64,000 nucleotides of DNA from positions 1 through 64,000 of the IMG/VR virus record IMGVR_UViG_3300025617_000977, one strand, 5' to 3'. Origin of the DNA: a virus. The notes below the pieces were generated by a model that made no database searches, was not told where the DNA came from, and saw only the letters and a list, made by a program, of their open reading frames with translations. Every line of letters begins with the position of its first letter. Position 1 is the stretch's first letter. Shown piece after piece: positions 1-64,000 of the stretch. The translations under genes and the position numbers were made by a program.

Positions 1-1
1 T

Positions 2-1081
2 CCATTACAAGACGCCGAGAGCACCTTGTGTCCGAAAGGAACATCTGGTTGTAGCGCAACAGTAGAATGGATGCCAATGGACGAAGTTATTCGCAGTTTA
101 AGTATTACACTTACACAAAATGATATCAATGGTGATGCTAATGGAAATAATATTCTTGACGTCAATGAAGTTGCTGTAGGTGCGGCAAGTGGCGGTCCAA
201 CAGTAATAGGCCAGGGTAGCAGTCAAGTGATTGGTTATGTTGCGGCAAGCGGAGGTGTTATACAGATTGTAAGTAGAACACAAACAGACACAACTTGGGA
301 TAATATGAGTGATGGCACTACCAAAAACACACAAATTACTACAACAGAACTTACACCATTTGAAGGACGTGTGGATCAAACTGCAACTGCACAAGACGTA
401 GTTGGTAGCACACTAAGAAACTTAGACTTCTATAACATTCAAGGTATTAGAATGAACAGCAAAATGAAAAACGGTATGTCAGGTAATACTAGTGGCGTTG
501 TTGTAGGTGGAAGTAAAGAACTAGATAATGGTGTTACTATTATGGGTGGCTTTACTAGACTTGGAACCGGACTTACTGGTAACGGTGATTCAGTTGATGC
601 TGAAACTACAGCATTTGCCGCAGGTGTTGAAAACAATGGAGTTAGATTAGAACTTCGTCGTGCAAATACAGACTACGAAGTATCACGTACTATTGGCGAC
701 TTTGCAAACACAAGTGCAACTTCGGGTACAGACACAAGTGCTAGAGTAACATACTCACCAGAAACAGGCAAAGTAAATCCTGTGATTGGTTACACACGTG
801 GTAAGCGTACAATGGATGGTTATGCAGAAGCAGGTAGTGTACAGAGTGCAAGAACTATGGACAGCACAAGTGACATGTACGGTTATGGTACTGTAGGACT
901 ACGTGGTGACTTAGGCTTGGTTGACTTTACAGCAATGCATCACACAGATGGTGTAAATGACATCAGTTTAGGTTTAGAAAAAGACACAGGCAACGTTACT
1001 TGGAGAGTTGAAGGCACACGTTCGATGACAGACCTAGGTAATACCAACGCCGTTTCTGCAGGGCTTGTAATTAGGTTCTAG
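2..1081 (+). CDS. Outer-membrane-barrel-like protein, 5' end outside window
   Basis: The frame is open from base 2, so the real start lies upstream; TTG at 26 is only the first start-like codon inside. About 359 residues are visible. Near visible residue 42 there is a dockerin/EF-hand-like acidic loop (DINGDANGNN). The last 250 or so residues are rich in G, T, N and alternate hydrophobic and polar residues like beta strands, and the chain ends in LVIRF. A terminal Phe after alternating strands is the signature of bacterial outer-membrane barrels and autotransporter domains. A virion protein with beta-rich repeats is the alternative. The gene is followed by stacked hairpins and a terminator, so it ends a transcription unit. 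Function is inferred from pattern only. Confidence 0.5.
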   Translation, partial: PLQDAESTLCPKGTSGCSATVEWMPMDEVIRSLSITLTQNDINGDANGNNILDVNEVAVGAASGGPTVIGQGSSQVIGYVAASGGVIQIVSRTQTDTTWDNMSDGTTKNTQITTTELTPFEGRVDQTATAQDVVGSTLRNLDFYNIQGIRMNSKMKNGMSGNTSGVVVGGSKELDNGVTIMGGFTRLGTGLTGNGDSVDAETTAFAAGVENNGVRLELRRANTDYEVSRTIGDFANTSATSGTDTSARVTYSPETGKVNPVIGYTRGKRTMDGYAEAGSVQSARTMDSTSDMYGYGTVGLRGDLGLVDFTAMHHTDGVNDISLGLEKDTGNVTWRVEGTRSMTDLGNTNAVSAGLVIRF

Positions 1082-1094
1082 TAAATAACTTTGT

Positions 1095-1192
1095 AGAGGC
1101 ATAGTATACTATCCGATTAAAATAACGTTACCCTCGTTATGGACGTACACTATGCCTCTCGTCACGAAATAAATGCGGTAACTTAGTCGTGA
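1095..1192 (+). ncRNA. Candidate structured RNA: nested and adjacent hairpins
   Basis: An 11-bp perfect inverted repeat, AGAGGCATAGT (1095-1105) with ACTATGCCTCT (1149-1159), extends after one mismatch by three more pairs. It encloses a second stem, ATAACG (1122-1127) with CGTTAT (1135-1140), with a 7-nt loop. A third stem, TCACGA (1162-1167) with TCGTGA (1187-1192), follows directly and abuts the terminator. No protein frame is evident here. It could be a processed 3'-UTR small RNA, an RNA-stabilising element or simply a complex terminator. Confidence 0.35.
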
Positions 1193-1220
1193 AAAAAGGC
1201 ATCCTAAAATGCCCTTTTTC
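1192..1220 (+). terminator. Rho-independent terminator after the barrel-like gene
   Basis: GGCAT (1198-1202) pairs with ATGCC (1209-1213), flanked upstream by an A-run and downstream by CTTTTTC. It closes the upstream transcription unit before the sigma70 promoter at 1288. Confidence 0.65.
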
Positions 1221-1287
1221 TGCCCTCACGCTCCAACTATAAGTATTTACAGTCTTTTTTGGTTATATAATACTATCTTATTATTGG

Positions 1288-1316
1288 TTGACATCGAATA
1301 CTACCGATGCTATAAT
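1288..1316 (+). promoter_or_regulatory. Consensus sigma70 promoter for the SprT-like gene
   Basis: TTGACA at 1288-1293 and TATAAT at 1311-1316, separated by 17 bp, both perfect matches. AATAAATA overlaps the -10 (ATAAATA at 1315-1321), so a late-type box may also lie here. The start codon follows at 1348 with an AAGGA Shine-Dalgarno. Confidence 0.85.
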
Positions 1317-1347
1317 AAATACATATTGTATAACTAAGGACCTTGCT

Positions 1348-1815
1348 ATGAACATCGTAATTACCGGAGCGAATCCAACTCAGCGTAAGTACATCACTAG
1401 TATTGTTGAATTCTGCGTCAAAAAGATGATGCCAAGAATGACTAATATCGAGATTCAAGTTAAATTGAAATCGATAAAAGGAGACGTATACGGATACTGC
1501 ATGGCCGATCCAGAAGGTGAAGCCAAGCGTGGAGATCGTCCTCGAGTGTTTGAATTAGAAATTTCAAAAAAATTGACATTGCGTAAATTGTTAGAAACTA
1601 TAGCCCACGAAATGGTTCATGTTAAGCAATACGCACGGGGAGAACTGTACGAAGGTGATTGTAACAAGCACCGTTGGCAAGGAAAATGGTTATCTAAAGA
1701 ACCAGACTACTGGGAACAGCCGTGGGAAATTGAAGCACATGGTAGAGAACCCGGACTGTTCATACGGTGGACAGAAACGAACAAATTAGCACATAAAAAA
1801 TGGACACAGGTGTAG
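1348..1815 (+). CDS. SprT-like zinc metalloprotease domain protein
   Basis: 155 residues. HEMVH at residues 87-91 is the HExxH zincin motif: two His would bind zinc and Glu88 would activate water. An acidic/His segment WEIEAHG near 127-132 probably supplies the third ligand. SprT/Spartan relatives in other systems cleave DNA-protein crosslinks, but the substrate here is unknown. The start was put at ATG 1348 because AAGGA lies 7 nt upstream; an upstream TTG at 1288 is part of the promoter -35 and is unsuitable. The gene is the first after a consensus promoter, so it is likely expressed early. Confidence 0.75.
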   Translation: MNIVITGANPTQRKYITSIVEFCVKKMMPRMTNIEIQVKLKSIKGDVYGYCMADPEGEAKRGDRPRVFELEISKKLTLRKLLETIAHEMVHVKQYARGELYEGDCNKHRWQGKWLSKEPDYWEQPWEIEAHGREPGLFIRWTETNKLAHKKWTQV

Positions 1816-1822
1816 TTTTTAC

Positions 1823-1851
1823 TTGACTTTTCGATAACAAAGTAGTATACT
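1823..1851 (+). promoter_or_regulatory. Sigma70-type promoter
   Basis: TTGACT at 1823-1828 and TATACT at 1846-1851 with 17-bp spacing, in the short gap after the metalloprotease gene. It probably drives the run of tightly packed genes from 1881 to about 9020. Confidence 0.8.
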
Positions 1852-1880
1852 ATTGTTAAATTAGAAAGGCAGGTAAAGGC

Positions 1881-2573
1881 ATGAAAGTAATAAACACCAA
1901 AGAAGCAGTAGCACTTTCGTTTTGTGCTTTCCGTGTAAATGATGGGTTCCTCAAAGAAACTCGTCGATTCAGCGAAGATGCTAATACAACTAAATTTTCT
2001 AATAAAGATCTACTAAAGTTTTTTTACACAGAAAATGAACAGTATTTGCCTGAAGACTATGTACCTTTAGTTCCTAACGATGATGACAAGCAGAATGCAA
2101 AAGATGCTATTAAGTTTTTGAATAAAGAATTTAGTTTGCAACTAATTGCTGGCACACTAAACGACTTTATTAAAAACCTGTTATCATCTGCGAACACTGA
2201 AGAATGTACTACAAGCGATCTAGGGTTACTTTGTTATGTGCCAAAGGTATACAACGACACTAAGAATACAAAAGAAATAAAGAAATCCATTAAAAGTAAT
2301 TTTAGTGAAAGCCGTCATATTGCCGAAGTAGGTAGTAAAATTGAAGGTATGTTTACTATTACTAGTATCCGGTATGTAGAAAAATTTGGATGCCATGTAG
2401 TAAGCGGCAGTATTGAGAAAGACCTAGTTTCTTTCTTTAAAGAATTTAGTCAAGAACGTCCAATGCCAACAATTGGGCAAACAATTAAAATTAAAGCAAA
2501 AATAAAAAAGCATGGGGAAAACTACATAACAAAGATACCAGAAACACTGGTAAACTATGTGCGGTTTGTTTAA
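1881..2573 (+). CDS. Conserved-type phage protein of unknown function
   Basis: 230 residues, soluble, with no signal or membrane segment. The N-terminal half is charged and helical in appearance. The C-terminal 90 residues alternate like a small beta barrel, with short strands separated by charged turns, which would suit an OB-like fold, but no diagnostic residue confirms this. It is the first gene after the promoter at 1823, so it should be made early. The start is ATG 1881 after a GGTAAAGG stretch. I do not recognise a function. Confidence 0.6.
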   Translation: MKVINTKEAVALSFCAFRVNDGFLKETRRFSEDANTTKFSNKDLLKFFYTENEQYLPEDYVPLVPNDDDKQNAKDAIKFLNKEFSLQLIAGTLNDFIKNLLSSANTEECTTSDLGLLCYVPKVYNDTKNTKEIKKSIKSNFSESRHIAEVGSKIEGMFTITSIRYVEKFGCHVVSGSIEKDLVSFFKEFSQERPMPTIGQTIKIKAKIKKHGENYITKIPETLVNYVRFV

Positions 2574-2603
2574 GTATACTAGTATCGTGAAGGAAATTAA
2601 AAA

Positions 2604-2807
2604 ATGGAAGAAAGTTTTGAAAGTTTCGAAGACGCACTTAGTGACGGTGATTGGGGATTGATTATCGGTGAGAAGGGCGAACTAAAAGGTTTGTTTATTC
2701 CGGAAGGCAAAGACGAAGAGCAAGTACCGGAAAGCATAATCCGAATCTGTGAAGATGTTTTTGGAGTGGACATAACAGAGGATGATATATCAACCACACT
2801 CCACTAA
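2604..2807 (+). CDS. Small acidic protein, unknown
   Basis: 67 residues, strongly acidic with many Glu and Asp, and no Cys pair or membrane segment apart from a short central hydrophobic stretch. GAAGGA precedes the ATG. It sits 12 nt before the S21 gene in the same operon. Small acidic phage proteins often inhibit or bind host proteins, but nothing in the sequence identifies a target. Confidence 0.6.
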   Translation: MEESFESFEDALSDGDWGLIIGEKGELKGLFIPEGKDEEQVPESIIRICEDVFGVDITEDDISTTLH

Positions 2808-2819
2808 CAAAGGAGATAC

Positions 2820-3017
2820 ATGGAAGTAATCGTAAGAAACGGCAATATAGAAAAAGCAATGAGAGTTTTCAAACGTAAAGTTAAAAACTCGGGAATTTTA
2901 AACGACTACAAAGACAAGCAGTATTACAGCAAGCCTAGTGATAAAAAAAGATTAGCAAAAAAACGTGGCATTGCTAGGTTTAAGAAGGAACAAAAGAAAC
3001 GTGAGCAAACGCTTTAA
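2820..3017 (+). CDS. rpsU: Ribosomal protein bS21 homologue
   Basis: 65 residues matching the bS21 layout: a start MEVIVRNGN, then VFKRKVKNSGIL, the YYSKPSDKKRL core and a Lys/Arg-rich tail. bS21 sits on the 30S platform near the anti-Shine-Dalgarno helix and is the ribosomal protein most often found in aquatic phages. A strong AAAGGAGA lies just before ATG 2820. The next gene starts inside this one at GTG 3001. A phage copy could replace the labile host S21 and favour translation of viral mRNA; that role is inference. Confidence 0.9.
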   Translation: MEVIVRNGNIEKAMRVFKRKVKNSGILNDYKDKQYYSKPSDKKRLAKKRGIARFKKEQKKREQTL

Positions 3018-3756
3018 CTATAACGGCAACGGTTGGTCGGAAGAAAACAACGAGTTTGAAATTCGTAAACCGTTTGGGCCTAGTATATATTTTGGTAAGT
3101 TTACGCAAGAAGAATTAGATCTCTTGCGTAAACTATCATATGACGCAAAGGATGCCGCAGAGGCAATGGGCCAAACACTTAGTGGTAATATCAAAGGTCA
3201 GTACGATCTAAAAAATGTTGGTAGTCCGGACGAACAAAAACAGTTTGTAGAAATTATGTCTAGACACTGTAATAACTTTATTCGAAACGGGCTACAGGTA
3301 AGCAACTTAGATGAAATGCCAAGCGAAGAAGAACACGATCTTTTAATCCAACTTCAAGGATATCCTTGGGTAAACTTTAGCCAAGCAGGAGAGTTTAATC
3401 CAATGCATACACATCCTGAAAGTGTAATCAGTGCTAGTTTGTATGTAGACATTCCAGAAGAGATTGCACAAGAAAAAGAACCAGCAAGAGAATATACTAA
3501 TCAACCAGTCCCTGGAGATATTACGTTTTCTGGAGGATTGATTGATGACATATGGCAATCAAGTGGAGTTAATTATACACCTAAAACAGGTGATTGTATT
3601 TTCTTTCCTGGAGCAATGCGCCACGCAGTATATCCTTTTAAAAGTGATGTTACTAGAATTACGATGAGTTTTAATATTGCACAATTCGGATTTGTTAGAA
3701 AAGACTCTAAAGTATCAGCACCTTATCGTATGTGGGTAAACAACTATGACTATTAA
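3001..3756 (+). CDS. 2OG-Fe(II) oxygenase superfamily protein
   Basis: 251 residues. HTHPES around residues 136-141 gives the first iron-binding His-x-His/Asp element. FPGAMRHAV (His208) gives the distal His, and Arg219 in the following strand would bind the 2-oxoglutarate carboxylate. This order is typical of the putative 2OG-Fe(II) oxygenase family widespread in marine T4-like phages. The substrate is unknown. The start is taken as GTG 3001 (after AAGAAGGAAC), giving a 17-nt overlap with S21. A longer frame from TTG 2965 would run deep inside S21 and lacks a good ribosome site. Confidence 0.75.
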   Translation: MSKRFNYNGNGWSEENNEFEIRKPFGPSIYFGKFTQEELDLLRKLSYDAKDAAEAMGQTLSGNIKGQYDLKNVGSPDEQKQFVEIMSRHCNNFIRNGLQVSNLDEMPSEEEHDLLIQLQGYPWVNFSQAGEFNPMHTHPESVISASLYVDIPEEIAQEKEPAREYTNQPVPGDITFSGGLIDDIWQSSGVNYTPKTGDCIFFPGAMRHAVYPFKSDVTRITMSFNIAQFGFVRKDSKVSAPYRMWVNNYDY

Positions 3757-4474
3757 TGTGTATTGGACAAGGGCAATTGCACCCGGCAGTGGCGAACGAC
3801 ATTTCATTAGTCCGTTGCGTTTTCAGGAGCCTGAGTTCTTACACAAGAATATAAATTACAAAGAATACCTTGGTCCGGCACTATTACATTGCCCTGGCAT
3901 GGTAGAAGAAATGACTAAAACTGTTGTTATTAAGTCACCAGTAAGTGTTGATCTTGAATACAATGAAAACGGACAATTAAAAGTACACAGACAAGATCCA
4001 GAGTTTGGAGCAATATTCTTTGGAGATCCACAAGGCAAGAATGGTATTCATCAACTTGGCTTCGGTTATATATTTTTTGCAGACAAGCCGTTAATGGCTA
4101 CAAACTTACCACCGTATTATCATAATAATGGATATACCGAATCAGTTAATCCATTGTGTGGTAGTTATGATATTGGCAGATGGTTCCGCCCTGGTGTGCG
4201 ACCTTTGTTTCAAAAGAAACCTAATGCATCACGCATTAGTATTAACGAAGGTGATCCACTGATGTATGTTAAGTTTAATACAGACGAAAAGATTAATCTT
4301 GTTGAGTTTGATTCACACGAGTTAGATCAATTAGGATTTCATAGTCCCATTAACTCTTGTATTACACTAAAGAATCAACTTCCGCCAACACCATTACACA
4401 AAGCATATGAATATTTTGACAATGCTCGTATGCGTCAAAAGGTACTAAAGATTGTAAAGAGGAACAAGGTATAA
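3746..4474 (+). CDS. DUF6065-like protein, paralogue of the gene at 48216
   Basis: 242 residues. It has the element order Cys-Pro-Gly near residue 49, PVSVDLEY, a DKPLMATNLPPYYH segment, and INEGDPLMYVKF. The protein at 48216 has the same landmarks in the same order (CPG, an 'IPAWCDIEI' strand, a TMYLPMYYHE segment, and a GEPIVQVIPF strand). Both resemble the phage family called DUF6065, of unknown function. The start ATG overlaps the oxygenase stop by 11 nt, so they are translationally coupled. The fold looks jelly-roll/cupin-like, but this is only inferred. Confidence 0.55.
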   Translation: MTINVYWTRAIAPGSGERHFISPLRFQEPEFLHKNINYKEYLGPALLHCPGMVEEMTKTVVIKSPVSVDLEYNENGQLKVHRQDPEFGAIFFGDPQGKNGIHQLGFGYIFFADKPLMATNLPPYYHNNGYTESVNPLCGSYDIGRWFRPGVRPLFQKKPNASRISINEGDPLMYVKFNTDEKINLVEFDSHELDQLGFHSPINSCITLKNQLPPTPLHKAYEYFDNARMRQKVLKIVKRNKV

Positions 4475-4908
4475 TGTTACGTAAGATGAAAAATGGTGAA
4501 GAAGCCATAATTATAAATGATCCGGTTAGACCGCATATTCCAGTATTTGATCGTATCAAAGCAGGTCGTGAAGTATATGTATTAGAAAATGATGAAAAAG
4601 GTATTGACGCAGTTATCTGTATAGCGTATACTAACGAAGTACCTACAAACGAAAAAGACTTAGATGACTTTTTAGACACTAACGGAGAAACAGCAGTTGC
4701 TTATACTGTTTGGAGTTACAATAAAGGTGCAGGACGAGAAATTATTAACCAAGTGAGAAGTCACATTAAAGAAAATAAACAAGTCAAACGATTAGTTACA
4801 CTAAGTCCGTTAACTGAAATGGCCCGTAACTTTCATATTAAAAACGGCGCAGTGTTTTTAAACAAATACATTGACTGTCAAAACTTTGAATATGACTTAG
4901 AAGGATAG
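4474..4908 (+). CDS. GNAT-family acetyltransferase-like protein
   Basis: 144 residues. A central strand YTVWSYNKGAGREII (from about residue 78) resembles the acetyl-CoA pyrophosphate loop region of GNAT enzymes. It is followed by a helix and the segment LSPLTEMARNFHIKNGA, which fits GNAT motif B with its 'xFYxKxGF'-like end. The acyl acceptor is unknown. The start overlaps the previous stop as TAATG. RBS GAGGAA is 9 nt upstream. The canonical Q/RxxGxG/A loop is degenerate (NKGAGRE), so activity is uncertain. Confidence 0.6.
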   Translation: MLRKMKNGEEAIIINDPVRPHIPVFDRIKAGREVYVLENDEKGIDAVICIAYTNEVPTNEKDLDDFLDTNGETAVAYTVWSYNKGAGREIINQVRSHIKENKQVKRLVTLSPLTEMARNFHIKNGAVFLNKYIDCQNFEYDLEG

Positions 4909-4910
4909 AT

Positions 4911-5150
4911 ATGAAACAAATAAAACATGAAGAAACTTGTGAACTACATTGTACCGACAATGATAAAGTAGCAACCGCAGATGTAATGAATTTTCGACAA
5001 GGAGATGGCTTGACAGTTTCGCTTGTTGGTAATAAAATAGTAATGAAGTACAACAAACACCACAACGTATATATTGGTAGTGCTATGGGTTATGAGTTTA
5101 CAACCAAAGGACCTAAGTACTACGAAGTTAATCAAGGGAGATACCGTTAA
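4911..5150 (+). CDS. Small beta-rich phage protein, unknown
   Basis: 79 residues with alternating short strands and a [10 protein letters not shown] segment; no membrane or signal segment. It lies two bases after the GNAT gene and its stop overlaps the ATG of clpP, so it is co-translated with the protease. This position makes a ClpP-related role (adaptor or tag) thinkable, but nothing in the sequence proves it. Confidence 0.55.
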
Positions 5151-5773
5151 TGCCAAATCTAGTACCAATTGTAGTTGAACGAGAAGCAAAAGGCGAACGT
5201 TCATATGATATTTACAGTCGACTTCTAAAAGATCGAATTATTATGTTAGACACTGATGTTAACGAACATAGTGCTAGTCTTATTGTTTCGCAGATGTTGT
5301 TTTTAGAAAGCGAAAATCCTGGCAAGCCAATTAAGTTATACATTAATTCACCTGGCGGCAGTGTTACAGCAGGACTTAGCATTTATGACACGATGCAATT
5401 TATTTCAAGTCCGGTGCATACATATGTAATTGGTCAAGCCGCAAGTATGGGCAGTTTCCTTGCACAGGCAGGTGAAGCAGGTAAGCGTATGGTATTACCA
5501 GAATCACGCACAATGGTACACCGTGTAAGTTCAGGCACACGAGGTACAAGTGGTAGTGTACATGTACAAGAACTAGAAATGGAAGACAACATTCGTCACT
5601 TAGAAGAAGCAAAACGTATTAATCAGCGTCTAACAGAACTGTATGTTAAGCATAACACAGCAGGCAAAACTGTAGAAGAAATGACTGAAACTATGAAGTT
5701 TGATACGTTCCTTAGTGCTGAACAAGCCGTTGAATGGGGACTAGCAGATAAGGTAGTTACTAAGCGTGGATAA
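5150..5773 (+). CDS. clpP: ClpP-like ATP-dependent protease proteolytic subunit
   Basis: 207 residues, close to bacterial ClpP length. The catalytic triad is intact: Ser99 in GQAASMGSF, His124 in TMVHR, and Asp185 in KFDTFLSA, followed by the usual EAVEWGLAD-type ending. INSPGG near 65-70 forms the oxyanion region. ClpP assembles as a 14-mer and needs a AAA+ partner. A ClpA-type partner with an IGF loop is encoded at 54501. The C-terminus is short, ending at TKRG. The next gene starts at GTG 5766 inside its end. It may instead pair with host ClpA/ClpX. Confidence 0.93.
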
Positions 5774-6740
5774 TTTTTGCGACCATACATTTGCATTATT
5801 TGATCATGAATTTGCAGATCATGCAAGTCATATGTGCATGATTAAAGATCGTGCAAGGTGTATGGGATTTTTCGAGCAAATTGAAAAACATTGCAAAGAT
5901 AAAATGGTTGTTGACTTTGGTGCAGGCACAGGTGTACTAGGTGTATACGCCGCACTCAAAGGTGCAAAGGAAGTATGGTTTGTAGAGAACCAGATTAACT
6001 TACACGAAACTATTGATCAAGTATGTGCGGCTAACAACGTAACAAATTATAATATTGTTGCTGATGTTAGCGAACTGCCTAATCATTATTTTGATGTATG
6101 CGTAAGCGAAACACTTGGTGATGTAGGTATTGAGCGAAACTTTACTAGAATTTTTAGTGATTTAATTGCTCGCAATCCAGGATGTGTTGCTATTCCAGAT
6201 CGTATTAATTTGTATTACAGTACATTACATTTGGACGAAGTTGAAAAAGAAAAACGGTATATTGAAAACTTTCCAGTAAACTTGAAAATTGATATGTTAT
6301 ACCCGTTGCCTGGATTACGACCTACTCGCATTGATAGTCAACAGTTAGACAATCAAGTTGAACTGTTTAGTTTAGATTTAAAAAACTATCCAACAGACTT
6401 AGACTTACGAAAAATTATCGAAGTCCCACATCCGGACAATCACAACTTTATGGTGTTTCATTGGAAGGCATATAGCGAAGGTGAACAGTTTGTAAGTAAT
6501 ACACCCGAACGTGACCCTAACAACTTTAATCACTGGTGCCAATTAGGATTTCATATTCCTAAGGACAAAACACTAGGTATTAGATATGACGTACACACTG
6601 GACCTTTTGTATTATGTGGTAATCCACATCAAGACTTTATTGACAATCCTAAAAAATATGATGAAATGTACTACGAACCAAGTCCGGATCAATTTGTACA
6701 ACAACCTAAACAGGATAGTATTATTAAATGGACTCTGTAA
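5766..6740 (+). CDS. PRMT-like SAM-dependent methyltransferase
   Basis: 324 residues. Motif [13 protein letters not shown] (48-59), and acidic Glu74 at the end of strand 2 form a class I SAM site. [10 protein letters not shown] (114-123) resembles the double-E loop of protein arginine methyltransferases, where two Glu bind the substrate guanidinium. The C-terminal half is beta-rich, like the PRMT barrel. The target could be a host or virion protein or a small molecule. The start GTG 5766 overlaps clpP by 8 nt. No Cys-Pro or DNA-methyltransferase NPPY-type motif is seen, which argues against DNA methylation. Confidence 0.65.
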
Positions 6741-7573
6741 TAAATTTCAAAGGCTTTGATAAGTTACACCAACTTAGTCCAGTCAAACAACAATCTTTAA
6801 AAGACTTAGTAAACTTTCACGAGTATGTCAAATACAGTGATGAATATAAACCTAATCAAGTATTTGAGTGTGGACCATTCCGAGGCAGTGACGAACATGC
6901 CCTAATGGGAAACAATGGTACAAAATACTTTATAAACGAATACGGGTTCCGTGGTAAATGGGACTATTTTGGCCAACGTAAAAAGATTGCAATCTTTGGT
7001 GATAGTTGTACGTTTGGTGTAGGAGTTGATCAGAAGGATATCTACCCACAGATATTACAAAAGTATTTCCAAAGCGAATACTCGATATACAATTTTGGTA
7101 TGGTTGGAAGTAGTATTGATAATATTGTAAAATGTTACAGTGCCGCAGAAAGATTAATAGGATTTGATAAGGCGTTGTTTTTCTTACCAGACTTTAGTAG
7201 ATTTTGCTGGCCTCGATATGAAAAACAATGGCAACATACTAATATGATACTAGGTCCCGGGTTAGACGAGTCTAATGAAGACCACATGTCATATATTAAG
7301 AATTATCATGACGAACTTGAAGTACATCGAACAATTAATTACTTAAATTGGATGCACGATATAGCAAGCATTAACGACAGTATGATTAGTGTCTGGAGTT
7401 GGAGTAAATCAACAAATGATATTATTAAACAGGTATTGCCACAAGATGAAGTAGCAAATATAAATCCAAGAGATGTTGAAGTTGACCATGCAAGGGATCA
7501 TCAACATCCTGGTATAAAAACCCATAGAGAAATTGCCGACCGTTGGTGGGAACAATTAATGTTAGAGGAATAA
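6728..7573 (+). CDS. SGNH/GDSL-type hydrolase-like protein
   Basis: 281 residues. IAIFGDSCTFG puts the nucleophile Ser93 in the GDS block of SGNH hydrolases. A C-terminal DHQH (Asp257, His260) fits the DxxH block carrying the other two triad residues. YNFGMVGSS (block II Gly) also fits. Such enzymes remove acyl or acetyl groups from sugars or lipids. No signal peptide is present, so it works in the cytoplasm or in the virion. It overlaps the methyltransferase by 13 nt. Similar proteins occur in marine phages next to sugar-related genes. Confidence 0.7.
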   Translation: MDSVINFKGFDKLHQLSPVKQQSLKDLVNFHEYVKYSDEYKPNQVFECGPFRGSDEHALMGNNGTKYFINEYGFRGKWDYFGQRKKIAIFGDSCTFGVGVDQKDIYPQILQKYFQSEYSIYNFGMVGSSIDNIVKCYSAAERLIGFDKALFFLPDFSRFCWPRYEKQWQHTNMILGPGLDESNEDHMSYIKNYHDELEVHRTINYLNWMHDIASINDSMISVWSWSKSTNDIIKQVLPQDEVANINPRDVEVDHARDHQHPGIKTHREIADRWWEQLMLEE

Positions 7574-7576
7574 TGT

Positions 7577-7729
7577 GTGAGTAAATGGCACGGAGGAAAA
7601 GGTAGTGGAAAACGAAAAGGCGCAGACGATGAAAAATACAGAGACAATTACGACAGAATCTTCAGTAAGCGAGACAGTGGCAAATCTAAAGGGGATTCCA
7701 ACAAAGGAAGACCTAAAGAATCTTCTTGA
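7577..7729 (+). CDS. Short basic protein overlapping the next gene
   Basis: 50 residues starting at GTG 7577, in a different frame from the following gene. The composition is very rich in Lys, Arg, Gly, Asp and Ser (starts SKWHGGKGSGKRKG, then a YRDNYDRIF segment). This resembles a short family I associate with T4-like marine phages. It overlaps the downstream gene by about 100 nt. A basic Gly/Lys-rich chain suggests nucleic-acid binding. The weak start (GTG, no strong RBS) keeps confidence moderate. Confidence 0.5.
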   Translation: MSKWHGGKGSGKRKGADDEKYRDNYDRIFSKRDSGKSKGDSNKGRPKESS

Positions 7730-7988
7730 ACAAAATGTTCTTGAAGTTGACTTTACTAAGTTAAATGGTGACAAACGTGTAATGACATGTACATTACGTG
7801 AAGACATGAAGCCACCAGCAACTAAAACAGACACAATGAGCCAAAAGAAAGTTCGTGAAGTATCAGATGCTGTTGTAAGTGTATGGGATGTAAATGCCAA
7901 GGGATGGCGTAGTTTCCGTTACGAAAGAGTAAATATTGTTAATGTTGTAGACGAATATAAAACCGAATGGTACGGAGGATCCGAATAA
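7629..7988 (+). CDS. DUF2693 / WYL_2-like SH3-barrel protein
   Basis: 119 residues. The core from about residue 33, NVLEVDFTKLNGDKRVMTCT, followed by an 'LREDMKPP' loop and VSVWDVNAKGWRSFRYERV, matches the small Sm/SH3-like family DUF2693 common in T4-like phages. Its biochemical role is unknown. ATG 7629 is preferred over GTG 7605 because of AAAGG 7 nt upstream, but either is possible. Stop and next start overlap by one base. Confidence 0.65.
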   Translation: MKNTETITTESSVSETVANLKGIPTKEDLKNLLEQNVLEVDFTKLNGDKRVMTCTLREDMKPPATKTDTMSQKKVREVSDAVVSVWDVNAKGWRSFRYERVNIVNVVDEYKTEWYGGSE

Positions 7989-8458
7989 TGAAATTTAAAG
8001 AAATGTATTTCCACGCTGTTGTTATTGCAGTATGCGGAAGTTTTTTAACAAGTGTAGCACAAGCAGAAACAACTAATGCAAATATCCAAGATCATTACAA
8101 GACTGTGATCGAACAACAACCATACCGTGTTGAAGTATGCAAGGATGTACAAACTCCTGTTTACGGTAATGTAGGCAGTGGTGCAAGCGCAGGCGATGTA
8201 CTAGGTGGTATGATCATTGGTGGACTTATTGGTAAGGGTGTTACCAATAAAGATAATGGTGCGGCCGCTGGCGCAGTTATTGGTGGTATGATTGCCGCTG
8301 ATAAAAATCAAAATAAACAGGGTATTACTGGCTATCGCACAGAGCGCCAATGTAGCGTAGAAACACGTTACGAAGAAACCCAGCGTGAAGTTTATAGTCA
8401 TAGCACAGTTACATTCTATGCTGATGGCAGTAAGCGAACACTAAAATTTAATAGGTAA
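7988..8458 (+). CDS. Exported glycine-zipper (17-kDa antigen-like) protein
   Basis: 156 residues. Residues 1-26 are a typical Sec signal peptide ending AQA before ETT, with no lipobox. A glycine zipper follows at about 73-101 (GGMIIGGLIGKGV, then GAAAGAVIGGMIA), as in the Rickettsia 17-kDa surface antigen/2TM family. Two Cys (51 and 122) could form a disulfide in the periplasm. A beta-type tail ends the protein. Host homologues associate with the outer membrane. In a phage it might alter the envelope, aid superinfection exclusion or support lysis; none of these is shown. ATG 7988 is chosen over 7967 because it starts the signal peptide. Confidence 0.75.
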   Translation: MKFKEMYFHAVVIAVCGSFLTSVAQAETTNANIQDHYKTVIEQQPYRVEVCKDVQTPVYGNVGSGASAGDVLGGMIIGGLIGKGVTNKDNGAAAGAVIGGMIAADKNQNKQGITGYRTERQCSVETRYEETQREVYSHSTVTFYADGSKRTLKFNR

Positions 8459-8462
8459 AAGT

Positions 8463-9020
8463 ATGCATCACCAAACAGACACATTACATGAAAGTAACTA
8501 TTTCCAAATATTTCCTACTTTGGTAGCAATGTACGAATTAGTCGGATATCATCCTGCTGAAGAACAAAAAGTAAAAGGACTTATCGAAAAAGAGAACAAT
8601 GATACAAAATCATTCTTAGATGACAATCGTTTACTATTATTGAAGCAACACATGAATGATTGTCTTAAAGCATACTCAAACGAGTACGGTGCTCAATATT
8701 ATGAAATCAAAGAATCGTGGTACAAAAAGATTCCGAACGGACAAGGACTAGCACCAACAACATATCCAAATGAACTGTTTATTGGTTATTACTTTCCACA
8801 TGCACATGAACAGGGAAATCATTTACTGTTAGATACTCCGTTTGAATCGACAGTCCATGTTCCAAAAGAAAATAGTGTTAGTATCTATACAGCAAAGAAC
8901 GAAAAGATATTACTCGACGCTGGTCGACTAGTTATTGTCCCTGCATCCATTAATCAACAATTAACAACAAATACAATGGATGATATGGATGTGATTATGT
9001 TTAATGTCCAATCTTGCTAA
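8463..9020 (+). CDS. Degenerate 2OG-oxygenase-like protein
   Basis: 185 residues. The opening (YFQIFPTLVAMYEL), the central W-Y-K-K-I segment and the strand order resemble the phage 2OG-Fe(II) oxygenases at 21550 and 46370. PHAHEQGN retains a His pair. Where the distal metal His should be, the sequence reads PASINQQL, and the co-substrate Arg is not evident. It may therefore be a non-catalytic relative or a differently liganded enzyme. It is the last gene before the promoter at 9048. Confidence 0.45.
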   Translation: MHHQTDTLHESNYFQIFPTLVAMYELVGYHPAEEQKVKGLIEKENNDTKSFLDDNRLLLLKQHMNDCLKAYSNEYGAQYYEIKESWYKKIPNGQGLAPTTYPNELFIGYYFPHAHEQGNHLLLDTPFESTVHVPKENSVSIYTAKNEKILLDAGRLVIVPASINQQLTTNTMDDMDVIMFNVQSC

Positions 9021-9047
9021 ATTGGTAAACTACATTTAAAAAAGTTG

Positions 9048-9076
9048 TTGACTTTGTTACAATTACAGTGTATAAT
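9048..9076 (+). promoter_or_regulatory. Sigma70-type promoter for the HTH gene
   Basis: TTGACT at 9048-9053, 17 bp, TATAAT at 9071-9076. A leader of about 55 nt follows, with AAAGGAGA before ATG 9138. Confidence 0.85.
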
Positions 9077-9137
9077 ATAAAAGATGAATAGGAATAATCT
9101 TGTTCACGTTTTTTAGAAAACACAAAGGAGATAGTCA

Positions 9138-9410
9138 ATGACTACTAAAACTAAAACAATCCAAGAAAGAGTATTAACTGCTCTTGAGTCAGGTAAGACA
9201 CTTACAGCGGCAGACATTAAAAACCGTTATGGTGCAGGTAACCCAGCGGCAGTGATCCAATCACTACGTTTTGCAGGTAACCCAATCTTTCTTAACACAA
9301 GAAAGAACAGCAAAGGCCAAACAGTATCACGTTACGTAATGGGTACAAAGGCTACTAGAAAAGTAATTGGTGCAGGTTACAAAGCACTAGCACAAGGTTT
9401 ACTAGACTAA
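9138..9410 (+). CDS. Small winged-helix/HTH-like protein
   Basis: 90 residues. Residues 9-50 (QERVLTALESGKTLTAADI, then a turn and a second helix AAVIQSLRFAG) look like a winged helix with the recognition helix near 35-45, followed by a basic wing. The gene has its own promoter and its own terminator, unlike most genes here, which indicates high independent expression. It could be an early transcription regulator or a nucleoid-type DNA binder. Confidence 0.6.
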   Translation: MTTKTKTIQERVLTALESGKTLTAADIKNRYGAGNPAAVIQSLRFAGNPIFLNTRKNSKGQTVSRYVMGTKATRKVIGAGYKALAQGLLD

Positions 9411-9439
9411 TAGTAACTTGATGTTATTTTCTTTTTGAG

Positions 9440-9470
9440 AATAGGCGGCCATTGTGTCGCCTATTTTCTT
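9440..9470 (+). terminator. Rho-independent terminator after the HTH gene
   Basis: AATAGGCG (9440-9447) pairs perfectly with CGCCTATT (9458-9465), with a 10-nt loop, and runs into TTTTCTTT. Confidence 0.85.
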
Positions 9471-9490
9471 TAGTAACTAGTCAAAAACAC

Positions 9491-9519
9491 TTGACTTTTT
9501 ACACAAGAGATACTATTAT
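9491..9519 (+). promoter_or_regulatory. Sigma70-type promoter for tRNA-Arg
   Basis: TTGACT at 9491-9496 and TATTAT at 9514-9519 with 17-bp spacing, ending 21 nt before the tRNA. It probably also transcribes the genes from 9637 onward. Confidence 0.75.
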
Positions 9520-9540
9520 TAATAGTAAGATACGTATTAC

Positions 9541-9617
9541 GTGCCTATGGTGGAGTTGGATACCACATCAGTTTGCGGAACTGAAGGTCCCAGGTTCGAG
9601 TCCTGGTAGGCACGCCA
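9541..9617 (+). tRNA. tRNA-Arg (anticodon GCG), CCA encoded
   Basis: A full cloverleaf can be drawn. The acceptor is GTGCCTA with TAGGCAC; the D stem is GTGG/CCAC; the anticodon stem TCAGT/ACTGA encloses the 7-nt loop TTGCGGA (anticodon GCG). The T stem is CCAGG/CCTGG with loop TTCGAGT. Discriminator G and encoded CCA end at 9617. The D-loop A after GG fits the Arg identity element A20. GCG reads CGC and CGU; CGU is the Arg codon often seen in this window's genes. Its own promoter precedes it and there is no terminator between it and the next gene. Confidence 0.93.
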
Positions 9618-9636
9618 AAAAGGATAAGGAGTGACA

Positions 9637-9837
9637 GTGAGTAATTATCCAAAGAAGCAAGGCGACAATAGTTGGATCGTCCAAGTGCAAGAAGACGGCA
9701 CTACAAAAGAATTATATCTACAATTTCCTCAAGAAGCAATCGATCAAGTTGGGTGGGACGAAGGTGATACCTTAATCTGGGAAGAATTAGATCATGGCAC
9801 ATGGCAACTAAGGAAGAAAGATGAAGATCAATCATGA
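9637..9837 (+). CDS. AbrB/MazE-like swapped-hairpin DNA-binding protein
   Basis: 66 residues. FPQEAIDQVGWDEGDTLIWE (about 29-48) is the AbrB/MazE pattern of a strand, helix and 'GW.EGD.L' turn, followed by the strand WQLRKK. Proteins of this fold bind DNA as dimers. No toxin gene is adjacent. AAGGAG lies just upstream of GTG 9637; an earlier GTG at 9631 overlaps that site. The gene is 19 nt after the tRNA. Confidence 0.65.
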   Translation: MSNYPKKQGDNSWIVQVQEDGTTKELYLQFPQEAIDQVGWDEGDTLIWEELDHGTWQLRKKDEDQS

Positions 9838-10333
9838 ACCGGTGTTTGACACAGCAAAAGTAGAACAGATTTACTCAGAGAAAGATGGCGTAGAAGTAAA
9901 GTACGTTTGCACTACAGACTTGCGAGCAAGTGATGTGCCTGTGGATGTATTCTATCGTGCAACACCGCATCCTGAATTTGGTAACCGCTACTTTGGCATT
10001 TACCACGATCACTTTCGCGGACACACAATGATTACAAACGCTGACTATGTGGAGTCACTTGAGTTCGGTATGATTGAAGTAGACGGTAAGTACTATTACA
10101 GTCAATCACACCACGACTACAAAGTAGTAGGCGACAAGATGATTGACGGCGGACGACAGTATATTCGTAGTAGCGGCGGTGTCGTTGCTATGCGTATCAA
10201 TAACGGCAAGTTCATTGCTAAGGACGTAGAAGATTTAGTTAGTATGGGCGATTTGAAGTTTACCACAGCAGGCGATTATATGAAACAGCAAGAAGAAGAA
10301 TATTACTATCCAGGGAGTGATCCACAAGTATGA
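9821..10333 (+). CDS. Conserved-type phage protein, unknown
   Basis: 170 residues, soluble, rich in Tyr, His and Asp, ending in an acidic EEEYYYPGSD tail. It overlaps the AbrB-like gene by 17 nt and the next gene by 4. The middle part (YFGIYHDHFRGH and 'YYYSQSHHDYK') has many His, but no ordered metal-binding motif that I can name. Function unknown. Confidence 0.6.
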   Translation: MKINHEPVFDTAKVEQIYSEKDGVEVKYVCTTDLRASDVPVDVFYRATPHPEFGNRYFGIYHDHFRGHTMITNADYVESLEFGMIEVDGKYYYSQSHHDYKVVGDKMIDGGRQYIRSSGGVVAMRINNGKFIAKDVEDLVSMGDLKFTTAGDYMKQQEEEYYYPGSDPQV

Positions 10334-10710
10334 AAGTTGGATTAAGTTTAAGTCGTTGTATGCGTGACATACTTGAAAAGAAAGTAGACATAGACAATGT
10401 GTTGGTAATTATTGCCCGCACAGACGTTGATCCGTATAATGAAAGCCATTGGAATGGAATTTGGAATGGCTATCTTTACGGCGGCACGAGTCATCCTGAA
10501 TGGGCAGGCTTAGAAGAGCATGAACAAGAAATGCGTGATGTGCTTGTTGAACTATACGAAAAAGGCAGACTACATCAGCCACGACAGTTTGGTGCTCACC
10601 CTCGTCGTATGCCTTACTACTGGTTAGACTGCGTGGTGACTCCCGAAGAACACAATCCTGCACAACAGAAAGCGTGGGATTTTTATAAACTTATAACGGA
10701 CTTAGCATGA
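10330..10710 (+). CDS. Conserved T4-like phage protein, unknown
   Basis: 126 residues. The start MKVGLSLSRCMRDILEKK followed by VDIDNVLVIIARTD is a pattern I associate with small proteins of T4-like marine phages; no function is attached to it. The overlap with both neighbours is 4 nt (ATGA type), so it is translated as part of the 9637-13660 string. Confidence 0.6.
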   Translation: MKVGLSLSRCMRDILEKKVDIDNVLVIIARTDVDPYNESHWNGIWNGYLYGGTSHPEWAGLEEHEQEMRDVLVELYEKGRLHQPRQFGAHPRRMPYYWLDCVVTPEEHNPAQQKAWDFYKLITDLA

Positions 10711-10919
10711 CATTACCAATTGAAAGAACAAATGCAGTACTAAATGTAGAACGATTCCTAATGGACTTGCGAGATCCTAAAAAGTATCCACGGGTACCGA
10801 GTGAAGTTCGCAAGCAAGCAAGTAGCCTACTCAAGCACTATCCACGTAAGTTTGATATGATGGAGCCGGCGGAAAGTTTTGAACCTATTACAGAATGGTC
10901 ATATGAAAAGGAAGAATAA
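10707..10919 (+). CDS. BPSL0761-like small protein
   Basis: 70 residues. The start MTLPIERTNAVLNVERFLMD, then LRDPKKYPRVPSEVRKQA and a LLKHYP segment, match the small BPSL0761-type family found in proteobacteria and phages, of unknown function. It overlaps the upstream gene by 4 nt and the glyA start by 1 nt. Confidence 0.6.
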   Translation: MTLPIERTNAVLNVERFLMDLRDPKKYPRVPSEVRKQASSLLKHYPRKFDMMEPAESFEPITEWSYEKEE

Positions 10920-12058
10920 TGGATCAACGAATTAATAATATTCTTGCAAAAGAAACAGACAGACAGCATCAAACTATAGAACTTATCGCAAGTGAGAATT
11001 TTGCAAGTGAAGCAGTGATGCAACTTGCAGGCAGTGTGTTTACTAACAAGTATGCTGAAGGCTATCCGGGCAAGCGTTACTACAACGGTTGCGAACACAT
11101 GGACGAGATTGAAACACTTGCTATTGAACAGTTAAAAGAACTGTACGGCTGTGAGTTTGCTAATGTTCAACCACACTGTGGTGCTAATGCCAACACAGCA
11201 ATCTATCTTGCATTTCTCAAACCAGGTGACAAGATCCTAGGTATGGACTTAGCAAGTGGTGGTCACTTGTCACACGGTGCACCAGTTAATATCTCTGGTA
11301 AGATTTACGAAGCGCATTCATATGGTGTAGATGAAGCAGGCTGGCTTGATTACGATGCAATATATAAACAAGCAGAAGAAGTACAACCTCGTATAATCGT
11401 TGCAGGTGCAAGTGCTTATCCACGTGAGATTGATTGGGAGAAGTTCCGTGCTATTGCTGACAATGTAGGTGCATTATTGTTAGTTGATATGGCACACTAT
11501 TCAGGACTTATTGCAGGCGGTGTGTATCCGTCACCTGTACCTTACGCAGACTTTGTTACTTCAACTACACACAAAACACTACGTGGTCCTAGAGGTGGTA
11601 TTATCCTATGGAACGATGAAGCATTTACAAAGAAGATTAACAGTGCAATCTTCCCAGGTACACAAGGCGGTCCGTTGATGAACATTGTTGCCGCTAAAGC
11701 ACAAGCGTTCGTAGAAGCAAATACAAGCAATTTTAAGCAGTACAGTGCAGACGTTGTACGCAACGCTAAGGCTATGTGTGATGTGCTTAGACAGCGCGAT
11801 ATGACGGTGCAAACCGGCGGTACTGACTCGCACATTATTCTTGTGGATCTAAGCGACAGCAAGTACAGTGGGCGTGAAGCCGCAGACTTGTTGGAAGAAA
11901 ATGGCATCACTGTAAACAAAAACGGTATTCCAAATGATCCACGTAACTTTGTAGAAACAAGTGGCATCCGTATTGGCACTGCCGCAGAAACTACACGCGG
12001 TCATGACGAAATGTGGTTCCGCAAACTAGCACATAAGATTGCAGATATTTTGGAGTAA
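10919..12058 (+). CDS. glyA: Serine hydroxymethyltransferase (short form)
   Basis: 379 residues, about 40 fewer than the usual bacterial enzyme; the loss is at the C-terminus. The core is intact: ELIASENFAS near 21-30, HCGANAN near 86, the Asp/His pocket VDMAHYSG (189-196), and PLP-binding Lys219 in TSTTHKTLRGPRGG. SHMT turns serine and THF into glycine and methylene-THF, the carbon donor for ThyX, which this phage encodes at 46936. Together with dCMP deaminase (47819) this points to dTMP synthesis during infection. The start overlaps the upstream stop. Confidence 0.93.
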   Translation: MDQRINNILAKETDRQHQTIELIASENFASEAVMQLAGSVFTNKYAEGYPGKRYYNGCEHMDEIETLAIEQLKELYGCEFANVQPHCGANANTAIYLAFLKPGDKILGMDLASGGHLSHGAPVNISGKIYEAHSYGVDEAGWLDYDAIYKQAEEVQPRIIVAGASAYPREIDWEKFRAIADNVGALLLVDMAHYSGLIAGGVYPSPVPYADFVTSTTHKTLRGPRGGIILWNDEAFTKKINSAIFPGTQGGPLMNIVAAKAQAFVEANTSNFKQYSADVVRNAKAMCDVLRQRDMTVQTGGTDSHIILVDLSDSKYSGREAADLLEENGITVNKNGIPNDPRNFVETSGIRIGTAAETTRGHDEMWFRKLAHKIADILE

Positions 12059-12061
12059 GCA

Positions 12062-12247
12062 ATGTATGCAGTAATGGTTTGTCTTGACGGCAAAGACGAT
12101 TGGATTTATATTACTAAACAAACAGAGCATTGTTGGGACTTGCAACCTGAACTGTTTGAAGATGCACACGAAGCGATGGAGTTTGCGAAAACATTCCAAC
12201 TTCCTGACAAACCAGAGAATGTAATGGTGGTAGATTACAATGAGTGA
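12062..12247 (+). CDS. Small conserved-type phage protein, unknown
   Basis: 61 residues. Beta strand MYAVMVCLDGKDDWIYIT, then a helix DAHEAMEFAKTF and a final strand VMVVDY give a compact beta-alpha-beta look. It lies 3 nt after glyA and overlaps the next gene by 8 nt. Function unknown. Confidence 0.55.
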   Translation: MYAVMVCLDGKDDWIYITKQTEHCWDLQPELFEDAHEAMEFAKTFQLPDKPENVMVVDYNE

Positions 12248-12701
12248 CGATCGAGAAAAAGCATTACAAGCACTTAGTGACTTAGGTCAAGAGATGGAAA
12301 AGTCTCGTAAGCAGTATGAAGAAGAAAACGATGCGTGGTGGGAAGGCCTCACTGAAACAGAGCGCGAAGATGCTTTCTTTGCAGTTGTGAAGCGTATACA
12401 CCGTGCAGACTTGCAAGACGGCGGAACCTATCGATATGCATTGTACAACGTGTTTGGTTTTGATCCGGGCATGTACATGAAAGGTATGGACTGTGGTTAT
12501 ATGGCTATACACAATGCCATTGGCGACGGCGAAGACTATCAAGCAATGCGTGGCGTTAATCGTCTTGAAGTAATCGACGATACTGGACGAGCATATGTAA
12601 AATATCTTGACAAAGATGAAGGAATCAAATATAGTTTACAAGATGACAATCGTACACTAAAAGTGTTTATTGATAAGTTGCGTTGGAAAGAAGACCTATG
12701 A
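12240..12701 (+). CDS. Conserved-type phage protein, unknown
   Basis: 153 residues. A charged N-terminal helix (about 1-50) is followed by a YNVFGFDPGMYMKGMDCGYMAIHNA segment shown here only by its key residues (Gly/Asp/Cys/His mix), and a basic C-terminus. No catalytic motif could be assigned. It is embedded in the 9637-13660 operon with 4-8 nt overlaps. Confidence 0.55.
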   Translation: MSDDREKALQALSDLGQEMEKSRKQYEEENDAWWEGLTETEREDAFFAVVKRIHRADLQDGGTYRYALYNVFGFDPGMYMKGMDCGYMAIHNAIGDGEDYQAMRGVNRLEVIDDTGRAYVKYLDKDEGIKYSLQDDNRTLKVFIDKLRWKEDL

Positions 12702-12865
12702 CGAGCAAATATAAAGTTGCACAAGTCAAGTTTAATGGCGGTCGTGGGGCTTTGCTCTGTGACGGGTGTAGTGTTATAATAGCATATGGCACCGAGCATG
12801 AGGATAGGAAACACTACTGTCCTATGTGCATGAGCGGTAAGTGTACGACGAGGAATAAAAAATGA
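12698..12865 (+). CDS. Small zinc-ribbon protein
   Basis: 55 residues. CDGC (about 23-26) and CPMC (about 42-45) are two CxxC knuckles spaced like a zinc ribbon, with a basic tail. ATG 12698 overlaps the previous stop by 4 nt; a TTG at 12683 would be inside that gene and is not needed. Likely binds nucleic acid or another protein; no closer assignment. Confidence 0.6.
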   Translation: MTSKYKVAQVKFNGGRGALLCDGCSVIIAYGTEHEDRKHYCPMCMSGKCTTRNKK

Positions 12866-13488
12866 AAGTCAAGATATCTAATTATCCAAACAGACTAACG
12901 TGTCGTATCCATACACGTTATATGGACAAGAAGTACGGCTACGTAGACTGGCCTACTGAATACAATCGTACTGAGCGTGTGTTAGAACAGTTCGAAGACG
13001 CTGTACAAAGCGTCTACAACGTGTTTAACTGGGCGTGGTTTGACAGACGTACACAGAAAGTTAAGGTGCGTATAGACCGTTGGGACACTTGGAGTATGGA
13101 TCATACTCTTGCTCCTATCATCTTGCCTATGCTAGTGCAGTTAAGAGCAAGCAAACACGGCGCTCCAATGGTAGACATGAAAGATGTTCCAAAAGAACTA
13201 CGTGCTACTAAAAAACAACTAGACGCATACGGCAAGAACGGTGATGTTGATCCAAAGCACTTTGATCGGTGGGACTGGATCATGGACGAAATGATTTGGG
13301 CGTTCGAACAAAAGAATCGTGATGATTGGGAAGATGATTACTATGGACCATACATTGAAAGCGAAGATAAAAGAGAATTATTTGGTCGGTTTGAATGGAC
13401 AGACGACGAAGGTAGACAGAAACATCAAGAAAGAATGAGCAACGGTTTTAGGCTCTTCGGAAAATATTTTGAAAATCTCTGGGATTAG
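12862..13488 (+). CDS. Conserved-type T4-like phage protein, unknown
   Basis: 208 residues, rich in Trp, Asp and Arg. A stretch around 130-150 (VDPKHFDRWDWIMDEMIWAF) is strikingly aromatic and recurs, as far as I recall, in marine T4-like phages. No enzyme motif or membrane segment. It overlaps the zinc-ribbon gene by 4 nt. Confidence 0.6.
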   Translation: MKVKISNYPNRLTCRIHTRYMDKKYGYVDWPTEYNRTERVLEQFEDAVQSVYNVFNWAWFDRRTQKVKVRIDRWDTWSMDHTLAPIILPMLVQLRASKHGAPMVDMKDVPKELRATKKQLDAYGKNGDVDPKHFDRWDWIMDEMIWAFEQKNRDDWEDDYYGPYIESEDKRELFGRFEWTDDEGRQKHQERMSNGFRLFGKYFENLWD

Positions 13489-13492
13489 ATTA

Positions 13493-13660
13493 ATGTGGGA
13501 AATATGGTGCAAGGCAATTGGGCAAAAAGCCTATGACGACGATCGTAAAGCAGACAACGTAGCGATATTGCGCACTCTGTGGGTGATATTACATATCGCC
13601 ACTTGCTTGGCTATTATATTAAATGCAATAGCAAATCATGGTTGGGGGTTATTTTGGTAA
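13493..13660 (+). CDS. Small single-span membrane protein
   Basis: 55 residues from ATG 13493. Residues about 28-46 (TLWVILHIATCLAIILNAI) form one hydrophobic helix with a charged N-terminal part. It ends the operon before the ligase promoter. A longer frame from 13469 would overlap the preceding gene without a ribosome site. Possible roles are envelope modification or superinfection exclusion. Confidence 0.5.
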   Translation: MWEIWCKAIGQKAYDDDRKADNVAILRTLWVILHIATCLAIILNAIANHGWGLFW

Positions 13661-13668
13661 AAAAGAAC

Positions 13669-13697
13669 TTGACAAATGGTCCTGATTCTATTATAAT
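13669..13697 (+). promoter_or_regulatory. Consensus sigma70 promoter for DNA ligase
   Basis: TTGACA at 13669-13674, 17 bp, TATAAT at 13692-13697; both hexamers perfect. Ligase ATG follows at 13729. Confidence 0.88.
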
Positions 13698-13728
13698 ATA
13701 AAAATAATAAGGCAATAGAGAGGCACAC

Positions 13729-15036
13729 ATGAGAACGCAACCAGACGCAATTATTAGGCAACTTGAAATTCACCCTAGTCGCTTAAACAAAGAAGCAATT
13801 ATTCAAGCGGCACACGAAGAAGGTGTTCCAGAGTTCTTTGAAGGATTGCGCATGGCACTTGATGCTCTTGTAACATTTGGTGTGAAGCAAGTACCCGAGC
13901 GTTCAGATGTGCTAACAGGACAAGGACTTAGTTGGGATAACTTCAAAGTCCTTGCTAATCAACTTATTAACCGTGAACTAACAGGACATGCGGCTCGCGA
14001 TGCAATTGAACTTGCAATGGGCGTTGCTACTACAGAACAGTGGAATGATTGGTACCGTCGTATCCTTATCAAGGACCTACGCTGTGGTGTAAGTGAAAAG
14101 ACTGTAAACAAAGTAGTGCCAGGTACAGTGCCTGTGTTTACTTGCGCTCTTGCACATGACAGTCTCAAGCACGAAAAGAAAATGACAGGTAAGAAACAAA
14201 TTGAAGTTAAACTTGACGGTGTTCGTGTACTAGCAGTATGCAAAGGCGGTAAAGTAGAATTGTTTAGTCGTAACGGAAAACAGTTTCATAACTTCCCACA
14301 CATTATTGCAGAGATCGAAACAGTGTTAGAACGTAAGCCTAGTCCATATGACTGTGTACTAGACGGTGAAGTAATGAGCAAAGACTTCCAAGACCTTATG
14401 AAGCAAGTACATCGTAAAGATGGTAAAGCCGCAACCGACTCAGTGCTACACTTGTTTGACTTTATTCCGTTGAAAGACTTTTTACAAGGCAGTTGGGATA
14501 AACCACAAACATATCGTAGTAACTTAGTTAAGTATTGGGTAAAGGAAAATCAAGACCTCTTAGAGCACGTACAAGCGTGTGAGTGGGAAGATGTTGACTT
14601 GGACACCCAAGAAGGCCAAGAACGCTTTGTAGCGTTAAATAAAGCGGCTGTAGACGGTGGTTACGAAGGAGTTATGATCAAGGACGTTGATGCTCCTTAT
14701 GAGTGCAAACGAACACATGCCTGGCTTAAAGCAAAACCATTTATTGAAGTGACATTGGAGGTGAAGGATGTCGAAGAAGGAACAGGACGAAACGAAGGAC
14801 GACTTGGTGCATTGGTATGCGCAGGAGAAGACGATGGAAGAATGGTCCAAGTCAATTGCGGGAGCGGGTTTAGTGACAGCGATCGCGATAGTTTTTGGAA
14901 TAGTCGTAGCAGTCTTATTGGGCAACTTGTAGAGGTTAGAGCAGATGCTATTACACAAAATCAAGACGGTACTTATTCGCTTAGGTTTCCAAGGTTCAAA
15001 ACGTTCCGAGGATTTGAAGTCGGTGAGAAAATCTAA
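13729..15036 (+). CDS. ATP-dependent DNA ligase (T4 gp30-like)
   Basis: 435 residues. VKLDGVRV places the adenylated Lys at 161 (motif I KxDG). FSRNGK (motif III), a DGEVM strand near motif IIIa, EGVMIK (motif IV) and WLKAKP (motif V) follow in order. An OB domain (about 340-435) completes the two-domain core; the N-terminal 150 residues form the DNA-binding domain. It seals nicks between Okazaki fragments and in repair. It has its own consensus promoter and works with the clamp loader at 44789. Confidence 0.93.
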   Translation: MRTQPDAIIRQLEIHPSRLNKEAIIQAAHEEGVPEFFEGLRMALDALVTFGVKQVPERSDVLTGQGLSWDNFKVLANQLINRELTGHAARDAIELAMGVATTEQWNDWYRRILIKDLRCGVSEKTVNKVVPGTVPVFTCALAHDSLKHEKKMTGKKQIEVKLDGVRVLAVCKGGKVELFSRNGKQFHNFPHIIAEIETVLERKPSPYDCVLDGEVMSKDFQDLMKQVHRKDGKAATDSVLHLFDFIPLKDFLQGSWDKPQTYRSNLVKYWVKENQDLLEHVQACEWEDVDLDTQEGQERFVALNKAAVDGGYEGVMIKDVDAPYECKRTHAWLKAKPFIEVTLEVKDVEEGTGRNEGRLGALVCAGEDDGRMVQVNCGSGFSDSDRDSFWNSRSSLIGQLVEVRADAITQNQDGTYSLRFPRFKTFRGFEVGEKI

Positions 15037-15073
15037 TGTGGTACGTTGGGATTTAACCAAAGAAGGTTGATTG

Positions 15074-15274
15074 ATGTTAGAAAATATTGTAATTACTACA
15101 ACACCAAATGCAAGTAAGTTTCGACTGTTCTGCACAGAGAAGTGGTACGAACACAAGGACGAGATTCTTGCTTGGACTGGAAAGGCACTGATCGAATATG
15201 ACAGTACCTATTATTTTAGAAAACACCGTTGGCTTCTAAAGAAGATGTTTAAGGAACAACAAAACCATTTTTAG
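15074..15274 (+). CDS. Small protein, unknown
   Basis: 66 residues, with a beta strand start MLENIVITTTP and an aromatic/basic C-terminus (YYFRKHRWLLKKMFKEQ). It follows the ligase by 37 nt and ends exactly where the next promoter's -35 begins. No recognised motif. Confidence 0.45.
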   Translation: MLENIVITTTPNASKFRLFCTEKWYEHKDEILAWTGKALIEYDSTYYFRKHRWLLKKMFKEQQNHF

Positions 15275-15302
15275 TTGACTTTTGTAAAAAGTCATATATA
15301 AT
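15275..15302 (+). promoter_or_regulatory. Sigma70-type promoter
   Basis: TTGACT at 15275-15280, 16-bp spacer, TATAAT at 15297-15302. It precedes the 428-residue protein. Confidence 0.78.
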
Positions 15303-15327
15303 ATAAAAAACATCAGGAGAATTGACA

Positions 15328-16614
15328 ATGGCCATTGCCACCAGCAAAAAGAAAAAACCAATAGTAAAACGCCAGAAGAGTTTAGGCGGCGAGCCTAAGT
15401 GGGATGACTGGGAAAAAATGACTCCGCTGGAGTATTCCAGGCACATTCACACTTGTTCAGATTATTATCGGTTAGAAAAGAAGCCTGCTGATTTTAAAAA
15501 GTATGTAATTGAATACTGTAAAAAATCAGACACGTGGACAGATTACGTTACTAAGTTTGAAAAAATTCCGGACAATCGATTTAATTGTACTATTGGCGGA
15601 CTTTGCAAACAATTCTTACTTGGCCGTCCTAATATTCACAAAGGGTACAACAAGTACTGGGAAGAACTTCCGGGAACAGCGGGTACGCCTAGGCCACTTA
15701 TCGATACCATTGATAAGTTTATTGAAGATCTCAAGTATAAAGCAGACGCCTTAGTTGATGCTGAACAAGAAAAGAAAAAAGAAGAAGCAGTTAAAGGTGA
15801 AGTATACAAGCCGACTATTCAAGAACGTATTTTTGAACAATGTGTGCATATGGACGAAAAGGTTGGTGTTTGGTTAGACAGTTGGTTTGATGATAGTTTA
15901 TCATTTAATCCTAAAGGATTTGACTTTAAAAAGCATTTTTACGAAGTGCAAATTACACAAGCACATGCTCGCAAACTAAAAAGTTTTTATGAAGGTGAAG
16001 TTGCAGAACTGGAAGAAGTTATTACGCCTCCTAAACTTCCAAAGAACGCTACTGAGTTAGAAAAAGATTATGCACAACAACTTAAAGATGGATATAGCAT
16101 CTATAAGAAAAATGATGTCAAAAAGAAATTACAAGCACTTTCTCTTTACATGGGTGCATTAGATGTTATTATTGATACAGCAAAAGCAAAACGTAAGCCA
16201 CGTAAAGTAGTACCAAAGAGTAAAGAGAAGTTAATTGCTAAGTTGAAGTTTGCAGTTAACGATGATAAGTTCCAACTAGCAAGTGTTAACCCAACTGAAA
16301 TTATAGGGTGTAACGAACTTTGGGTGTTTAATATTAAAACACGTAAACTAGGAAAATATGTTGCTAGTGTAATCGATCCTCTAGGTACAGAAAGACCTGG
16401 CTCTGGATTAAGTGTCAAAGGAACGACTATTATTGGGTTTAATGAAGAACAAAGTATTCAAAAAACATTACGTAAACCAGAAGAGAAACTTGCAGAATTT
16501 AAATCTTGTGGTAAGCGTAAATTAGAAAAGTTTCTTGACACTATCAACGCTGTAGACATTAAACTTAATGGTCGACTTAATGCCGATACTATACTTCTTA
16601 AGGTAGTTAGATAA
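15328..16614 (+). CDS. Large Lys-rich phage protein, unknown
   Basis: 428 residues. A basic start (AIATSKKKKPIVKRQK) leads into a helical, charged body with a coiled-coil-like stretch (about 200-280, many E/K). The C-terminal third is more beta-rich (ELWVFNIKTRKLGKY). ATG 15328 is used because AGGAGA precedes it; TTG 15322 is six bases earlier. Its own sigma70 promoter suggests pre-late expression; I see no catalytic motif. A nucleic-acid-binding role would fit the charge. Confidence 0.6.
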   Translation: MAIATSKKKKPIVKRQKSLGGEPKWDDWEKMTPLEYSRHIHTCSDYYRLEKKPADFKKYVIEYCKKSDTWTDYVTKFEKIPDNRFNCTIGGLCKQFLLGRPNIHKGYNKYWEELPGTAGTPRPLIDTIDKFIEDLKYKADALVDAEQEKKKEEAVKGEVYKPTIQERIFEQCVHMDEKVGVWLDSWFDDSLSFNPKGFDFKKHFYEVQITQAHARKLKSFYEGEVAELEEVITPPKLPKNATELEKDYAQQLKDGYSIYKKNDVKKKLQALSLYMGALDVIIDTAKAKRKPRKVVPKSKEKLIAKLKFAVNDDKFQLASVNPTEIIGCNELWVFNIKTRKLGKYVASVIDPLGTERPGSGLSVKGTTIIGFNEEQSIQKTLRKPEEKLAEFKSCGKRKLEKFLDTINAVDIKLNGRLNADTILLKVVR

Positions 16615-16617
16615 ATA
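16610..16617 (+). promoter_or_regulatory. T4-like late promoter GATAAATA, 5 nt before ATG
   Basis: GATAAATA followed by GTTGT and ATG 16623. In T4 the TATAAATA box ends six bases before the start of transcription, which would place +1 on the A of this ATG. Confidence 0.65.
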
Positions 16618-16622
16618 GTTGT

Positions 16623-17750
16623 ATGCAGTACAACGACATTGATCAAAACGAAATTAATAAGATTAAACAAGGGCTCACTGAACTAGGTAATAGTTTTGAA
16701 GCCATTGCTAATCGCACAGTTCCTGTTCAGCGAATCGAAGATCGGCAACTGACTGGTAATGCTATCCAAGGCGGAAAGATTACACAGTTTAGAAGTACAG
16801 GTATTACTGACCAGGCAAATCGGACTGTGTTACTTGTTGACAACGGTGGTATAACTGTTGATACGATCAATGCTAATACACTTACAGGCGACACAACAGT
16901 AAGCGGTGCTTTTACTGTTGAAGGACATTTAACATGTAATAGTTTACACGTTGATGAACTAACAGCAGACATTAGACAAGAGCGAAGCGACTCTCTTACT
17001 TTTACAAGCAACAATGGAGATACTCCTGTTGCAAAAGGGTTGAAGTGGCAAGGTTCAGACACTACTAAACAATTCATCTACCAAACAAATCCAGATAGAC
17101 TGTACAGTACAGAGACTATCGATTTGCATAGAGAAAAAAGTTTTTCTATTGATAACGTTTCGGTCTTAAGTGCAACACACTTAGGCGAAACAGTAACTAA
17201 TTCAAAATTAAGAACAGTTGGTAGACTGCAAGGTCTTGCAGTAGACGGCGACCTTAATGTTGATGATTTTGTTTTTTGGGACGCAGGTTCAATGCGTCTA
17301 TCAATTGGTACAGAAACACCAAATGGTCAATTAAGTATCAGTAGTGAACGAGCAGAATTTGTTGTTGATCCGCAAGGTGAGACAGTTAAATTAGGCACAC
17401 ATAGTACTAGTGAATTAAAAATTATAACTGATAATACTGATCGTATTACTATTTCTCCATACGGACATATTACAATCGGATCCAGTGGAAACATTAATTC
17501 AAAAATTTCTTTACACGGTAATGTGGGCATTGGCGTAAATAATCCTTCAGAACAATTTGAAGTTGCAGGCTCAATTAAGTTTGAAAGTAAGAAATTTGCA
17601 ACTGGCACAGAAACTCCATCATCAGGGCTATGGCGTAAGGGCGACATTGTATGGAACAATAATCCTGTAGCAAACGGAACAGTAGGTTGGGTTTGCACAA
17701 GAGAAGGTACACCCGGAGAATGGAATGCTTTTGGCCGTATAGAAGGTTAA
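16623..17750 (+). CDS. Tail fibre / virion adhesin-type protein
   Basis: 375 residues. Begins with a helix (NEINKIKQGLTELGNSFEAI), followed by short repeated beta units (e.g. ITVDTINANTLTGDTTVSG) and 'GNVGIGVNNPSEQFEVAGS', a phrase typical of trimeric phage fibres. The C-terminal module (GDIVWNNNPVANGTVGWVC) resembles tip domains of marine phage fibres. A late box sits directly before its ATG, fitting a virion role. It is followed by a membrane-protein gene and a convergent fibre gene. Confidence 0.7.
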   Translation: MQYNDIDQNEINKIKQGLTELGNSFEAIANRTVPVQRIEDRQLTGNAIQGGKITQFRSTGITDQANRTVLLVDNGGITVDTINANTLTGDTTVSGAFTVEGHLTCNSLHVDELTADIRQERSDSLTFTSNNGDTPVAKGLKWQGSDTTKQFIYQTNPDRLYSTETIDLHREKSFSIDNVSVLSATHLGETVTNSKLRTVGRLQGLAVDGDLNVDDFVFWDAGSMRLSIGTETPNGQLSISSERAEFVVDPQGETVKLGTHSTSELKIITDNTDRITISPYGHITIGSSGNINSKISLHGNVGIGVNNPSEQFEVAGSIKFESKKFATGTETPSSGLWRKGDIVWNNNPVANGTVGWVCTREGTPGEWNAFGRIEG

Positions 17751-17755
17751 AAGAT

Positions 17756-18040
17756 ATGAAACTCGATAGACAAGTCAACTTATGGGTGTGGTTGGGTAGA
17801 ATTGCTCCCCTTACATCATTACTAGCACTAGGCACAATACTAATGTTTGATGTTAGTGGATGGGTTGAGTACATCGTAATTGGTATTGCCATATCGTTTG
17901 GAGTTATAGCATTTACTTGGTGGTGGTGGGTAATTTACGCTGTTAAAGATCTAAGTGGAATGCTCAGCGATGCTAATGTAAAGTTTGGTAAAATCATTAC
18001 CGAATTAAAAGAAATCAAAGAAGAATTTAAAAAACGTTAA
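17756..18040 (+). CDS. Small two-span membrane protein
   Basis: 94 residues from ATG 17756. Two hydrophobic helices at about 10-28 and 33-60 (the second ending in FTWWWWVIYAV) are followed by a charged coiled-coil tail (KIITELKEIKEEFKKR). The layout is holin-like or scaffold-like but not diagnostic. Its stop overlaps the stop of the convergent fibre gene by 3 bases (18038-18039 shared), leaving no room for a terminator. Confidence 0.55.
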   Translation: MKLDRQVNLWVWLGRIAPLTSLLALGTILMFDVSGWVEYIVIGIAISFGVIAFTWWWWVIYAVKDLSGMLSDANVKFGKIITELKEIKEEFKKR

Positions 18041-20910
18041 GCGTAGTACGGTACATATGCTGTAGCACCATTAATTGTTACTTGCATATAACCTGCGACA
18101 TTAACCGCGTCTGTTGGGGTCCCTGACACAGTCTGAATCGTAATAGTATCAGTAACAGCATTACCAATTATAGTATTACCTTGTAAGGTAGTATTACCGG
18201 ATACAGTTAGATTATCACTTACAACAACAGTTCCGCCTGCACTATCAAGTGTTAGGTTACCTGTGCTAGTATCAATTGTATTAGCCGCATTGCCTACCCT
18301 TACACTGTTAGTTGTAAGACTACCAACTGAAACTCCGTTAGTAGTAGTTGCCCCGAAGCCTGTAACAGCATCTAAGGTCATGCTATTTGCATCTACTTGT
18401 TTGCAATATACTTCCCATGTACTTGTATGTGTTCTGTAGAATAAGAATTCAAACACATTAACAGTATTGATTGTACCTTCAACTGGACCAAGATTTACAT
18501 AAGATTGTGTAACGCCGTTGATTTCAAGACTAGGTACATATGCTGTAGCGCCTTGGTTAATAAAGATTTTGATAACACGCAGTCGTTGCGATGTTGTATC
18601 CAAGTTAGTAATATTTGCAACAATTGCTCCGCTTGGTTGATTCCAGTAAACATTTTCAGTATCAGAGGCGTCAATAGCATATGTAGCAGATGAAACATTT
18701 GTGTATACGTTCTTAAACTGAGATCCAGGTGATGCTCTGAATTCTTTTTCTGGCACTACAGGACTAGCAATAGTAAATGGTTGTGCTACATTTGATGAAT
18801 TAACAAGTTCACCATCTGCATTTATGCCTACTCCGCTATTGAATGCAATGCTTGTATCCGAATCAATAGTTAATGCACCAGTTCGGTTAACGTCTGCATT
18901 TACTTCGCCGACGATTTGATTGTTTGCTACATCAACAAGCAGTGTTGTTGCGTCTGTGCCATACACTGGAGATTGTACAGAAAAGTCTGTAATTGCTCCG
19001 CCAGTAATTGTACCTGTTTGATCTGTAAAGGTACTTGCTTCTAGGTTAGCAGTAGCAATATTTGCGTTGTTTACTTCACCAATAACAATACCATTGTTAT
19101 CAATAACAGTAGTTGAGTCTGGTCCATATACTGAACCTGTTAAGTCACCGACGAATCCAGCAGTTCCAAAGATAACTGTGTTTACAGGACTGTTAATGTT
19201 AATACCGTTTGTAGCAACAATATCAACATCTATTCCAGAACTTAAACTAAGAGTACCATTACCTGAACTAATCGCAAGTTCTGTATCACCAGTTATGGAA
19301 ATCTGTGCATTATCTGTGTTTCCTAATGATCTTAAAATGAGGTCGTTTTGTCGTGCTACTTCTATTGTTGCACTGTCTGCATCTAATGTAAATGGATTAG
19401 TACCTCGGTCAATGTTAGCATCTACAGTACCATATATAATTCCGTTAATAGCATCAACAAGTAATGTACTATCGTCTGAATAAAGTGAACCAGTTAAGTC
19501 ACCGTCGAATGTTCCTTGTAGATGTCCGTGGAAAGTATTAGCATAAACATTGTCGTAAGGCTCACTTCCGCGACCAATATCATTCAGTCCCATTGGAGAT
19601 AAATCGCGAGTCCATACAGTGCCTACAGCAGTATCAGTTCTAATTACAGGATTATCTGTAATCTCTAATATTTCGTAATACGCTTGAAGTTCTAATGTAA
19701 TAGTTCCAGTGTTGCCGGTGACAGCATATACTACTCTATATTGAGAACCACTATCGGTATCGTTGTACATATTGCTAACTTCATATGGAAGTCCAGTAAC
19801 TCCAGATACTGTATCAAGTGTGTCCCAGGTTAGCCCGTTAAATTTTTGGATACTTGATGACACACTGGTTGCAGTTGTGCCGCTATCTAGTTGGTGTCCG
19901 ATTGTATAATGTAAAATTCCTGGCGCACTCTTAGCAGTGAATGTGTATGTTTGTGTTACAGTATTTGCAGTAATCTCTCTTTCAGCAACACTAAGACGTA
20001 ACGCATTATCTACAGTACCGTCTCCTAAGAAGTCTGCACCTGGCGAAGCAAATCCATCTTCAGTAGCACTAGTAACATTACCAACTTCGATGTTCTCTAT
20101 ATACAACTTGTTTGTTGTAATAGCGTTACGTGTTGTTACAGTATGTAAAGTATCAGTTTCAGCAACAGCAAACGATCCAATTTCAATTTCGTTTGCGTTC
20201 TTTCTTGTTAGGGTAATACCACCTGTAGAACTTAATTCAATATGCGATGTGTTAGAGTTAACATCAGTTAATTCTAAATTAGTAGTGCCCGGCGGAACAT
20301 CTAAACTGTAATCAACATGAATCTGCATAAGGTCAGATCCTGATGATGTTGTAATAGTTCCACCTTGTCCTAAGGTATCATGTGTGCCATAATACAGTGT
20401 AGTCGGTGAACTATCTTTTAAATCTATCTGAACTTTTCTGTTTGTAGTTGTAGTAAAATTAAGTTTGTAATCTGCTTTGGTTACTGACACATCGTCAATT
20501 AGATATGTAACACCAATAGTATATTCTTGTCCGCTAATTGCACCTGATATTGCGCCGTCAGCAGTGTTACTTAAAACTAGTGGATGATTAAAGCCACCGT
20601 ATCCAGCATTGGATGCATCGCTTTGATCAAATATATATGTTTGACCTTTTACTAATGTCAACGACTTTTGTTCAACACCGTCAACATACAAGTTACCTTG
20701 TATCTTTGAATCAATTGTGTCTGGACCAACTGTAACTACAAGTGTTCCGGTAGGAGACATTTCAGGGACGTTCCAACTTACTCCATCGCTTCGGCGTAAG
20801 ACTAGCGAATCAGTAACGCTGTCTGCCTCTAAGGTCTGCTCAAGAGTAGATCCGTCAGGTGAGTAAAGTTTAATATATCTAAAAAAGTCGTGTATCGCAG
20901 TTGATGGCAT
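18037..20910 (-). CDS. Large tail-fibre-type protein on the reverse strand
   Basis: 957 residues, low in charge and rich in T, S, N, G, V. Near 90-200 there is a beta domain with FNHPLVLSNTADGAISG and LYYGTHDT elements that marine phage fibres commonly carry. From about 450 onward come repeated units of the type GS(V/L)Y.(D/P)DST-L-VD..NGI..G.V, which also occur in the protein at 33110. RBS AAGAGGA (20922-20928, reverse) and a reverse late box (20937-20944) precede the ATG. It is convergent with the 17756 gene. Virion adhesin is the best reading. Confidence 0.7.
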   Translation of the reverse strand: MPSTAIHDFFRYIKLYSPDGSTLEQTLEADSVTDSLVLRRSDGVSWNVPEMSPTGTLVVTVGPDTIDSKIQGNLYVDGVEQKSLTLVKGQTYIFDQSDASNAGYGGFNHPLVLSNTADGAISGAISGQEYTIGVTYLIDDVSVTKADYKLNFTTTTNRKVQIDLKDSSPTTLYYGTHDTLGQGGTITTSSGSDLMQIHVDYSLDVPPGTTNLELTDVNSNTSHIELSSTGGITLTRKNANEIEIGSFAVAETDTLHTVTTRNAITTNKLYIENIEVGNVTSATEDGFASPGADFLGDGTVDNALRLSVAEREITANTVTQTYTFTAKSAPGILHYTIGHQLDSGTTATSVSSSIQKFNGLTWDTLDTVSGVTGLPYEVSNMYNDTDSGSQYRVVYAVTGNTGTITLELQAYYEILEITDNPVIRTDTAVGTVWTRDLSPMGLNDIGRGSEPYDNVYANTFHGHLQGTFDGDLTGSLYSDDSTLLVDAINGIIYGTVDANIDRGTNPFTLDADSATIEVARQNDLILRSLGNTDNAQISITGDTELAISSGNGTLSLSSGIDVDIVATNGININSPVNTVIFGTAGFVGDLTGSVYGPDSTTVIDNNGIVIGEVNNANIATANLEASTFTDQTGTITGGAITDFSVQSPVYGTDATTLLVDVANNQIVGEVNADVNRTGALTIDSDTSIAFNSGVGINADGELVNSSNVAQPFTIASPVVPEKEFRASPGSQFKNVYTNVSSATYAIDASDTENVYWNQPSGAIVANITNLDTTSQRLRVIKIFINQGATAYVPSLEINGVTQSYVNLGPVEGTINTVNVFEFLFYRTHTSTWEVYCKQVDANSMTLDAVTGFGATTTNGVSVGSLTTNSVRVGNAANTIDTSTGNLTLDSAGGTVVVSDNLTVSGNTTLQGNTIIGNAVTDTITIQTVSGTPTDAVNVAGYMQVTINGATAYVPYYA
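18920..19500 (-). repeat. DSTLLVD-type coding repeats in the reverse fibre gene
   Basis: Three units (around 19450-19495, 19085-19135 and 18925-18970, reverse strand) encode a variant of 'G-S-x-Y-x-x-D(S/A)T-x-L/V-VD' followed by 10 or so residues and 'G.V.A.I/V'. The same unit is found twice in the forward gene at 33110. Confidence 0.65.
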
Positions 20911-20936
20911 ACCAGTATTGTTCCTCTTAACATGTA

Positions 20937-20944
20937 TATTTATT
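20937..20944 (-). promoter_or_regulatory. Late promoter box for the reverse fibre gene
   Basis: Reverse complement reads AATAAATA, 26 nt upstream of the ATG at 20910 with a Shine-Dalgarno between. The forward strand of the same spot reads ATTAAATA (20942-20949), exactly 5 nt before ATG 20955, so one AT-rich element may serve both directions. Confidence 0.6.
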
Positions 20945-20954
20945 AAATATCTGT

Positions 20955-21557
20955 ATGTTAATCATTGGTAACGGAGAGAGCCGAAGCGGAATCAACCTAG
21001 ATGCATACAAGTGCGAAAAAATAGGGTGTAATGCTATTTTTAGGCAGTATGGTGTGCGTCATGTAGTGTGTTGTGATCGCAGAATGGCATTAGAAGCAGT
21101 AAAGAGCATGATCAATATTAAGTCCGGTGTATGGACTAGAAAAGATTGGCATGCTGAGTTTATAGGTAAGCATAATGTAAATGCATTACCGGGTATTTGG
21201 TATTCGCCAAAGACCAAAGCAGACGAAGCATTTCATTGGGGCAGTGGACCGTATGCAATTTATCTTGGACTTTTCCTTAATAAAAAAGAACCATTAGATA
21301 TCATTGGATTTGACTTGCACAGTAATAACAGCACAGTGAATAATATTTTTAAAGGCACTCGTAATTACGAGGATGCTGAATCAAAACCAGTTGACCCTAA
21401 ATTTTGGATTTATCAAATTGCCCAGTTGATTGAAAAATATAAAGATAGAACGTTTAGGTTTTATAACACTCCTGAGTGGGAATTACCCGACAGTTGGAAA
21501 AAACCTAATGTACAGAAATTAGATTTATCTGAGTTAGACAGGATGTTAAATGTATAA
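20955..21557 (+). CDS. Rossmann-like MptE/DUF115-like protein, possible sugar enzyme
   Basis: 200 residues. Starts MLIIGNGESRSGINL, a strand and Gly-rich turn as in DUF115/MptE-like and sialyltransferase-type proteins. Then CCDRRMALE, a WGSGPYAIYLGLFL helix and LDIIGFDLHS give an alternating beta/alpha layout. It sits before an oxygenase, a QueD-like gene and a glycosyltransferase. A nucleotide-sugar or pterin-related function is possible. No Shine-Dalgarno is visible; the leader is TCTGT after the ATTAAATA box. Confidence 0.45.
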   Translation: MLIIGNGESRSGINLDAYKCEKIGCNAIFRQYGVRHVVCCDRRMALEAVKSMINIKSGVWTRKDWHAEFIGKHNVNALPGIWYSPKTKADEAFHWGSGPYAIYLGLFLNKKEPLDIIGFDLHSNNSTVNNIFKGTRNYEDAESKPVDPKFWIYQIAQLIEKYKDRTFRFYNTPEWELPDSWKKPNVQKLDLSELDRMLNV

Positions 21558-22191
21558 TCAAGAAGACCTTCCATTATTTCCAACACTAGTAAGTGCATTT
21601 GATCTTAGCGAACATTGCGATATTCCTAAAGCGTTAGAAATTATCAAAAACGCAGAAACAGGAGACCATGCTCTAATACTTGGCGGCAAGAGCAGTTTCC
21701 AAAAGGGCGACGAAGAATTTTTGTTCAATTCAGAACTTGTAAAACTTAGAACTGATATCCAAAACTGTATCGACTTGTATTGTAAAAGCGCAGGACTAGA
21801 AGAAAGTATACTTGGAACTAGTTGGTTTAATATCATGGGCAAGGGTGGACAAGTTGACAAACATAGACATGAAGGTAGTGTAGTTAGTGGTGCGTTCTAT
21901 CCACATGTTGACGACGATAGTTGTCCTTTAATTTTTGAATCGCCATTACGTCCTTTACGCATGAACGATGTATTCGAAGAGCAAAATGCTTTTAGTAGTT
22001 ATAATGTAAGTTGCAGACCACGCACTGGATTGTTATTAGTATTTCCAAGTTGGCTAGAACACAGGACTGATCCAAATACTACAAACCAACGTATTACCAT
22101 AAGTTTTAATACTATGCGTAAAAAATTGATTCCGTTAGTCGCCGCAAAGATGCATCATTATGGGCATTTACCGGTTGACAATGACAAATAG
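21550..22191 (+). CDS. 2OG-Fe(II) oxygenase superfamily protein
   Basis: 213 residues. Starts with the typical LPLFPTLVSAFDL. WFNIMGKGGQ is followed by KHRHEGS (first metal His and acidic partner). FPSWLEHRTDP carries the distal His, and NQRITISFN the Arg for 2-oxoglutarate. All core residues are in order, unlike the relative at 8463. Substrate unknown. It overlaps the upstream gene by 8 nt. Confidence 0.8.
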   Translation: MYNQEDLPLFPTLVSAFDLSEHCDIPKALEIIKNAETGDHALILGGKSSFQKGDEEFLFNSELVKLRTDIQNCIDLYCKSAGLEESILGTSWFNIMGKGGQVDKHRHEGSVVSGAFYPHVDDDSCPLIFESPLRPLRMNDVFEEQNAFSSYNVSCRPRTGLLLVFPSWLEHRTDPNTTNQRITISFNTMRKKLIPLVAAKMHHYGHLPVDNDK

Positions 22192-22203
22192 ATTGTGTAT
22201 AAT
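22175..22203 (+). promoter_or_regulatory. Consensus sigma70 promoter for the queD-like gene
   Basis: TTGACA (22175-22180), 17 bp, TATAAT (22198-22203). It overlaps the end of the oxygenase gene. A leader of about 65 nt follows to ATG 22273 with TAGGAGA as ribosome site; I could not fit a preQ1 riboswitch to it. Confidence 0.88.
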
Positions 22204-22272
22204 ATACACTAATAACATAGGACTTAGCGTCAACCCTTCTAATTCTGCCGCTGTTATATATAGGAGATAAAA

Positions 22273-22722
22273 ATGGCAAGACATTTAAGTACAAAACACT
22301 ACGGACACAACATTGGCTTATCAGCAGTGTTCCGTCAACCTAACGCAGATCATTCACACTGTCATTTGCTACATGGTTATTCATTAGCATTTACATTTAC
22401 ATTTGGATGTGATCATCTAGATAACAAGAACTGGGCTGTTGACTTTGGCGGGCTAAAGCCTTTGAAGAAGTGGTTAGAAGATCACTTTGATCACAAAACA
22501 GCAATTGATAAAGACGATCCGCACATGGACAAGTTTATGGAACTACAAGAACTTGACCTAGCAGAGATTGTTGTAATGGATGGTGTCGGCGCAGAAAAGT
22601 TTGCGGAACACGCATTTAACTTTGCAGATAAACTTGTGCGTGAAATGAGTGACAATCGTTGCTACTGTGTACGAGTAGAATGTGCAGAGCACGGAGCGAA
22701 TTCAGCAATATACGAGGCATAA
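22273..22722 (+). CDS. queD: QueD / 6-pyruvoyl-tetrahydropterin synthase-like protein
   Basis: 149 residues. HCHLLHGY (29-36) matches the CxxxHGH block with Cys30 as the catalytic Cys; WAVDFGGLKPLKKWLEDHFDHK (given in part: VDFGGLK) matches the family's 'DF..LK' and 'LDH' elements; VECAEHGA is the C-terminal Glu strand. In canonical QueD three His bind zinc; here the first is replaced (SAVFRQ instead of AAHR) and HGH reads HGY. Extra His at 27, 29 and 31 may compensate. QueD makes carboxy-tetrahydropterin on the way to preQ0/queuosine and to 7-deazaguanine DNA bases. No FolE, QueE, QueC or DpdA is visible here. Confidence 0.8.
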   Translation: MARHLSTKHYGHNIGLSAVFRQPNADHSHCHLLHGYSLAFTFTFGCDHLDNKNWAVDFGGLKPLKKWLEDHFDHKTAIDKDDPHMDKFMELQELDLAEIVVMDGVGAEKFAEHAFNFADKLVREMSDNRCYCVRVECAEHGANSAIYEA

Positions 22723-23427
22723 GTGAAAAATTATGTTGTTTGCCTTAAGTGGGGTAACAAGTATAGTGCAGATTATGTAAACATACTTGCTCGAATGGTT
22801 GCTAGGAATACTACAGTACCATACGAGTTTGTATGCTTTACTGACCAGAGTGTTGGAATAGACCGAAGTCTAGTTGAAGTAAAGCCTTTGCCCAAACTTC
22901 CTGTAAATGGATGGTGGTACAAGCCTTACTTCTTTTCAACAGAACTTCCAATTAATGGTAATATACTTTACTTTGATTTGGACGTTATAATTTTTAATAA
23001 CATCGATAAACTGTTTACATATCACCCAGATAAGTTTTGTATCATTCGAGACTTTAATCGACACCTACGTTCAGATTGGAATAAAATGAATTCAAGTGTG
23101 TTTAGGTTTGTTACTGGAATGCAACGACATGTGTGGGACGATTTTGTATCGCAAGATTATGTTGCAGTTAAACGAATGCATGGAGACCAAGATTGGATCT
23201 ACAGTAAAGTAAAAAAAGATTGGGTCTTTTGGCCCGAAGAGTGGATACAAAGTTACAAATGGGAAATGCGTGGCAAGCCCACAATGGAAAGAGACGGCAA
23301 CGGTGTTCGAAATTTTGTAACACCGGGTCAGCCAAAACTATTACCTGAATGTAGCGTAGCCGTTTTTCATGGTGAACCTCACCCGCATAATTGTATTGAT
23401 CCTTGGTGTAAAGAGAAATGGAAATAG
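22723..23427 (+). CDS. GT-A-type glycosyltransferase-like protein
   Basis: 234 residues. ILYFDLDVIIF contains a DxD (Asp85, Asp87) for metal and nucleotide-sugar binding, preceded by the N-terminal strand and WWYKPYFF; HGDQDWIY and FHGEPHPH resemble later elements of GT8-like enzymes. It starts at GTG immediately after the queD-like stop. With the oxygenase, SGNH hydrolase and PMM-like phosphatase it hints at glycan or DNA-base glycosylation, but the acceptor is unknown. Confidence 0.7.
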   Translation: MKNYVVCLKWGNKYSADYVNILARMVARNTTVPYEFVCFTDQSVGIDRSLVEVKPLPKLPVNGWWYKPYFFSTELPINGNILYFDLDVIIFNNIDKLFTYHPDKFCIIRDFNRHLRSDWNKMNSSVFRFVTGMQRHVWDDFVSQDYVAVKRMHGDQDWIYSKVKKDWVFWPEEWIQSYKWEMRGKPTMERDGNGVRNFVTPGQPKLLPECSVAVFHGEPHPHNCIDPWCKEKWK

Positions 23428-23570
23428 AATTTAAAATAAAAGTTAATACAGAAAAACAAGAAGATGTCGAATTAGTTGAAGACTTGTTATATCAATTACA
23501 AGATTTACACGACATATTGCAAACGAAAAAGCAAGTAAAACACTCAGCAAAAAGAAGTAACAAAAATTGA
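23418..23570 (+). CDS. Short coiled-coil-like protein
   Basis: 50 residues from ATG 23418, overlapping the glycosyltransferase end by 10 nt and the next gene's TTG by 4 nt. Highly charged helix (TEKQEDVELVEDLLYQLQDL) then a Lys/His/Ser-rich tail. The overlaps on both sides and good ATG support coding. Function unknown. Confidence 0.5.
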   Translation: MEIEFKIKVNTEKQEDVELVEDLLYQLQDLHDILQTKKQVKHSAKRSNKN

Positions 23571-24274
23571 AGAAGTATATATTTGACGTAGATGGAACAT
23601 TGACTCCAAGTAGAGGTGTTATTGATTCTGAGTTTAAAAAGTTCTTTAATAATTTTTGTCGTAGTAACCAAGTGTTCATTGTAACTGGAAGTGACAAACC
23701 AAAAACAGTAGAACAACTAGGAGAAGATACTTATAATCTCTGCCATACTGCCTACCAATGCAACGGTAACGATGTATGGCAAAGTAAAAAGCACATTCGA
23801 ACAAACGACTGGGTTTTGCCTACAGATGCACACGATTGGTTAAGTGTGCAGTTAACTGAAAGTGAATTTCCGTTGCGCACAGGCTTACACTTTGAACATC
23901 GTCCAGGCATGGTAAACTACAGCGTAGTGGGTCGTAATGCTGATGCACAACAACGTGCTGAATACGTTACGTGGGACGAAGAACAACTAGAACGGATTCG
24001 AATTGCTGATAAATTTAATTTAAGATTTCCAAGCCTACAAGCAAAAGTAGGTGGCGAAACAGGCATTGACATTGGTCCTAAAGGTGCAGACAAGAGCCAA
24101 ATTATAAAAGACTTTGATCCAGATGACAAGTTACATTTTTATGGAGACGCGATGCACAAAGGCGGCAATGACGAACCATTAGCCAAAGTAATACTTGACA
24201 ACCAATACGGATTTTGCTATAATATACAAGACTGGAAAAACACTTGGATATTATTGAAAGATTATGACAATTAA
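23567..24274 (+). CDS. HAD phosphatase, phosphomannomutase (PMM)-like
   Basis: 235 residues. FDVDGTLTPSR (6-16) has the Asp7/Asp9 nucleophile pair and the 'TLTPxR' typical of eukaryotic-type phosphomannomutase. FIVTGSDKPKT gives motif II, and a GDAMHKGGNDEP segment supplies the motif IV acids. PMM interconverts mannose 6- and 1-phosphate for GDP-sugars. The start appears to be TTG 23567, in a TTGA overlap with the previous stop; no ATG occurs near the HAD motif. A generic sugar-phosphate phosphatase is the alternative. Confidence 0.75.
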   Translation: MKKYIFDVDGTLTPSRGVIDSEFKKFFNNFCRSNQVFIVTGSDKPKTVEQLGEDTYNLCHTAYQCNGNDVWQSKKHIRTNDWVLPTDAHDWLSVQLTESEFPLRTGLHFEHRPGMVNYSVVGRNADAQQRAEYVTWDEEQLERIRIADKFNLRFPSLQAKVGGETGIDIGPKGADKSQIIKDFDPDDKLHFYGDAMHKGGNDEPLAKVILDNQYGFCYNIQDWKNTWILLKDYDN

Positions 24275-25313
24275 ACGTATAGGCTTCGCATGTAAATACA
24301 TGCACCCAGATCAAACGCAGAAGAAGAAACTGCTTGAAGAAATTCAACGACCACTAAATACTCGTAGCACAACAGTACAGTGGCTCAACCGTCAGACTCG
24401 TGATGTTGCTGAAGAACGCTTGTGGGATATTATGGTCCACAATATTCAGTCATACTACAATCTGATTGAGTATGTAGGGAGTTTACCAAATGAATTACGA
24501 ATGGTTCGACTTGGCAGTGATGTTCTTCCTGTTTACACTCAGCGTGATTGGGCTTACTATTGGCAGCAACCTGATGTTCGAGCGTATTGCGAAAAAGCAT
24601 TTGCTAGAGTCGGACAACTTGCAAGAACACTTGATGTTAGACTTAGTATGCATCCTGGTCAGTTTACCGTTCTTGCTAGTGACAACGCTGAAATTGTCGA
24701 GAGGAGCATAGAAGAATTTGAATATCACACCGATGTCATCCGCTATATGGGTTACGGACAATCATTCCAAGACTTCAAGTGCAACGTCCACATATCGGGT
24801 CGAAAAGGTCCACAAGGCATTATCGACGCACTTAAACGACTCTCGCCTGAAGCAAGAAACACAATCACAATCGAAAACGATGAAAACAAATGGGGAGTTG
24901 AACACAGCCTCGAACTTGTCGACCATTGCGCACTCGTACCAGATCTACACCACCACTGGTGTCGTGAAGGAAATTACCTTTCACCAACCGACGATAGAGT
25001 TAAACGCATAATTGATTCATGGCGAGGCGTTCGCCCTGCATTGCATTACAGTTATAGTCGTAACGAAGCATTACCTGAAAACTTTGCACACAATGACTTC
25101 CCTGATATGAAAGCATTACTTGAAGCAGGACACAAGAAAGCAAAACTTCGTGCTCATAGCGATTATTATCCTAATCCTGTGGTAAATGAGTATGCACTTA
25201 GTTTCTTAGATAACTTTGATATCATGTGTGAAAGCAAGATGAAGAACCTTGCTAGTATTGACCTATATAAATACTACTCAGAAAAGACCAGCAAGCAAAA
25301 ACTTGTTGCATAA
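24264..25313 (+). CDS. uvdE: UV-damage endonuclease (UvdE/UVDE-like)
   Basis: 349 residues. TIM-barrel metal site: MHPGQF (His130), a CNVHISG strand, TIENDE (Glu204), DLHHHW (229-231) and a C-terminal RAHSDYY. The start RIGFACKY is typical. The enzyme nicks DNA 5' to UV photoproducts and other lesions and opens alternative excision repair, useful for a surface-ocean virus. Start overlaps the PMM-like gene by 11 nt. Confidence 0.88.
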   Translation: MTIKRIGFACKYMHPDQTQKKKLLEEIQRPLNTRSTTVQWLNRQTRDVAEERLWDIMVHNIQSYYNLIEYVGSLPNELRMVRLGSDVLPVYTQRDWAYYWQQPDVRAYCEKAFARVGQLARTLDVRLSMHPGQFTVLASDNAEIVERSIEEFEYHTDVIRYMGYGQSFQDFKCNVHISGRKGPQGIIDALKRLSPEARNTITIENDENKWGVEHSLELVDHCALVPDLHHHWCREGNYLSPTDDRVKRIIDSWRGVRPALHYSYSRNEALPENFAHNDFPDMKALLEAGHKKAKLRAHSDYYPNPVVNEYALSFLDNFDIMCESKMKNLASIDLYKYYSEKTSKQKLVA

Positions 25314-25337
25314 GTAATACACTAACCGGAGATAATA

Positions 25338-25589
25338 ATGATTACATTTATTAAGAAACTTTTTGGAAAGGCAGACGCTCAGCCTGAGCCAACCAAAATT
25401 TCAGATGTTGTTGCTAAAAAAGAAACACAGAAAAAAGCAACAGTAAAAGTTCCTTCTAAGGCTGAACTTAAAAAGTTAACTAAAGTTAAACTAGAAGAAC
25501 TAGGTCGTGAAAACGGAATTGAACTTGACAAGAGATTAACTAAAGACAAATTAGTTAATGCACTTCATTCACATTTGAAAGGCAAGTAA
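25338..25589 (+). CDS. Small protein with SAP/HeH-like C-terminal domain
   Basis: 83 residues. A short hydrophobic start (MITFIKKLFGK) and Lys/Ala/Pro linker lead to a two-helix SAP/HeH-like unit (about 43-80) with KVKLEELGRENGIEL and LTKDKLVNAL. Such units bind DNA or RNA. GGAGATAA precedes the ATG. Confidence 0.6.
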   Translation: MITFIKKLFGKADAQPEPTKISDVVAKKETQKKATVKVPSKAELKKLTKVKLEELGRENGIELDKRLTKDKLVNALHSHLKGK

Positions 25590-25590
25590 T

Positions 25591-25755
25591 ATGCTACAAG
25601 CATGGATTAACAAACGTATTAAAGAACGTACCACACTAGACGGAGTAATTCTTGTTGCGGCTGGTGTTGCTTTCCTAATTTTTAAACCAATTGCGGCTAT
25701 TGTCGCTTATGGTGCAATTGCATATGGTGCTTGGACTATTTGGAAGTCTGAGTAA
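25591..25755 (+). CDS. Small membrane protein
   Basis: 54 residues from ATG 25591, one base after the previous stop. A basic N-terminus (NKRIKERTT) is followed by two hydrophobic stretches (GVILVAAGVAFLIF and AAIVAYGAIAYGAW). Its 3' end overlaps the convergent zinc-finger gene by 20 nt. Too short for firm prediction; possibly an envelope protein. Confidence 0.5.
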   Translation: MLQAWINKRIKERTTLDGVILVAAGVAFLIFKPIAAIVAYGAIAYGAWTIWKSE

Positions 25756-26038
25756 TTTTATCAATAGTAAGTAACGTATCAACTGTTGTGTCTAGTCTGC
25801 GTCTTTGTTCGACTCCCTTTTTTTGAGCAAATCGTTTAGGGTCACAGTCTGGACACACATGGTGATACGAGTTATCTAATCTTTTCGGGTCAACTTTACC
25901 TTTATCCCTTTTAAATTCTTCGTGGCATTCATCGCATTGAAATATTGCCACTGACTTCTCACGTTTATAAGGATGCGTTTTGTTGTTCTTTGACTTACGA
26001 ACATAAAATTTAACTTCTTTTTCAATTCGTTTAAACAT
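25736..26038 (-). CDS. Zinc-finger phage protein, reverse strand
   Basis: 100 residues from ATG 26038 (an in-frame ATG at 26044 overlaps the late box and would precede the likely transcript start). CDECHEEF and CPDCDPKRFAQKKG form two CxxC knuckles about 27 residues apart, like a zinc-ribbon or HNH-type scaffold, but no HNH catalytic residues are evident. The rest is basic. A small protein of this appearance recurs in marine T4-like phages. Convergent with 25591. Confidence 0.6.
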   Translation of the reverse strand: MFKRIEKEVKFYVRKSKNNKTHPYKREKSVAIFQCDECHEEFKRDKGKVDPKRLDNSYHHVCPDCDPKRFAQKKGVEQRRRLDTTVDTLLTIDKITQTSK

Positions 26039-26043
26039 ATTCA

Positions 26044-26050
26044 TATTTAT
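26044..26050 (-). promoter_or_regulatory. Late-type box, reverse strand
   Basis: Reverse complement reads ATAAATA, 5 nt before the ATG at 26038 (spacer TGAAT) . It would give a leaderless or near-leaderless transcript of the zinc-finger gene. Confidence 0.45.
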
Positions 26051-26078
26051 GTAATTACATTCGGTTTACAAAATATAT

Positions 26079-26086
26079 AATAAATA
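26079..26086 (+). promoter_or_regulatory. Late-type promoter box for the Fe-S carrier/fibre operon
   Basis: AATAAATA at 26079-26086, 14 nt before ATG 26101 with GAGAGG between. Divergent to the reverse box at 26044-26050. Confidence 0.6.
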
Positions 26087-26100
26087 CAATGAGAGGTACA

Positions 26101-26427
26101 ATGACAGACATCGTAACAATAACAGAATCAGCCAAACAACACATGCAAACCATGCTTAAAGAACAAAATGCTACAGCAGTTCGACTAGCAGTAAAAGGTG
26201 GAGGATGTGCAGGCTTCAAATATGACTGGACACTAGATGAAACAGTTGAAGATGGTGATGAAATTTTTGATTTATCAGAAGGTAAATTTGTTATAGATGG
26301 CACTAGTGTCATGTTCTTATTAGGTAGCACTATAGATTATAAAAAAGAAGTATTCGGATCATACTTCGCAATAACAAACCCAGCATCAACAGCAAGTTGT
26401 GGCTGTGGTGAATCGGTTGGATTTTAG
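26101..26427 (+). CDS. A-type iron-sulfur cluster carrier (HesB/IscA/ErpA family)
   Basis: 108 residues. The three conserved Cys are present: Cys36 in GGGCAGFKY and Cys100/Cys102 in the CGCGES tail. These carriers bind a 2Fe-2S or 4Fe-4S cluster or iron and hand it to apo-proteins. The ATG at 26101 is preferred over 26089 because GAGAGG lies between them. Only 8 nt separate it from the 2224-residue fibre gene, and both appear to use the same late promoter, so it is made with virion proteins and not with early metabolism. Confidence 0.88.
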   Translation: MTDIVTITESAKQHMQTMLKEQNATAVRLAVKGGGCAGFKYDWTLDETVEDGDEIFDLSEGKFVIDGTSVMFLLGSTIDYKKEVFGSYFAITNPASTASCGCGESVGF

Positions 26428-26435
26428 GGGTCAAT

Positions 26436-29400
26436 ATGCCAAAAAAGATTATTAACATAGGTGTTGAAGGAAATGACGGAACTGGTGATAGTATCCGCGA
26501 TGCATTTGGTAAAACAAATGAAAACTTTAATGAACTTTACGCTGTATTTGGACAAGGTGGTACCATCCGCTTTACAGCACTTTCAGACACGCCAGAGGAA
26601 CTAGGCGCAAATAAGATTCCTGTTTCAAATGATAGCGGATCTGAATTGTTAATGAAAAACGTAGTTGGTGGTCAAGGTATTTTAATTGACAACACTGACC
26701 CAAGTCAATTAGTAATTACTAACAGCGGCGGGTCAATTAGCCAAGATTTGCAACCAACTATTGGTAACTACCTAAACGGTTCGAAAAACTATACACTTGG
26801 TAACATTGGTCCAATTTCAGATCAAGCGGCTGTAGACTTTAACACAACACATCCTGGTTCAAATATTCAAGTACACGATCTTGTTACTGACAAGAAGTTT
26901 AACGATATGGCATATCAGAAGCAAGGTGTTGCTAACAGAATGAGAGCAGAGCCTGCTGATAATTCAGAATATACATTAACTATTGGTAGTTTCCAAGGTA
27001 ATAATGCTACCGTAGCAGGACACGGATACGACCACAATATTAATGGTCAGGGATTCCAATATAATGTTTCTGCAGGAGGAACGCCTGCAACAAACTTGCT
27101 AGAAGGCGCAACCTACTATGTAAGATATGTAAACGCAAACACATTTAGTTTGCATCCTACACCAGCAGATGCATTATCTGATACAAATAGAATTTTAGCC
27201 AACGCCGGTGTTGCTGGTAATCCTGGTGGTGATCATACACTTGTTGACGCCGAATACAACTCAGCATTATACGGAACATATTTAAGTACCGAAGCACTAC
27301 CAAGAAGTGCTACTGTACGCAGACAAGGCGATGACATGGAAGGTCCGCTATTCTTGCATGACCATCCAGGTAACTTAGCAGGCAGTGGTACACCAAACGA
27401 TGTAGATGATTTACAAGCGGCTACAAAGTTTTATGTTGACAATTCAAGTTTTACAAGTATTGTAGATTTATATGTTAGAACAAACGGCGACGATACACAA
27501 GAGTTTTCACCAGTAGGTAAAGAAGGACGTAGTTTACAATTTGCTTACAAGACAATTGGTAAGGCATGTGAAAAAGCAGAAGAGATTATGGAGACGTCTC
27601 CATTAGAGCCTGGTGCATACTTACAGACCGTAACATTCAATGGAGGCGAAGACAACTCGGTAATTTCAAGCCAAACAGTTTCATCACCATTCGCAGACGG
27701 TGTTCCAGCAAGATTGTTACTTGACCAGAACTTAACATTTATTGCAAAAGAAATTGTTGCATATGTTAATGCAACGTTCCCAGACTTCCAATACAATCAA
27801 GATTTGTGTGAAAGAGACATGGGCTTTATTATATCTGGGTTGGGTATTGATATCCAAAACGGTATTAACTCAAACTTCCACGCAATTCAGGCAGGTAAAA
27901 GATATTTCAATTCAGTAAGTGGACAGATTGCACGAACTACACAATTAACTGAAACACTAGCCGCAATCAACTACGGTAAGTTGATTATTAATTCTATTTT
28001 ACAAAATGGTGCAGTTACTCCAGTAAGAAACCTAGATGGAGTTGAGCAGGTTATTGATACAGATCAAATTGTATCTTCTACTGCTCGAAATGCTGTTCTT
28101 GCTAAAATTGATATTACAACTAATATTATCGAAAACGGATTAGGCGTTCTTAAAACGACTGCACTAGTTGAAGGCTCGACTATCAGTATGGATATTACAA
28201 ATGGTGGACAAGGCTATGTTGACCAAGGTATTGGTTCTAACGTAGACATCCTACCAGGTAAGATTATTAGAGGTAGAACTTCCGGAGCACTTGCTAGAAT
28301 TGTAAAATATACTAGAGGATCAAATTTAGATACGCTAAGAATTTTCCTAATTGAACCTAAGCAGTTTGTTGAAGGTGAGGAAATAGAATACGGAAACTTT
28401 ACAAGAGAAAAGCAAATTGCTATTCATGTTGAGTCCGGAATATTTTACGAAGACTTTCCGATCAAACTTCCAGTAAACTGTTCTATTAAAGGTACTGACT
28501 TTAGACGTTGTATTATTAGACCAAAGAATAGAGGGTCGCAGTCTAAATGGGTTGACACATATTTTTACAGAGATGCAAACTTTGATGGATTAGATTTAAT
28601 TCCATCATCTAATCTTGACACTTTTGAAATTATTAACCGTAACAAAGAATTTGTTAAGGACGAAGTGATTGCATGGATTGCAAACGAAGTTGCAACAGCA
28701 ACACCAGGATCTATCTGGGACGGTTTTGAATATAACGAAGCCAAGTGTGAACGAGATACTGGAATTATCCTTGACGGTATTGCACACGATATCAAATATT
28801 CAGGCAATGCAAAAACATATGAACATGCGGCGAAATATTATATTGGAACACAAAGTTTAATCAACGGACAAGAGCAACAAACAGCCGCGGCACTAGAGTT
28901 TACAAAAACTCTTGTAACTACTTACATTGTTCCGCAAGTTGATTGGACTGAACTACAAACAATTACTAGCCAGTACAGAGATACAATTTATCAAGCAGAA
29001 GCCGGAACTGCCGCGAGAGTCGGTGTGTTAATGGATCAAATTATTGATGTTGTTGAAAACGGACTTGCTAACTTGCCTGATCTTGTTGATCCACGTTACG
29101 GGTATCACTACACAGAAAATCCAACATTAGATTTAAATATTGGATCAAACGGCGACGACAACCCTGGTGATTTTGCAGGTGCATCAAAACTATTAAAACT
29201 AAACAAAGAGTTTATTGTTGAAGAAACTATTGCGTATGTCAATGCAACATACCCTGCGTTGTCATATAACGAAAACAAATGTAGAAGAGATACTGGTCTT
29301 ATTGTTGATGGACTTGTACTTGATTTAAAAACAGGTGGAAGAACAGAGACATTAGCAAATCAAACAGCATACTACTTAGGTGCTGTATCAGGACAGGAAA

Positions 29401-32400
29401 CTGAAACTGTTGCCGCAATTAACTATGTTAAAACTATTGGAGCCGCTGTTCTAAGTAAAACTCCATTTGGTGCAAGCAGGCAGTCAATTGTTGATCAAAA
29501 TATAACTGCTGACTCAGTAGCAGAAGCGGCGGCACAAGGCAACATGGAAAACTTAATCGATTGTATTAAGTTTGCGTTCGATGCAAGTTATAACCCACCT
29601 AAGAATAACCAAGACATTGACGTGTTTATGATGAACGATGCAAACAGAATCATGAACGTAACAATGCAAGGACACGGTGGTTTTGCACAAGTACTTGACC
29701 CAAATGGGCAGATCTTAATTAAATCACCATACGTACAGGTATGTGGTTCATTCTCTAAGAGTAAAAACGAACAAGCATTTAGAGGCGGTATGTTTATTGA
29801 TGCATTTACTGCTAACCTAACATGTACTGTTATTAGTAAGGATGATGCATTTACACTAAACGTTTCAAGTGGTGTTGGAAGTGGACTAAGACAAAGACGT
29901 CCAGAAACACCATGTCCGTTTTATATTCAAGGTGTGCGTTATCAAGTAGATGCTGTTACAAATTATGACCAAGCGGCAGGTACTGCAACATTGTTCCTAA
30001 ACCCAACATCAGGCGATGGAGCAGGATTTCAATTTGCAGACTTTACAGATATTGTATTACAAAGTGCTGGTAACACGTCTATGCTTGCAAACGACTACAC
30101 ACAAGTTAACGACTTAGGTTATGGTATTGTATGTAACAACGGAGCACTATCAGAACAAGTTTCAACATTCTCATATTATTGTCATGCGGCGTATATGGCA
30201 AACAACGGTTCACAGATTAGATCACTGAACGGATCTAACTCAAATGGTAACTATGGACTAGTAGCGGCAGGTTCTGATCCAAACGAAGTTATTGATCAAA
30301 TCACATTGCTTGAGCCAATGGTACAAACTGCTCGTGTATTTGATAACGGTACTAGTGCTGTTAACGTAGCAGGTAAAAACATTGTTTACATCTACGACAG
30401 CGAATTTGTTCCAACTAACGTATCTGAACTTGAAGTTGATCACGGACCTACATTAGGTAACATTCGTTACGAAGTATCAAGTATTCAAACTACTGAGGAA
30501 ACAGTGCCGGGGGCTTCAAGAAACCAAATAGTTTACAAGTTGAATATTTCAGGTAATGACGGATTAGCGGCAAGTCTTGCTAACAATGATAAAGTACAAA
30601 TTAGATCATTACAAAACTTCATCTTTGATAACTTAGAACAAACCGCAGTTATTAGACCATCAACTGCAATTGTATTTGATGAACAAGATGACTTTACATA
30701 TAGAACTATTGCTTTTGGTAGTGCAAACGCAGTTGGTACAGCATTAGCAGAAACAGATCAAAGTTTTGTTACATTTGATTCCAACTACGACTATATTAGG
30801 TTAGTAGTTGATCAAAACTATGTAGCAGAAACAGAATTTGCTCCAAGTGGTACATCAGGTGCTACTGTTGGAGATACAGTAATTGCTGTTACATCAATTA
30901 CAGAACAATCAGAAATTAACAGACTTAATAACGGAGACATGTTATTTGCATGGGACGGCAAGGTCCATAGAGTATTAAGTTACTCACAAAAAGCAAACTA
31001 TGGCCTACTTACTATTGAAGACAAAAATAATATTAACGATGCCGCACTAGGTGATGCAGTTGTAGCAAGCGGTATCCAAAGTAGTTTACAAGATGCAACA
31101 CTAGTTAGAACATTACGTGTTGGACTTGATAGTGGAGAAAATGCAGGACTTACAGTTAATATTTCTGTATGTAGAGCAACAGGACATGACTTTAATGATA
31201 TCGGATCAGGTGGATTTAACACAAGTAACTATCCAAGTAAAATTTACGGTGCACCGCAACAACCAAGTCAAGCAAATGAAGTACAGGAACGCGACAAAGG
31301 GCGTGTGTTCTATGTAAGTACAGATCAAGATGGTTTCTTCCGTGTTGGTAGATTCTTTACAGTTGACCAAGGTACTGGACGAGTAACATTTGCGGCAAGT
31401 ATTGCGTTAAGTAACTTGGACGGTATTGGATTTAAACGTGGTGTTGTTATTACTGAATTCTCAAGTGATGACGGAATGACAGATAACGCAGTTGACTCGG
31501 CTCCGACTGAATCAGCAGTAGTAGGATATGTAAACAGACGCTTAGGTATTGACGAAGATTCGCTGGCTGTTGAAAATCCATTAGGCGCAGGCTTCTTAGC
31601 ATTAGATGGTACAACTACACCATCGCAAAATATTAGTTTTGCTAACAATAAACTTACAGCATTAGCAGATCCAGGCGCAGACTTTGATGCAACTAACAAG
31701 CGATACGTTGATGGAAGAACACCATTTGGTGAATCATTAATGTACGGTAGTGGTGCTGACGGTACTAGAGATGCTAACGACATTATTGTATGGACTGGCA
31801 CAGAATTTGATACTGCTACTCCAACAGGATATTTTGAATTTACTTATAATGCAGTTGATAAAACTGTAGAAACTGGTATTGTTGACGGCAGTATTGTAAA
31901 CGCAGATATAAACGCCGCGGCACAGATTGCACAAAGCAAACTTAATATGCAAGCGGCAACAACACGTTCAACAGCGGCAGGCATTTTACAGTCTAACTTA
32001 GGACTTGCTAGTTTTGATAGTGTTGTGTTCAGCAGTACAAACGGATTTGTTAGTATTGACGACGGACAACTACCAGTTGCTAAAATTGCAAACATTGCAG
32101 ACGAGCATGTAATTGGTAGAGCAGATGGAGATAGTTCAACAGGAGATGTTAGTGCTATTCCGTTCTCAACTGTTGTTGAGCAAGGTGGTACATTTACTAC
32201 AATCGGTGCTCCAAGTTCAATTGTTAAAACCCATACAGACGGATCAATCAATGTACAAGCACTTGAAATTGATAGTATTAAAGTAATTGATACTTCAGGT
32301 ACAAGTGTTAACTTTACAAATCCAGGTACAACAGTATTCTTAAGTTCACAAACAACAGGCGGCGGCATTACAAATAACTCAATGACCGGTAACTTGAATG

Positions 32401-33110
32401 TTGGTGCAAGCAGAGCAACAGAAAGTAACTTCCAAGCAAATAGTACATTTGCTGGTGAAAACTACGTTGCGGCAGATTGGGCATACCATTCATTTATTGA
32501 AGCGCCAGGCGAAGGTGATGGTAACTCAACAGGTATTGGTATTGGTGCTGGTACAGGATTTAGTAACGCAGACCAAATTGGTTTTGTAACAGCAGGCGAT
32601 CAAACACTAGTAATTACTAATACTGCAATGTTACCAGGAACTACTGAAGTTTACGATTTAGGTAGTGCAAGTAATAAGTTTAACGTAGTACACGCAATTA
32701 CAACATCGGCACAAGCAAACACTGCATTATACGCTGACTTGGCAGAGAACTACTTAGCAGATGCAGAATATGAAACTGGTACAGTACTTGTATTTGGCGG
32801 GGATGAAGAACTTACAACAACTGACAGCAAAGGCGACACACGAGTTGCTGGTGTTGTTTCAGAGAAACCGGGTTACTTAATGAACTCTGGGGCTGAAGGT
32901 AATTTTGTTACTGCAATAGCACTACAGGGAAGAGTACCTGTTAAAGTACTAGGAGCAGTTAGAAAAGGAGACATGCTAGTAACAGCAAGTATTCCGGGAT
33001 ATGCAATAGTTAATAACTCTCCAGGAGTTGGACAAGTTATCGGCAAGGCTGTTAAGAACAAAGACGACACCGGCTACGGCATAGTTGAAGCAGTGGTAGG
33101 GAGAGTATAA
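26436..33110 (+). CDS. Giant tail-fibre/virion protein (2224 residues)
   Basis: The N-terminal module (INIGVEGNDGTGD, IRDAFGKTNENFNELY) is shared with proteins at 33110 and 38144. Three internal repeats (about residues 425-470, 725-790, 915-980) have the form 'NKEF(I/V)..E.IAYVNAT(Y/F)P....YN..KC.RD.G.I.DG...D'. The C-terminal ~130 residues start with ADLAENYLADAEYETGTV and contain GDTRVAGVVSEKPGYLM, a module frequent at the ends of marine T4-like fibre proteins, possibly a folding domain. Cys in the repeats (e.g. CERD, CRRD) are unusual for a fibre. Likely a receptor-binding or baseplate-attached fibre. Stop overlaps the next ATG. Confidence 0.8.
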   Translation: MPKKIINIGVEGNDGTGDSIRDAFGKTNENFNELYAVFGQGGTIRFTALSDTPEELGANKIPVSNDSGSELLMKNVVGGQGILIDNTDPSQLVITNSGGSISQDLQPTIGNYLNGSKNYTLGNIGPISDQAAVDFNTTHPGSNIQVHDLVTDKKFNDMAYQKQGVANRMRAEPADNSEYTLTIGSFQGNNATVAGHGYDHNINGQGFQYNVSAGGTPATNLLEGATYYVRYVNANTFSLHPTPADALSDTNRILANAGVAGNPGGDHTLVDAEYNSALYGTYLSTEALPRSATVRRQGDDMEGPLFLHDHPGNLAGSGTPNDVDDLQAATKFYVDNSSFTSIVDLYVRTNGDDTQEFSPVGKEGRSLQFAYKTIGKACEKAEEIMETSPLEPGAYLQTVTFNGGEDNSVISSQTVSSPFADGVPARLLLDQNLTFIAKEIVAYVNATFPDFQYNQDLCERDMGFIISGLGIDIQNGINSNFHAIQAGKRYFNSVSGQIARTTQLTETLAAINYGKLIINSILQNGAVTPVRNLDGVEQVIDTDQIVSSTARNAVLAKIDITTNIIENGLGVLKTTALVEGSTISMDITNGGQGYVDQGIGSNVDILPGKIIRGRTSGALARIVKYTRGSNLDTLRIFLIEPKQFVEGEEIEYGNFTREKQIAIHVESGIFYEDFPIKLPVNCSIKGTDFRRCIIRPKNRGSQSKWVDTYFYRDANFDGLDLIPSSNLDTFEIINRNKEFVKDEVIAWIANEVATATPGSIWDGFEYNEAKCERDTGIILDGIAHDIKYSGNAKTYEHAAKYYIGTQSLINGQEQQTAAALEFTKTLVTTYIVPQVDWTELQTITSQYRDTIYQAEAGTAARVGVLMDQIIDVVENGLANLPDLVDPRYGYHYTENPTLDLNIGSNGDDNPGDFAGASKLLKLNKEFIVEETIAYVNATYPALSYNENKCRRDTGLIVDGLVLDLKTGGRTETLANQTAYYLGAVSGQETETVAAINYVKTIGAAVLSKTPFGASRQSIVDQNITADSVAEAAAQGNMENLIDCIKFAFDASYNPPKNNQDIDVFMMNDANRIMNVTMQGHGGFAQVLDPNGQILIKSPYVQVCGSFSKSKNEQAFRGGMFIDAFTANLTCTVISKDDAFTLNVSSGVGSGLRQRRPETPCPFYIQGVRYQVDAVTNYDQAAGTATLFLNPTSGDGAGFQFADFTDIVLQSAGNTSMLANDYTQVNDLGYGIVCNNGALSEQVSTFSYYCHAAYMANNGSQIRSLNGSNSNGNYGLVAAGSDPNEVIDQITLLEPMVQTARVFDNGTSAVNVAGKNIVYIYDSEFVPTNVSELEVDHGPTLGNIRYEVSSIQTTEETVPGASRNQIVYKLNISGNDGLAASLANNDKVQIRSLQNFIFDNLEQTAVIRPSTAIVFDEQDDFTYRTIAFGSANAVGTALAETDQSFVTFDSNYDYIRLVVDQNYVAETEFAPSGTSGATVGDTVIAVTSITEQSEINRLNNGDMLFAWDGKVHRVLSYSQKANYGLLTIEDKNNINDAALGDAVVASGIQSSLQDATLVRTLRVGLDSGENAGLTVNISVCRATGHDFNDIGSGGFNTSNYPSKIYGAPQQPSQANEVQERDKGRVFYVSTDQDGFFRVGRFFTVDQGTGRVTFAASIALSNLDGIGFKRGVVITEFSSDDGMTDNAVDSAPTESAVVGYVNRRLGIDEDSLAVENPLGAGFLALDGTTTPSQNISFANNKLTALADPGADFDATNKRYVDGRTPFGESLMYGSGADGTRDANDIIVWTGTEFDTATPTGYFEFTYNAVDKTVETGIVDGSIVNADINAAAQIAQSKLNMQAATTRSTAAGILQSNLGLASFDSVVFSSTNGFVSIDDGQLPVAKIANIADEHVIGRADGDSSTGDVSAIPFSTVVEQGGTFTTIGAPSSIVKTHTDGSINVQALEIDSIKVIDTSGTSVNFTNPGTTVFLSSQTTGGGITNNSMTGNLNVGASRATESNFQANSTFAGENYVAADWAYHSFIEAPGEGDGNSTGIGIGAGTGFSNADQIGFVTAGDQTLVITNTAMLPGTTEVYDLGSASNKFNVVHAITTSAQANTALYADLAENYLADAEYETGTVLVFGGDEELTTTDSKGDTRVAGVVSEKPGYLMNSGAEGNFVTAIALQGRVPVKVLGAVRKGDMLVTASIPGYAIVNNSPGVGQVIGKAVKNKDDTGYGIVEAVVGRV
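27707..29400 (+). repeat. Three internal coding repeats in the giant fibre gene
   Basis: Units begin near 27710, 28612 and 29185. Each encodes a leading L-x-x-N-(K)-E-F/x motif, an 'IAYVNAT'-type helix, a YN-x-K/L-C-x-R-D-x-G strand with a Cys, and an 'xDGxxxDI/L' turn. They are diverged at DNA level, so they are old domain duplications. Confidence 0.7.
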
Positions 33111-33853
33111 TGGCTAAGCAAACTATAAACATTGGATCAAGTGCTAATAAGGGCGACGGAGATCCGATCCGTACAGCATTTACAAAAGTAAATGAAAACT
33201 TTACAGAGTTATACGACAAAGTTACTGTTTTAGAAAACGGGCAAATTGCAAAAGTACAAGATACACAAGGTAGTGTGTTTGGTGACGATAGTACCCTACT
33301 AGTAGATGCAGTAAACAGCATCATTCCTGCTTCAGTAATTACTGGAACACTTACTAACAATTTAATCGGTGATGTTACTGGAAATATAACTGGTGACACA
33401 GCAGGTACACACACTGGTGCAGTAGTTGGTAATATAACTGGCGATGTTATAGGTAGTGTTTTTGCAGATGATAGTACACTGTTAGTAGACGGTGTAGCAG
33501 GTAAGATTGTAGGCGATGTTGAAAATAATAGTGTAATTACAGGTAGAGTCAAATCACAAGACGATATAGATTTATATGTTTATGCTGGTGGAACAGGTAG
33601 TGTTATATTAGCAGGACAAAGCGATGTAAGTATAGGACATACAAGCGGTCAAACAGATATCTATGGTGATGTAGAGTTTAACAATGGTACAACAGCATTC
33701 CAAAGCGGCAATGATGTTGAATTTAATTGCCCTGTGGATTTTACTAACGCAACGATTACAATGCCTCAGTACATTAGTTTAGCAGACTTAAAAACTGAAG
33801 TGGCGGCAAGTGTAGACTTTGCGGCATTTAAAACAAGAATAGCGGCGCTATAA
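33110..33853 (+). CDS. Virion protein with shared N-terminal module
   Basis: 247 residues. INIGSSANKGDGD and IRTAFTKVNENFTELY repeat the N-terminal module of the giant fibre. Two DDSTLLVD units (33270-33311, 33450-33494) match those of the reverse-strand fibre at 18037. The C-terminal part alternates short strands and ends in a helix FAAFKTRIAAL. ATG overlaps the giant gene's stop. Likely a fibre subunit or connector. Confidence 0.7.
   Translation: MAKQTINIGSSANKGDGDPIRTAFTKVNENFTELYDKVTVLENGQIAKVQDTQGSVFGDDSTLLVDAVNSIIPASVITGTLTNNLIGDVTGNITGDTAGTHTGAVVGNITGDVIGSVFADDSTLLVDGVAGKIVGDVENNSVITGRVKSQDDIDLYVYAGGTGSVILAGQSDVSIGHTSGQTDIYGDVEFNNGTTAFQSGNDVEFNCPVDFTNATITMPQYISLADLKTEVAASVDFAAFKTRIAAL
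33270..33495 (+). repeat. Two DDSTLLVD coding repeats
   Basis: Each encodes G-S-V-F-(G/A)-D-D-S-T-L-L-V-D followed by A/G-V and an Ile/Gly-rich strand; about 140 nt lie between them. Confidence 0.7.
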
Positions 33854-33856
33854 ATA
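33849..33856 (+). promoter_or_regulatory. T4-consensus late promoter TATAAATA
   Basis: Exact TATAAATA, 17 nt before ATG 33874, overlapping the end of the preceding gene; AGGAAAAG acts as ribosome site. Confidence 0.7.
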
Positions 33857-33873
33857 TAGTATAGGAAAAGATA

Positions 33874-35442
33874 ATGGCTGATAGAATACCACTAATTGTA
33901 GATGTAGATGACGGTAACAAGTTAAAAGAATTGCCCATCGGGGATAATTTAAACTTAACTGGATCGGGAATCATTGGTGCAGGAAACATTGCCGCAACGA
34001 GTTTAACCATTAACGGAGTTCCTTATAACCCGTTTAGTGGTGCGTATGCTGACTTAACAGGTGCACCGGATATTCCAGTAAACACTGATGATATTGTTGA
34101 AGGTACTAAAAAATACTTTTCAACAGAACGATTGCAAGACGGCGTAGCAGACTTTTTAGTAGCAGGCGTTGGTATTGTATTAAACTATAACGATGGTACT
34201 GGCGAACTAACTATTACAGCAACCGGAGTTGGTGAAGGCGGAGGTGGTGGCGTATCAGCCCTTGATGGGTTAACTGATGTAACACTTACAGCACCATCCG
34301 TAAATCAAATTTTAAAATACAACGGCGATGCTTGGGTAAACAATTCAATTGCTTATAACGAAATTACAGGTAGACCAAATCTTGCAAATATTGCTACTAC
34401 TGGTAGTTATAATGATCTAAGTAACAAACCAATTGTACCAACTGACATTGACGACATGTCCGATGTTGATACATCATCTATACCTCCGACTAACGGACAA
34501 GTATTAAAATGGTTAGAAAATAAATGGATTCCAGCAGACGATATTACATCAGGAGGTAGTGGACTAAATGCAGACACGCTCGACGGGTTTGACGGCTCTT
34601 ATTACTTAGACTGGAACAACGTAACTAGCAAACCGGTTTATCAAGTTTCGGATTTAGATGACACAAGTATTACTAGCGTTGCCGGAGATCAAATACTTAA
34701 ATGGAATGGACTGTCTTGGATTAATTCTACAAACGAACCAGAATGGGACGACATTCAAACTAAGCCAACAACTATTGCAGAATTTGGAATTACCGATTCT
34801 CCGGAATCATTAACAGACTTAGGCATTACTGACGGTAGTGCTAATAATGTATTAACAACTGATGGCTCAGGAAACTTTAGTTTTGTTTCTAGTTTAACTG
34901 GTGTATCATTAACAAATGCTGGAAGCATTGGATTTTTATCAGGTGTTACAATTTCAGAATTTAGTTCAGATACTACACTAGCAGGTAACTCAAATACAGC
35001 AGTCCCAACTGAAGCGGCAGTCAAGGCTTATGTTGATGCAAATGCTGGTGGTGGAAATGTTGACGGACTAGCATCAAGAAATACTGTAGCAGTATCAACT
35101 AATAGTATTGCAAATGACATTTCAGAGGACGTTGCGTTTACTGGTTTTAAAAGTTACGGACTATTAAGTATACAAACAAGTGCCGCGGCATGGGTAAGAA
35201 TTTATACATCAACAGCGGCAAGAACAGCAGATGCAAGTAGAGGCGAAGGACAAGATCCTGCACCAGATGCTGGAGTGATTGCAGAAGTTTTATCAAACGG
35301 TGCCCAAACAATTGAATTTGGACCAGCAGTACTTGGCTGGAACAGTGCCGACAACACAACAATTTATGCGGCTGTAAAAAACAAATCCGGCGGCACTGCT
35401 ACAATTACTACTACGATAAAGATTTTAAAACTGGAGGCCTAA
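33874..35442 (+). CDS. Tail-fibre-type protein
   Basis: 522 residues. Contains repeated 'L.DV....P..GQ.LKW....W....' units (PTNGQVLKWLENKWIPADD and GDQILKWNGLSWINS), a Gly-run linker (GEGGGGGV), 'TLDGFDGSYYLDW' and a YADLTGAPDIPVNTDD element. All are common in phage tail fibres and collar-type adhesins. The C-terminal domain ends with a beta strand GTATITTTIKILKLEA. It is placed between other virion genes under its own late box. Confidence 0.72.
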   Translation: MADRIPLIVDVDDGNKLKELPIGDNLNLTGSGIIGAGNIAATSLTINGVPYNPFSGAYADLTGAPDIPVNTDDIVEGTKKYFSTERLQDGVADFLVAGVGIVLNYNDGTGELTITATGVGEGGGGGVSALDGLTDVTLTAPSVNQILKYNGDAWVNNSIAYNEITGRPNLANIATTGSYNDLSNKPIVPTDIDDMSDVDTSSIPPTNGQVLKWLENKWIPADDITSGGSGLNADTLDGFDGSYYLDWNNVTSKPVYQVSDLDDTSITSVAGDQILKWNGLSWINSTNEPEWDDIQTKPTTIAEFGITDSPESLTDLGITDGSANNVLTTDGSGNFSFVSSLTGVSLTNAGSIGFLSGVTISEFSSDTTLAGNSNTAVPTEAAVKAYVDANAGGGNVDGLASRNTVAVSTNSIANDISEDVAFTGFKSYGLLSIQTSAAAWVRIYTSTAARTADASRGEGQDPAPDAGVIAEVLSNGAQTIEFGPAVLGWNSADNTTIYAAVKNKSGGTATITTTIKILKLEA

Positions 35443-35445
35443 ACT

Positions 35446-38130
35446 ATGTCCTTGGCTAAAAAGGTCCTAAAACGAGTGTATATGGTTACACTTAAATCAA
35501 AAGACGACTTAGATGATTTCTATGACGATATGCAAACACCCGGTGGTGCATTGTATATTCCGGATAGGGCAATTGTTACAGCAAACCAAAGACCAAATTC
35601 AAGGACAACAGAATACTGGCTTACTGATGCAGAAGCAGATTTAGTTAATAACGATGCAAGAGTAAAAGCCGTTGAACTTAACCCTGCAGACCGAGGATTA
35701 GAAGTTGACGAGTTTGAAATCATTGATCAAACCGGAGTGTATGCGAGAAACAGCGGAAATACCAATACAGATTTAAATTGGGGATTACTACGCTGTGTCG
35801 ACGGAGAAAATCGGGATGAAGGTGGCGGCAAATGGGGTGCAGGCGATACTGAAGTTACTGCTACTATTCAACTAAATGCTACTGGTCGAAATGTTGACTG
35901 TATTATTTGTGACGGTAACGGTGTATACACTGGACATCCAGAGTATGACCAACCCTCGGCGATGAACATAGACGACGGTTCGCAAACTAGAATTAACTTA
36001 ATTGATTGGAATCAATTCCAAGATGACATTAATGCTCCAGATAATTATACTTACTCTATCCCAGGAAGTTATCATGCAAATCACGTAATGGGCACTGTTG
36101 GCGGTAATCGTCAAGGATGGGCAAGAAACGCAAACCTATATAACTTGTATTACTACGCTGGCGATATTGGTAATAGTAACTTTCCTTACGTGTTTGATTA
36201 TATTAGAGCATTTCACGAGCAAAAGGACGTTAACCCCGAAACGGGATATAAAAATCCTACTGTAGTAAACAACAGTTGGGGAATGAGTATTTTTCCAACA
36301 GAGTGGTCATTTTCACAAATAACAGCAGTGACTTATCGAGGCACACGATTTGTACCGACCGGTGACAGAGTGTATGACGGTGCATACGGTGTATATACTT
36401 CAACAGAAAAATTAGAGGACTTTACAGGTAATCCTGGAGATGGTCTAGGGCAACGTATTACTACATCCGGAACTGAAGGTACTCCAAATGGTGACTTTGG
36501 ATCAACTCCAGCAGGATGGACACGAACTGGTGGTGAAATACAACTTCAAGTTGCAGAAATTCCTTCTACCCCAATTGTAGTACAAGTGCAAGGACCGGCA
36601 ACTGTTCAAGCACAACACAACGTTGCTACACAAGGTATAACAGGCACATCAGAAATTGATCTAAGTTTAACTATTCGAAGTGCTAATAATACTGTAATCG
36701 CATCTGAAACAGATTCACAAACATCAGTTGACGGCGGATTTGTTGAAATTGATCTGAATATCGGAAGCACTACATTACCTAACAACGAAATTTACACTAT
36801 AACATATGAAACTACAGTTACTGAAGGTATTGATCCAACTACATCAGCAGACCTAAATGCTACAATTGTTGGATTCACGGGAGGCGATGCTACGGCTACT
36901 GTAACATCATTAGGAACACAATCTATTGGAAGTACAGCAACTTTGACTGCAAGTGGCAGTCCTACAGTTGGCAGCGCAGACGATGGATATTGGACAATTA
37001 ATTTACCATTTGATATCACATACCTAAGCGAAAATTATAGTACTATATACATGGGCACAAACAGTTATCTAACGTTTGGCAGCGGCTCCACACAGTATAG
37101 TGGCATTGACGAAAACACTCCGGCACTACCAAAACTAATGATAGCAGGAGGGGATCGAAAAGGGTTTAGAGTATATTATGGTGCTAGTGGTACTGCTGGA
37201 TCTAGAATATTTAGATTAATTTTTGAAGGACATGTTTCTAACTCAGGCGGTGATGAACTTAATCCTTCTTTAAGATATGAATATAAATTTTACGAAGCAA
37301 CTCCAACTCAAATCGATTTAGTAATTGAAACAAATAATGCATTTGATGCAACTGGTACATTTACTAATGCACAACTTAATAATTGGGGATTTATTTCCGG
37401 GCAACGCATTCCGTCAAGGGTTGCGGCATTAGATGCAGATATCGAAGATGCAATTGATGCAGGTGTTATTACTATCGGTGCCGCTGGTAACGGACGATGG
37501 AAACATGATGTTCCAGGTGGACCTGATTGGGATAATACATTTGAACTTAACGGATCTAATCCAATTTACTACATGCGGGGGACATCACCAACAGCAAATG
37601 ACAATACAGTAGATGGTGATTATGACATCCCTAATATTTGTGTTGGTGCAACTGACATAGGACTTACTGCTGATTTAGATCGAAAAGTTAGTTTTAGTGA
37701 CTGTGGTCCGGGTGTAGATATTTACGCTCCGGGTACATATATTATGAGTTCAAGGACAGGCGGTTCTACAACTGATCCAAGAAACAGTTCGTTTCTAATA
37801 GGTAAAATATCAGGAACGTCAATGGCCAGTCCTCAAGTAGCCGGACTGGTGGCTTGTATTGCAGAAACATACCCGCACTTTAATCAAGAACAAATGAAAG
37901 AGTATTTGTTAAACAAATGGGCAGAGGATGATCAACTATGGGATGCGGCAACAAATATTCCAACTGATTCAGACGATCTGCAGGGATCACCAAACAAACA
38001 CGCAAAATATAATTACGAACGTCCTTTAACTGGTCTAGCGTATCCTAAAAAGGATTATAATCTAAGACCCGCAACAGGCATTCAATATCCTCGTCCAAAG
38101 AGGACTGTGATTAAGAGACAACCGGAATAG
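35446..38130 (+). CDS. Subtilisin-like (S8) serine protease, virion-block
   Basis: 894 residues. Catalytic Asp156 in CDGNGVYTGHPEY, His213 in HANHVMGTVGG and Ser792 in SGTSMASPQVAG are in subtilase order; an oxyanion Asn lies in GAAGNG. Between His and Ser a beta-rich insertion of about 300 residues (residues 340-660, T/S/G-rich) makes it far longer than subtilisin. The N-terminal 90 residues resemble a pro-domain or docking module. There is no signal peptide. Its place among fibre genes implies a virion-borne protease that could digest host surface protein or process fibres. Confidence 0.85.
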   Translation: MSLAKKVLKRVYMVTLKSKDDLDDFYDDMQTPGGALYIPDRAIVTANQRPNSRTTEYWLTDAEADLVNNDARVKAVELNPADRGLEVDEFEIIDQTGVYARNSGNTNTDLNWGLLRCVDGENRDEGGGKWGAGDTEVTATIQLNATGRNVDCIICDGNGVYTGHPEYDQPSAMNIDDGSQTRINLIDWNQFQDDINAPDNYTYSIPGSYHANHVMGTVGGNRQGWARNANLYNLYYYAGDIGNSNFPYVFDYIRAFHEQKDVNPETGYKNPTVVNNSWGMSIFPTEWSFSQITAVTYRGTRFVPTGDRVYDGAYGVYTSTEKLEDFTGNPGDGLGQRITTSGTEGTPNGDFGSTPAGWTRTGGEIQLQVAEIPSTPIVVQVQGPATVQAQHNVATQGITGTSEIDLSLTIRSANNTVIASETDSQTSVDGGFVEIDLNIGSTTLPNNEIYTITYETTVTEGIDPTTSADLNATIVGFTGGDATATVTSLGTQSIGSTATLTASGSPTVGSADDGYWTINLPFDITYLSENYSTIYMGTNSYLTFGSGSTQYSGIDENTPALPKLMIAGGDRKGFRVYYGASGTAGSRIFRLIFEGHVSNSGGDELNPSLRYEYKFYEATPTQIDLVIETNNAFDATGTFTNAQLNNWGFISGQRIPSRVAALDADIEDAIDAGVITIGAAGNGRWKHDVPGGPDWDNTFELNGSNPIYYMRGTSPTANDNTVDGDYDIPNICVGATDIGLTADLDRKVSFSDCGPGVDIYAPGTYIMSSRTGGSTTDPRNSSFLIGKISGTSMASPQVAGLVACIAETYPHFNQEQMKEYLLNKWAEDDQLWDAATNIPTDSDDLQGSPNKHAKYNYERPLTGLAYPKKDYNLRPATGIQYPRPKRTVIKRQPE

Positions 38131-38138
38131 GATAAATA
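38131..38138 (+). promoter_or_regulatory. Late promoter GATAAATA, 5 nt before ATG
   Basis: GATAAATA then TTAGT and ATG 38144; overlaps the end of the protease gene's spacer. Confidence 0.65.
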
Positions 38139-38143
38139 TTAGT

Positions 38144-38833
38144 ATGGCAATTAATTTAGTTAACATAGGTGGCGTAGCAAACGACGGTACTGGTGACGAT
38201 TTAAGAGAAGCATTTGTAAAAGTTAATAACAACTTTACAGACCTTGACAATCGAAATCCTGAACAAACAACTGCATCAAACTTAGGGTCAGTTGGTGAAG
38301 GCGTGTTTGCACAAAAGAGCGGTTTCGACCTACAGTTTAAAAAGATTGTTGCTGGCGGCAATGTTACAATTACTGCTGATGCAAATGGCGTTATTATTTC
38401 TAGTGTTGGCGGATTACAACAGTTAGTTGTTTCTACTGACAGCGGAGATATTACACTATCAGAAGGTGATACATTTTCAATTGCAGGTGGTAATAATGTA
38501 ACTACACAAACAACTGGTGCAAACGGTATTACAATTAATTCAGCAACTGAATTAGCATCTGACATTACTCCGCAACTTGGCGGCGATTTAGATGGTCAGA
38601 ATCGGAATATTCGCAACGTAAGAAATGTAGAAAGTTTAGTACATTTAGTAGATGTTCGTGATATTTACGGTTTCAACTTTGGTACTGTTACTGGTAGTGT
38701 TTCTAGTATTATTGAATATTTAGGATCCTCAATAGATATTAATTTAGGAACAATTACACAGCCAGGAGTTCAAGACGACAGTTCAGTTGCTGACTTAACA
38801 ATTGACGTTGGAACTATTACTAATCCTGTTTAG
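38144..38833 (+). CDS. Virion protein with shared N-terminal module
   Basis: 229 residues. VNIGGVANDGTGD and LREAFVKVNNNFTDLDN make it the third clear carrier of the module. The middle has short beta repeats (GGNVTITADANGVIIS), then 'LGGDLDGQNRNIRNVRNV', a fibre-like strand-turn phrase. Ends with TITNPV-type repeats. Probably a fibre or baseplate accessory. Confidence 0.68.
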   Translation: MAINLVNIGGVANDGTGDDLREAFVKVNNNFTDLDNRNPEQTTASNLGSVGEGVFAQKSGFDLQFKKIVAGGNVTITADANGVIISSVGGLQQLVVSTDSGDITLSEGDTFSIAGGNNVTTQTTGANGITINSATELASDITPQLGGDLDGQNRNIRNVRNVESLVHLVDVRDIYGFNFGTVTGSVSSIIEYLGSSIDINLGTITQPGVQDDSSVADLTIDVGTITNPV

Positions 38834-38850
38834 CACTCTGCCTCCTTTCC

Positions 38851-38858
38851 GATAAATA
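38851..38858 (+). promoter_or_regulatory. Late promoter GATAAATA
   Basis: GATAAATA, 20 nt before ATG 38879; AAGGA lies between, so here the leader carries a Shine-Dalgarno. Confidence 0.65.
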
Positions 38859-38878
38859 GTATATAATAAGGAATCAAG

Positions 38879-41428
38879 ATGGCGACCATTTGGACTCAAA
38901 AATCAGGAACTCAACTAGGGCTATTTGCTGAAAACGAAACGATACGTTTGGCATTTCCCCTAAACACTTCTTCAAATACAATTACCAACGTTGAGGTTAT
39001 TAGTGGCAAACTGCCGCCCGGACTACGAATTGAAGGATTGTACATTGTTGGTACTCCATTCGAAGTAGAACGCCTTACAGAATTTAAATTTGTACTTAGA
39101 GCAACCGACTCGTCTAATGCAATCCAAGATAGAACATTTGTAATTTTAATCGACGGTGCTGATGATCCAGAATGGGTTACACAAGGACGTGACGGATTAT
39201 TAGCAGTTGATCCAGACTCAAAGTATTTTGTACTTGATAATACTGTACTGGACTTTCAATTGAAAGCAATTGATTCAGACTTACCGGCAGGTGACACACT
39301 TGAATACTTTATTGCAGATGATGAAGGTCAATTGCCTCCGGGAGTAAGACTTACACCCGATGGAAGAATTGTCGGAGTAGTTGAACCTGTATTAGCACTA
39401 GATGCAAGAGCCGGTAGTGGACACTATGATGCAAATATATACGGCACATTTCCGTTTGACTTTGGAGAACGAAGTGCCAATGGGTTCGATAGTTTCTTTT
39501 ATGACACAAGAATATATGATGATCGTATTCCTACGAAACAGCCTCGTAAACTAAATCGGTTCTACGAATTTATTGTTACTGTTAGTGACGGTGATACTTT
39601 TAAAAAACGTAAGTTTCAAATCTACTTAGTAGGTGACGACTTCTTACGTGCTGACAACACTAATATGCAATTATCAAACGGATTGTTTAGTGCTGACAAC
39701 ACATACTTACGAACTCCGCTTTGGTTAACACCTACCAATTTAGGATTTAGACGAGCAAACAATTACTTAACATTTTTCCTTGATGTATTAGATACTGAAA
39801 CACTTTCAGGAAGATTAATTTATACACTTGAAACACTTAATGACGACGGCAGTGAAAGCACATTGCCACCAGGTATGCAACTTGATAGTAGCACAGGTGA
39901 AATTGCAGGGCGTGTACCTTATCAACCAGCAGTTACAAAACAATACAAATTTACTGTTAAAGCAACTCGTGTAGATAATGAATTTTCAGAATTAGCAGTA
40001 AAAAGCAAAACTTTTACTGTTAAGATTTTAGGTGAAGTTGATTCAACTATCAAATTTAATACGCCGAGTAATTTAGGTCAAATTAGTGCAAACTTTATTT
40101 CAACCCTATCAGTAGTTGCTGAAACTACTGTTCCTGATTCAAGATTACTTTATAGTATTACTAGCGGAAGTTTACCTAATGGACTTGTACTCGATATTAC
40201 AGGAGAAATTATTGGTAAGGTAAATCAATTTGGTACTGCTGATAATTTAGGACTTACTGTGTTTGATAGTGGTGCTATGACATTTGATGATGCTAAAACT
40301 ATTATTGATCGTAAATTTACAGTTACAATAAAAGCAGAAGATAGATTTGGTTACAGTGCAGTTGAGCAAGAGTTTACATTAGAAGTTGTTGATCCTGATG
40401 ACAACTTATATAGTAACTTGTATATGCGTCCGTTCTTAAAACAAAGTATAAGAGATAGTTATCAAACCTTTGTTTCAAATCCAAATATTTTCCCACCAGA
40501 CTTAATTTATAGAAGTGGTGATGTTGAATTTGGCGTACAAAAAGATATTAAGATGTTAGCATATGCTGGCATACTTACACAAGACATTAGAAACTATGTT
40601 GCCGCTACTGCTAGAAATCATAAACGTAAATCCTATAACTTAGGTACTATTAAAAAAGCAGTGGCAAAGAATCCCGGGTCAAATGATATTGTATATGAAG
40701 TAATATACATTGAAGTTATTGATCCGTATATGCCGGCAAACGGCAATACTAAAAACTTTATCAAGTCTGGAGAAGGTTCGAAAAAGATCACAGTTGATAG
40801 TGTACAGTTTGAAACATTAGATGACAATACTGCTCTTGGCAGTGGAACAAGCACATTTGATTTAGATGTGCGTGGGGTTAGCAATCCAACTATAGCAATT
40901 CAAAGTATTGGTAACGATTTAGAAATCATTACAAGATCTGGTAGAGTTGTTTTTCCAACAGTAGGTAATATTGCTGTAACATTGCGATCAGGCGGTGAAG
41001 TAGTATCAGAACAAACATTTACTATTACAAAAGCAGAGCCTTATAGATTTAGGCCTATTAGTAATACACTAAAAATTGACAGCACAGCCGTACAAGTTAG
41101 TCAAAGTCAAGACAACAAAAAGTATATTTCAAATATCAAAAATATGCGAGATCGTATTAGCGACACTGGTATTACTGAACGAGACTTTTTACCATTATGG
41201 ATGCGAACTGCACAAGAAAATAGTGTACAAGAATTAGGATATGTAACTGCCGTGCCCATTGTATATTGCAAAGCAGGTACAGCAGATGAAATATTATTGA
41301 ATATTCAAAATCAAGATTTCGACTTTAAAACAATTGATTTTGATATTGATAGATATGTGGTTGATAGCACAACAGGAACTAGTGAAGATCAATATATACT
41401 ATTCGCAAATTACGAACACAACATATAA
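38879..41428 (+). CDS. Virion protein with four putative-Ig (He_PIG-like) repeats
   Basis: 849 residues. Four units carry the phrase 'LPPG(L/V/M).(L/I)....G.I.G': SGKLPPGLRIEGLYIVGTP, GQLPPGVRLTPDGRIVG, LPPGMQLDSSTGEIAG and GSLPNGLVLDITGEIIG. This is the cadherin/Ig-like 'putative Ig' fold found on adhesins. The last 250 residues differ and contain a membrane-free mixed domain. Late promoter upstream. Probable adhesin or baseplate protein. Confidence 0.7.
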   Translation: MATIWTQKSGTQLGLFAENETIRLAFPLNTSSNTITNVEVISGKLPPGLRIEGLYIVGTPFEVERLTEFKFVLRATDSSNAIQDRTFVILIDGADDPEWVTQGRDGLLAVDPDSKYFVLDNTVLDFQLKAIDSDLPAGDTLEYFIADDEGQLPPGVRLTPDGRIVGVVEPVLALDARAGSGHYDANIYGTFPFDFGERSANGFDSFFYDTRIYDDRIPTKQPRKLNRFYEFIVTVSDGDTFKKRKFQIYLVGDDFLRADNTNMQLSNGLFSADNTYLRTPLWLTPTNLGFRRANNYLTFFLDVLDTETLSGRLIYTLETLNDDGSESTLPPGMQLDSSTGEIAGRVPYQPAVTKQYKFTVKATRVDNEFSELAVKSKTFTVKILGEVDSTIKFNTPSNLGQISANFISTLSVVAETTVPDSRLLYSITSGSLPNGLVLDITGEIIGKVNQFGTADNLGLTVFDSGAMTFDDAKTIIDRKFTVTIKAEDRFGYSAVEQEFTLEVVDPDDNLYSNLYMRPFLKQSIRDSYQTFVSNPNIFPPDLIYRSGDVEFGVQKDIKMLAYAGILTQDIRNYVAATARNHKRKSYNLGTIKKAVAKNPGSNDIVYEVIYIEVIDPYMPANGNTKNFIKSGEGSKKITVDSVQFETLDDNTALGSGTSTFDLDVRGVSNPTIAIQSIGNDLEIITRSGRVVFPTVGNIAVTLRSGGEVVSEQTFTITKAEPYRFRPISNTLKIDSTAVQVSQSQDNKKYISNIKNMRDRISDTGITERDFLPLWMRTAQENSVQELGYVTAVPIVYCKAGTADEILLNIQNQDFDFKTIDFDIDRYVVDSTTGTSEDQYILFANYEHNI

Positions 41429-41432
41429 CACT

Positions 41433-41440
41433 GATAAATA
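41433..41440 (+). promoter_or_regulatory. Late promoter GATAAATA
   Basis: GATAAATA 19 nt before ATG 41460; AGAGAGGA is the ribosome site. Confidence 0.65.
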
Positions 41441-41459
41441 ACATTAGAGAGGATATAAA

Positions 41460-42026
41460 ATGGCAAGTAACATTGATGACGTAAGTATTAACGAATCATT
41501 TCCTGTAGCAGGACAAGATAACGATTCGCAGGGGTTTAGAGATAACTTTTCAGTTGTTAAATCAAACTTCGTAGCCACTAAGGTGGAGATTGAGGATTTG
41601 CAGGACAACACTGCAAAGAAAAACACTGCAAATAACTTTTTAGGAAATAATATCCTAAATGCTAATCTAGTAAATGTTTCGGAAGAACTTAATGCTGTTG
41701 GTACACTTCAAGCCTCTCAAGATATTGATTTCGCTAACGGTCCGGTACAAACATTTACATTAGGTGGAGACATTACTCTTACTACTACTAACTGGCCTGA
41801 ATCAGGAAAAGTTGGTAGATTGAGAATAATTTTAATTAATGACGGGACCACACGTACATTAACACTTGGTACTGAAGCAGGTTCGACATTAAAATTCCAT
41901 AATGACTGGCCAACTGAAGATAGTACTTTATCAATTGATAACGATGCAAATCCAAAAGTAATTGACTTATGGACATATAACGCTGGCTCATCAATTTTTG
42001 TAAAATATGACGGACAGTATTCATAA
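41460..42026 (+). CDS. Virion protein, variant of the N-terminal module
   Basis: 188 residues. Opens with NESFPVAGQDNDSQGFRDNF followed by VVKSNFV, which aligns loosely with the 'ANDGTGD...AF.KVN.NF' module (D-x-S/T-G/Q, F-R-D/x-x-F, K-x-N-F). The C-terminus is a beta-rich domain (TLGGDITLTTTNWPE, LRIILINDGTTRTLTLGTEAG in shortened form). Late box upstream. Its last codon overlaps the next ATG. Confidence 0.62.
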   Translation: MASNIDDVSINESFPVAGQDNDSQGFRDNFSVVKSNFVATKVEIEDLQDNTAKKNTANNFLGNNILNANLVNVSEELNAVGTLQASQDIDFANGPVQTFTLGGDITLTTTNWPESGKVGRLRIILINDGTTRTLTLGTEAGSTLKFHNDWPTEDSTLSIDNDANPKVIDLWTYNAGSSIFVKYDGQYS

Positions 42027-42250
42027 TGTTTCATCCTCTGGAAGAAAATTTAAGCCAATTTACTACTCCTCAAATTGAGGATAAACTTACAGATCTTTCC
42101 AGAAAGTACACGATGACTAGGAATCCCCAAGTGCAATCTCAAATGATCACTTTAATTGAAATGTATCGAATGGAACTATCAGCCCGATATGCTAAAGAAA
42201 TGGCAAATGACGGCGAAAATGGACTTGACAATCTCATAAATGTAAGTTAA
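42026..42250 (+). CDS. Small helical protein, unknown
   Basis: 74 residues, all-helical in appearance with a central 'LTDLSRKYTMTRNPQVQSQMITLIEMYR' region (key residues: Leu/Met heptads), suggesting a small coiled coil. It overlaps the preceding virion gene by one base, so it is likely late. Function unknown; head/tail accessory is possible. Confidence 0.5.
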   Translation: MFHPLEENLSQFTTPQIEDKLTDLSRKYTMTRNPQVQSQMITLIEMYRMELSARYAKEMANDGENGLDNLINVS

Positions 42251-42253
42251 AAT
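42225..42253 (+). promoter_or_regulatory. Possible promoter (sigma70 and/or late variant)
   Basis: TTGACA (42225-42230), 17 bp, TAAAAT (42248-42253). TAAAATA plus AGTGT lies directly before ATG 42260, close to the compact late element (GATAAATA-N5-ATG). The coding context of the upstream gene may explain the hexamer by chance. Confidence 0.45.
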
Positions 42254-42259
42254 AAGTGT

Positions 42260-42781
42260 ATGCTTATGAAAACTGACGAACTCGGTATCCCACGGTTTAC
42301 AAACAAAGACTTAATCGATATGATCTATTCAGGTCATGCGGATAAGGTGCATGTGGTGTTGTGCGATGCTAACGATGATGTAGACAAGTTCAACGCCGCT
42401 ATGGAAGAACAAGGTCTAGACAAACTACAAAAATATATTCCACTAGATGTAGACCAAAAGACTTTTGACGGTGTATGTCAAGGTGAATGGTTTATGCCTG
42501 ATGAATACAAGACACTAAACGTACACAACTATATTCTAACAAAATGCAACACACAAGAAGAAACAGCAAGATGTGCTGAAGAACTTGCTGAGTTTGAAGG
42601 CAGAGGTATGATGTCTTTACTACAGTATATGATCTATCTTGTAGACTTTATGCGTGAGAATGGGATTGTATGGGGTGTAGGACGTGGTTCAAGTGTAGCA
42701 AGTTATGTGCTGTATTTGATAGGCGTACACAAGGTTAATTCAATCCAGTATGACCTGGATTGGAGAGAGTTCCTGAGATAA
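42260..42781 (+). CDS. DNA polymerase III alpha (DnaE)-like fragment protein
   Basis: 173 residues. The C-terminal 60 residues (from YMIYLVDFMRENGIVWGVGRGSS to YDLDWREFL in key-residue form) match the DnaE region 'vadfi.w....gi.vGpGRGSgagSlvay.l.It.vdPl.y.L.feRFL'. The N-terminal part resembles the preceding linker. PHP and palm catalytic Asp residues are absent because the protein ends there. It cannot polymerise DNA alone. Marine T4-like phages carry such short DnaE-like proteins, role unknown; mimicry of the host polymerase is one idea. Confidence 0.75.
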   Translation: MLMKTDELGIPRFTNKDLIDMIYSGHADKVHVVLCDANDDVDKFNAAMEEQGLDKLQKYIPLDVDQKTFDGVCQGEWFMPDEYKTLNVHNYILTKCNTQEETARCAEELAEFEGRGMMSLLQYMIYLVDFMRENGIVWGVGRGSSVASYVLYLIGVHKVNSIQYDLDWREFLR

Positions 42782-42806
42782 GTAAGTATATAATAGGAGA
42801 AATGTT

Positions 42807-43160
42807 ATGGCAGTAAAACAAACTGGACGTAAGGTTTATAAATCAATGCAAGGCAAACAAGTTGATATGGACTTACTACGTCAAAAAAACGAACTTACTC
42901 CGGCTGTAGGAAATGCTCGTGTAAATGCACGTGGTGACGAATTAGGCCCAGGCGGTAAGATTATCAAAAAACGCGAAGATGTTCTATCAGAATATTATAG
43001 AGATCATCCAGCAACGGTTGAAGACGAAGCACCGGTTAAGAAACCTGTACTAGACGAAGCAGGTAAAGATGTTACTGATGATTGGGAAGAACCAATTGCT
43101 GAGCCAGATGTCGAATGGGAAGAAGACGACAATGGCGACTTTGTAAAAAAAGGAAAATAA
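42807..43160 (+). CDS. Conserved-type T4-like phage protein, unknown
   Basis: 117 residues. A basic first half (GRKVYKSMQGKQVDMD, then NARGDELGPGGKIIKKRED) and a very acidic second half (EDEAPVKKP, DDWEEPIAEP, EWEEDDNGDF). I recall this layout in marine T4-like phages directly before the gp31/GroES-like gene, as here; no function known. Could be a scaffold or head accessory. Confidence 0.6.
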   Translation: MAVKQTGRKVYKSMQGKQVDMDLLRQKNELTPAVGNARVNARGDELGPGGKIIKKREDVLSEYYRDHPATVEDEAPVKKPVLDEAGKDVTDDWEEPIAEPDVEWEEDDNGDFVKKGK

Positions 43161-43598
43161 ATGGCAGATGCAAGTGAAATTGCCGCAGGCGGACCTAAGT
43201 TACGTACTAGAGTAAAAGCGGCTTCTGTACGTCCTATTCATAATCGAGTAATTGTATCGGGTATGGATTTTGGTGAACAGACTACTAAAGGTGGAATTAT
43301 TTTAACTAGCGATGACGGCAAAGACCGTGGCATTAAACCTCGTTGGGGGAAAGTAGTTTCTAAAGGTCCGTCAAATAACGATCCATATGAAATTGGAGAT
43401 TACATTTTAGTAGAACACGGACGCTGGACACGGGGCTATGATCTCGATACAGGTTCAGGTGATGTTGAAACATTGCGTACAGTAGAAGCAGAAAGTATTC
43501 TGGGATGGCAATCTGAACCACCAGAAGATATTCACTTTGGAAGTTTTAGTGGTGCTGGTTCAACCGACTCGCACCGTCCAGAAGATTTTGTTAACTAA
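43161..43598 (+). CDS. GroES-like co-chaperonin (T4 gp31-like)
   Basis: 145 residues. RPIHNRVIVSG (24-34) starts the GroES fold; a mobile-loop region DFGEQTTKGGIILT (37-49) is followed by GKVVSKGPSNNDPYEIGDYILVEHGR, shortened here to its GxVxxxGP and GDYILVEHGRW parts. Longer than GroES (about 97) and carrying a C-terminal extension, as for gp31, which replaces GroES to fold the T4 major capsid protein. The 'GGIIL' end of the loop would dock on GroEL. It follows the upstream gene with no gap. Confidence 0.82.
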   Translation: MADASEIAAGGPKLRTRVKAASVRPIHNRVIVSGMDFGEQTTKGGIILTSDDGKDRGIKPRWGKVVSKGPSNNDPYEIGDYILVEHGRWTRGYDLDTGSGDVETLRTVEAESILGWQSEPPEDIHFGSFSGAGSTDSHRPEDFVN

Positions 43599-43607
43599 GA
43601 GGTAATA

Positions 43608-43970
43608 ATGACAAACCCATTTAAAGACATCGACACGTTTGCAACAGCGTGTGACCAAGCACCTAGCACAGAAAACTACGCAATGTATCTTGATTTAATT
43701 ACAGAAGAATACGAAGAACTAAAAGAAGCAATTATTGCAAACGATCGTGTAGAACAACTTGATGCACTAGTAGATATTCTAGTTGTTACTATGGGTGCTA
43801 TTCGAGCAGGCGGCTTTGACGGAGAAGGTGCCTGGAAAGAAGTAATGGATACAAACTTTGCTAAGATTGATCCAACCACAGGCAAAGTAATTAAGCGTGA
43901 AGACGGAAAAGTATTAAAACCCGAGGGCTGGAAGGCGCCTGAACTAGCGCCGTTTATTGATGTTGTTTGA
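43608..43970 (+). CDS. MazG-like nucleotide pyrophosphohydrolase
   Basis: 120 residues. ITEEYEELKEAI (about 31-42) and EQLDALVDILVVTMGA (about 49-64) give the EExxE and ExxD metal-binding pairs of the all-alpha MazG/PRA-PH superfamily. These enzymes cleave NTPs or dNTPs to monophosphates, and in phages are linked to dNTP housekeeping or ppGpp level. The C-terminal 40 residues (TGKVIKREDGKVLKPEGW) look like the phage subgroup's tail. Confidence 0.75.
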   Translation: MTNPFKDIDTFATACDQAPSTENYAMYLDLITEEYEELKEAIIANDRVEQLDALVDILVVTMGAIRAGGFDGEGAWKEVMDTNFAKIDPTTGKVIKREDGKVLKPEGWKAPELAPFIDVV

Positions 43971-44130
43971 AGGGTTTGAATGGTATGACTTTGTAGCCAT
44001 ATATGTGTTTTCACATGTATTATCTACATTGCTACTGATAACACTATTCGGCGGCAACATCATTTCAGGCATTCTCCTTGTCGCGGCTTGGGAAGGCTGG
44101 AAAGCCTATGAAAGATTTCGAGCAAAATAA
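43960..44130 (+). CDS. Small membrane protein
   Basis: 56 residues from ATG 43960, in another frame, overlapping the MazG-like gene by 11 nt. A hydrophobic helix of about 30 residues (AIYVFSHVLSTLLLITLFGG then ISGILLVAAW) and a charged C-terminus (EGWKAYERFRAK). It ends just before a consensus promoter. Function unknown. Confidence 0.5.
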   Translation: MLFEGFEWYDFVAIYVFSHVLSTLLLITLFGGNIISGILLVAAWEGWKAYERFRAK

Positions 44131-44133
44131 TAC

Positions 44134-44162
44134 TTGACATAGTGCCCGTTTTATAGTATAAT
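44134..44162 (+). promoter_or_regulatory. Consensus sigma70 promoter
   Basis: TTGACA at 44134-44139, 17 bp, TATAAT at 44157-44162, both perfect. It precedes the 44192-48983 operon that includes the clamp loader and ThyX. Confidence 0.88.
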
Positions 44163-44191
44163 ACTAATGTATAAAATGTAAGGAGTACACT

Positions 44192-44389
44192 ATGTGGACG
44201 CTAGTCTTCATTAACATGATTCTAAATGCTAACTCAGGTTATAAAGAACCTGTAGTTGAAGCATGGTATGAATACGAAAGTATGCGAGAATGCTTTTTAG
44301 CAAGAGATCAACTGTTAATTGAACTGGGGTCTTTTAGTGGTTATTTCCCAATTAACACACAAGCAGTATGTATAGAAACAAATGAATAA
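44192..44389 (+). CDS. Small protein, unknown
   Basis: 65 residues, first gene after a consensus promoter. Begins with a short hydrophobic stretch (WTLVFINMILNA) and has two Cys (34 and 61) plus EAWYEYESMREC. It may be exported or membrane-anchored, but the N-terminal segment is too short to be sure. Overlaps the next gene by 8 nt. Confidence 0.5.
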   Translation: MWTLVFINMILNANSGYKEPVVEAWYEYESMRECFLARDQLLIELGSFSGYFPINTQAVCIETNE

Positions 44390-44792
44390 AATAGGTATTA
44401 CATTCTCATCTTTCGACTTATTTCACAGTGGGCATGTTGCTATGCTTAAAGAAGCAAGAAGCAACTGTGATTACTTAATGGTAGGATTACAAACAGATCC
44501 TACAATTGATCGACCTGAAAAGAATAAACCTGTACAAAGTGTATTCGAACGTTATGTACAACTCGAAGGCTGTAAGTATATCGACCAGATTATTCCGTAT
44601 GCTACAGAACAAGATTTGCTCGATGTACTGTTGACATACAAAGTTGACATGCGATTTATAGGCGAAGAATACAGAGAAGTAGACTTTACCGGCAAACAAT
44701 TATGTGTTGACAAAGGCATTGAATTATACTATAATAAAAGACAACATTCATTTAGTACAAGTGGACTAAGAAAGAGGATAGAGCAGGCATGA
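44382..44792 (+). CDS. Cytidylyltransferase-like (TagD/GCT family) protein
   Basis: 136 residues. ITFSSFDLFHSGHVAML has the HxGH (His15, His18) nucleotide site; a C-terminal SFSTSGLRKRI corresponds to the RxxxxST signature that grips the triphosphate. Family members make CDP-glycerol, CDP-choline or similar. It would use CTP and a phospho-alcohol or phosphosugar; the acceptor here is unknown. Overlaps both neighbours by 4-8 nt. Confidence 0.8.
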   Translation: MNKIGITFSSFDLFHSGHVAMLKEARSNCDYLMVGLQTDPTIDRPEKNKPVQSVFERYVQLEGCKYIDQIIPYATEQDLLDVLLTYKVDMRFIGEEYREVDFTGKQLCVDKGIELYYNKRQHSFSTSGLRKRIEQA

Positions 44793-45703
44793 AAGAACTT
44801 TGGGTAGAGAAGTATAGGCCTAACACAGTAAATGGTTATGTATTTCGTGATGACGCACAACGAGGACAAGTAAACACTTGGATCAAAGAAAAAACTATTC
44901 CGCATTTGCTGTTTAGTGGTAACGCAGGTATTGGTAAGACAACACTTGCAAAATTATTGTTTAATGAATTAGAAATTAATGATTTAGACATTTTAGAAAT
45001 TAACGCATCTAGAACGAACTCAGTAGACGATGTTCGTGATAAGATTGTAAACTTTGTACAGATGATACCATTTGGAGATTTTAAAGTTGTACTACTTGAC
45101 GAGGCTGACTATTTGTCACCTAATGCGCAAGCCGCATTGCGTGGAGTTATGGAAGAATACCATACTACTTCTAGGTTCATTCTTACTTGTAACTATCCTA
45201 ACAGGATTATTCCGGCTTTGCATAGCAGGTGCCAAGGTTTCCATATTGCCAAGATTGATCAAACAGAATTTACTGCTAGGGTCGCTGAGATTCTCATCAC
45301 AGAAGGTGTCACTCCAGATTTGGACACTCTCGACACATACGTAAAAGCAACGTACCCGGACTTGCGTAAATGTATTAACACAGTGCAAATGAACTGTATT
45401 GATGGTGCGCTCGTTGCTCCTAAAGAAGGTGACACAGGCGAAGCAGACTACAAGATTGAGATGGTTGAACTGTTTAAAGCAGGTAAAATTAATCAAGCAC
45501 GTAAACTAGTTTGTAGTCAAGTTCGTCCAGATGAGATTGAAGATATTTACAAGTGGATGTATGATAACATAGAACTATTCGGAAATGATGAAAATCAAGA
45601 CAATGCAGTGCTAATTATTAAGCAAGGGTTAGTAGATCATACATTGGTTTCTGATCCTGAGATTAACTTAGCGGCGACTATGATTCGCCTGGGACGATTA
45701 TAA
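44789..45703 (+). CDS. Clamp-loader AAA+ subunit (T4 gp44-like)
   Basis: 304 residues. Walker A GNAGIGKT (44-51), Walker B LLDEAD (102-107) and the SRC arginine-finger motif (146-148) are intact; WVEKYRP at the N-terminus is diagnostic for RFC-type small subunits. In T4, gp44 with gp62 loads the gp45 clamp for DNA polymerase and for late transcription. A gp62-like partner is not evident in the window. It begins inside the previous gene. Confidence 0.9.
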   Translation: MKELWVEKYRPNTVNGYVFRDDAQRGQVNTWIKEKTIPHLLFSGNAGIGKTTLAKLLFNELEINDLDILEINASRTNSVDDVRDKIVNFVQMIPFGDFKVVLLDEADYLSPNAQAALRGVMEEYHTTSRFILTCNYPNRIIPALHSRCQGFHIAKIDQTEFTARVAEILITEGVTPDLDTLDTYVKATYPDLRKCINTVQMNCIDGALVAPKEGDTGEADYKIEMVELFKAGKINQARKLVCSQVRPDEIEDIYKWMYDNIELFGNDENQDNAVLIIKQGLVDHTLVSDPEINLAATMIRLGRL

Positions 45704-46057
45704 ATGGCATACTTAGTAAACGATAACTGTATCAAATGTAAGTTCACAGATTGTGTAGAAGTTTGTCCAGTTGATTGTTTTTATGAAGGTGAAAATATGC
45801 TAGTCATTAACCCTAACGAGTGTATTGACTGCGGTGTGTGCGAACCAGAATGTCCAGCAGATGCAATTATTACTGACAATGTTGATGGCGCAAATAAATG
45901 GTATCACATTAACGAAGACTTGTCTGCAAAATGGCCTAACATTACAGTGAAAAAAGATCCGCTTCCAAACGCCGATGAGATGATTCTCGAACCTAATAAA
46001 TTTGAAAGGTTCTTTAATGAGAACCCAGGGAGTGATAATGAAGATTCAAAAACTTAG
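45704..46057 (+). CDS. fdxA: FdxA-type 7Fe ferredoxin
   Basis: 117 residues, close to bacterial FdxA. Cys9, 17, 21, 25, 40, 43, 46 and 50 sit where Azotobacter-type ferredoxin I binds its [3Fe-4S] and [4Fe-4S] clusters, with an extra Cys12. The tail ([16 protein letters not shown]) is also FdxA-like, followed by a phage-specific extension. It carries single electrons; possible phage uses are to feed reductive steps or to sustain host redox. It directly follows the clamp loader and precedes a parvulin. Confidence 0.92.
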
Positions 46058-46370
46058 AGCAAGTCACATCTTGCTGTCTCATGCAGGATCAACAGCAACA
46101 ACTAATCAGAGACCAGAACCTGCCGCACAGCAAGAAGCACATAATGTGATTATGGATATTGCAGAAGGTCTATTATCATTTGAACAAGCCGCTAAAGAAT
46201 TTAGTGCTTGTAGAGTTACTGCCGCAAGAGGTGGAGATGTAGGCTGGTTTGACTTTCCGGGAGAAATGGAATACGAGTTTGCACATGCTGTTAGCCTTAT
46301 GCAAAAAGACACCATCGGACCGCCAATTAAAACTGAGTTTGGCTGGCATGTAATTTTAAGGACCGGTTAA
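46038..46370 (+). CDS. Parvulin-type peptidyl-prolyl isomerase
   Basis: 110 residues, a stand-alone parvulin domain. [11 protein letters not shown] at the start, [24 protein letters not shown] in the middle (key block: SxC..A..GGD.GWF) and a [14 protein letters not shown] ending. It lacks a signal peptide, so it acts in the cytoplasm, for example on virion-protein folding. Start ATG 46038 overlaps the ferredoxin by 20 nt; its stop overlaps the next ATG. Confidence 0.85.
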
Positions 46371-46939
46371 TGGATTACTTTCATGTGCATAACGGGACTT
46401 CGTGTGAACCTTGTGATATTACACAGGTAACATACGGTAGAGGAGATGTATTAAATCCTATTCTTGAAAATAAGATACGTAACATAGGTGACGTAATTAA
46501 ACATGCAAGCAATGTGAAAGCAGACATGACTGATTTCCATATGCAACATGATCCAGACTTTAAGAAAATTTGCGATTTTGCAATTATGCAAATAATTAAT
46601 AGTGTCGAAGGACTTAATCAACGCGGAGCAGAAATGTTACGGTTTGATATTATCGATTGTTGGGGAATGGTATACAAAGGTGGGCAAGGACATCATACAC
46701 AAGAACATGCTCATTGGCCTTCTACATTTAGTTTTTGTTATTATGTAAATGCTTGTGAAGAATGTGCGCCTCTTCGATTTACTAAAGCAAACTACGAAGT
46801 TAACCCACGTAGCGGACTAATGGTGATTTTTCCCGGAAATGTAAGCCATTCAGTACCAAATCAATATTGTACACATGACCGTGTTGCAATATCAGGAAAT
46901 ATAAGCGTCATAGTAAAGAAACCAGGAGAATTAAAATGA
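46370..46939 (+). CDS. 2OG-Fe(II) oxygenase / cupin-type protein
   Basis: 189 residues. WGMVYKGGQGHH is followed by QEHAHWP (His pair), SFCYYVNA, then SGLMVIFPGNVSHSV with the distal His and DRVAISGN with Arg. This is the same core as in 3001 and 21550. Cys-rich near the middle (CEECAP). It precedes thyX. Substrate unknown. Confidence 0.7.
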   Translation: MDYFHVHNGTSCEPCDITQVTYGRGDVLNPILENKIRNIGDVIKHASNVKADMTDFHMQHDPDFKKICDFAIMQIINSVEGLNQRGAEMLRFDIIDCWGMVYKGGQGHHTQEHAHWPSTFSFCYYVNACEECAPLRFTKANYEVNPRSGLMVIFPGNVSHSVPNQYCTHDRVAISGNISVIVKKPGELK

Positions 46940-47598
46940 ACGTAAAACTAGTAAGTTATTCACAACCATCAAAAGAGTTTATGGATGATGGTATTGGAGA
47001 TGTACAAGAACTAATTGCATTTTGTGCAAGAGTTAGCAACCCTGCTAATCAAATGAATAAAGAAACTAGTGAAAAACTAATCAAGTATTTGATTAAACAT
47101 GCACACTGGTCACCACTTGAAATGGCAAGTGCTTGTTTAGAAATTGATACTACTCGTGATATTGCACATCAGATTGTGCGTCATCGAAGTTTTGCATTCC
47201 AAGAATTTTCGCAACGATATGCTGACCCGTCATCAATGGGTGATCAATTTGTTATTCGCGAAGCACGATTACAAGATGAAAAGAATCGTCAAAACTCTGT
47301 TGAAACTAACGATAATGATCTGCAAGAAGAGTGGATTAGGAAACAGAAGGCTGTGATTAATACATCCCGTGATGCATACAACTGGGCAATTGAAAACGGT
47401 ATTGCTAAAGAACAAGCCCGTGTAGTTCTTCCAGAAGGCAACACAAAAACTAGAGTATACATGAACGGTACACTTCGTAGTTGGGTACACTATATCGAGT
47501 TGCGTGGTGCTAATGGTACACAAAAAGAGCATATGGAAATTGCTCATGCTTGTGCAAAAGTTATTGCAGAAATCTTTCCGTTGGCTGAGCAGTTGTAA
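46936..47598 (+). CDS. thyX: FAD-dependent thymidylate synthase
   Basis: 220 residues. RHRSFAFQEFSQRY (82-95) is the ThyX signature RHRxxSxxxxSxRY (Ser replaced by Ala/Phe region but ending SQRY). HWSPLEMA near 57-64 is also typical. It methylates dUMP using methylene-THF and NADPH-reduced FAD. SHMT (10919) supplies the one-carbon unit; dCMP deaminase (47819) supplies dUMP. It overlaps the preceding oxygenase by 4 nt. Confidence 0.92.
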   Translation: MNVKLVSYSQPSKEFMDDGIGDVQELIAFCARVSNPANQMNKETSEKLIKYLIKHAHWSPLEMASACLEIDTTRDIAHQIVRHRSFAFQEFSQRYADPSSMGDQFVIREARLQDEKNRQNSVETNDNDLQEEWIRKQKAVINTSRDAYNWAIENGIAKEQARVVLPEGNTKTRVYMNGTLRSWVHYIELRGANGTQKEHMEIAHACAKVIAEIFPLAEQL

Positions 47599-47603
47599 TT
47601 TAT

Positions 47604-47822
47604 ATGATGGGCGCAAACTGGCAAGCAGATCCACAGCGTTCAGTTGAAGAAAAGTTTGCTTGGTGGCCTATACGCAGTGGATCACACAAGCGTATATGGC
47701 TAAAGAAATATTATGTCCAACATACATACTATGACAACTTAGGTAAGCCACCTATCAAAGGACGTAGTTGGACATACATATGGACTAAGAACGAATACTT
47801 AATGGAACAGATAAAAAGATGA
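47604..47822 (+). CDS. Small aromatic protein, unknown
   Basis: 72 residues, very rich in Trp, Tyr, Lys and Arg (e.g. FAWWPIRSGSHKRIWLKKYY). RNA or DNA binding is likely from the charge; no domain is recognised. A second ATG lies at 47607. Overlaps the deaminase start by 4 nt. Confidence 0.5.
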   Translation: MMGANWQADPQRSVEEKFAWWPIRSGSHKRIWLKKYYVQHTYYDNLGKPPIKGRSWTYIWTKNEYLMEQIKR

Positions 47823-48232
47823 GACCTAAATTTATTGATGCATACATGGACGTTGCAGAACGCTTTGCACAACTAAGTTCAGCAACACGACTACAAGTAG
47901 GTGCTATTGTTGTAAAGGATGATAGAATTATCTCTATTGGCTACAATGGTATGCCAGCAGGTTGGGATAATGTTTGCGAACATGAAGGTAAAACTAAACC
48001 AGAAGTACTTCATGCAGAATCGAACGCTATTGCAAAACTAGCAAGTTCACACGAAAGTGGCAAAAATGCCACATTACTGTGTACTCACGCCCCGTGTATT
48101 GATTGTGCTAAACTAATATTACAATCAGGCATTAGTACAGTATATTATAAATCCAGTTATCGAGACAACTCGGGTGTAAACTTTTTAAATAAGTCTAGTG
48201 TAAAGGTTATTAAACATGATGAAATTTATTAA
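47819..48232 (+). CDS. dCMP deaminase
   Basis: 137 residues. Zinc site HAE (65-67) and PCIDC (92-96, Cys93/Cys96) are intact; NGMPAGWDN near 43-51 is the typical substrate loop. It converts dCMP to dUMP for thymidylate synthesis, directly beside ThyX in the same operon. Related T4 cd protein is allosteric; whether this one is cannot be told. Overlaps the next gene by 17 nt. Confidence 0.9.
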   Translation: MRPKFIDAYMDVAERFAQLSSATRLQVGAIVVKDDRIISIGYNGMPAGWDNVCEHEGKTKPEVLHAESNAIAKLASSHESGKNATLLCTHAPCIDCAKLILQSGISTVYYKSSYRDNSGVNFLNKSSVKVIKHDEIY

Positions 48233-48983
48233 AAAGTTGTTTAGCAAAAAAGCCCCAGTAATTAACTTTGCTACTCAGAATTGGGGTGTTCGCAAATATG
48301 CTCCGATTGAGCCTGCAAGTAAGTTTTTTCCAGAGAAGTTTTTAAAGGTTGATCCGCTATTTGAAAAGGGACAACATAATATTGATCACAAAAAAACTAT
48401 TAGAGCATGTCCTGGTATTACAGATTATATGAGCATGGGATATGTTATTCCTGCATGGTGCGATATTGAAATTCTTCCAACACCCGATGGCATGCATATT
48501 GAAACAAGATACAGTGATCCTATGTATAATGATGCATACCACCATGACGATCAACTTCAAGGATTTATGAATCAAGTATTTAAAGTTAAAGGTGCAGTTA
48601 AACTAGACAATCCTTGGTTCACATGGAATAAACCCGGGTATAGTACTATGTATTTGCCTATGTATTATCATGAAGGGAAAAATTGGGAAGCAGTACCCGG
48701 AGTGATGGACCACGATTTAGGTGCTCCGCAGAGTCCTATTAATATTATGCTTAAAGAAATTAAGCCAACTGTAATTAAAATGGGTGAACCCATTGTGCAA
48801 GTGATTCCATTTAAGCGCGAACACATGATCGCAAAAACAATGGAAATGGATGAAACAGCAATGAAGCGTCAGTGGGCAATCTCCAGCCTGCATAAGATGA
48901 GTTACACAGGCTGGATCAAGTGGGTTAAAGCGAAAAAGTTATATACTGTTGACGCTTATGATACTAATTTGCCAGGGGACTAA
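48216..48983 (+). CDS. DUF6065-like protein, paralogue of the gene at 3746
   Basis: 255 residues. Has the same order of landmarks as the 3746 protein: a Cys-Pro-Gly (ACPGITDYM), a Trp/Cys strand (IPAWCDIEILP), the PGYSTMYLPMYYHE block, a DxDLGAPQSPINIML segment and GEPIVQVIPFKREHM. The start has MMKFIKKLFSKKAP, a short amphipathic stretch like that at 25338. Function unknown. Its stop overlaps the stop of the convergent phoH. Confidence 0.6.
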   Translation: MMKFIKKLFSKKAPVINFATQNWGVRKYAPIEPASKFFPEKFLKVDPLFEKGQHNIDHKKTIRACPGITDYMSMGYVIPAWCDIEILPTPDGMHIETRYSDPMYNDAYHHDDQLQGFMNQVFKVKGAVKLDNPWFTWNKPGYSTMYLPMYYHEGKNWEAVPGVMDHDLGAPQSPINIMLKEIKPTVIKMGEPIVQVIPFKREHMIAKTMEMDETAMKRQWAISSLHKMSYTGWIKWVKAKKLYTVDAYDTNLPGD

Positions 48984-49714
48984 CCTGCCTCGCCGTAAAT
49001 TTCTAGTACTTCTTTAACAGCCTCGTGTCTTTCGATATCACCTCTCTCAAATTCTACTACACTTAGTCTGTCTGCTCGACCATGGCGGTCTAGTTGGCGA
49101 CAAAAATCAATAAGTCCGTTGTCCTTTAATCTGTCTGCTTGGGCAAGGTCGCCTGTTACACACATATACGATTCCTCGCCTAAACGAGTCAACAACATCT
49201 TCATTTGATTTTGTGTTGCGTTTTGCATCTCGTCAGCAATGATGTAAGAACGTTTAAACGTTCGACCACGCATGTATGCAAGAGGAGCAATTTCAATCAC
49301 ACCTTCTGCAATCATACCTTCGATATCATTTGCTGAAAAATACTCACGTAACACATCAAAAATAGGTCTTGTCCAAGGCGCCATTTTTTGTTCTAGCGTT
49401 CCTGGTAAGAATCCTAAATCCTCGTCTGCCGAAACAGCAGGTCTGGTCACAATAATTTTGTCTACTTTGCCTTCCTTAAAATGCTTAACCGCTACCTGCA
49501 CGGCCAACATGGTTTTGCCCGTTCCTGCCGGCCCGATGCCAAAGACTATGTCTTTCCTTGGGTCTAACAAATTTAACACGTATGTTTCTTGATTAATATT
49601 TCTGGGGAGTATTTTGACTTCTTTTTTCTTTGCTTGAAGAAAATTATTAATTTCTACAATATTGTTGCTTTTATTGTAGTCTTGTCTCTTTTGAGACTTC
49701 CTTTTTGCACCCAT
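48980..49714 (-). CDS. phoH: PhoH-like ATPase
   Basis: 244 residues. GIGPAGTGKTML is Walker A (61-68), IADEMQNAT gives Walker B with a DE, and VTGDLAQADR supplies the sensor region. PhoH proteins are common in marine phages and are thought to act as RNA-handling helicase/NTPases or in phosphate stress. It is one of only three reverse genes in the window. Strong AAGGAGG lies just before its ATG. Confidence 0.9.
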   Translation of the reverse strand: MGAKRKSQKRQDYNKSNNIVEINNFLQAKKKEVKILPRNINQETYVLNLLDPRKDIVFGIGPAGTGKTMLAVQVAVKHFKEGKVDKIIVTRPAVSADEDLGFLPGTLEQKMAPWTRPIFDVLREYFSANDIEGMIAEGVIEIAPLAYMRGRTFKRSYIIADEMQNATQNQMKMLLTRLGEESYMCVTGDLAQADRLKDNGLIDFCRQLDRHGRADRLSVVEFERGDIERHEAVKEVLEIYGEAG

Positions 49715-49742
49715 GCAGTCCTCCTTTATGGATAAAATAGTA

Positions 49743-49782
49743 GAGCACTACAAAACATATATAGTGACCATATGTTCTGCTC
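49743..49782 (-). promoter_or_regulatory. Inverted-repeat element upstream of phoH
   Basis: AACATAT (49754-49760) with ATATGTT (49770-49776), enclosed by GAGCA (49743-49747) with TGCTC (49778-49782). It lies 30-70 nt upstream of the phoH start and could be a 5'-UTR hairpin or an operator; only pairing is seen. Confidence 0.4.
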
Positions 49783-49843
49783 CCTACAAAAATATTTAGT
49801 CTTTTGAGACAAGACAAAACTACACACATATAGATGCAGTACT

Positions 49844-49851
49844 GATAAATA
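49844..49851 (+). promoter_or_regulatory. Late promoter GATAAATA
   Basis: GATAAATA, 25 nt before ATG 49877. It begins the late block that includes lysis genes. Confidence 0.65.
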
Positions 49852-49876
49852 AGTATACAATAGATTGGAATTTAAG

Positions 49877-50398
49877 ATGAAAGACGTACTAGAAGTAATA
49901 CAAAATATTCAAAACATTTACGAAAGCGATATTGCTTTTACGGTCTTAAAAGACTTTGAGAGAGTGCTTGACGAATTAGACTTATATGTTTATGATAATT
50001 GGGAGGACGGCGAATTAGCGGCTGGTCCAGCAATTAAACGCCATTGGGTAATTTGCTCATTTATGTGGCCAAGAGATAAAATGCCAGACCCAATGGGTGG
50101 CAAAAGACTATTAGATTACGACTGTAAAGTAACGTACAAAAAAGATCATATTCTAAAACCTCGTAAAATTAAAAAGCCAGGAGATATTAGACCTGGAACT
50201 AAAAAAGGTAAACTTGATCGTGAACCTATTTGGGTAGTTGAAATTATGATGCCTAAGAAACTTATTATCGACATCTACGGCGGATATAACGAAATGCTAG
50301 ATTTAGCAAACGAGCCAGGCGTTGAACAAACTCCTGCACCAGAAGCACAAGCAGATATGGCAGTAGAACCAGAAGCACCAGTTGAAGGAGCAGTATAA
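49877..50398 (+). CDS. Conserved-type late phage protein, unknown
   Basis: 173 residues from ATG 49877 (TTG 49865 is in frame but has no better signal). Beta/alpha mix with a 'HWVICSFMWPRDKMPDPMGGKRL' segment (Trp/Pro-rich), a basic linker and a Glu/Ala/Pro-rich tail. It precedes another late gene whose ATG overlaps its stop. Likely a virion component on position alone. Confidence 0.55.
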   Translation: MKDVLEVIQNIQNIYESDIAFTVLKDFERVLDELDLYVYDNWEDGELAAGPAIKRHWVICSFMWPRDKMPDPMGGKRLLDYDCKVTYKKDHILKPRKIKKPGDIRPGTKKGKLDREPIWVVEIMMPKKLIIDIYGGYNEMLDLANEPGVEQTPAPEAQADMAVEPEAPVEGAV

Positions 50399-51108
50399 TG
50401 GGTTTAAGAAAAAACGACTTACAAGATCTTGTTGATAAGATTTTTGAAATCGATTCTTTTAAATCTAAAATGGGCGATGACAAGGATGTCGTTGTTATTA
50501 GTTTTTCTACTAAGAACGAAGCAAGTGCAACAGACTTAGAAAACTTTATTGAAAAAGGTTATCCTTTTGTATTAGATGCTGATAAAACTAATGGCGAACA
50601 AAGTGATGGCATGTATAAAGTATTTGTAGAAATCGAAAGAAGCAAAGATGCTCCGTCTAATATTAGTGAAATGTTAGATGGTATCAAACAAATAAGCGGG
50701 CTTGAAGATATGAAGTTTCGCTACTACAAAGGTTTTAGAAGCCAAGATGCTTCTGAAAGTAATATAGCAGAAATGGTTCCAACAGACCACGATGCTTATG
50801 AGATTAGAGTGAACGAAAGTAATATGGATAACTATAAAAACTTCTTTAATAACAGTTATGCAGAAGAAATAGTTATGTTAGATGAACACACTCTAAAAAT
50901 AAAAAACACGTTTATGGATCCGTTGCACTTCAAAGTGATGGACTTTGGACAAACCAAAGACATAAATATCAATGAAGCACTAGACATTAACGGTTTCGCA
51001 GAAGTTATCTATCTTACAAAATACTTAGGCGATTACAATATTACTAAGTATGGTAAAAAACTAGTGCTGGAAAATAACGGTTATTCATTAATTGTGAAAA
51101 GAGGATAA
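50398..51108 (+). CDS. Conserved-type late phage protein, unknown
   Basis: 236 residues, mixed alpha/beta, acidic; no membrane segment. Contains LENFIEKGYPFVLDAD and later IVMLDEHTLKIKNTF and LGDYNITKYGKK. Shares the operon with 49877 and lies just before the lysozyme, so virion or assembly function is likely. Not recognised. Confidence 0.55.
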   Translation: MGLRKNDLQDLVDKIFEIDSFKSKMGDDKDVVVISFSTKNEASATDLENFIEKGYPFVLDADKTNGEQSDGMYKVFVEIERSKDAPSNISEMLDGIKQISGLEDMKFRYYKGFRSQDASESNIAEMVPTDHDAYEIRVNESNMDNYKNFFNNSYAEEIVMLDEHTLKIKNTFMDPLHFKVMDFGQTKDININEALDINGFAEVIYLTKYLGDYNITKYGKKLVLENNGYSLIVKRG

Positions 51109-51112
51109 TTTA

Positions 51113-51640
51113 ATGGCAAAAGACAATTTTAAAAACTGCTTAAAAGTAATTTTACATCATGAAGGTGGTTACGTAGACCATCCTCAGGACCCAGGCGGTG
51201 CAACTAATATGGGTATTACTCGACAGACATATGAGGACTGGATGGGTAAAGTAGTAACAAAAGAAAAGATTCAAAATTTAACTGAAACTGATGTTACACC
51301 AATCTACAAAAAAAATTATTGGAATGCTATCTTAGCAGACGATATTGCCAAGGGTTTAGATCTTTGTGTATTTGATATGTGTGTAAATGCTGGCAGACAC
51401 AGAGCAACTAAATTTTTACAAATGATGGTTGGCTCTAAAGTTGACGGTTGGATTGGTCCAAACACAATTGCTAAAACACAAGGGTACGTTGACGCTAATG
51501 GCATTTCTACAGCCATTAACGAGTACTCAAAAATTAGACAAGATTACTACGAAACTCTTGCTACATTTAAGACGTTTGGTAAAGGGTGGACAAACAGAAC
51601 CACTGCTACTAAGGAAAAAGCCATCGAAATGGCTGAGTAA
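51113..51640 (+). CDS. GH108 endolysin (lysozyme)
   Basis: 175 residues. HHEGGYVDHPQDPGGATNMG is the GH108 signature with catalytic Glu17. YWNAILADDIAKGLDLCVFD and AGRHRATKFLQ fit the rest, and GPNTIAKTQGYV the C-terminal predicted peptidoglycan-binding part. It cleaves peptidoglycan. There is no signal peptide, so a holin must release it; a holin candidate is at 52769. Followed by the spanin genes. Confidence 0.88.
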   Translation: MAKDNFKNCLKVILHHEGGYVDHPQDPGGATNMGITRQTYEDWMGKVVTKEKIQNLTETDVTPIYKKNYWNAILADDIAKGLDLCVFDMCVNAGRHRATKFLQMMVGSKVDGWIGPNTIAKTQGYVDANGISTAINEYSKIRQDYYETLATFKTFGKGWTNRTTATKEKAIEMAE

Positions 51641-51645
51641 TAACA

Positions 51646-52071
51646 GTGTTTAGTTCAATCAAAATTGCTATGATACTTGTTGTAATTTCTACAGCAGGAA
51701 TGGGTGTTTTGTATGTTAAGAAATTACAAAGTGATTTAGAAACTGCAAGAGCAAATGTAGCAAAAATGGAAATTGCTGTTCAAACTAGTGAGCAATCACT
51801 ACAACTTGAAAGAGCAGAGACAGTAAGATTGGGCGAACTAAATGTTACTCTTAGTGCAGATTTACAAAAAGCAGAGCAGTATGGAGATGAACTCCGTGCT
51901 ACTCTACAAAAACACAATTTAACCCACTTAGCAAATAAGAAGCCAGGGTTGATTGAAAAAAGGATGCAAAATGCGACTGATAAGTTATGGGATGATCTTG
52001 AGTCTATCACTACTGTTCCTTCAGGGGTGCAGTCTATTGACTCCGGAACCACAGATAGTAACAGTAACTAA
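51646..52071 (+). CDS. Inner-membrane spanin (Rz-like)
   Basis: 141 residues from GTG 51646. One N-terminal membrane helix (SIKIAMILVVISTAGMGVLYV, written here in part) then a long coiled coil (about 25-90). This is the Rz layout: anchored in the inner membrane and spanning the periplasm. Its last 100 nt overlap the lipoprotein gene at 51971 in another frame, as for Rz/Rz1. Confidence 0.72.
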   Translation: MFSSIKIAMILVVISTAGMGVLYVKKLQSDLETARANVAKMEIAVQTSEQSLQLERAETVRLGELNVTLSADLQKAEQYGDELRATLQKHNLTHLANKKPGLIEKRMQNATDKLWDDLESITTVPSGVQSIDSGTTDSNSN

Positions 52072-52351
52072 TACAGTAAAAACTACTGTACCTATTGTTG
52101 CACAACCAAAACCCGTTCAACTGAATGATGTTAAAATCTATGTGGTCACTGAAGAAAACTTTGAAGAGTTTAAAGCAGACTTTCAAGCCAAAAACGGCGC
52201 CGATGCATATATTGCTATTAGTGTAAAAGATTATGAAAACCTTTCGCTTAACTTTGCTGAACTAAGACGCTATATCCAACAACAAAAGCAAGTTATTGTA
52301 TACTATGAAGAAGCAGTTAAGCCTGATACTAGTACTGCTGACTCTCAGTAG
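51971..52351 (+). CDS. Outer-membrane spanin lipoprotein (Rz1-like)
   Basis: 126 residues from ATG 51971, in a different frame from Rz. LLFLQGC is a lipobox with the lipidated Cys at about residue 20. Then a Pro/Thr-rich stretch (PEPQIVTVTNTVKTTVPIV) and a helical C-terminus. Spanins fuse inner and outer membranes after endolysin action. It is longer than typical Rz1. ATG 51971 is chosen over TTG 51953 because it starts the signal peptide. Confidence 0.7.
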   Translation: MRLISYGMILSLSLLFLQGCSLLTPEPQIVTVTNTVKTTVPIVAQPKPVQLNDVKIYVVTEENFEEFKADFQAKNGADAYIAISVKDYENLSLNFAELRRYIQQQKQVIVYYEEAVKPDTSTADSQ

Positions 52352-52460
52352 TTGTACATTACAATCTAAATGTACCGTAGAGCCCGGTGTTGACCTCAAA
52401 GGCATTCCAAAAGATATTGATCAAATAACAACTAAAGGTGTAGTTGCCTGTAATTTCTGA
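52305..52460 (+). CDS. Third small lipoprotein, overlapping the spanin pair
   Basis: 51 residues from ATG 52305 in the third frame. MKKQLSLILVLLTLSSC is a complete lipoprotein signal with Cys17, followed by TLQSKC and an acidic mature part with two more Cys. It overlaps the Rz1-like gene by 47 nt and its TGA overlaps the late box at 52459. A second o-spanin or a lysis regulator are possibilities. The RBS is weak. Confidence 0.55.
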   Translation: MKKQLSLILVLLTLSSCTLQSKCTVEPGVDLKGIPKDIDQITTKGVVACNF

Positions 52461-52466
52461 TAAATA
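52459..52466 (+). promoter_or_regulatory. Late promoter GATAAATA
   Basis: GATAAATA, 21 nt before ATG 52488, with AAGAAGAGG as ribosome site. Confidence 0.65.
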
Positions 52467-52487
52467 CCTATATAAGAAGAGGGTATT

Positions 52488-52769
52488 ATGTGGGAAATGA
52501 TTGAAAGAATGGCGAGCGATCGCCTTTGGATATACACGGCAATAGCAGGATCAATTGCTGGTACTATTTTTATAACATATATGAGTACAACAAGAGCAGG
52601 ACTTTGGTTCTATGCTAAAGTAGATCGTGCAATTGATTTCCTTGTAGAACGTTATGGATGGACCTGGTTAGAGCAACCTAAAGATGCATGGCGTAAAAAA
52701 TACCCCCACGTAACTAAAAAGATTGACGAGTTAGAAGATCGTATTACTAAACTGGAGGGTAAGAAGTAA
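52488..52769 (+). CDS. Small one-span membrane protein with coiled-coil tail
   Basis: 93 residues. A membrane helix at about 14-33 (LWIYTAIAGSIAGTIFITYM), a basic loop and a heptad tail (KKIDELEDRITKLEGKK). The ATG of the next gene overlaps its stop. Belongs to the lysis/virion block; holin partner or antiholin are options. Confidence 0.55.
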   Translation: MWEMIERMASDRLWIYTAIAGSIAGTIFITYMSTTRAGLWFYAKVDRAIDFLVERYGWTWLEQPKDAWRKKYPHVTKKIDELEDRITKLEGKK

Positions 52770-53116
52770 TGACCGAAGAAAATAAAACAGTAACAATGGA
52801 TGCCGAAGCGGCTAAGAAATTAGATGCAAACGGTGACGGACATATCAGTGCCGAAGAAGCCGCAATGGAATTAGAATTCAAGCGCAAAGCATTTGAAGAC
52901 GCAGACGCACGTAGAGATGCAATGCGCAACATGGCATGGTTTGCATTGTTTGGTATGCTACTATATCCATTCGCAGTAGTTATAGCACTATTGATCGGAC
53001 TAGATGGCGCAGGTAAAATCCTAGGCGACATGGCGGCAACATACTTTGTATCAGTAGCGGCGATTGTAATGGCCTTTATCGGCGGCAATGCTTACACTGA
53101 CAAAAATAAAAAGTAA
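52769..53116 (+). CDS. EF-hand membrane protein, candidate holin
   Basis: 115 residues. A perfect EF loop DANGDGHISAEE occupies residues 19-30 (Asp1, Asn3, Asp5, Gly6, His7, Ile8, Glu12). After a charged helix come two membrane segments (about 55-77 and 86-105). It lies beside lysozyme and spanins. The two-span layout suits a holin; the cytoplasmic calcium loop is unusual and could sense Ca2+. A structural role is the alternative. Confidence 0.6.
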   Translation: MTEENKTVTMDAEAAKKLDANGDGHISAEEAAMELEFKRKAFEDADARRDAMRNMAWFALFGMLLYPFAVVIALLIGLDGAGKILGDMAATYFVSVAAIVMAFIGGNAYTDKNKK

Positions 53117-53146
53117 CCACACCTTATAACATACAGTAGTCCATGC

Positions 53147-53154
53147 GATAAGTA
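53147..53154 (+). promoter_or_regulatory. Late-promoter variant GATAAGTA, 5 nt before ATG
   Basis: GATAAGTA then ATTGT and ATG 53160 (dnaJ). One base off the GATAAATA consensus, same spacing as at 16610 and 56758. Confidence 0.5.
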
Positions 53155-53159
53155 ATTGT

Positions 53160-53990
53160 ATGGACTACTATTCTATATTAGGCGTTTCAAAAAATGCTAC
53201 AGAAAAAGATCTAAAAAAAGCATACAAAACACAAAGTATGCAACATCACCCCGACCGTGGCGGTGATGAAGAAAAGTTTAAGCAGATTAACGAAGCGTAT
53301 ACTACGCTAAAAGATCCCCAAAAGAAAGCCATGTACGATCAGTACGGAACGGCTGATCCTCAACAACATCACCAACAGCAAGGATTTCATCAAGGATTTA
53401 ATCCCCAAAATATGGAAGATATCTTTGGTTCGTTTTTTGGGCAAGGATTTCAACAAAACCAAAGAAGGCAACGTATGCAAAATGCAGACGTAACTATTCA
53501 ATGTGACATTACTCTTGAAGAAGTATATAACGGTAAAGGTGTTATTGCAACATTTAGAACAAGGTCAGGCAGAGAACAAACTGTAAACATTGACATTCCA
53601 AAAGGTTCCAGACACGGCGACACTATCCGTTACCAGGGGCTAGGTGATGATAGTATTCCTGGGTTACCAAAGGGAAACTTGAATGTTAGAATTCGCATAC
53701 TACGACATCCAATTTATTCAGTTGATGGATTTAACTTACATGCCGAAGTTAAAATTAATGTATTCGATTTAATGCTAGGAACAGCCACAACTTTAAATAT
53801 CCCCAGCGGCCGAGCAATAAGTATAAACATACCACAAGGCACCCAGCCAGGAACTGTAATGAGTATAAATGGAAAAGGTTTACCAGATTACAATACTGGA
53901 CGTTCAGGCAATATTTACTTAAAAATACAAGGCGAGATTCCAAAGGATCTTACCCAAGACAAACTTGAACAAATTAGGAAAATTAAATGA
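53160..53990 (+). CDS. DnaJ/CbpA-type co-chaperone
   Basis: 276 residues. J domain with HPD (30-32) and DYYSILGVS start; a Gln/His/Gly-rich linker (about 65-105); two C-terminal substrate domains; no CxxCxGxG zinc region, so it is a class II (CbpA-like) protein. It would recruit host DnaK. It is followed, with overlaps, by a deformylase and a ClpA-type gene, forming a proteostasis operon. Confidence 0.9.
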   Translation: MDYYSILGVSKNATEKDLKKAYKTQSMQHHPDRGGDEEKFKQINEAYTTLKDPQKKAMYDQYGTADPQQHHQQQGFHQGFNPQNMEDIFGSFFGQGFQQNQRRQRMQNADVTIQCDITLEEVYNGKGVIATFRTRSGREQTVNIDIPKGSRHGDTIRYQGLGDDSIPGLPKGNLNVRIRILRHPIYSVDGFNLHAEVKINVFDLMLGTATTLNIPSGRAISINIPQGTQPGTVMSINGKGLPDYNTGRSGNIYLKIQGEIPKDLTQDKLEQIRKIK

Positions 53991-54508
53991 AACTAGTATA
54001 TCACCCAAGCGAATGGTTAGACAAAGAAGTTGATGCATTTAACTTTGACAGTATGGATGCTAAACAAATTGAAAAAGACATGATTGAAATCATGCAAAAA
54101 CAAAACGGTGTCGGATTAAGTGCTAATCAAGTAGGACTTAATGCTAGAATTTTTGTAATGGAGCCAGATGGACTAGAAGGTTACGATGAACCTTTCGCAA
54201 TCATTAATCCTGTCGTTGAAGCAGTAGTAGACGAGCAGGTAGTAGGAGAAGAAGGCTGTTTAAGTTATCCCGGACTATTCTTTAAAGTAACTCGTGCTAA
54301 GGCTTTGGTGGCAAAGTTTCTTGACAGTAGTGCTAAAGAGTGTACAATAGAGTTTATAGGCTGGAATGCTAGAATCTTTCAACACGAGTTTGATCACTTA
54401 TTAGGAATTAATTACACTGACAGAGTAAGTAAACTTAAACTTGATATGGCAAAGAAAAAGCAACAGAAGTTATTAAAAAAATATAAGGAAATTTTAACAA
54501 ATGGTTGA
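53987..54508 (+). CDS. def: Peptide deformylase
   Basis: 173 residues. Motif 1 GVGLSANQ (41-48), motif 2 EGCLS (89-93, Cys91) and motif 3 HEFDH (133-137) are all intact. Removes the formyl group from new proteins. Marine phages often encode one; it may secure processing of phage or host proteins late in infection. Overlaps dnaJ by 4 nt and the clpA-like gene by 8 nt. Confidence 0.92.
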   Translation: MKLVYHPSEWLDKEVDAFNFDSMDAKQIEKDMIEIMQKQNGVGLSANQVGLNARIFVMEPDGLEGYDEPFAIINPVVEAVVDEQVVGEEGCLSYPGLFFKVTRAKALVAKFLDSSAKECTIEFIGWNARIFQHEFDHLLGINYTDRVSKLKLDMAKKKQQKLLKKYKEILTNG

Positions 54509-56753
54509 ACCAAGCGACGAACTACAAGCAGTTTTTGATAAATCAGTTAATGATGCTCGAAAACTAAACCACGAATATGTTACACTTGAACATGTGTTGT
54601 ATGCAATGTTGTGTTCAGACAAGTTTGCAAGTTTGGTTACTGGCACAGGTGCAGATCCAGAATTCATTAAAAAGAATATCGAAAACTATCTTAAAAATGA
54701 TCTAGACGATATTACTATGCCGGTCGAAACTGAAGGTAAAAAGTTTAAACCTAAAAAAACTGCAACAGTTGAGCGTGTACTAAACAGAGCGTTTACACAA
54801 GTATTGTTTAACGGCCGTCAGCATATTGAAGTAACTGATGTATTTCTAAGCATTCTAAGCGAAAAGAAATCTTGGTCATACTATCATATCCAAAAAGCAG
54901 GTATTACTAAAGAATCATTTGCTGAATATCTAAGCAACGAAGTTGAAGATGCATTTGAAGATGAAGAAATGCGTTCGTTAGGACAAAAAGCATTACGTGA
55001 ATATACAACTGATCTTAATTCAGAAGTACAAAAAAATAATGTTGATCCTGTAATTGGTCGTAGCGAAGAATTAGAAACGATTGCTCTTGCATTAGGTCGA
55101 CGTGCTAAAAACAATTGCCTACTAGTAGGTGATCCAGGCGTAGGTAAAACTGCTATTGCAGAAGGACTTGCATGGAATATTGTAAATGGTAAAGTTCCAG
55201 AGTTTTTAAAAGAATATAAAGTATATAATCTAGATATTAGTGCTATGCTTGCAGGTTCAAAATATCGAGGTGACTTTGAAGAACGTTTCAAACTTGTCAT
55301 GGCTGGTATTAAAAAGCAAGGCAAAACCATTATGTTTATTGACGAAGCACATATGATGAATGGTGCTGGCGCAGGTGGCAGTGGTAACTCAAACGATCTT
55401 GCTAACATGCTTAAACCTGCTCTTACCAAAGGCAACATTAAAGTTGTAGCATCAACTACTTGGGAAGAATATCGCAAGTACTTTGAAAAGGATCGTGCAT
55501 TAATGCGTCGATTCCAGCGTGTTACAGTTGACGAGCCAAGTGCAGAAGTATCAAAAGAAATCCTAACCGGTATTAAAAAGTACTACGAGGAATTCCACAA
55601 CACTACTATTACTGACGATGCTATTGATACAGCAATTAAACTTAGTGTCAAGTATCAAGCAGATAAGAAACTACCAGATAAGGCCATTGACCTATTAGAT
55701 CTTGCGTGTTCTCGTTTTAATCTAAAAGACGTTGAAGGTGATAAAATTGTAGACAAAGAAGAGGTACAATTTGAAATTGCTAAAGTTGTTAATCTTCCGC
55801 CTGAACAAGTGCAACAAAAAGAAACTAGCAACCTTGCAAGCCTTGAAGGCAATCTAAAGAAAGTTGTATTTGGTCAAGACAAAGCAATCGATGACATTGT
55901 TGATAAAATCCTTGTTGCGCAAGCAGGTCTTAAGCCTGATAACAAGCCAGTAGGTAGTTTTGTGTTTATGGGTCCAACAGGTGTTGGTAAAACTGAAACA
56001 GCAAAACAATTAAGTAGTCAACTAGGTGTAAAACTTGTGCGTTTTGATATGAGCGAATATCAAGAGAAGCATAGTGTTGCTAAACTAATTGGTTCGCCTC
56101 CAGGATATGTAGGCTTCGAAGACAATGCTGGATTGCTAATTACAAAGTTACAGGAACATCCTAATTGTGTACTGCTACTTGATGAGATTGAAAAAGCACA
56201 TCCAGATGTTTCACAGATCCTATTGCAACTTATGGACAACGGTAAAATTACAGGATCAAATGGCAAAGAAGCCGACGGTAAGAACTGTGTATTAATTCTT
56301 ACTACTAACTTAGGTGCTAGTGAAGCAGAGAAAAATACAATTGGGTTTGAGGACGAATGGTCAGAGGATTATGAAGACACTGAACTTAAAAAGTTCTTTG
56401 CACCAGAGTTCCGCAATAGACTTGACGGGGTTGTAACATTTGGTAATCTTGAAAAGAATACTATGATTAAAATTGTTGGTAAGTTCCTTGTAGAACTTAA
56501 AGACATGCTTAAAGAACAAAATGTTACTGTAGAAATTACTGACGATGCTATTGATTATCTAGTTGAAACAGGATTTGACCGCAAAATGGGTGCAAGGCCG
56601 CTACAACGTGTAATTGATAAAGAAATCAAACGTGACCTAAGTAAAGTTATGCTGTTTGGAGATCTTAAAGATGGTGGGCATTTGAGTATTGACGTAAAGG
56701 ATAAGAAAATTATTCTTAATACTGATACAGTCACAGAACCAGTAATGGCATAG
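54501..56753 (+). CDS. clpA: ClpA-type double AAA+ unfoldase
   Basis: 750 residues. N-terminal Clp repeat (about 1-140), first AAA+ with GDPGVGKT (210-217), second with GPTGVGKT (491-498), Walker B acids FIDEAH and LLDEIE, sensor-2 GARPLQR. IGF at 614-616 in the C-terminal AAA+ is the tripeptide that docks on ClpP. No long middle domain of ClpB is seen, so it is an unfoldase and not a disaggregase. With the phage clpP at 5150 it can form a ClpAP protease. Confidence 0.92.
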   Translation: MVEPSDELQAVFDKSVNDARKLNHEYVTLEHVLYAMLCSDKFASLVTGTGADPEFIKKNIENYLKNDLDDITMPVETEGKKFKPKKTATVERVLNRAFTQVLFNGRQHIEVTDVFLSILSEKKSWSYYHIQKAGITKESFAEYLSNEVEDAFEDEEMRSLGQKALREYTTDLNSEVQKNNVDPVIGRSEELETIALALGRRAKNNCLLVGDPGVGKTAIAEGLAWNIVNGKVPEFLKEYKVYNLDISAMLAGSKYRGDFEERFKLVMAGIKKQGKTIMFIDEAHMMNGAGAGGSGNSNDLANMLKPALTKGNIKVVASTTWEEYRKYFEKDRALMRRFQRVTVDEPSAEVSKEILTGIKKYYEEFHNTTITDDAIDTAIKLSVKYQADKKLPDKAIDLLDLACSRFNLKDVEGDKIVDKEEVQFEIAKVVNLPPEQVQQKETSNLASLEGNLKKVVFGQDKAIDDIVDKILVAQAGLKPDNKPVGSFVFMGPTGVGKTETAKQLSSQLGVKLVRFDMSEYQEKHSVAKLIGSPPGYVGFEDNAGLLITKLQEHPNCVLLLDEIEKAHPDVSQILLQLMDNGKITGSNGKEADGKNCVLILTTNLGASEAEKNTIGFEDEWSEDYEDTELKKFFAPEFRNRLDGVVTFGNLEKNTMIKIVGKFLVELKDMLKEQNVTVEITDDAIDYLVETGFDRKMGARPLQRVIDKEIKRDLSKVMLFGDLKDGGHLSIDVKDKKIILNTDTVTEPVMA

Positions 56754-56757
56754 ATCA

Positions 56758-56765
56758 GATAAATA
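56758..56765 (+). promoter_or_regulatory. Late promoter GATAAATA, 5 nt before ATG
   Basis: GATAAATA, GTTGT, ATG 56771: identical to the element at 16610. Confidence 0.68.
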
Positions 56766-56770
56766 GTTGT

Positions 56771-57112
56771 ATGCCAAGCAATAGTGAAATAATTTTATCA
56801 GCAAATACTCATCCAGGAGACAGTACCGTAGAAACAATTACGGGCGAAAAGTTTAAAGGAGACGGCTACTACGGTCGTGCAGACGGTGTACACACTGTAC
56901 AATATAACTTTGACGGGTTAACTGGAACAATAACTATTCAAGCATCGTTGGCAGTAACACCAACTGATGCTGATTGGTTTGAAGTACATTCTTATACTGC
57001 GGCACAAGAAACTGCAAGTAAATATGCAAACTTTACTGGCAACTTTGTTTGGGTAAGAGCAGTAATTGAATATACTGATGGAACTATTAACAGCATTTTG
57101 CTTAACCACTAG
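56771..57112 (+). CDS. Small beta-rich virion-type protein
   Basis: 113 residues, all-beta in appearance, with YGRADGVHTVQYNFDG and GTITIQASLA strand pairs and a final WVRAVIEYTDGTI. No charge bias and no signal. Looks like a jelly-roll head-decoration or fibre module. Under a late promoter. Confidence 0.55.
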   Translation: MPSNSEIILSANTHPGDSTVETITGEKFKGDGYYGRADGVHTVQYNFDGLTGTITIQASLAVTPTDADWFEVHSYTAAQETASKYANFTGNFVWVRAVIEYTDGTINSILLNH

Positions 57113-57120
57113 GAGAAATT

Positions 57121-57387
57121 ATGCATTCTATTACAGTTGTATGGTCAAAAACAGAAGAAGATGTAGATGCTATTGTTGCTGAGAATGTAATTAACAGTTC
57201 TTCCACTGCATTGCTTGAGTCAGAAACCCATTACGAAATTTACGAATCAGACAAGGGCGAAACCGTCCTTGTTGTAGAAACCCACAAGAAACTAAGCGAA
57301 CAAGAATCGGATGAAGTTGCCGAATCTGTTGCAAATAGGTTGTTTGATTTAGGGTTTGATAAATTCGATATCGAAATCTCTGTATAA
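57121..57387 (+). CDS. Small acidic phage protein, unknown
   Basis: 88 residues, acidic, beta-alpha-beta layout (HSITVVWSKTEEDVDAIV, then YEIYESDKGETVLVVE). It follows the 56771 gene by 8 nt and has GGAGAAA before ATG. Not recognised. Confidence 0.5.
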   Translation: MHSITVVWSKTEEDVDAIVAENVINSSSTALLESETHYEIYESDKGETVLVVETHKKLSEQESDEVAESVANRLFDLGFDKFDIEISV

Positions 57388-57396
57388 CCATTTTGT

Positions 57397-57404
57397 GATA
57401 AATA
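57397..57404 (+). promoter_or_regulatory. Late promoter GATAAATA
   Basis: GATAAATA, 32 nt before ATG 57437; opens the run of genes with capsid-targeting-like N-termini. Confidence 0.62.
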
Positions 57405-57436
57405 CTTTATAACAAGATATAAAGGTTAGTACTACC

Positions 57437-58105
57437 ATGAGAAAAACGTTTAAAGATTATCTAGCAGAATCAGACGGATTTGGATCTTCACCTAAACCAA
57501 CAGTAAGAAAACCTGTTCGTTATGATCCTGATCAATCAATGCCAAGTATAATGAAATACGCATATCAACCGGATGTAACAAGAGCGTTGAGAAAAGCGGC
57601 GGACCTTTCAGATGATGCGCCTGTTTATTTTGACGATGCAGATCTAGTATATGGTGACGAAACTGTTTGGCCAAGATGCGGAGTAGATGATGACTGTACA
57701 TTCGGTGATGCGGTTAAAGCACTTAAAAAGTTTGCAAGCAAAGGTGAAAGTGAAATCGATCGTATTAAAGACCTATCAGGCATCACTGAGCAAACTATTG
57801 ACGATGATGACGATATTCACGAATGGTTTGGTGACATGTACTACAACGATGACGATATTGTAGACGAAGCAGAATATCAAGGACGTAAAGTTAAACTAGG
57901 CAAGCCTATGCAAGGTGATACTAAAAAGTTTAAAGTGTACGTTAAGAATCCAAAGGGCAACGTAGTCAAAGTTAACTTTGGCTCTAAAGAACATAAAATT
58001 AAAAAGTCCAATCCTAAACGTAGAAAGTCGTTTAGAGCAAGACATAACTGTGATAACCCAGGACCGCGTCATAAGGCACGCTATTGGTCATGTAGAAAAT
58101 GGTAG
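57437..58105 (+). CDS. Late protein with capsid-targeting-like N-terminus
   Basis: 222 residues. MRKTFKDYLAES resembles the T4 internal-protein targeting peptide MKTYQEFIAEA, with a gp21-type site LAE before S. Then an acidic middle (DDDDDIHEW) and a basic C-terminal domain (about 150-222) with GRKVKLGKPMQGDTKKFKV, KNPKGNVVKVNFG and a Cys/His/Arg-rich end (RARHNCDNPGPRHKARYW). Likely an internal head or DNA-associated protein; function unknown. Confidence 0.62.
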   Translation: MRKTFKDYLAESDGFGSSPKPTVRKPVRYDPDQSMPSIMKYAYQPDVTRALRKAADLSDDAPVYFDDADLVYGDETVWPRCGVDDDCTFGDAVKALKKFASKGESEIDRIKDLSGITEQTIDDDDDIHEWFGDMYYNDDDIVDEAEYQGRKVKLGKPMQGDTKKFKVYVKNPKGNVVKVNFGSKEHKIKKSNPKRRKSFRARHNCDNPGPRHKARYWSCRKW

Positions 58106-58111
58106 ACAAAT

Positions 58112-58450
58112 ATGAAATTTGATGATATAATAGATAGTAACAATGCTGACAACAGACCTAACTTTAATGTTGAAGACGATCTTCAATGTTTTATGAAGGA
58201 TGATACTATGTTTTATAGAAAAGAGTATTATCCTACAATGACTAAGTGTCAGGACTGTTATAACAAAGGCGATGCTAACAAAGGATTTAGTTTTATTCTA
58301 CCAATGATTGACAAAGGTGTTAATAGATATATTAAAACGTTTGACTTGCCATACGAAGCAAACGAATTATGCACACCAGATGAACGCAAAACACTTGCTC
58401 AAAAAATATATGACAGTGAAGTAGAGTCGTTTAAGGAAGGCGAGTACTAA
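58112..58450 (+). CDS. Small conserved-type late protein, unknown
   Basis: 112 residues. Asp/Asn-rich start (MKFDDIIDSNNADNRPN), then CQDCYNKGDANKGFSFILPMIDKGVN, given here for its single CxxC, and a helical C-terminus. Stop overlaps the next ATG. The N-terminus lacks a clear LxE site. Role unknown. Confidence 0.52.
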   Translation: MKFDDIIDSNNADNRPNFNVEDDLQCFMKDDTMFYRKEYYPTMTKCQDCYNKGDANKGFSFILPMIDKGVNRYIKTFDLPYEANELCTPDERKTLAQKIYDSEVESFKEGEY

Positions 58451-59403
58451 TGCGTTTAAGACAAATATTTGAAGCACCAGGAAAAGAAGTTAGTTTTGCA
58501 TTAGGCAGACTTAATCCAGCAACTAAAGGACACGGTCTCCTTGTTGAAGCACTTAAACAAGGACCTGGCGATTCGATTTTGTTTTTAACTGACCGGATTG
58601 CAAAATTACCAAGTGATCCGCTTCAAGCAAACGAAAAACTAGAATGGGCAAAGAAAAGTTTTCCAGATATTAACATCGAACTTGCTAAAAATATTATGTT
58701 TGCCGCTGTTGAACTTTACAAAAGAGGTTATACTGATGTAACATTTTTTGAAGGTGAAGACAAACTAGGAAAATTATTAGAAAAATACAACGGTGTTGAT
58801 TCAACACACGGTATGTTTAAATTTAATTCAATCAATTTTCAACGTCTAAAGCGCAATCCAGATGCTGATGATGCTTCGGGAATGAGTGCTAGTAAACTAA
58901 GACAATTTGTAATTGACGACGACTTTAAATCTTTCCAAGAAGGCGTTACAAAGCCTGCACAGCCTTATGCACAAAAAATGTTTGACACGCTAAAAAGCAG
59001 GCTCAGCAGTACAGAAGAAAATATTGATGAGTGGGTCGGTCCTGCTATTAATGCTTTGAAATATGGTAAACATGCATTTAAAATCGGTAAGTTCTTTTGG
59101 AACAACAAATGGGCTACAGCATTCCTTATTGGAAGTTGGAAAACTATTGGCTGGATACAAGATGCAATTGACTTTGTTGAGCCGTACTTAGATAATCCAA
59201 TTGCAAAAGCATTATTAAAATACGGATTACATGCAATACCAGTAGCAGTAGCAATTTACGGTGGTATAAAGTTGTATAATGCTATTAAAGATACTGATAA
59301 CGAAGAGGACTTTAAATCTGCACTTGAGAAGTTTAAAGCAGATGAAAAAGAATTACGTGGGTTAGAGCAAGAACTCATGGACACAATGCCAGGGAAAGCA
59401 TAA
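58450..59403 (+). CDS. Nucleotidylyltransferase-type enzyme with membrane-like tail
   Basis: 317 residues. ALGRLNPATKGHGLL (17-31) has the T/HxGH site (Thr25, His28) and GMSASKLRQF (144-153) the ISSTxxR-type signature of NMN/pantetheine adenylyltransferases. Residues about 200-285 are hydrophobic, with segments FLIGSWKTIGW and LHAIPVAVAIYGGI. The N-terminus MRLRQIFEAPG gives an I-F-E before A, a gp21-type cleavage site. NAD or CDP-metabolite synthesis delivered with the DNA is a hypothesis. Confidence 0.68.
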   Translation: MRLRQIFEAPGKEVSFALGRLNPATKGHGLLVEALKQGPGDSILFLTDRIAKLPSDPLQANEKLEWAKKSFPDINIELAKNIMFAAVELYKRGYTDVTFFEGEDKLGKLLEKYNGVDSTHGMFKFNSINFQRLKRNPDADDASGMSASKLRQFVIDDDFKSFQEGVTKPAQPYAQKMFDTLKSRLSSTEENIDEWVGPAINALKYGKHAFKIGKFFWNNKWATAFLIGSWKTIGWIQDAIDFVEPYLDNPIAKALLKYGLHAIPVAVAIYGGIKLYNAIKDTDNEEDFKSALEKFKADEKELRGLEQELMDTMPGKA

Positions 59404-59621
59404 TGGATCACGATTTAGATACTCTAAAAAGATTAGCAGGTGTCGGTGAATACGCATTTAAAGGTCTTCAAGCAGTTGAAGAAAATTTATCTATTACCGG
59501 AACTGAAAAAAGACGTATCGAAAAAGAAAAAGGTCTTAGACCTGGTGACCCGGATTGGTTCAAACTATGGTTTGCAAAGCCTCACTTAACTGGTGAGCGC
59601 CATTCAAAGGATGAACGATGA
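59403..59621 (+). CDS. Small conserved-type phage protein
   Basis: 72 residues. LRPGDPDWFKLWFAKPHLTGE is the core phrase (about 45-65), which recurs in marine phages as far as I recall. Charged N-terminal helix with LAGVGEYAF. No function. Overlaps both neighbours by 1-4 nt. Confidence 0.55.
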   Translation: MDHDLDTLKRLAGVGEYAFKGLQAVEENLSITGTEKRRIEKEKGLRPGDPDWFKLWFAKPHLTGERHSKDER

Positions 59622-61075
59622 AATTTAATGATGTAAAAGATATTAATAAAAAAGTTCCGGTTCCTAGATCATTTAAACATTATCATCAAATGGCTGAAAA
59701 TGGTGGACGCATTGTAAAAGGTGTTAACACAACTCCTGATGTAAGTACTGATGAAATTAAAACCCAAGCCGCAAAGTTTGGCAACAAAGTAGACAAAGAT
59801 GGACGTCCGCCCACACTAAGCAAAAAAGTTAAAGGCTCTAAAACAAATGTGCTGTTTAACTTAGGCATGTCCGAAAGCGTCAACGAGTCTAAAGAATTAG
59901 CATCAGCAAGTGAAATTTATGTAGACATGGACGGTGTTCTTGTTGACTTCTTTGGTGAATGGACTAAGATGATGGGTGTTAGTGATTGGAAGCAAATTAA
60001 AAATGTTGATCAAGCACTACAGAAAATTAGAGATAAAGACGACTTTTGGTTATCACTGAAGCCTACTAAGAATGCCGGTAAGTTGTTGTCTATTATTAAA
60101 AAAATTAAAGGCGAATATAATATTTTATCTGCTCCGTTGGCAGGAGATCCTAAAGCAGAACCTCACAAACGTGAATGGATTTCAAAATACTTAAAAGCGT
60201 TTCCACCTAAAAACGTTATCATTACAGCAGACAAACAAAAATATGCAACACAAGCAGACGGTACTCCAAACATTTTAATCGATGACTTTGGCCAAAATGT
60301 TTCTAAATGGGAAGCATCCGGCGGCGTTGGTTTTAAGCATAAAGATCATAAGTTTGAAAGAACTGCTACGCAATTAGCCGATTATATAAGTCCTGAGCGC
60401 AATGAAGAAATTGCAGAAATATTAGGCTTTACTACACGAACTCCAAAACGTGCAACAATAAAAAAGAAGCGTCCACCAGAAGAACTTAGCGTAAAAGACA
60501 AAGTAGCAAAACGTAGAGCAATGGCTGCTAAAGGCAATCCAGATGCTTTTAAATCGGGTGCAGTTAAAGAAGGTGATTTAGTATTAAATCATTCTAAATT
60601 ACGTTCTTTTATTATTGATATGATTTCAGATAAAATTAATAAAACTGATGATGTTGAACAACTTTCTAAATGGTTAAAGTTAATCGTAGGAAAAGAAGTT
60701 GCACCTCGAGGTGCTAAGAGTTATACTATTTCTGCAGAGGATGTGGTAGAAGCAATTTCAAAAATACAAAATCGTATATCAGAAGGTGATGCAATACCTA
60801 ATCCTAAAAATACATTCCTTACAAAATCAGACACAGCATACGATCATTATAAAGTAGGCACAAACTTAGCAAACTTAAAAAAAGTTCCAAAGGGTGCTAA
60901 CTATGACGAACCGGACATTGTAATTGCTCCATATGCAGGTCAAAAAGAAATGAAATATCTTATGAAGCAACTAAAGCGCATTGGTTACGATGTACAAGAT
61001 GCGGCTGGGTATAAAGATGCACATTACGATGAAGATTCTGGAAATGAGTCTAGATATCTTGTTGGGATTAAATAA
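59618..61075 (+). CDS. HAD-type 5'(3')-nucleotidase-like domain with extensions
   Basis: 485 residues. The central domain (about 98-265) has YVDMDGVLVDFFG (Asp103, Asp105), ILSAPLAG for motif II, and NILIDDFGQN for motif IV, as in deoxyribonucleotidase HAD enzymes. N-terminal 95 residues hold basic phrases and an SESVNES stretch; the C-terminal 200 residues are unassigned, ending in a YDEPDIVIAPYAGQKEMKYL block. It may dephosphorylate dNMPs; the long extensions suggest virion or complex association. Confidence 0.7.
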   Translation: MKFNDVKDINKKVPVPRSFKHYHQMAENGGRIVKGVNTTPDVSTDEIKTQAAKFGNKVDKDGRPPTLSKKVKGSKTNVLFNLGMSESVNESKELASASEIYVDMDGVLVDFFGEWTKMMGVSDWKQIKNVDQALQKIRDKDDFWLSLKPTKNAGKLLSIIKKIKGEYNILSAPLAGDPKAEPHKREWISKYLKAFPPKNVIITADKQKYATQADGTPNILIDDFGQNVSKWEASGGVGFKHKDHKFERTATQLADYISPERNEEIAEILGFTTRTPKRATIKKKRPPEELSVKDKVAKRRAMAAKGNPDAFKSGAVKEGDLVLNHSKLRSFIIDMISDKINKTDDVEQLSKWLKLIVGKEVAPRGAKSYTISAEDVVEAISKIQNRISEGDAIPNPKNTFLTKSDTAYDHYKVGTNLANLKKVPKGANYDEPDIVIAPYAGQKEMKYLMKQLKRIGYDVQDAAGYKDAHYDEDSGNESRYLVGIK

Positions 61076-61275
61076 TGCTGATATTTGAGATTACTGAAAA
61101 CTTTGCTGACGGTAAGAAAAAAGGCAAAAGCCGTCCAGGTAGAGTAAAGAAGTCAGGTGCTAGTTGCAATGGATCAGTTACAGCACTACGTAAACGTGCT
61201 AAGAACGCAAGCGGTGAGAAGGCTAAAATGTATCACTGGTGTGCTAATATGAAGTCAGGTAAGAAGAAGAAATAA
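61075..61275 (+). CDS. Small basic late protein with LxE/IxE-type N-terminus
   Basis: 66 residues. MLIFEITENFADG could be cut after I-T-E. The rest is highly basic: KKKGKSRPGRVKKSGASCNGSV, AKNASGEKAKMYHWCANMKSG, given in pieces. Two Cys. A DNA-binding internal head protein is a natural guess; no family function known. Confidence 0.58.
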   Translation: MLIFEITENFADGKKKGKSRPGRVKKSGASCNGSVTALRKRAKNASGEKAKMYHWCANMKSGKKKK

Positions 61276-61421
61276 TGGATATAGAACATTACGTTAAAAA
61301 GTATAAAGAACACGAAGAACGTAAAGCAACTACTAATGAACGTAATGACTATTGGAAGCAATATTCCAAAAAACAACTAGATCCTGAAACAAGTTTTGAT
61401 ATGGGAAAATACTCCTCGTAG
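61275..61421 (+). CDS. Very short charged protein
   Basis: 48 residues from ATG 61275 (TAATG overlap with the previous stop), ending TAG 61421. Helical and charged (IEHYVKKYKEHEERKATTNE, ending SFDMGKYSS). The overlap and clean frame support coding; nothing else known. Confidence 0.5.
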   Translation: MDIEHYVKKYKEHEERKATTNERNDYWKQYSKKQLDPETSFDMGKYSS

Positions 61422-61434
61422 ACACAGGAAAAAA

Positions 61435-61442
61435 GGTAAATA
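61435..61442 (+). promoter_or_regulatory. Late-promoter variant GGTAAATA, 5 nt before ATG
   Basis: GGTAAATA, GTAGT, ATG 61448; same spacing as the other compact elements, with one mismatch. Confidence 0.42.
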
Positions 61443-61447
61443 GTAGT

Positions 61448-62278
61448 ATGAAACTTAGAGAACTTACAGAATCAACAACAGTAACCGAAAATCCTTTAGC
61501 AGGTGCTCAACCAGCGGCAGGAGGTGCTCAACCAGCGGACGCAGATGCAAAACAAGCGGCTCAGAAGACAAGTATGGGTGCAAAACAAGCGGCGACTGCG
61601 ATGGGTGCTAAAGGCGGATCAGGCGCAATGATGCAAAAAGGATTAGATAAACTTTCAGCAGGTGGCGCAATGACTGGAGAACTTTCTAAACAAATTGCTC
61701 CATTTGCAAAGCAATTAAGTACTATTCTAGGTAATCAACAACTAAAACAAAAGTTTTTAGCACTTGTTAAGCAGGCAGAACAAGGCGGAGCAAATCAACC
61801 GGCTCCAGAATCATCTAACTATACACCAACAAGAGACGAGGATGATTATAATGCTAAACAAAAAGCATTGCAGGATATTCAAAAAGATCCGGAGACATCA
61901 AAAGATCCAGAACTTAAAAAAGAACTGATGAAGCGTAAAGCATCATTAGAAAAAGACAAGCCAGTAGACGAAGCAGACAGTATTATGCAATTAGCAAAAT
62001 TAGTGGCTGGAGCATCAAACACACAGCAAACTCAAGCATCAGATTTTGCTAACGAAATGAAAGCACTTGCTGGTATTACAACAGAAACGGCAACAGCCGG
62101 AGCAACTTCATCAGGTAACATTGCATCTGTTGCAAACCCGAGCATGGCGTACGGACAAAGAGGCAAAGACTCGAAAGGGTTGCCTAAGGCGCCACAAAAG
62201 AAAAATAAAGACGGCACAGCCAAGAATGCGTTAGATATTGATAACGGCTTAATGGGCGGGAAAACAATTAAAAGGTAA
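61448..62278 (+). CDS. Ala/Gln/Gly-rich late protein, capsid-targeting-like N-terminus
   Basis: 276 residues, low complexity (A, Q, G, K, T). MKLRELTESTTV offers an L-T-E before S. A second LAGITTETATAG occurs near 215. The middle has helical stretches (QLKQKFLALVKQAEQG). It looks like a scaffold, internal or packaged protein; no fold assigned. Confidence 0.6.
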   Translation: MKLRELTESTTVTENPLAGAQPAAGGAQPADADAKQAAQKTSMGAKQAATAMGAKGGSGAMMQKGLDKLSAGGAMTGELSKQIAPFAKQLSTILGNQQLKQKFLALVKQAEQGGANQPAPESSNYTPTRDEDDYNAKQKALQDIQKDPETSKDPELKKELMKRKASLEKDKPVDEADSIMQLAKLVAGASNTQQTQASDFANEMKALAGITTETATAGATSSGNIASVANPSMAYGQRGKDSKGLPKAPQKKNKDGTAKNALDIDNGLMGGKTIKR

Positions 62279-62283
62279 TCATT

Positions 62284-63078
62284 ATGAGAGAAAAACATTT
62301 AAAAGAAGATTTAGCAGACTTGGCGTATAAAGCAGAAAGCGATCACGAAGTACAGATGGCTCGTGCAGAGTTATATAAGATTGCAAAGTATGCTATTAAG
62401 ATGCATGATATGCTTAAAGGTGTTGAAGAACGCGAAGGACTTGAAGGTTGGGTGCAATCTAAAATTACTAAAGCCGCAGACTATATGGGCAGTGTTTATC
62501 ACCACATGGACTACGAACAAAAGTTTGACGAAGTCCAAGAAGCAAAGAAAGCAAAGCCAGACTTCCTCGATGTTGACAAAGATGGTGACAAGAAAGAGCC
62601 TATGAAAAAGGCTATTAAAGATAAAAAGTCAAAGCAAACAGACGAACAGTATGTACATGAAAGAGGCAGTAAGAAGAAAAAGAAAACTAACGAAGAAGCC
62701 CGTGATACTCATTGTTCAGACAAATGCTGTGGCGCAGATGTTAAAAGAGAAGATTGCAAATGTTCACCAGATTGCAAACATTGTAATTGTAATGCAACTA
62801 ACGTAGACGAAGGCAAGTACAAGAACGATGCACAGCGTAAAGCAGTACATGCTTCTAAAGCAAAAAAAGACAAGTACAAAGAATCGTTTGCAAATAAATT
62901 AGCAAACAAACTTGCAGAATCAAAAGGTTTATGTTCAGAGTGCGGCAACCCAAGTTACACTACACTCCCAGAAGAAAAGCAAAAAGGCGTTGACGGCAAA
63001 GTATGCTGGAAAGGCTACAAGCGCATGGGCACCAAGAAAAAAGGTGGCAAGACAGTAGACAACTGTGTAAAAATGTAA
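62284..63078 (+). CDS. Late Cys-rich, metal-binding-type protein
   Basis: 264 residues. Helical N-terminal half starting MREKHLKEDLADLAYKA. FLDVDKDGDKKEPM is an EF-hand-like loop. Then a dense Cys cluster, CSDKCCGADVKREDCKC with CSPDCKHCNCN, and a C-terminal module with CSECGNPS and VCWKGYKRMG ... DNCVKM. All Cys would bind zinc or another metal in the virion or cytoplasm. The 'DVDKDGDKKEPM' and 'VCWKGYKRMG' phrases recur in marine phage proteins. Followed by a strong terminator. Confidence 0.6.
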   Translation: MREKHLKEDLADLAYKAESDHEVQMARAELYKIAKYAIKMHDMLKGVEEREGLEGWVQSKITKAADYMGSVYHHMDYEQKFDEVQEAKKAKPDFLDVDKDGDKKEPMKKAIKDKKSKQTDEQYVHERGSKKKKKTNEEARDTHCSDKCCGADVKREDCKCSPDCKHCNCNATNVDEGKYKNDAQRKAVHASKAKKDKYKESFANKLANKLAESKGLCSECGNPSYTTLPEEKQKGVDGKVCWKGYKRMGTKKKGGKTVDNCVKM

Positions 63079-63102
63079 TTCCAATTACTAAAGAATATTT
63101 CA

Positions 63103-63129
63103 AATAGCACCTACGGGTGCTATTTTTTT
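63103..63129 (+). terminator. Rho-independent terminator with cUACGg loop
   Basis: AATAGCACC (63103-63111) pairs with GGTGCTATT (63116-63124) around the extra-stable UNCG-type tetraloop UACG; a T run follows. It ends the late packaged-protein operon. Confidence 0.9.
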
Positions 63130-63144
63130 GACTCACTATACCAC

Positions 63145-63173
63145 TTGACTTTTACTCCGTCCGACTATATAAT
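63145..63173 (+). promoter_or_regulatory. Sigma70-type promoter for the DsbA-like gene
   Basis: TTGACT at 63145-63150, 17 bp, TATAAT at 63168-63173; AGGAG lies just before ATG 63204. Confidence 0.85.
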
Positions 63174-63203
63174 ATAACAATACTAACATAACAGGAGTAA
63201 TAT

Positions 63204-63464
63204 ATGTCTAGCAGAACTTATGGTGCCGACGAAAAAGCAAAACTAGAACGTTTGGTTAACGAAGGCGCAACTGTTTTACGGGAAATTGAAGATCTACAAG
63301 AAGGTCTCAGAGAAACCGTAAAAGCAGTATCACAAGAACTTGATATCAAAACAAGTTTAATTAACAAAGCAATCAAAGTTGCACACAAAGCAGATTGGCA
63401 CAAAGTTGCTGATGAATTTGACGATCTTGAAACACTTGTTGTTACAGTTGGCAAAGACAAATAA
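63204..63464 (+). CDS. DsbA-like double-stranded DNA-binding protein
   Basis: 86 residues. SSRTYGADEKAKLERLVNEG, then a coiled-coil-like helix (EIEDLQEGLRETVKAVSQEL), LDIKTSLINKAIKVAHKA and an acidic end DLETLVVTVG. This matches the small dsDNA-binding DsbA protein of T4-like phages, which enhances late transcription in T4. It has its own sigma70 promoter. DNA binding was not shown here. Confidence 0.65.
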   Translation: MSSRTYGADEKAKLERLVNEGATVLREIEDLQEGLRETVKAVSQELDIKTSLINKAIKVAHKADWHKVADEFDDLETLVVTVGKDK

Positions 63465-63746
63465 ATGCAACGTACCATTAACTTTTGGAAAGACTCGTAT
63501 TACAGTGACAGTGTAGCATTTTACTTTGAACTTGTTAGTTTTGTTTTCACTGTTACGGCAAGTATGACGCTTGCATTAACAGCAAACGATCCTAATATGG
63601 TATATGTATACCCGGGTTTCTTTGTAGGTAGTGTAACACAAGCATATGCAAGTTACAGGCGCGGCGCGGCATGGGTATTACTGCTCACGTCATACTTTGC
63701 CGTAGTTAATGTATTTGGATTTGGAGTAGCAGTTGGATATTGGTAG
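63465..63746 (+). CDS. Small membrane protein
   Basis: 93 residues. Three hydrophobic stretches (about 17-40, 47-60, 69-90) with a short basic loop (YASYRRGAAW). The ATG follows the DsbA-like stop without gap. A role in host envelope or superinfection exclusion is possible. Not recognised. Confidence 0.5.
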   Translation: MQRTINFWKDSYYSDSVAFYFELVSFVFTVTASMTLALTANDPNMVYVYPGFFVGSVTQAYASYRRGAAWVLLLTSYFAVVNVFGFGVAVGYW

Positions 63747-64000
63747 AATCAATATTTGGTTAGATAAGCACTTAGATGATCTAGCAAAAGGAAGATGTCC
63801 TTGGGCAAATAGCGATGTTCCTAGAATACATACTGATCAATATTTAGATGTAATGAAAGCAATGTTTGAATTTCCAAAAGACAAACATGCTGTTCTAGTT
63901 GTTCTTCATGACGTTGAAGATCAGCACGAAGGTAAAGAACTATTTGGATTATGTAGGACACAATACTTTTTAGACCGTAATTTGTTGTTTATCGAATACA
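63733..64000 (+). CDS. Unknown protein, 3' end outside window
   Basis: Frame open from TTG 63733 to the window end, 89 residues visible, overlapping the membrane-protein gene by 14 nt. Reads IGRINIWLDKHLDDLAKGRC, then an IHTDQYLDVMKAMFEFP and AVLVVLHDVEDQHEGKELFG region. The short overlap and uninterrupted frame support coding; the true start may be a little downstream. Unknown function. Confidence 0.45.
   Translation, partial: MDIGRINIWLDKHLDDLAKGRCPWANSDVPRIHTDQYLDVMKAMFEFPKDKHAVLVVLHDVEDQHEGKELFGLCRTQYFLDRNLLFIEY

Follow-up and report, generated by a model that had tools for sequence, protein, structure and literature searches.

The internal head proteins IPI, IPII and IPIII of phage T4 carry different mature bodies behind one common propeptide, M-K-x-(F/Y)-x-x-(F/Y)-(I/L)-x-E, with a predicted gp21 cut after the glutamate, and T4 ipII and ipIII both begin MKTYQEFIAEA. 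T4 Alt, an ADP-ribosyltransferase that is packaged and injected, has a very short propeptide (MELITE-) and is a direct precedent for an enzyme cargo behind a short leader. In cyanophages, mass spectrometry found enzymes of the T4-GC190 type in purified virions of S-SM1, S-SZBM1, S-SCSM1 and S-CREM2 (PMC3037559, PMC9146016, PMC9602691, PMC10665884). These virion proteomes gave no reason for the presence of the enzymes, and two groups left co-purification open, one of them for the S-CREM2 cytidylyltransferase, detected by 3 peptides. We found that cyanophage homologs (T4-GC190) of the nucleotidylyltransferase described below start MKSFFQFLSEA or MKKFSAFLTEA, an almost perfect T4 tag. A search of the open-access literature returned no paper in which enzymes of cyanophages or pelagiphages are connected with capsid targeting.

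The window analysed here (positions 1 to 64,000 of the 71,806-bp IMG/VR record IMGVR_UViG_3300025617_000977) contains a late gene string that probably encodes internal head proteins of a marine T4-like phage, which would carry capsid-targeting leaders, be freed by a protease and be delivered to the host. The initial annotation had read the string as enzymes packaged in the head and injected with the DNA; our results support that reading in the form of a variant of T4 capsid targeting.

The gene string and its leaders

The string and its members other than the two enzymes and ORF 61448 are as follows (arrows mark the junction after the glutamate).

57437-63078, plus strand, late string of internal-head-protein candidates, marine T4-like phage
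56771..57112, plus strand, upstream string member, leaderless negative-control ORF, MPSNSEIILSANTH, weakly similar to a PHROG of virion structural proteins
57121..57387, plus strand, upstream string member, leaderless negative-control ORF, MHSITVVWSKTEED
57437..58105, plus strand, 222-aa ORF, T4-type leader MRKTFKDYLAE↓S, basic C-terminus with Cys/Trp (RHNCDNPGPRHKARYWSCRKW), phrog_7595 on residues 142-222
57437..57469, plus strand, leader MRKTFKDYLAE, proposed capsid-targeting propeptide with a cut predicted after E11 (compare T4 ipII/ipIII)
58112..58450, plus strand, 112-aa ORF, start MKFDDIIDSN, weak member without (L/I)xE in the window copy
59403..59621, plus strand, 72-aa ORF, start MDHDLDTLKRLAGVGE, family start D-x-x-x-L-x-x-LAG(V/I)xE
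61075..61275, plus strand, basic protein of 66 aa, two IxE in tandem (IFE, ITE) within the leader MLIFEITE↓N, basic body with two Cys
62284..63078, plus strand, 264-aa protein, start MREKHLKE↓DLADLA, basic C-terminus CWKGYKRMG...NCVKM, phrog_4359

A ClpA-like gene flanks the string on one side and a DNA polymerase on the other. All five ORFs whose N-termini had been likened to T4 internal proteins are present at the starts, and with the N-termini, given for them. The start codons of 58450, 59403 and 61075 are supported by their overlap with the stop of the preceding gene, and that of 59618 by its overlap with the end of 59403. The T4 late promoter TATAAATA was not enriched in the window (2 found against 7 expected), a point against the head-protein reading.

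The (L/I)xE site claimed near these N-termini was indeed found: 57437 has it at residues 9-11 (LAE), whereas in 58450 (IFE), 61075 (ITE), 61448 (LTE) and 62284 (LKE) it occupies precisely residues 6-8. Over the whole record, the exact 6-8 spacing occurred in 4/8 late-string genes but in 0/91 other kept ORFs (Fisher p=1.9e-5), and (L/I)xE within the first 14 residues in 5/8 against 6/91 (p=3e-4). In relatives, 196/349 late-string homologs carry an early (L/I)xE compared with 14% of other proteins, and the 62284 family alone gave 46/60. ORFs 56771 and 57121 serve as internal negative controls within the string, with an early (L/I)xE in 1/47 and 2/27 of their homologs, respectively.

The comparison with T4 is closest for ORF 57437, where MRKTFKDYLAES agrees with the IPII/IPIII tag at each position once a single inserted residue is allowed for; F5 and Y8 then occupy the T4 targeting positions. 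Its homologs begin MTKKFRDYLAE, MKNFKEYLSE or MKTFQEYLKE, and F, L and E are invariant in 23 leaders of the family aligned on F..YL. Most leaders of the string differ from the T4 propeptides in being shorter, about 8 residues, and often in having tandem (L/I)xE; their hydrophobic residues stand at positions 3 and 6, an altered spacing relative to the hydrophobic or aromatic residues 4 and 7 of the IPIII targeting sequence. The string also differs from the T4 IP genes in being a dedicated one and in including metabolic enzymes among its cargo. The canonical motif is absent from ORFs 58112 and 59403 of the same string, which counts against the proposed reading. Homologs of 58112 often begin in a leader-like way (MLLREIFDMK, MKLKEFTDID, MKLVEFDEHT), and the family start of 59403 might, speculatively, represent a second leader type.

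Candidate cargo enzymes and leader exchange

58450..59403, plus strand, nucleotidylyltransferase, 317 aa, leader MRLRQIFE↓APG, TKGH and SASKLR motifs, helical C-terminal region poorly predicted
58450..58473, plus strand, 8-residue leader MRLRQIFE, as judged from homolog leaders
58522..58533, plus strand, nucleotide-binding motif of TxGH type, TKGH at residues 25-28, no variation at G27 and H28 in the alignment
58885..58902, plus strand, SxSxxR motif (SASKLR, residues 146-151), no variation at S146 and A147 and almost none at S148 and K149
59618..61075, plus strand, HAD-type 5'(3')-deoxyribonucleotidase, 485 aa, 27-residue leader, DMDGV at residues 103-107
59618..59698, plus strand, nucleotidase leader ending PRSFKHYHQMAE27↓NGG, E27 in an invariant column of a 17-sequence alignment

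Both enzyme assignments of the initial annotation were confirmed. ORF 58450 matches phrog_3041 (E=5.5e-33), its motif conservation being scored over 26 homologs. A structure model with a core pLDDT of ~90 adopts a Rossmann-like family fold, for which PPAT and NMNAT structures were the top hits in the PDB (E from 2.5e-5, TM to target <=0.69); a sequence search of the PDB gave no direct match. In the model, the fold matches do not separate the substrate types NMN, NaMN, phosphopantetheine and CTP. The dominant leader among the homologs is M(F/L/R)LRELFE↓AP, with L3 and R4 invariant and E8 kept in 22 of the 27 distinct leaders. The cyanophage T4-GC190 cytidylyltransferase/NMNAT-like virion protein resembles ORF 58450 in its nucleotidylyltransferase domain, which is homologous, and in bearing a tag of T4 type. 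That tag is 9 to 10 residues long, and an additional mini-domain of 40 residues often stands between it and the enzyme; in the window protein the tag has 8 residues and the C-terminus differs. Relative to Alt, the enzyme class differs and the catalytic domains are unrelated.

The adjacent ORF 59618 matches Pfam NT5C (PF06941, E=1e-8, 35.7 bits, cut-off 24.8) and has HAD motif I, DxDGV. Three parts set it apart from the NT5C family 5'(3')-deoxyribonucleotidases and lie beyond the profile match: the leader, the conserved segment GRIVKGVNTT and an extension at the C-terminus. Confidence in its structure model is low except in the HAD core. The proposal that both enzymes carry the tag held for the 8-residue leader of the nucleotidylyltransferase but not in the same form for the nucleotidase, whose window leader is longer and has its junction at E27 (PRSFKHYHQMAE↓NGGRIVKG), where P3 is Met (MAE) rather than L/I, a point against the tag. 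Many relatives, by contrast with this long form, have the conserved nucleotidase body behind an 8-residue leader, e.g. MKLRQLYE↓HGGRIVKG, or MRFKDLTE. Across these sequences, the enzyme bodies stay constant while the leader is swapped.

In the mechanism that we propose, a leader either of T4 length (MRKTFKDYLAE) or shortened to some 8 residues in the pattern M-(K/R/x)-hydrophobic-x-x-(I/L)-x-E would direct the protein into the scaffold core while the prohead is forming, a gp21-type protease would cut after the glutamate to leave the mature protein free inside the head, and the mature protein would then pass into the host with the DNA, a step that we infer from the T4 IPs and Alt. The nucleotidase would be a virion component as well, and the two cargo enzymes, one of adenylyltransferase/cytidylyltransferase fold and the other a deoxyribonucleotidase, may work on the nucleotide or NAD/CoA pools of the host in the first minutes of infection. 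No gp21-type (S77) head protease was found in the 71.8-kb record, a fragment without head genes. A relative with the same gene string, G002, encodes one (E=4.5e-27), and portal-linked relatives have a gp21-type protease with GE(L/V)xHP and GVSSRG. The lack of such a protease, which the initial annotation had named as a refutation, does not apply to these close relatives.

A capsid-protein junction copy in ORF 61448

61448..62278, plus strand, protein of 276 aa, two LxE in tandem (LRE, LTE) within the leader MKLRELTE↓S, capsid-protein junction copy C-terminal
62084..62140, plus strand, module E↓TATAGATSSGNIASVANP at residues 213-231, a match to the junction at which gp23 of related phages is matured, L-x-E↓(S/T)ATAGATSAGNVATLN

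In the major capsid protein of related phages, the head-protease cut is followed by a sequence (E↓TATAGATSAGNIA) that recurs in ORF 61448 and its homologs; the gp23 junction there reads L-x-E↓(S/T)ATAG. With a gp23-based query the module scored 67, compared with a highest score of 37 in one shuffle of every protein. The junction common to 61448 and the gp23 of related phages, E↓TATAGATSxGNIA, amounts to only ~17 residues, and 61448 is not a capsid protein; a search for a capsid family match to this ORF returned none, and full-length capsid homology is absent. A comparable arrangement is seen in S-CREM2 gp160 (phrog_696), a virion-detected protein that repeats the arm of its own gp23 over 24 residues with a different sequence, while two stretches of S-SZBM1 that were examined yielded no junction copy.

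The repeat suggests that the protein is cut at a second site or docks onto the shell. There is a nearly even chance that the ATAG module is instead a copy of the mature N-arm of the capsid protein that clips into the shell and is not a protease junction: the similarity to gp23 lies on the P-prime side only, from about P1 to P16' with none before the cut, and S-CREM2 gp160 shows this too and has no clear LxE before its module, although the P1 Glu kept in nearly all 61448 homologs argues for a junction. The copy would provide a second marker for head proteins, one that has apparently not been described before.

Alternative readings and distribution of the tag

The leader could also be a head-assembly interaction motif that recruits to the prohead core scaffold or assembly helpers that are never ejected, as the T4 core proteins gp22, gp67 and gp68 are degraded. 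The same LREL(F) start, MILRELFYFD, occurs in 55/62 members of a small protein family at portal loci, one of which sits between portal and protease in G002; both this family and the gp23-arm copy in 61448 fit an assembly role, and both also speak for the capsid-targeting reading. We nevertheless consider it rather unlikely, since the catalytic motifs of the two cargo proteins are intact and homologous enzymes are present in finished virions.

It is very unlikely that the peptides have nothing to do with the head and serve as a tag for partnering or localisation inside the cell, the enzymes in cyanophage particles being contamination by abundant late proteins, the co-purification raised by the authors of two proteome papers. 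Against this, the tag equals the capsid-targeting sequence that experiments have defined in T4, and separate studies detected this enzyme family in the particles of four phages. In S-CREM2, the T4-derived pattern M-K-x-(Y/F)-x-x-F-(I/L)-x-E is carried by 3 virion-detected proteins (SAM hydrolase, kinase, cytidylyltransferase) and by 0/156 undetected ones (p=0.0066); the strict 8-residue pattern had no match there because S-CREM2 uses the 10-residue form. The S-CREM1 proteome is shallow (14 proteins). The initial annotation had proposed searching for the peptide on other marine phage enzymes, and in a blind DNA scan with MKxFxxF(L/F)xEA 50 of 71 credible ORFs were nucleotidylyltransferases, compared with 0/18 for a permuted control pattern.

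The strict 8-residue pattern was found in 5.0% of distinct N-termini compared with 0.16% of internal Met and 0.08% of shuffles, and M-x-[LIVF]-R-E-[LIVF] at 155/2772 protein N-termini compared with 2/15748 internal Met; only the T4-derived pattern was set beforehand and the others were chosen after the sequences had been seen, so that, with related contigs being non-independent, family-level p-values are too small. Chance or a composition bias at translation starts (many phage proteins begin MK...), for which the ~14% of other proteins with (L/I)xE within 14 residues might speak, is ruled out by these internal-Met and shuffle controls and the negative permuted pattern, and the conservation of specific leader residues, E included, and the lack of the exact spacing in every other gene of the record make it scarcely credible.

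Returning to the capsid-targeting reading, we conclude that the enzymes are probably delivered ready-made into the host along with the phage DNA. It is also reasonably likely that marine T4-like phages (Kyanoviridae and relatives) share a general enzyme-delivery system, in which a portable tag, either the long T4 or the short 8-residue form and sometimes followed by an adaptor mini-domain, serves many unrelated cargos (nucleotidylyltransferase, deoxyribonucleotidase, SAM hydrolase, kinase-like proteins and others), with phage-specific capsid-junction copies as a second head-directed module. A T4-type tag on NMNAT/cytidylyltransferase-like enzymes, SAM hydrolase and kinase offers a testable mechanism for their presence in virions, and new virion cargo would be predictable from sequence alone. 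The finding would tie T4 head biology to some of the ocean's commonest phages and, if true, many so-called auxiliary metabolic genes of the tagged class would act at injection rather than after expression, moving the expected time of action of the tagged enzymes to the first moments of infection.

A leader-bearing string of late genes

The 71,806-bp record, whose first 64 kb make up the window, comes from a T4-like marine myovirus. Its late string is arranged as follows:

54501, ClpA-like gene (boundary)
56771-63078, late-string ORFs
64748, DNA polymerase (boundary, beyond the window)

All five ORF starts reported in the initial annotation were present as stated, and the two enzymes it had named were confirmed: ORF 58450 is a nucleotidylyltransferase, and ORF 59618, described as a HAD-type nucleotidase, is a 5'(3')-deoxyribonucleotidase. 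The starts of 58450, 59403 and 61075 overlap the stop of the preceding gene, and that of 59618 overlaps the end of 59403.

Four of eight late-string genes have the T4 gp21 cleavage motif, (L/I)xE, precisely at residues 6-8, versus 0/91 other ORFs of the record (p=1.9e-5). Among IMG/VR relatives it occurs within the first 14 residues of 196/349 late-string homologs versus 318/2349 other proteins, counts that are descriptive, as related contigs are non-independent. Among distinct proteins, 5.0% open with the strict form M-(K/R)-hydrophobic-x-x-hydrophobic-x-E, versus a match at 0.16% of internal Met, and M-x-(L/I/V/F)-R-E-(L/I/V/F) was found at 155/2772 protein starts versus 2/15748 internal Met. 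The string's first two genes nearly always lack the motif (homologs of 56771, 1/47; of 57121, 2/27), and a leader is absent from other nucleotidylyltransferase- or HAD-like genes of the record (44382, 23567, 64160). Several patterns were fixed after the data had been seen; neither the S-CREM2 test with its strict T4 pattern nor the blind scan, both described below, was taken from the window.

Leader exchange and the T4-type tag

The leaders are exchanged as modules. In relatives, the nucleotidase body starting GGRIVKGVNTTPDV follows MKLRQLYE, MRFKDLTE, MRWHEISE, MKISDLLE and others, while the leader of the window copy is 27 residues long and ends in FKHYHQMAE. In the alignment, the Glu preceding the body forms one invariant column. 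The nucleotidylyltransferase family usually carries M(F/L/R)LRELFE↓AP (↓, predicted or possible cut after Glu), with a tandem LxE-LxE in 29 of 52 members. Separately, the family of ORF 59403-59621 starts D-x-x-x-L-x-x-LAG(V/I)xE, and the LAGI motif recurs within ORF 61448 just upstream of its ETATAG junction.

The first ten IPIII residues are enough for packaging in T4, where gp21 cleaves after (L/I)xE (PMC9026906). The ipII and ipIII N-terminus, MKTYQEFIAEA, directly matches the window's MRKTFKDYLAES and its homologs, bearing out the T4 comparison of the initial annotation; F, L and E are invariant in 23 leaders of these homologs aligned on F..YL. Comparable tags begin T4-GC190, the cyanophage members of the window nucleotidylyltransferase's enzyme family, while the homolog in jumbo phage RaK2 is leaderless.

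Starts of T4-GC190 proteins
MKSFFQFLSEA: S-SM2
MKKFSAFLTEA: P-SSM7, Syn33, S-CAM22
MKNFSSFLTEA: S-CREM2
MRFRQFIIEA: S-SZBM1

The nine-residue S-SZBM1 tag bridges the T4 length and the window's eight-residue form.

A blind scan of IMG/VR for DNA that would translate to M-K-x-F-x-x-F-(L/F)-x-E-A gave at least 120 stretches. Among the matches listed, 71 of 80 loci had a credible ORF at the match, 50 of them nucleotidylyltransferases, and further tagged cargo included DUF6267, DUF5661, DUF192 and WYL_2 proteins. A permuted pattern with equally many specified letters gave 18 stretches, mostly short or internal frames, and no nucleotidylyltransferases. One DUF6267 protein (L226:6418-7623) combines a perfect T4-type tag, MKSFQTFLNEA, with a KWDG ligase-like motif; in HTVC008M, Melnitz and S-SZBM1, similar proteins are neighbours of the nucleotidylyltransferase.

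Head machinery and virion detection

Head genes are absent from the 71,806-bp record, itself a fragment. G002, a 267.8-kb relative that shares the string, has a gene for a Peptidase_S77 protease (E=4.5e-27) adjoining gp22-, gp23- and portal-like genes, and the GE(L/V)xHP and GVSSRG segments of T4 gp21 are conserved in portal-linked relatives. A small protein family near the portal begins MILRELF(Y), with MxLRE in 55/62 members, and its G002 copy lies between portal and protease, which links the LREL leader with the head cluster.

In the relatives' major capsid protein (gp23), the junction reads (W/Y)L(S/N/T/A)E↓(S/T)ATAGATSAGNVATLNRV, in line with the L-x-E rule. A segment like it, E↓TATAGATSSGNIASVANP, lies close to the C-terminus of ORF 61448, and about thirty positional homologs have modules of this type (gp23-based query scores 55-74, versus a top score of 37 in one shuffle of every protein). 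Short homologs are little more than leader plus module, MLIRELFQKDLE↓ETATAGGTSAGAIATVANP... The gp23 arm of S-CREM2 differs in sequence from that of the window's relatives, and virion-detected S-CREM2 gp160, whose gene is only a few genes away from that of the cytidylyltransferase, contains a 24-residue repeat of its own phage's arm (score 95, against 39 for the next best protein). PHROGs labels this segment major head protein. This module could serve as a second protease site, as a docking arm or in both roles.

T4-GC190-type nucleotidylyltransferases, among them the S-CREM2 cytidylyltransferase, have been reported in purified particles of S-SM1 (PMC3037559), S-SZBM1 (PMC9146016), S-SCSM1 (PMC9602691) and S-CREM2 (PMC10665884); two of these four papers left co-purification open. 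Our search of the open literature found no paper proposing a tag for these enzymes. Across 193 of the S-CREM2 proteins, the T4-only pattern M-K-x-(Y/F)-x-x-F-(I/L)-x-E picked out a SAM hydrolase, an APH-like kinase and the cytidylyltransferase, all virion-detected, and 0/156 undetected proteins (p=0.0066). Virion-detected gp13 (MKDLHSFLTE) and gp12 (LRFASFMAEA from residue 17) fit with small deviations.

Annotated as Cas9, gp12 (L194:7704-10313) has no Pfam hit and a sole PHROG of unknown function, which makes the label doubtful. Behind the tag of cyanophage nucleotidylyltransferases (L200, L201, L202, L203, L205) comes a mini-domain of ~40 residues, A..L.L...G(Y/H)G.Y.D..G..V....G.L, which recurs in two unrelated S-CREM2 proteins (L194), gp12 (E=1.9e-11) and the kinase gp14 (E=7.6e-15); it is probably an adaptor placed after the tag.

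The best reading, built on the sequence facts, their conservation, the relatives and the published virion detection of homologs, is that the leader would direct a protein into the prohead core, where the head protease would cut after Glu, freeing it inside the head for injection into the host.

Cargo and its predicted role

Leader-bearing proteins repeatedly carry basic mini-domains that contain paired Cys/Trp and form either the C-terminus or the whole body (RHKARYWSCRKW; KMYHWCANMKSG; CWKGYKRMG...NCVKM), possibly DNA-binding tails. In the window they occur at:

57437-58105, basic Cys/Trp mini-domain
61075-61275, basic Cys/Trp mini-domain
62284-63078, basic Cys/Trp mini-domain

In two relatives, G001 (L093-L100) and G003 (L101-L108), CxxxCxxC-like radical-SAM signatures occur in many genes, and a giant ~4960-aa protein is encoded near baseplate-like genes.

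Nucleotidylyltransferase 58450 has both the TKGH and the SASKLR motif, whose key residues are invariant or nearly invariant across 26 homologs. Its modelled core matches both phosphopantetheine and NMN adenylyltransferases, and thus does not single out a substrate. Nucleotidase 59618 keeps the HAD motifs and weakly matches, in sequence, cytosolic 5'(3')-deoxyribonucleotidase structures. Longer nucleotidase homologs (alignment A2) contain a ParB/sulfiredoxin-like NGHHR motif that the window copy lacks. As infection begins, the predicted enzymes would plausibly adjust the pools of NAD/CoA or of deoxynucleotides; alternatively, and also plausibly, they would counter a nucleotide-depleting defence at that stage.
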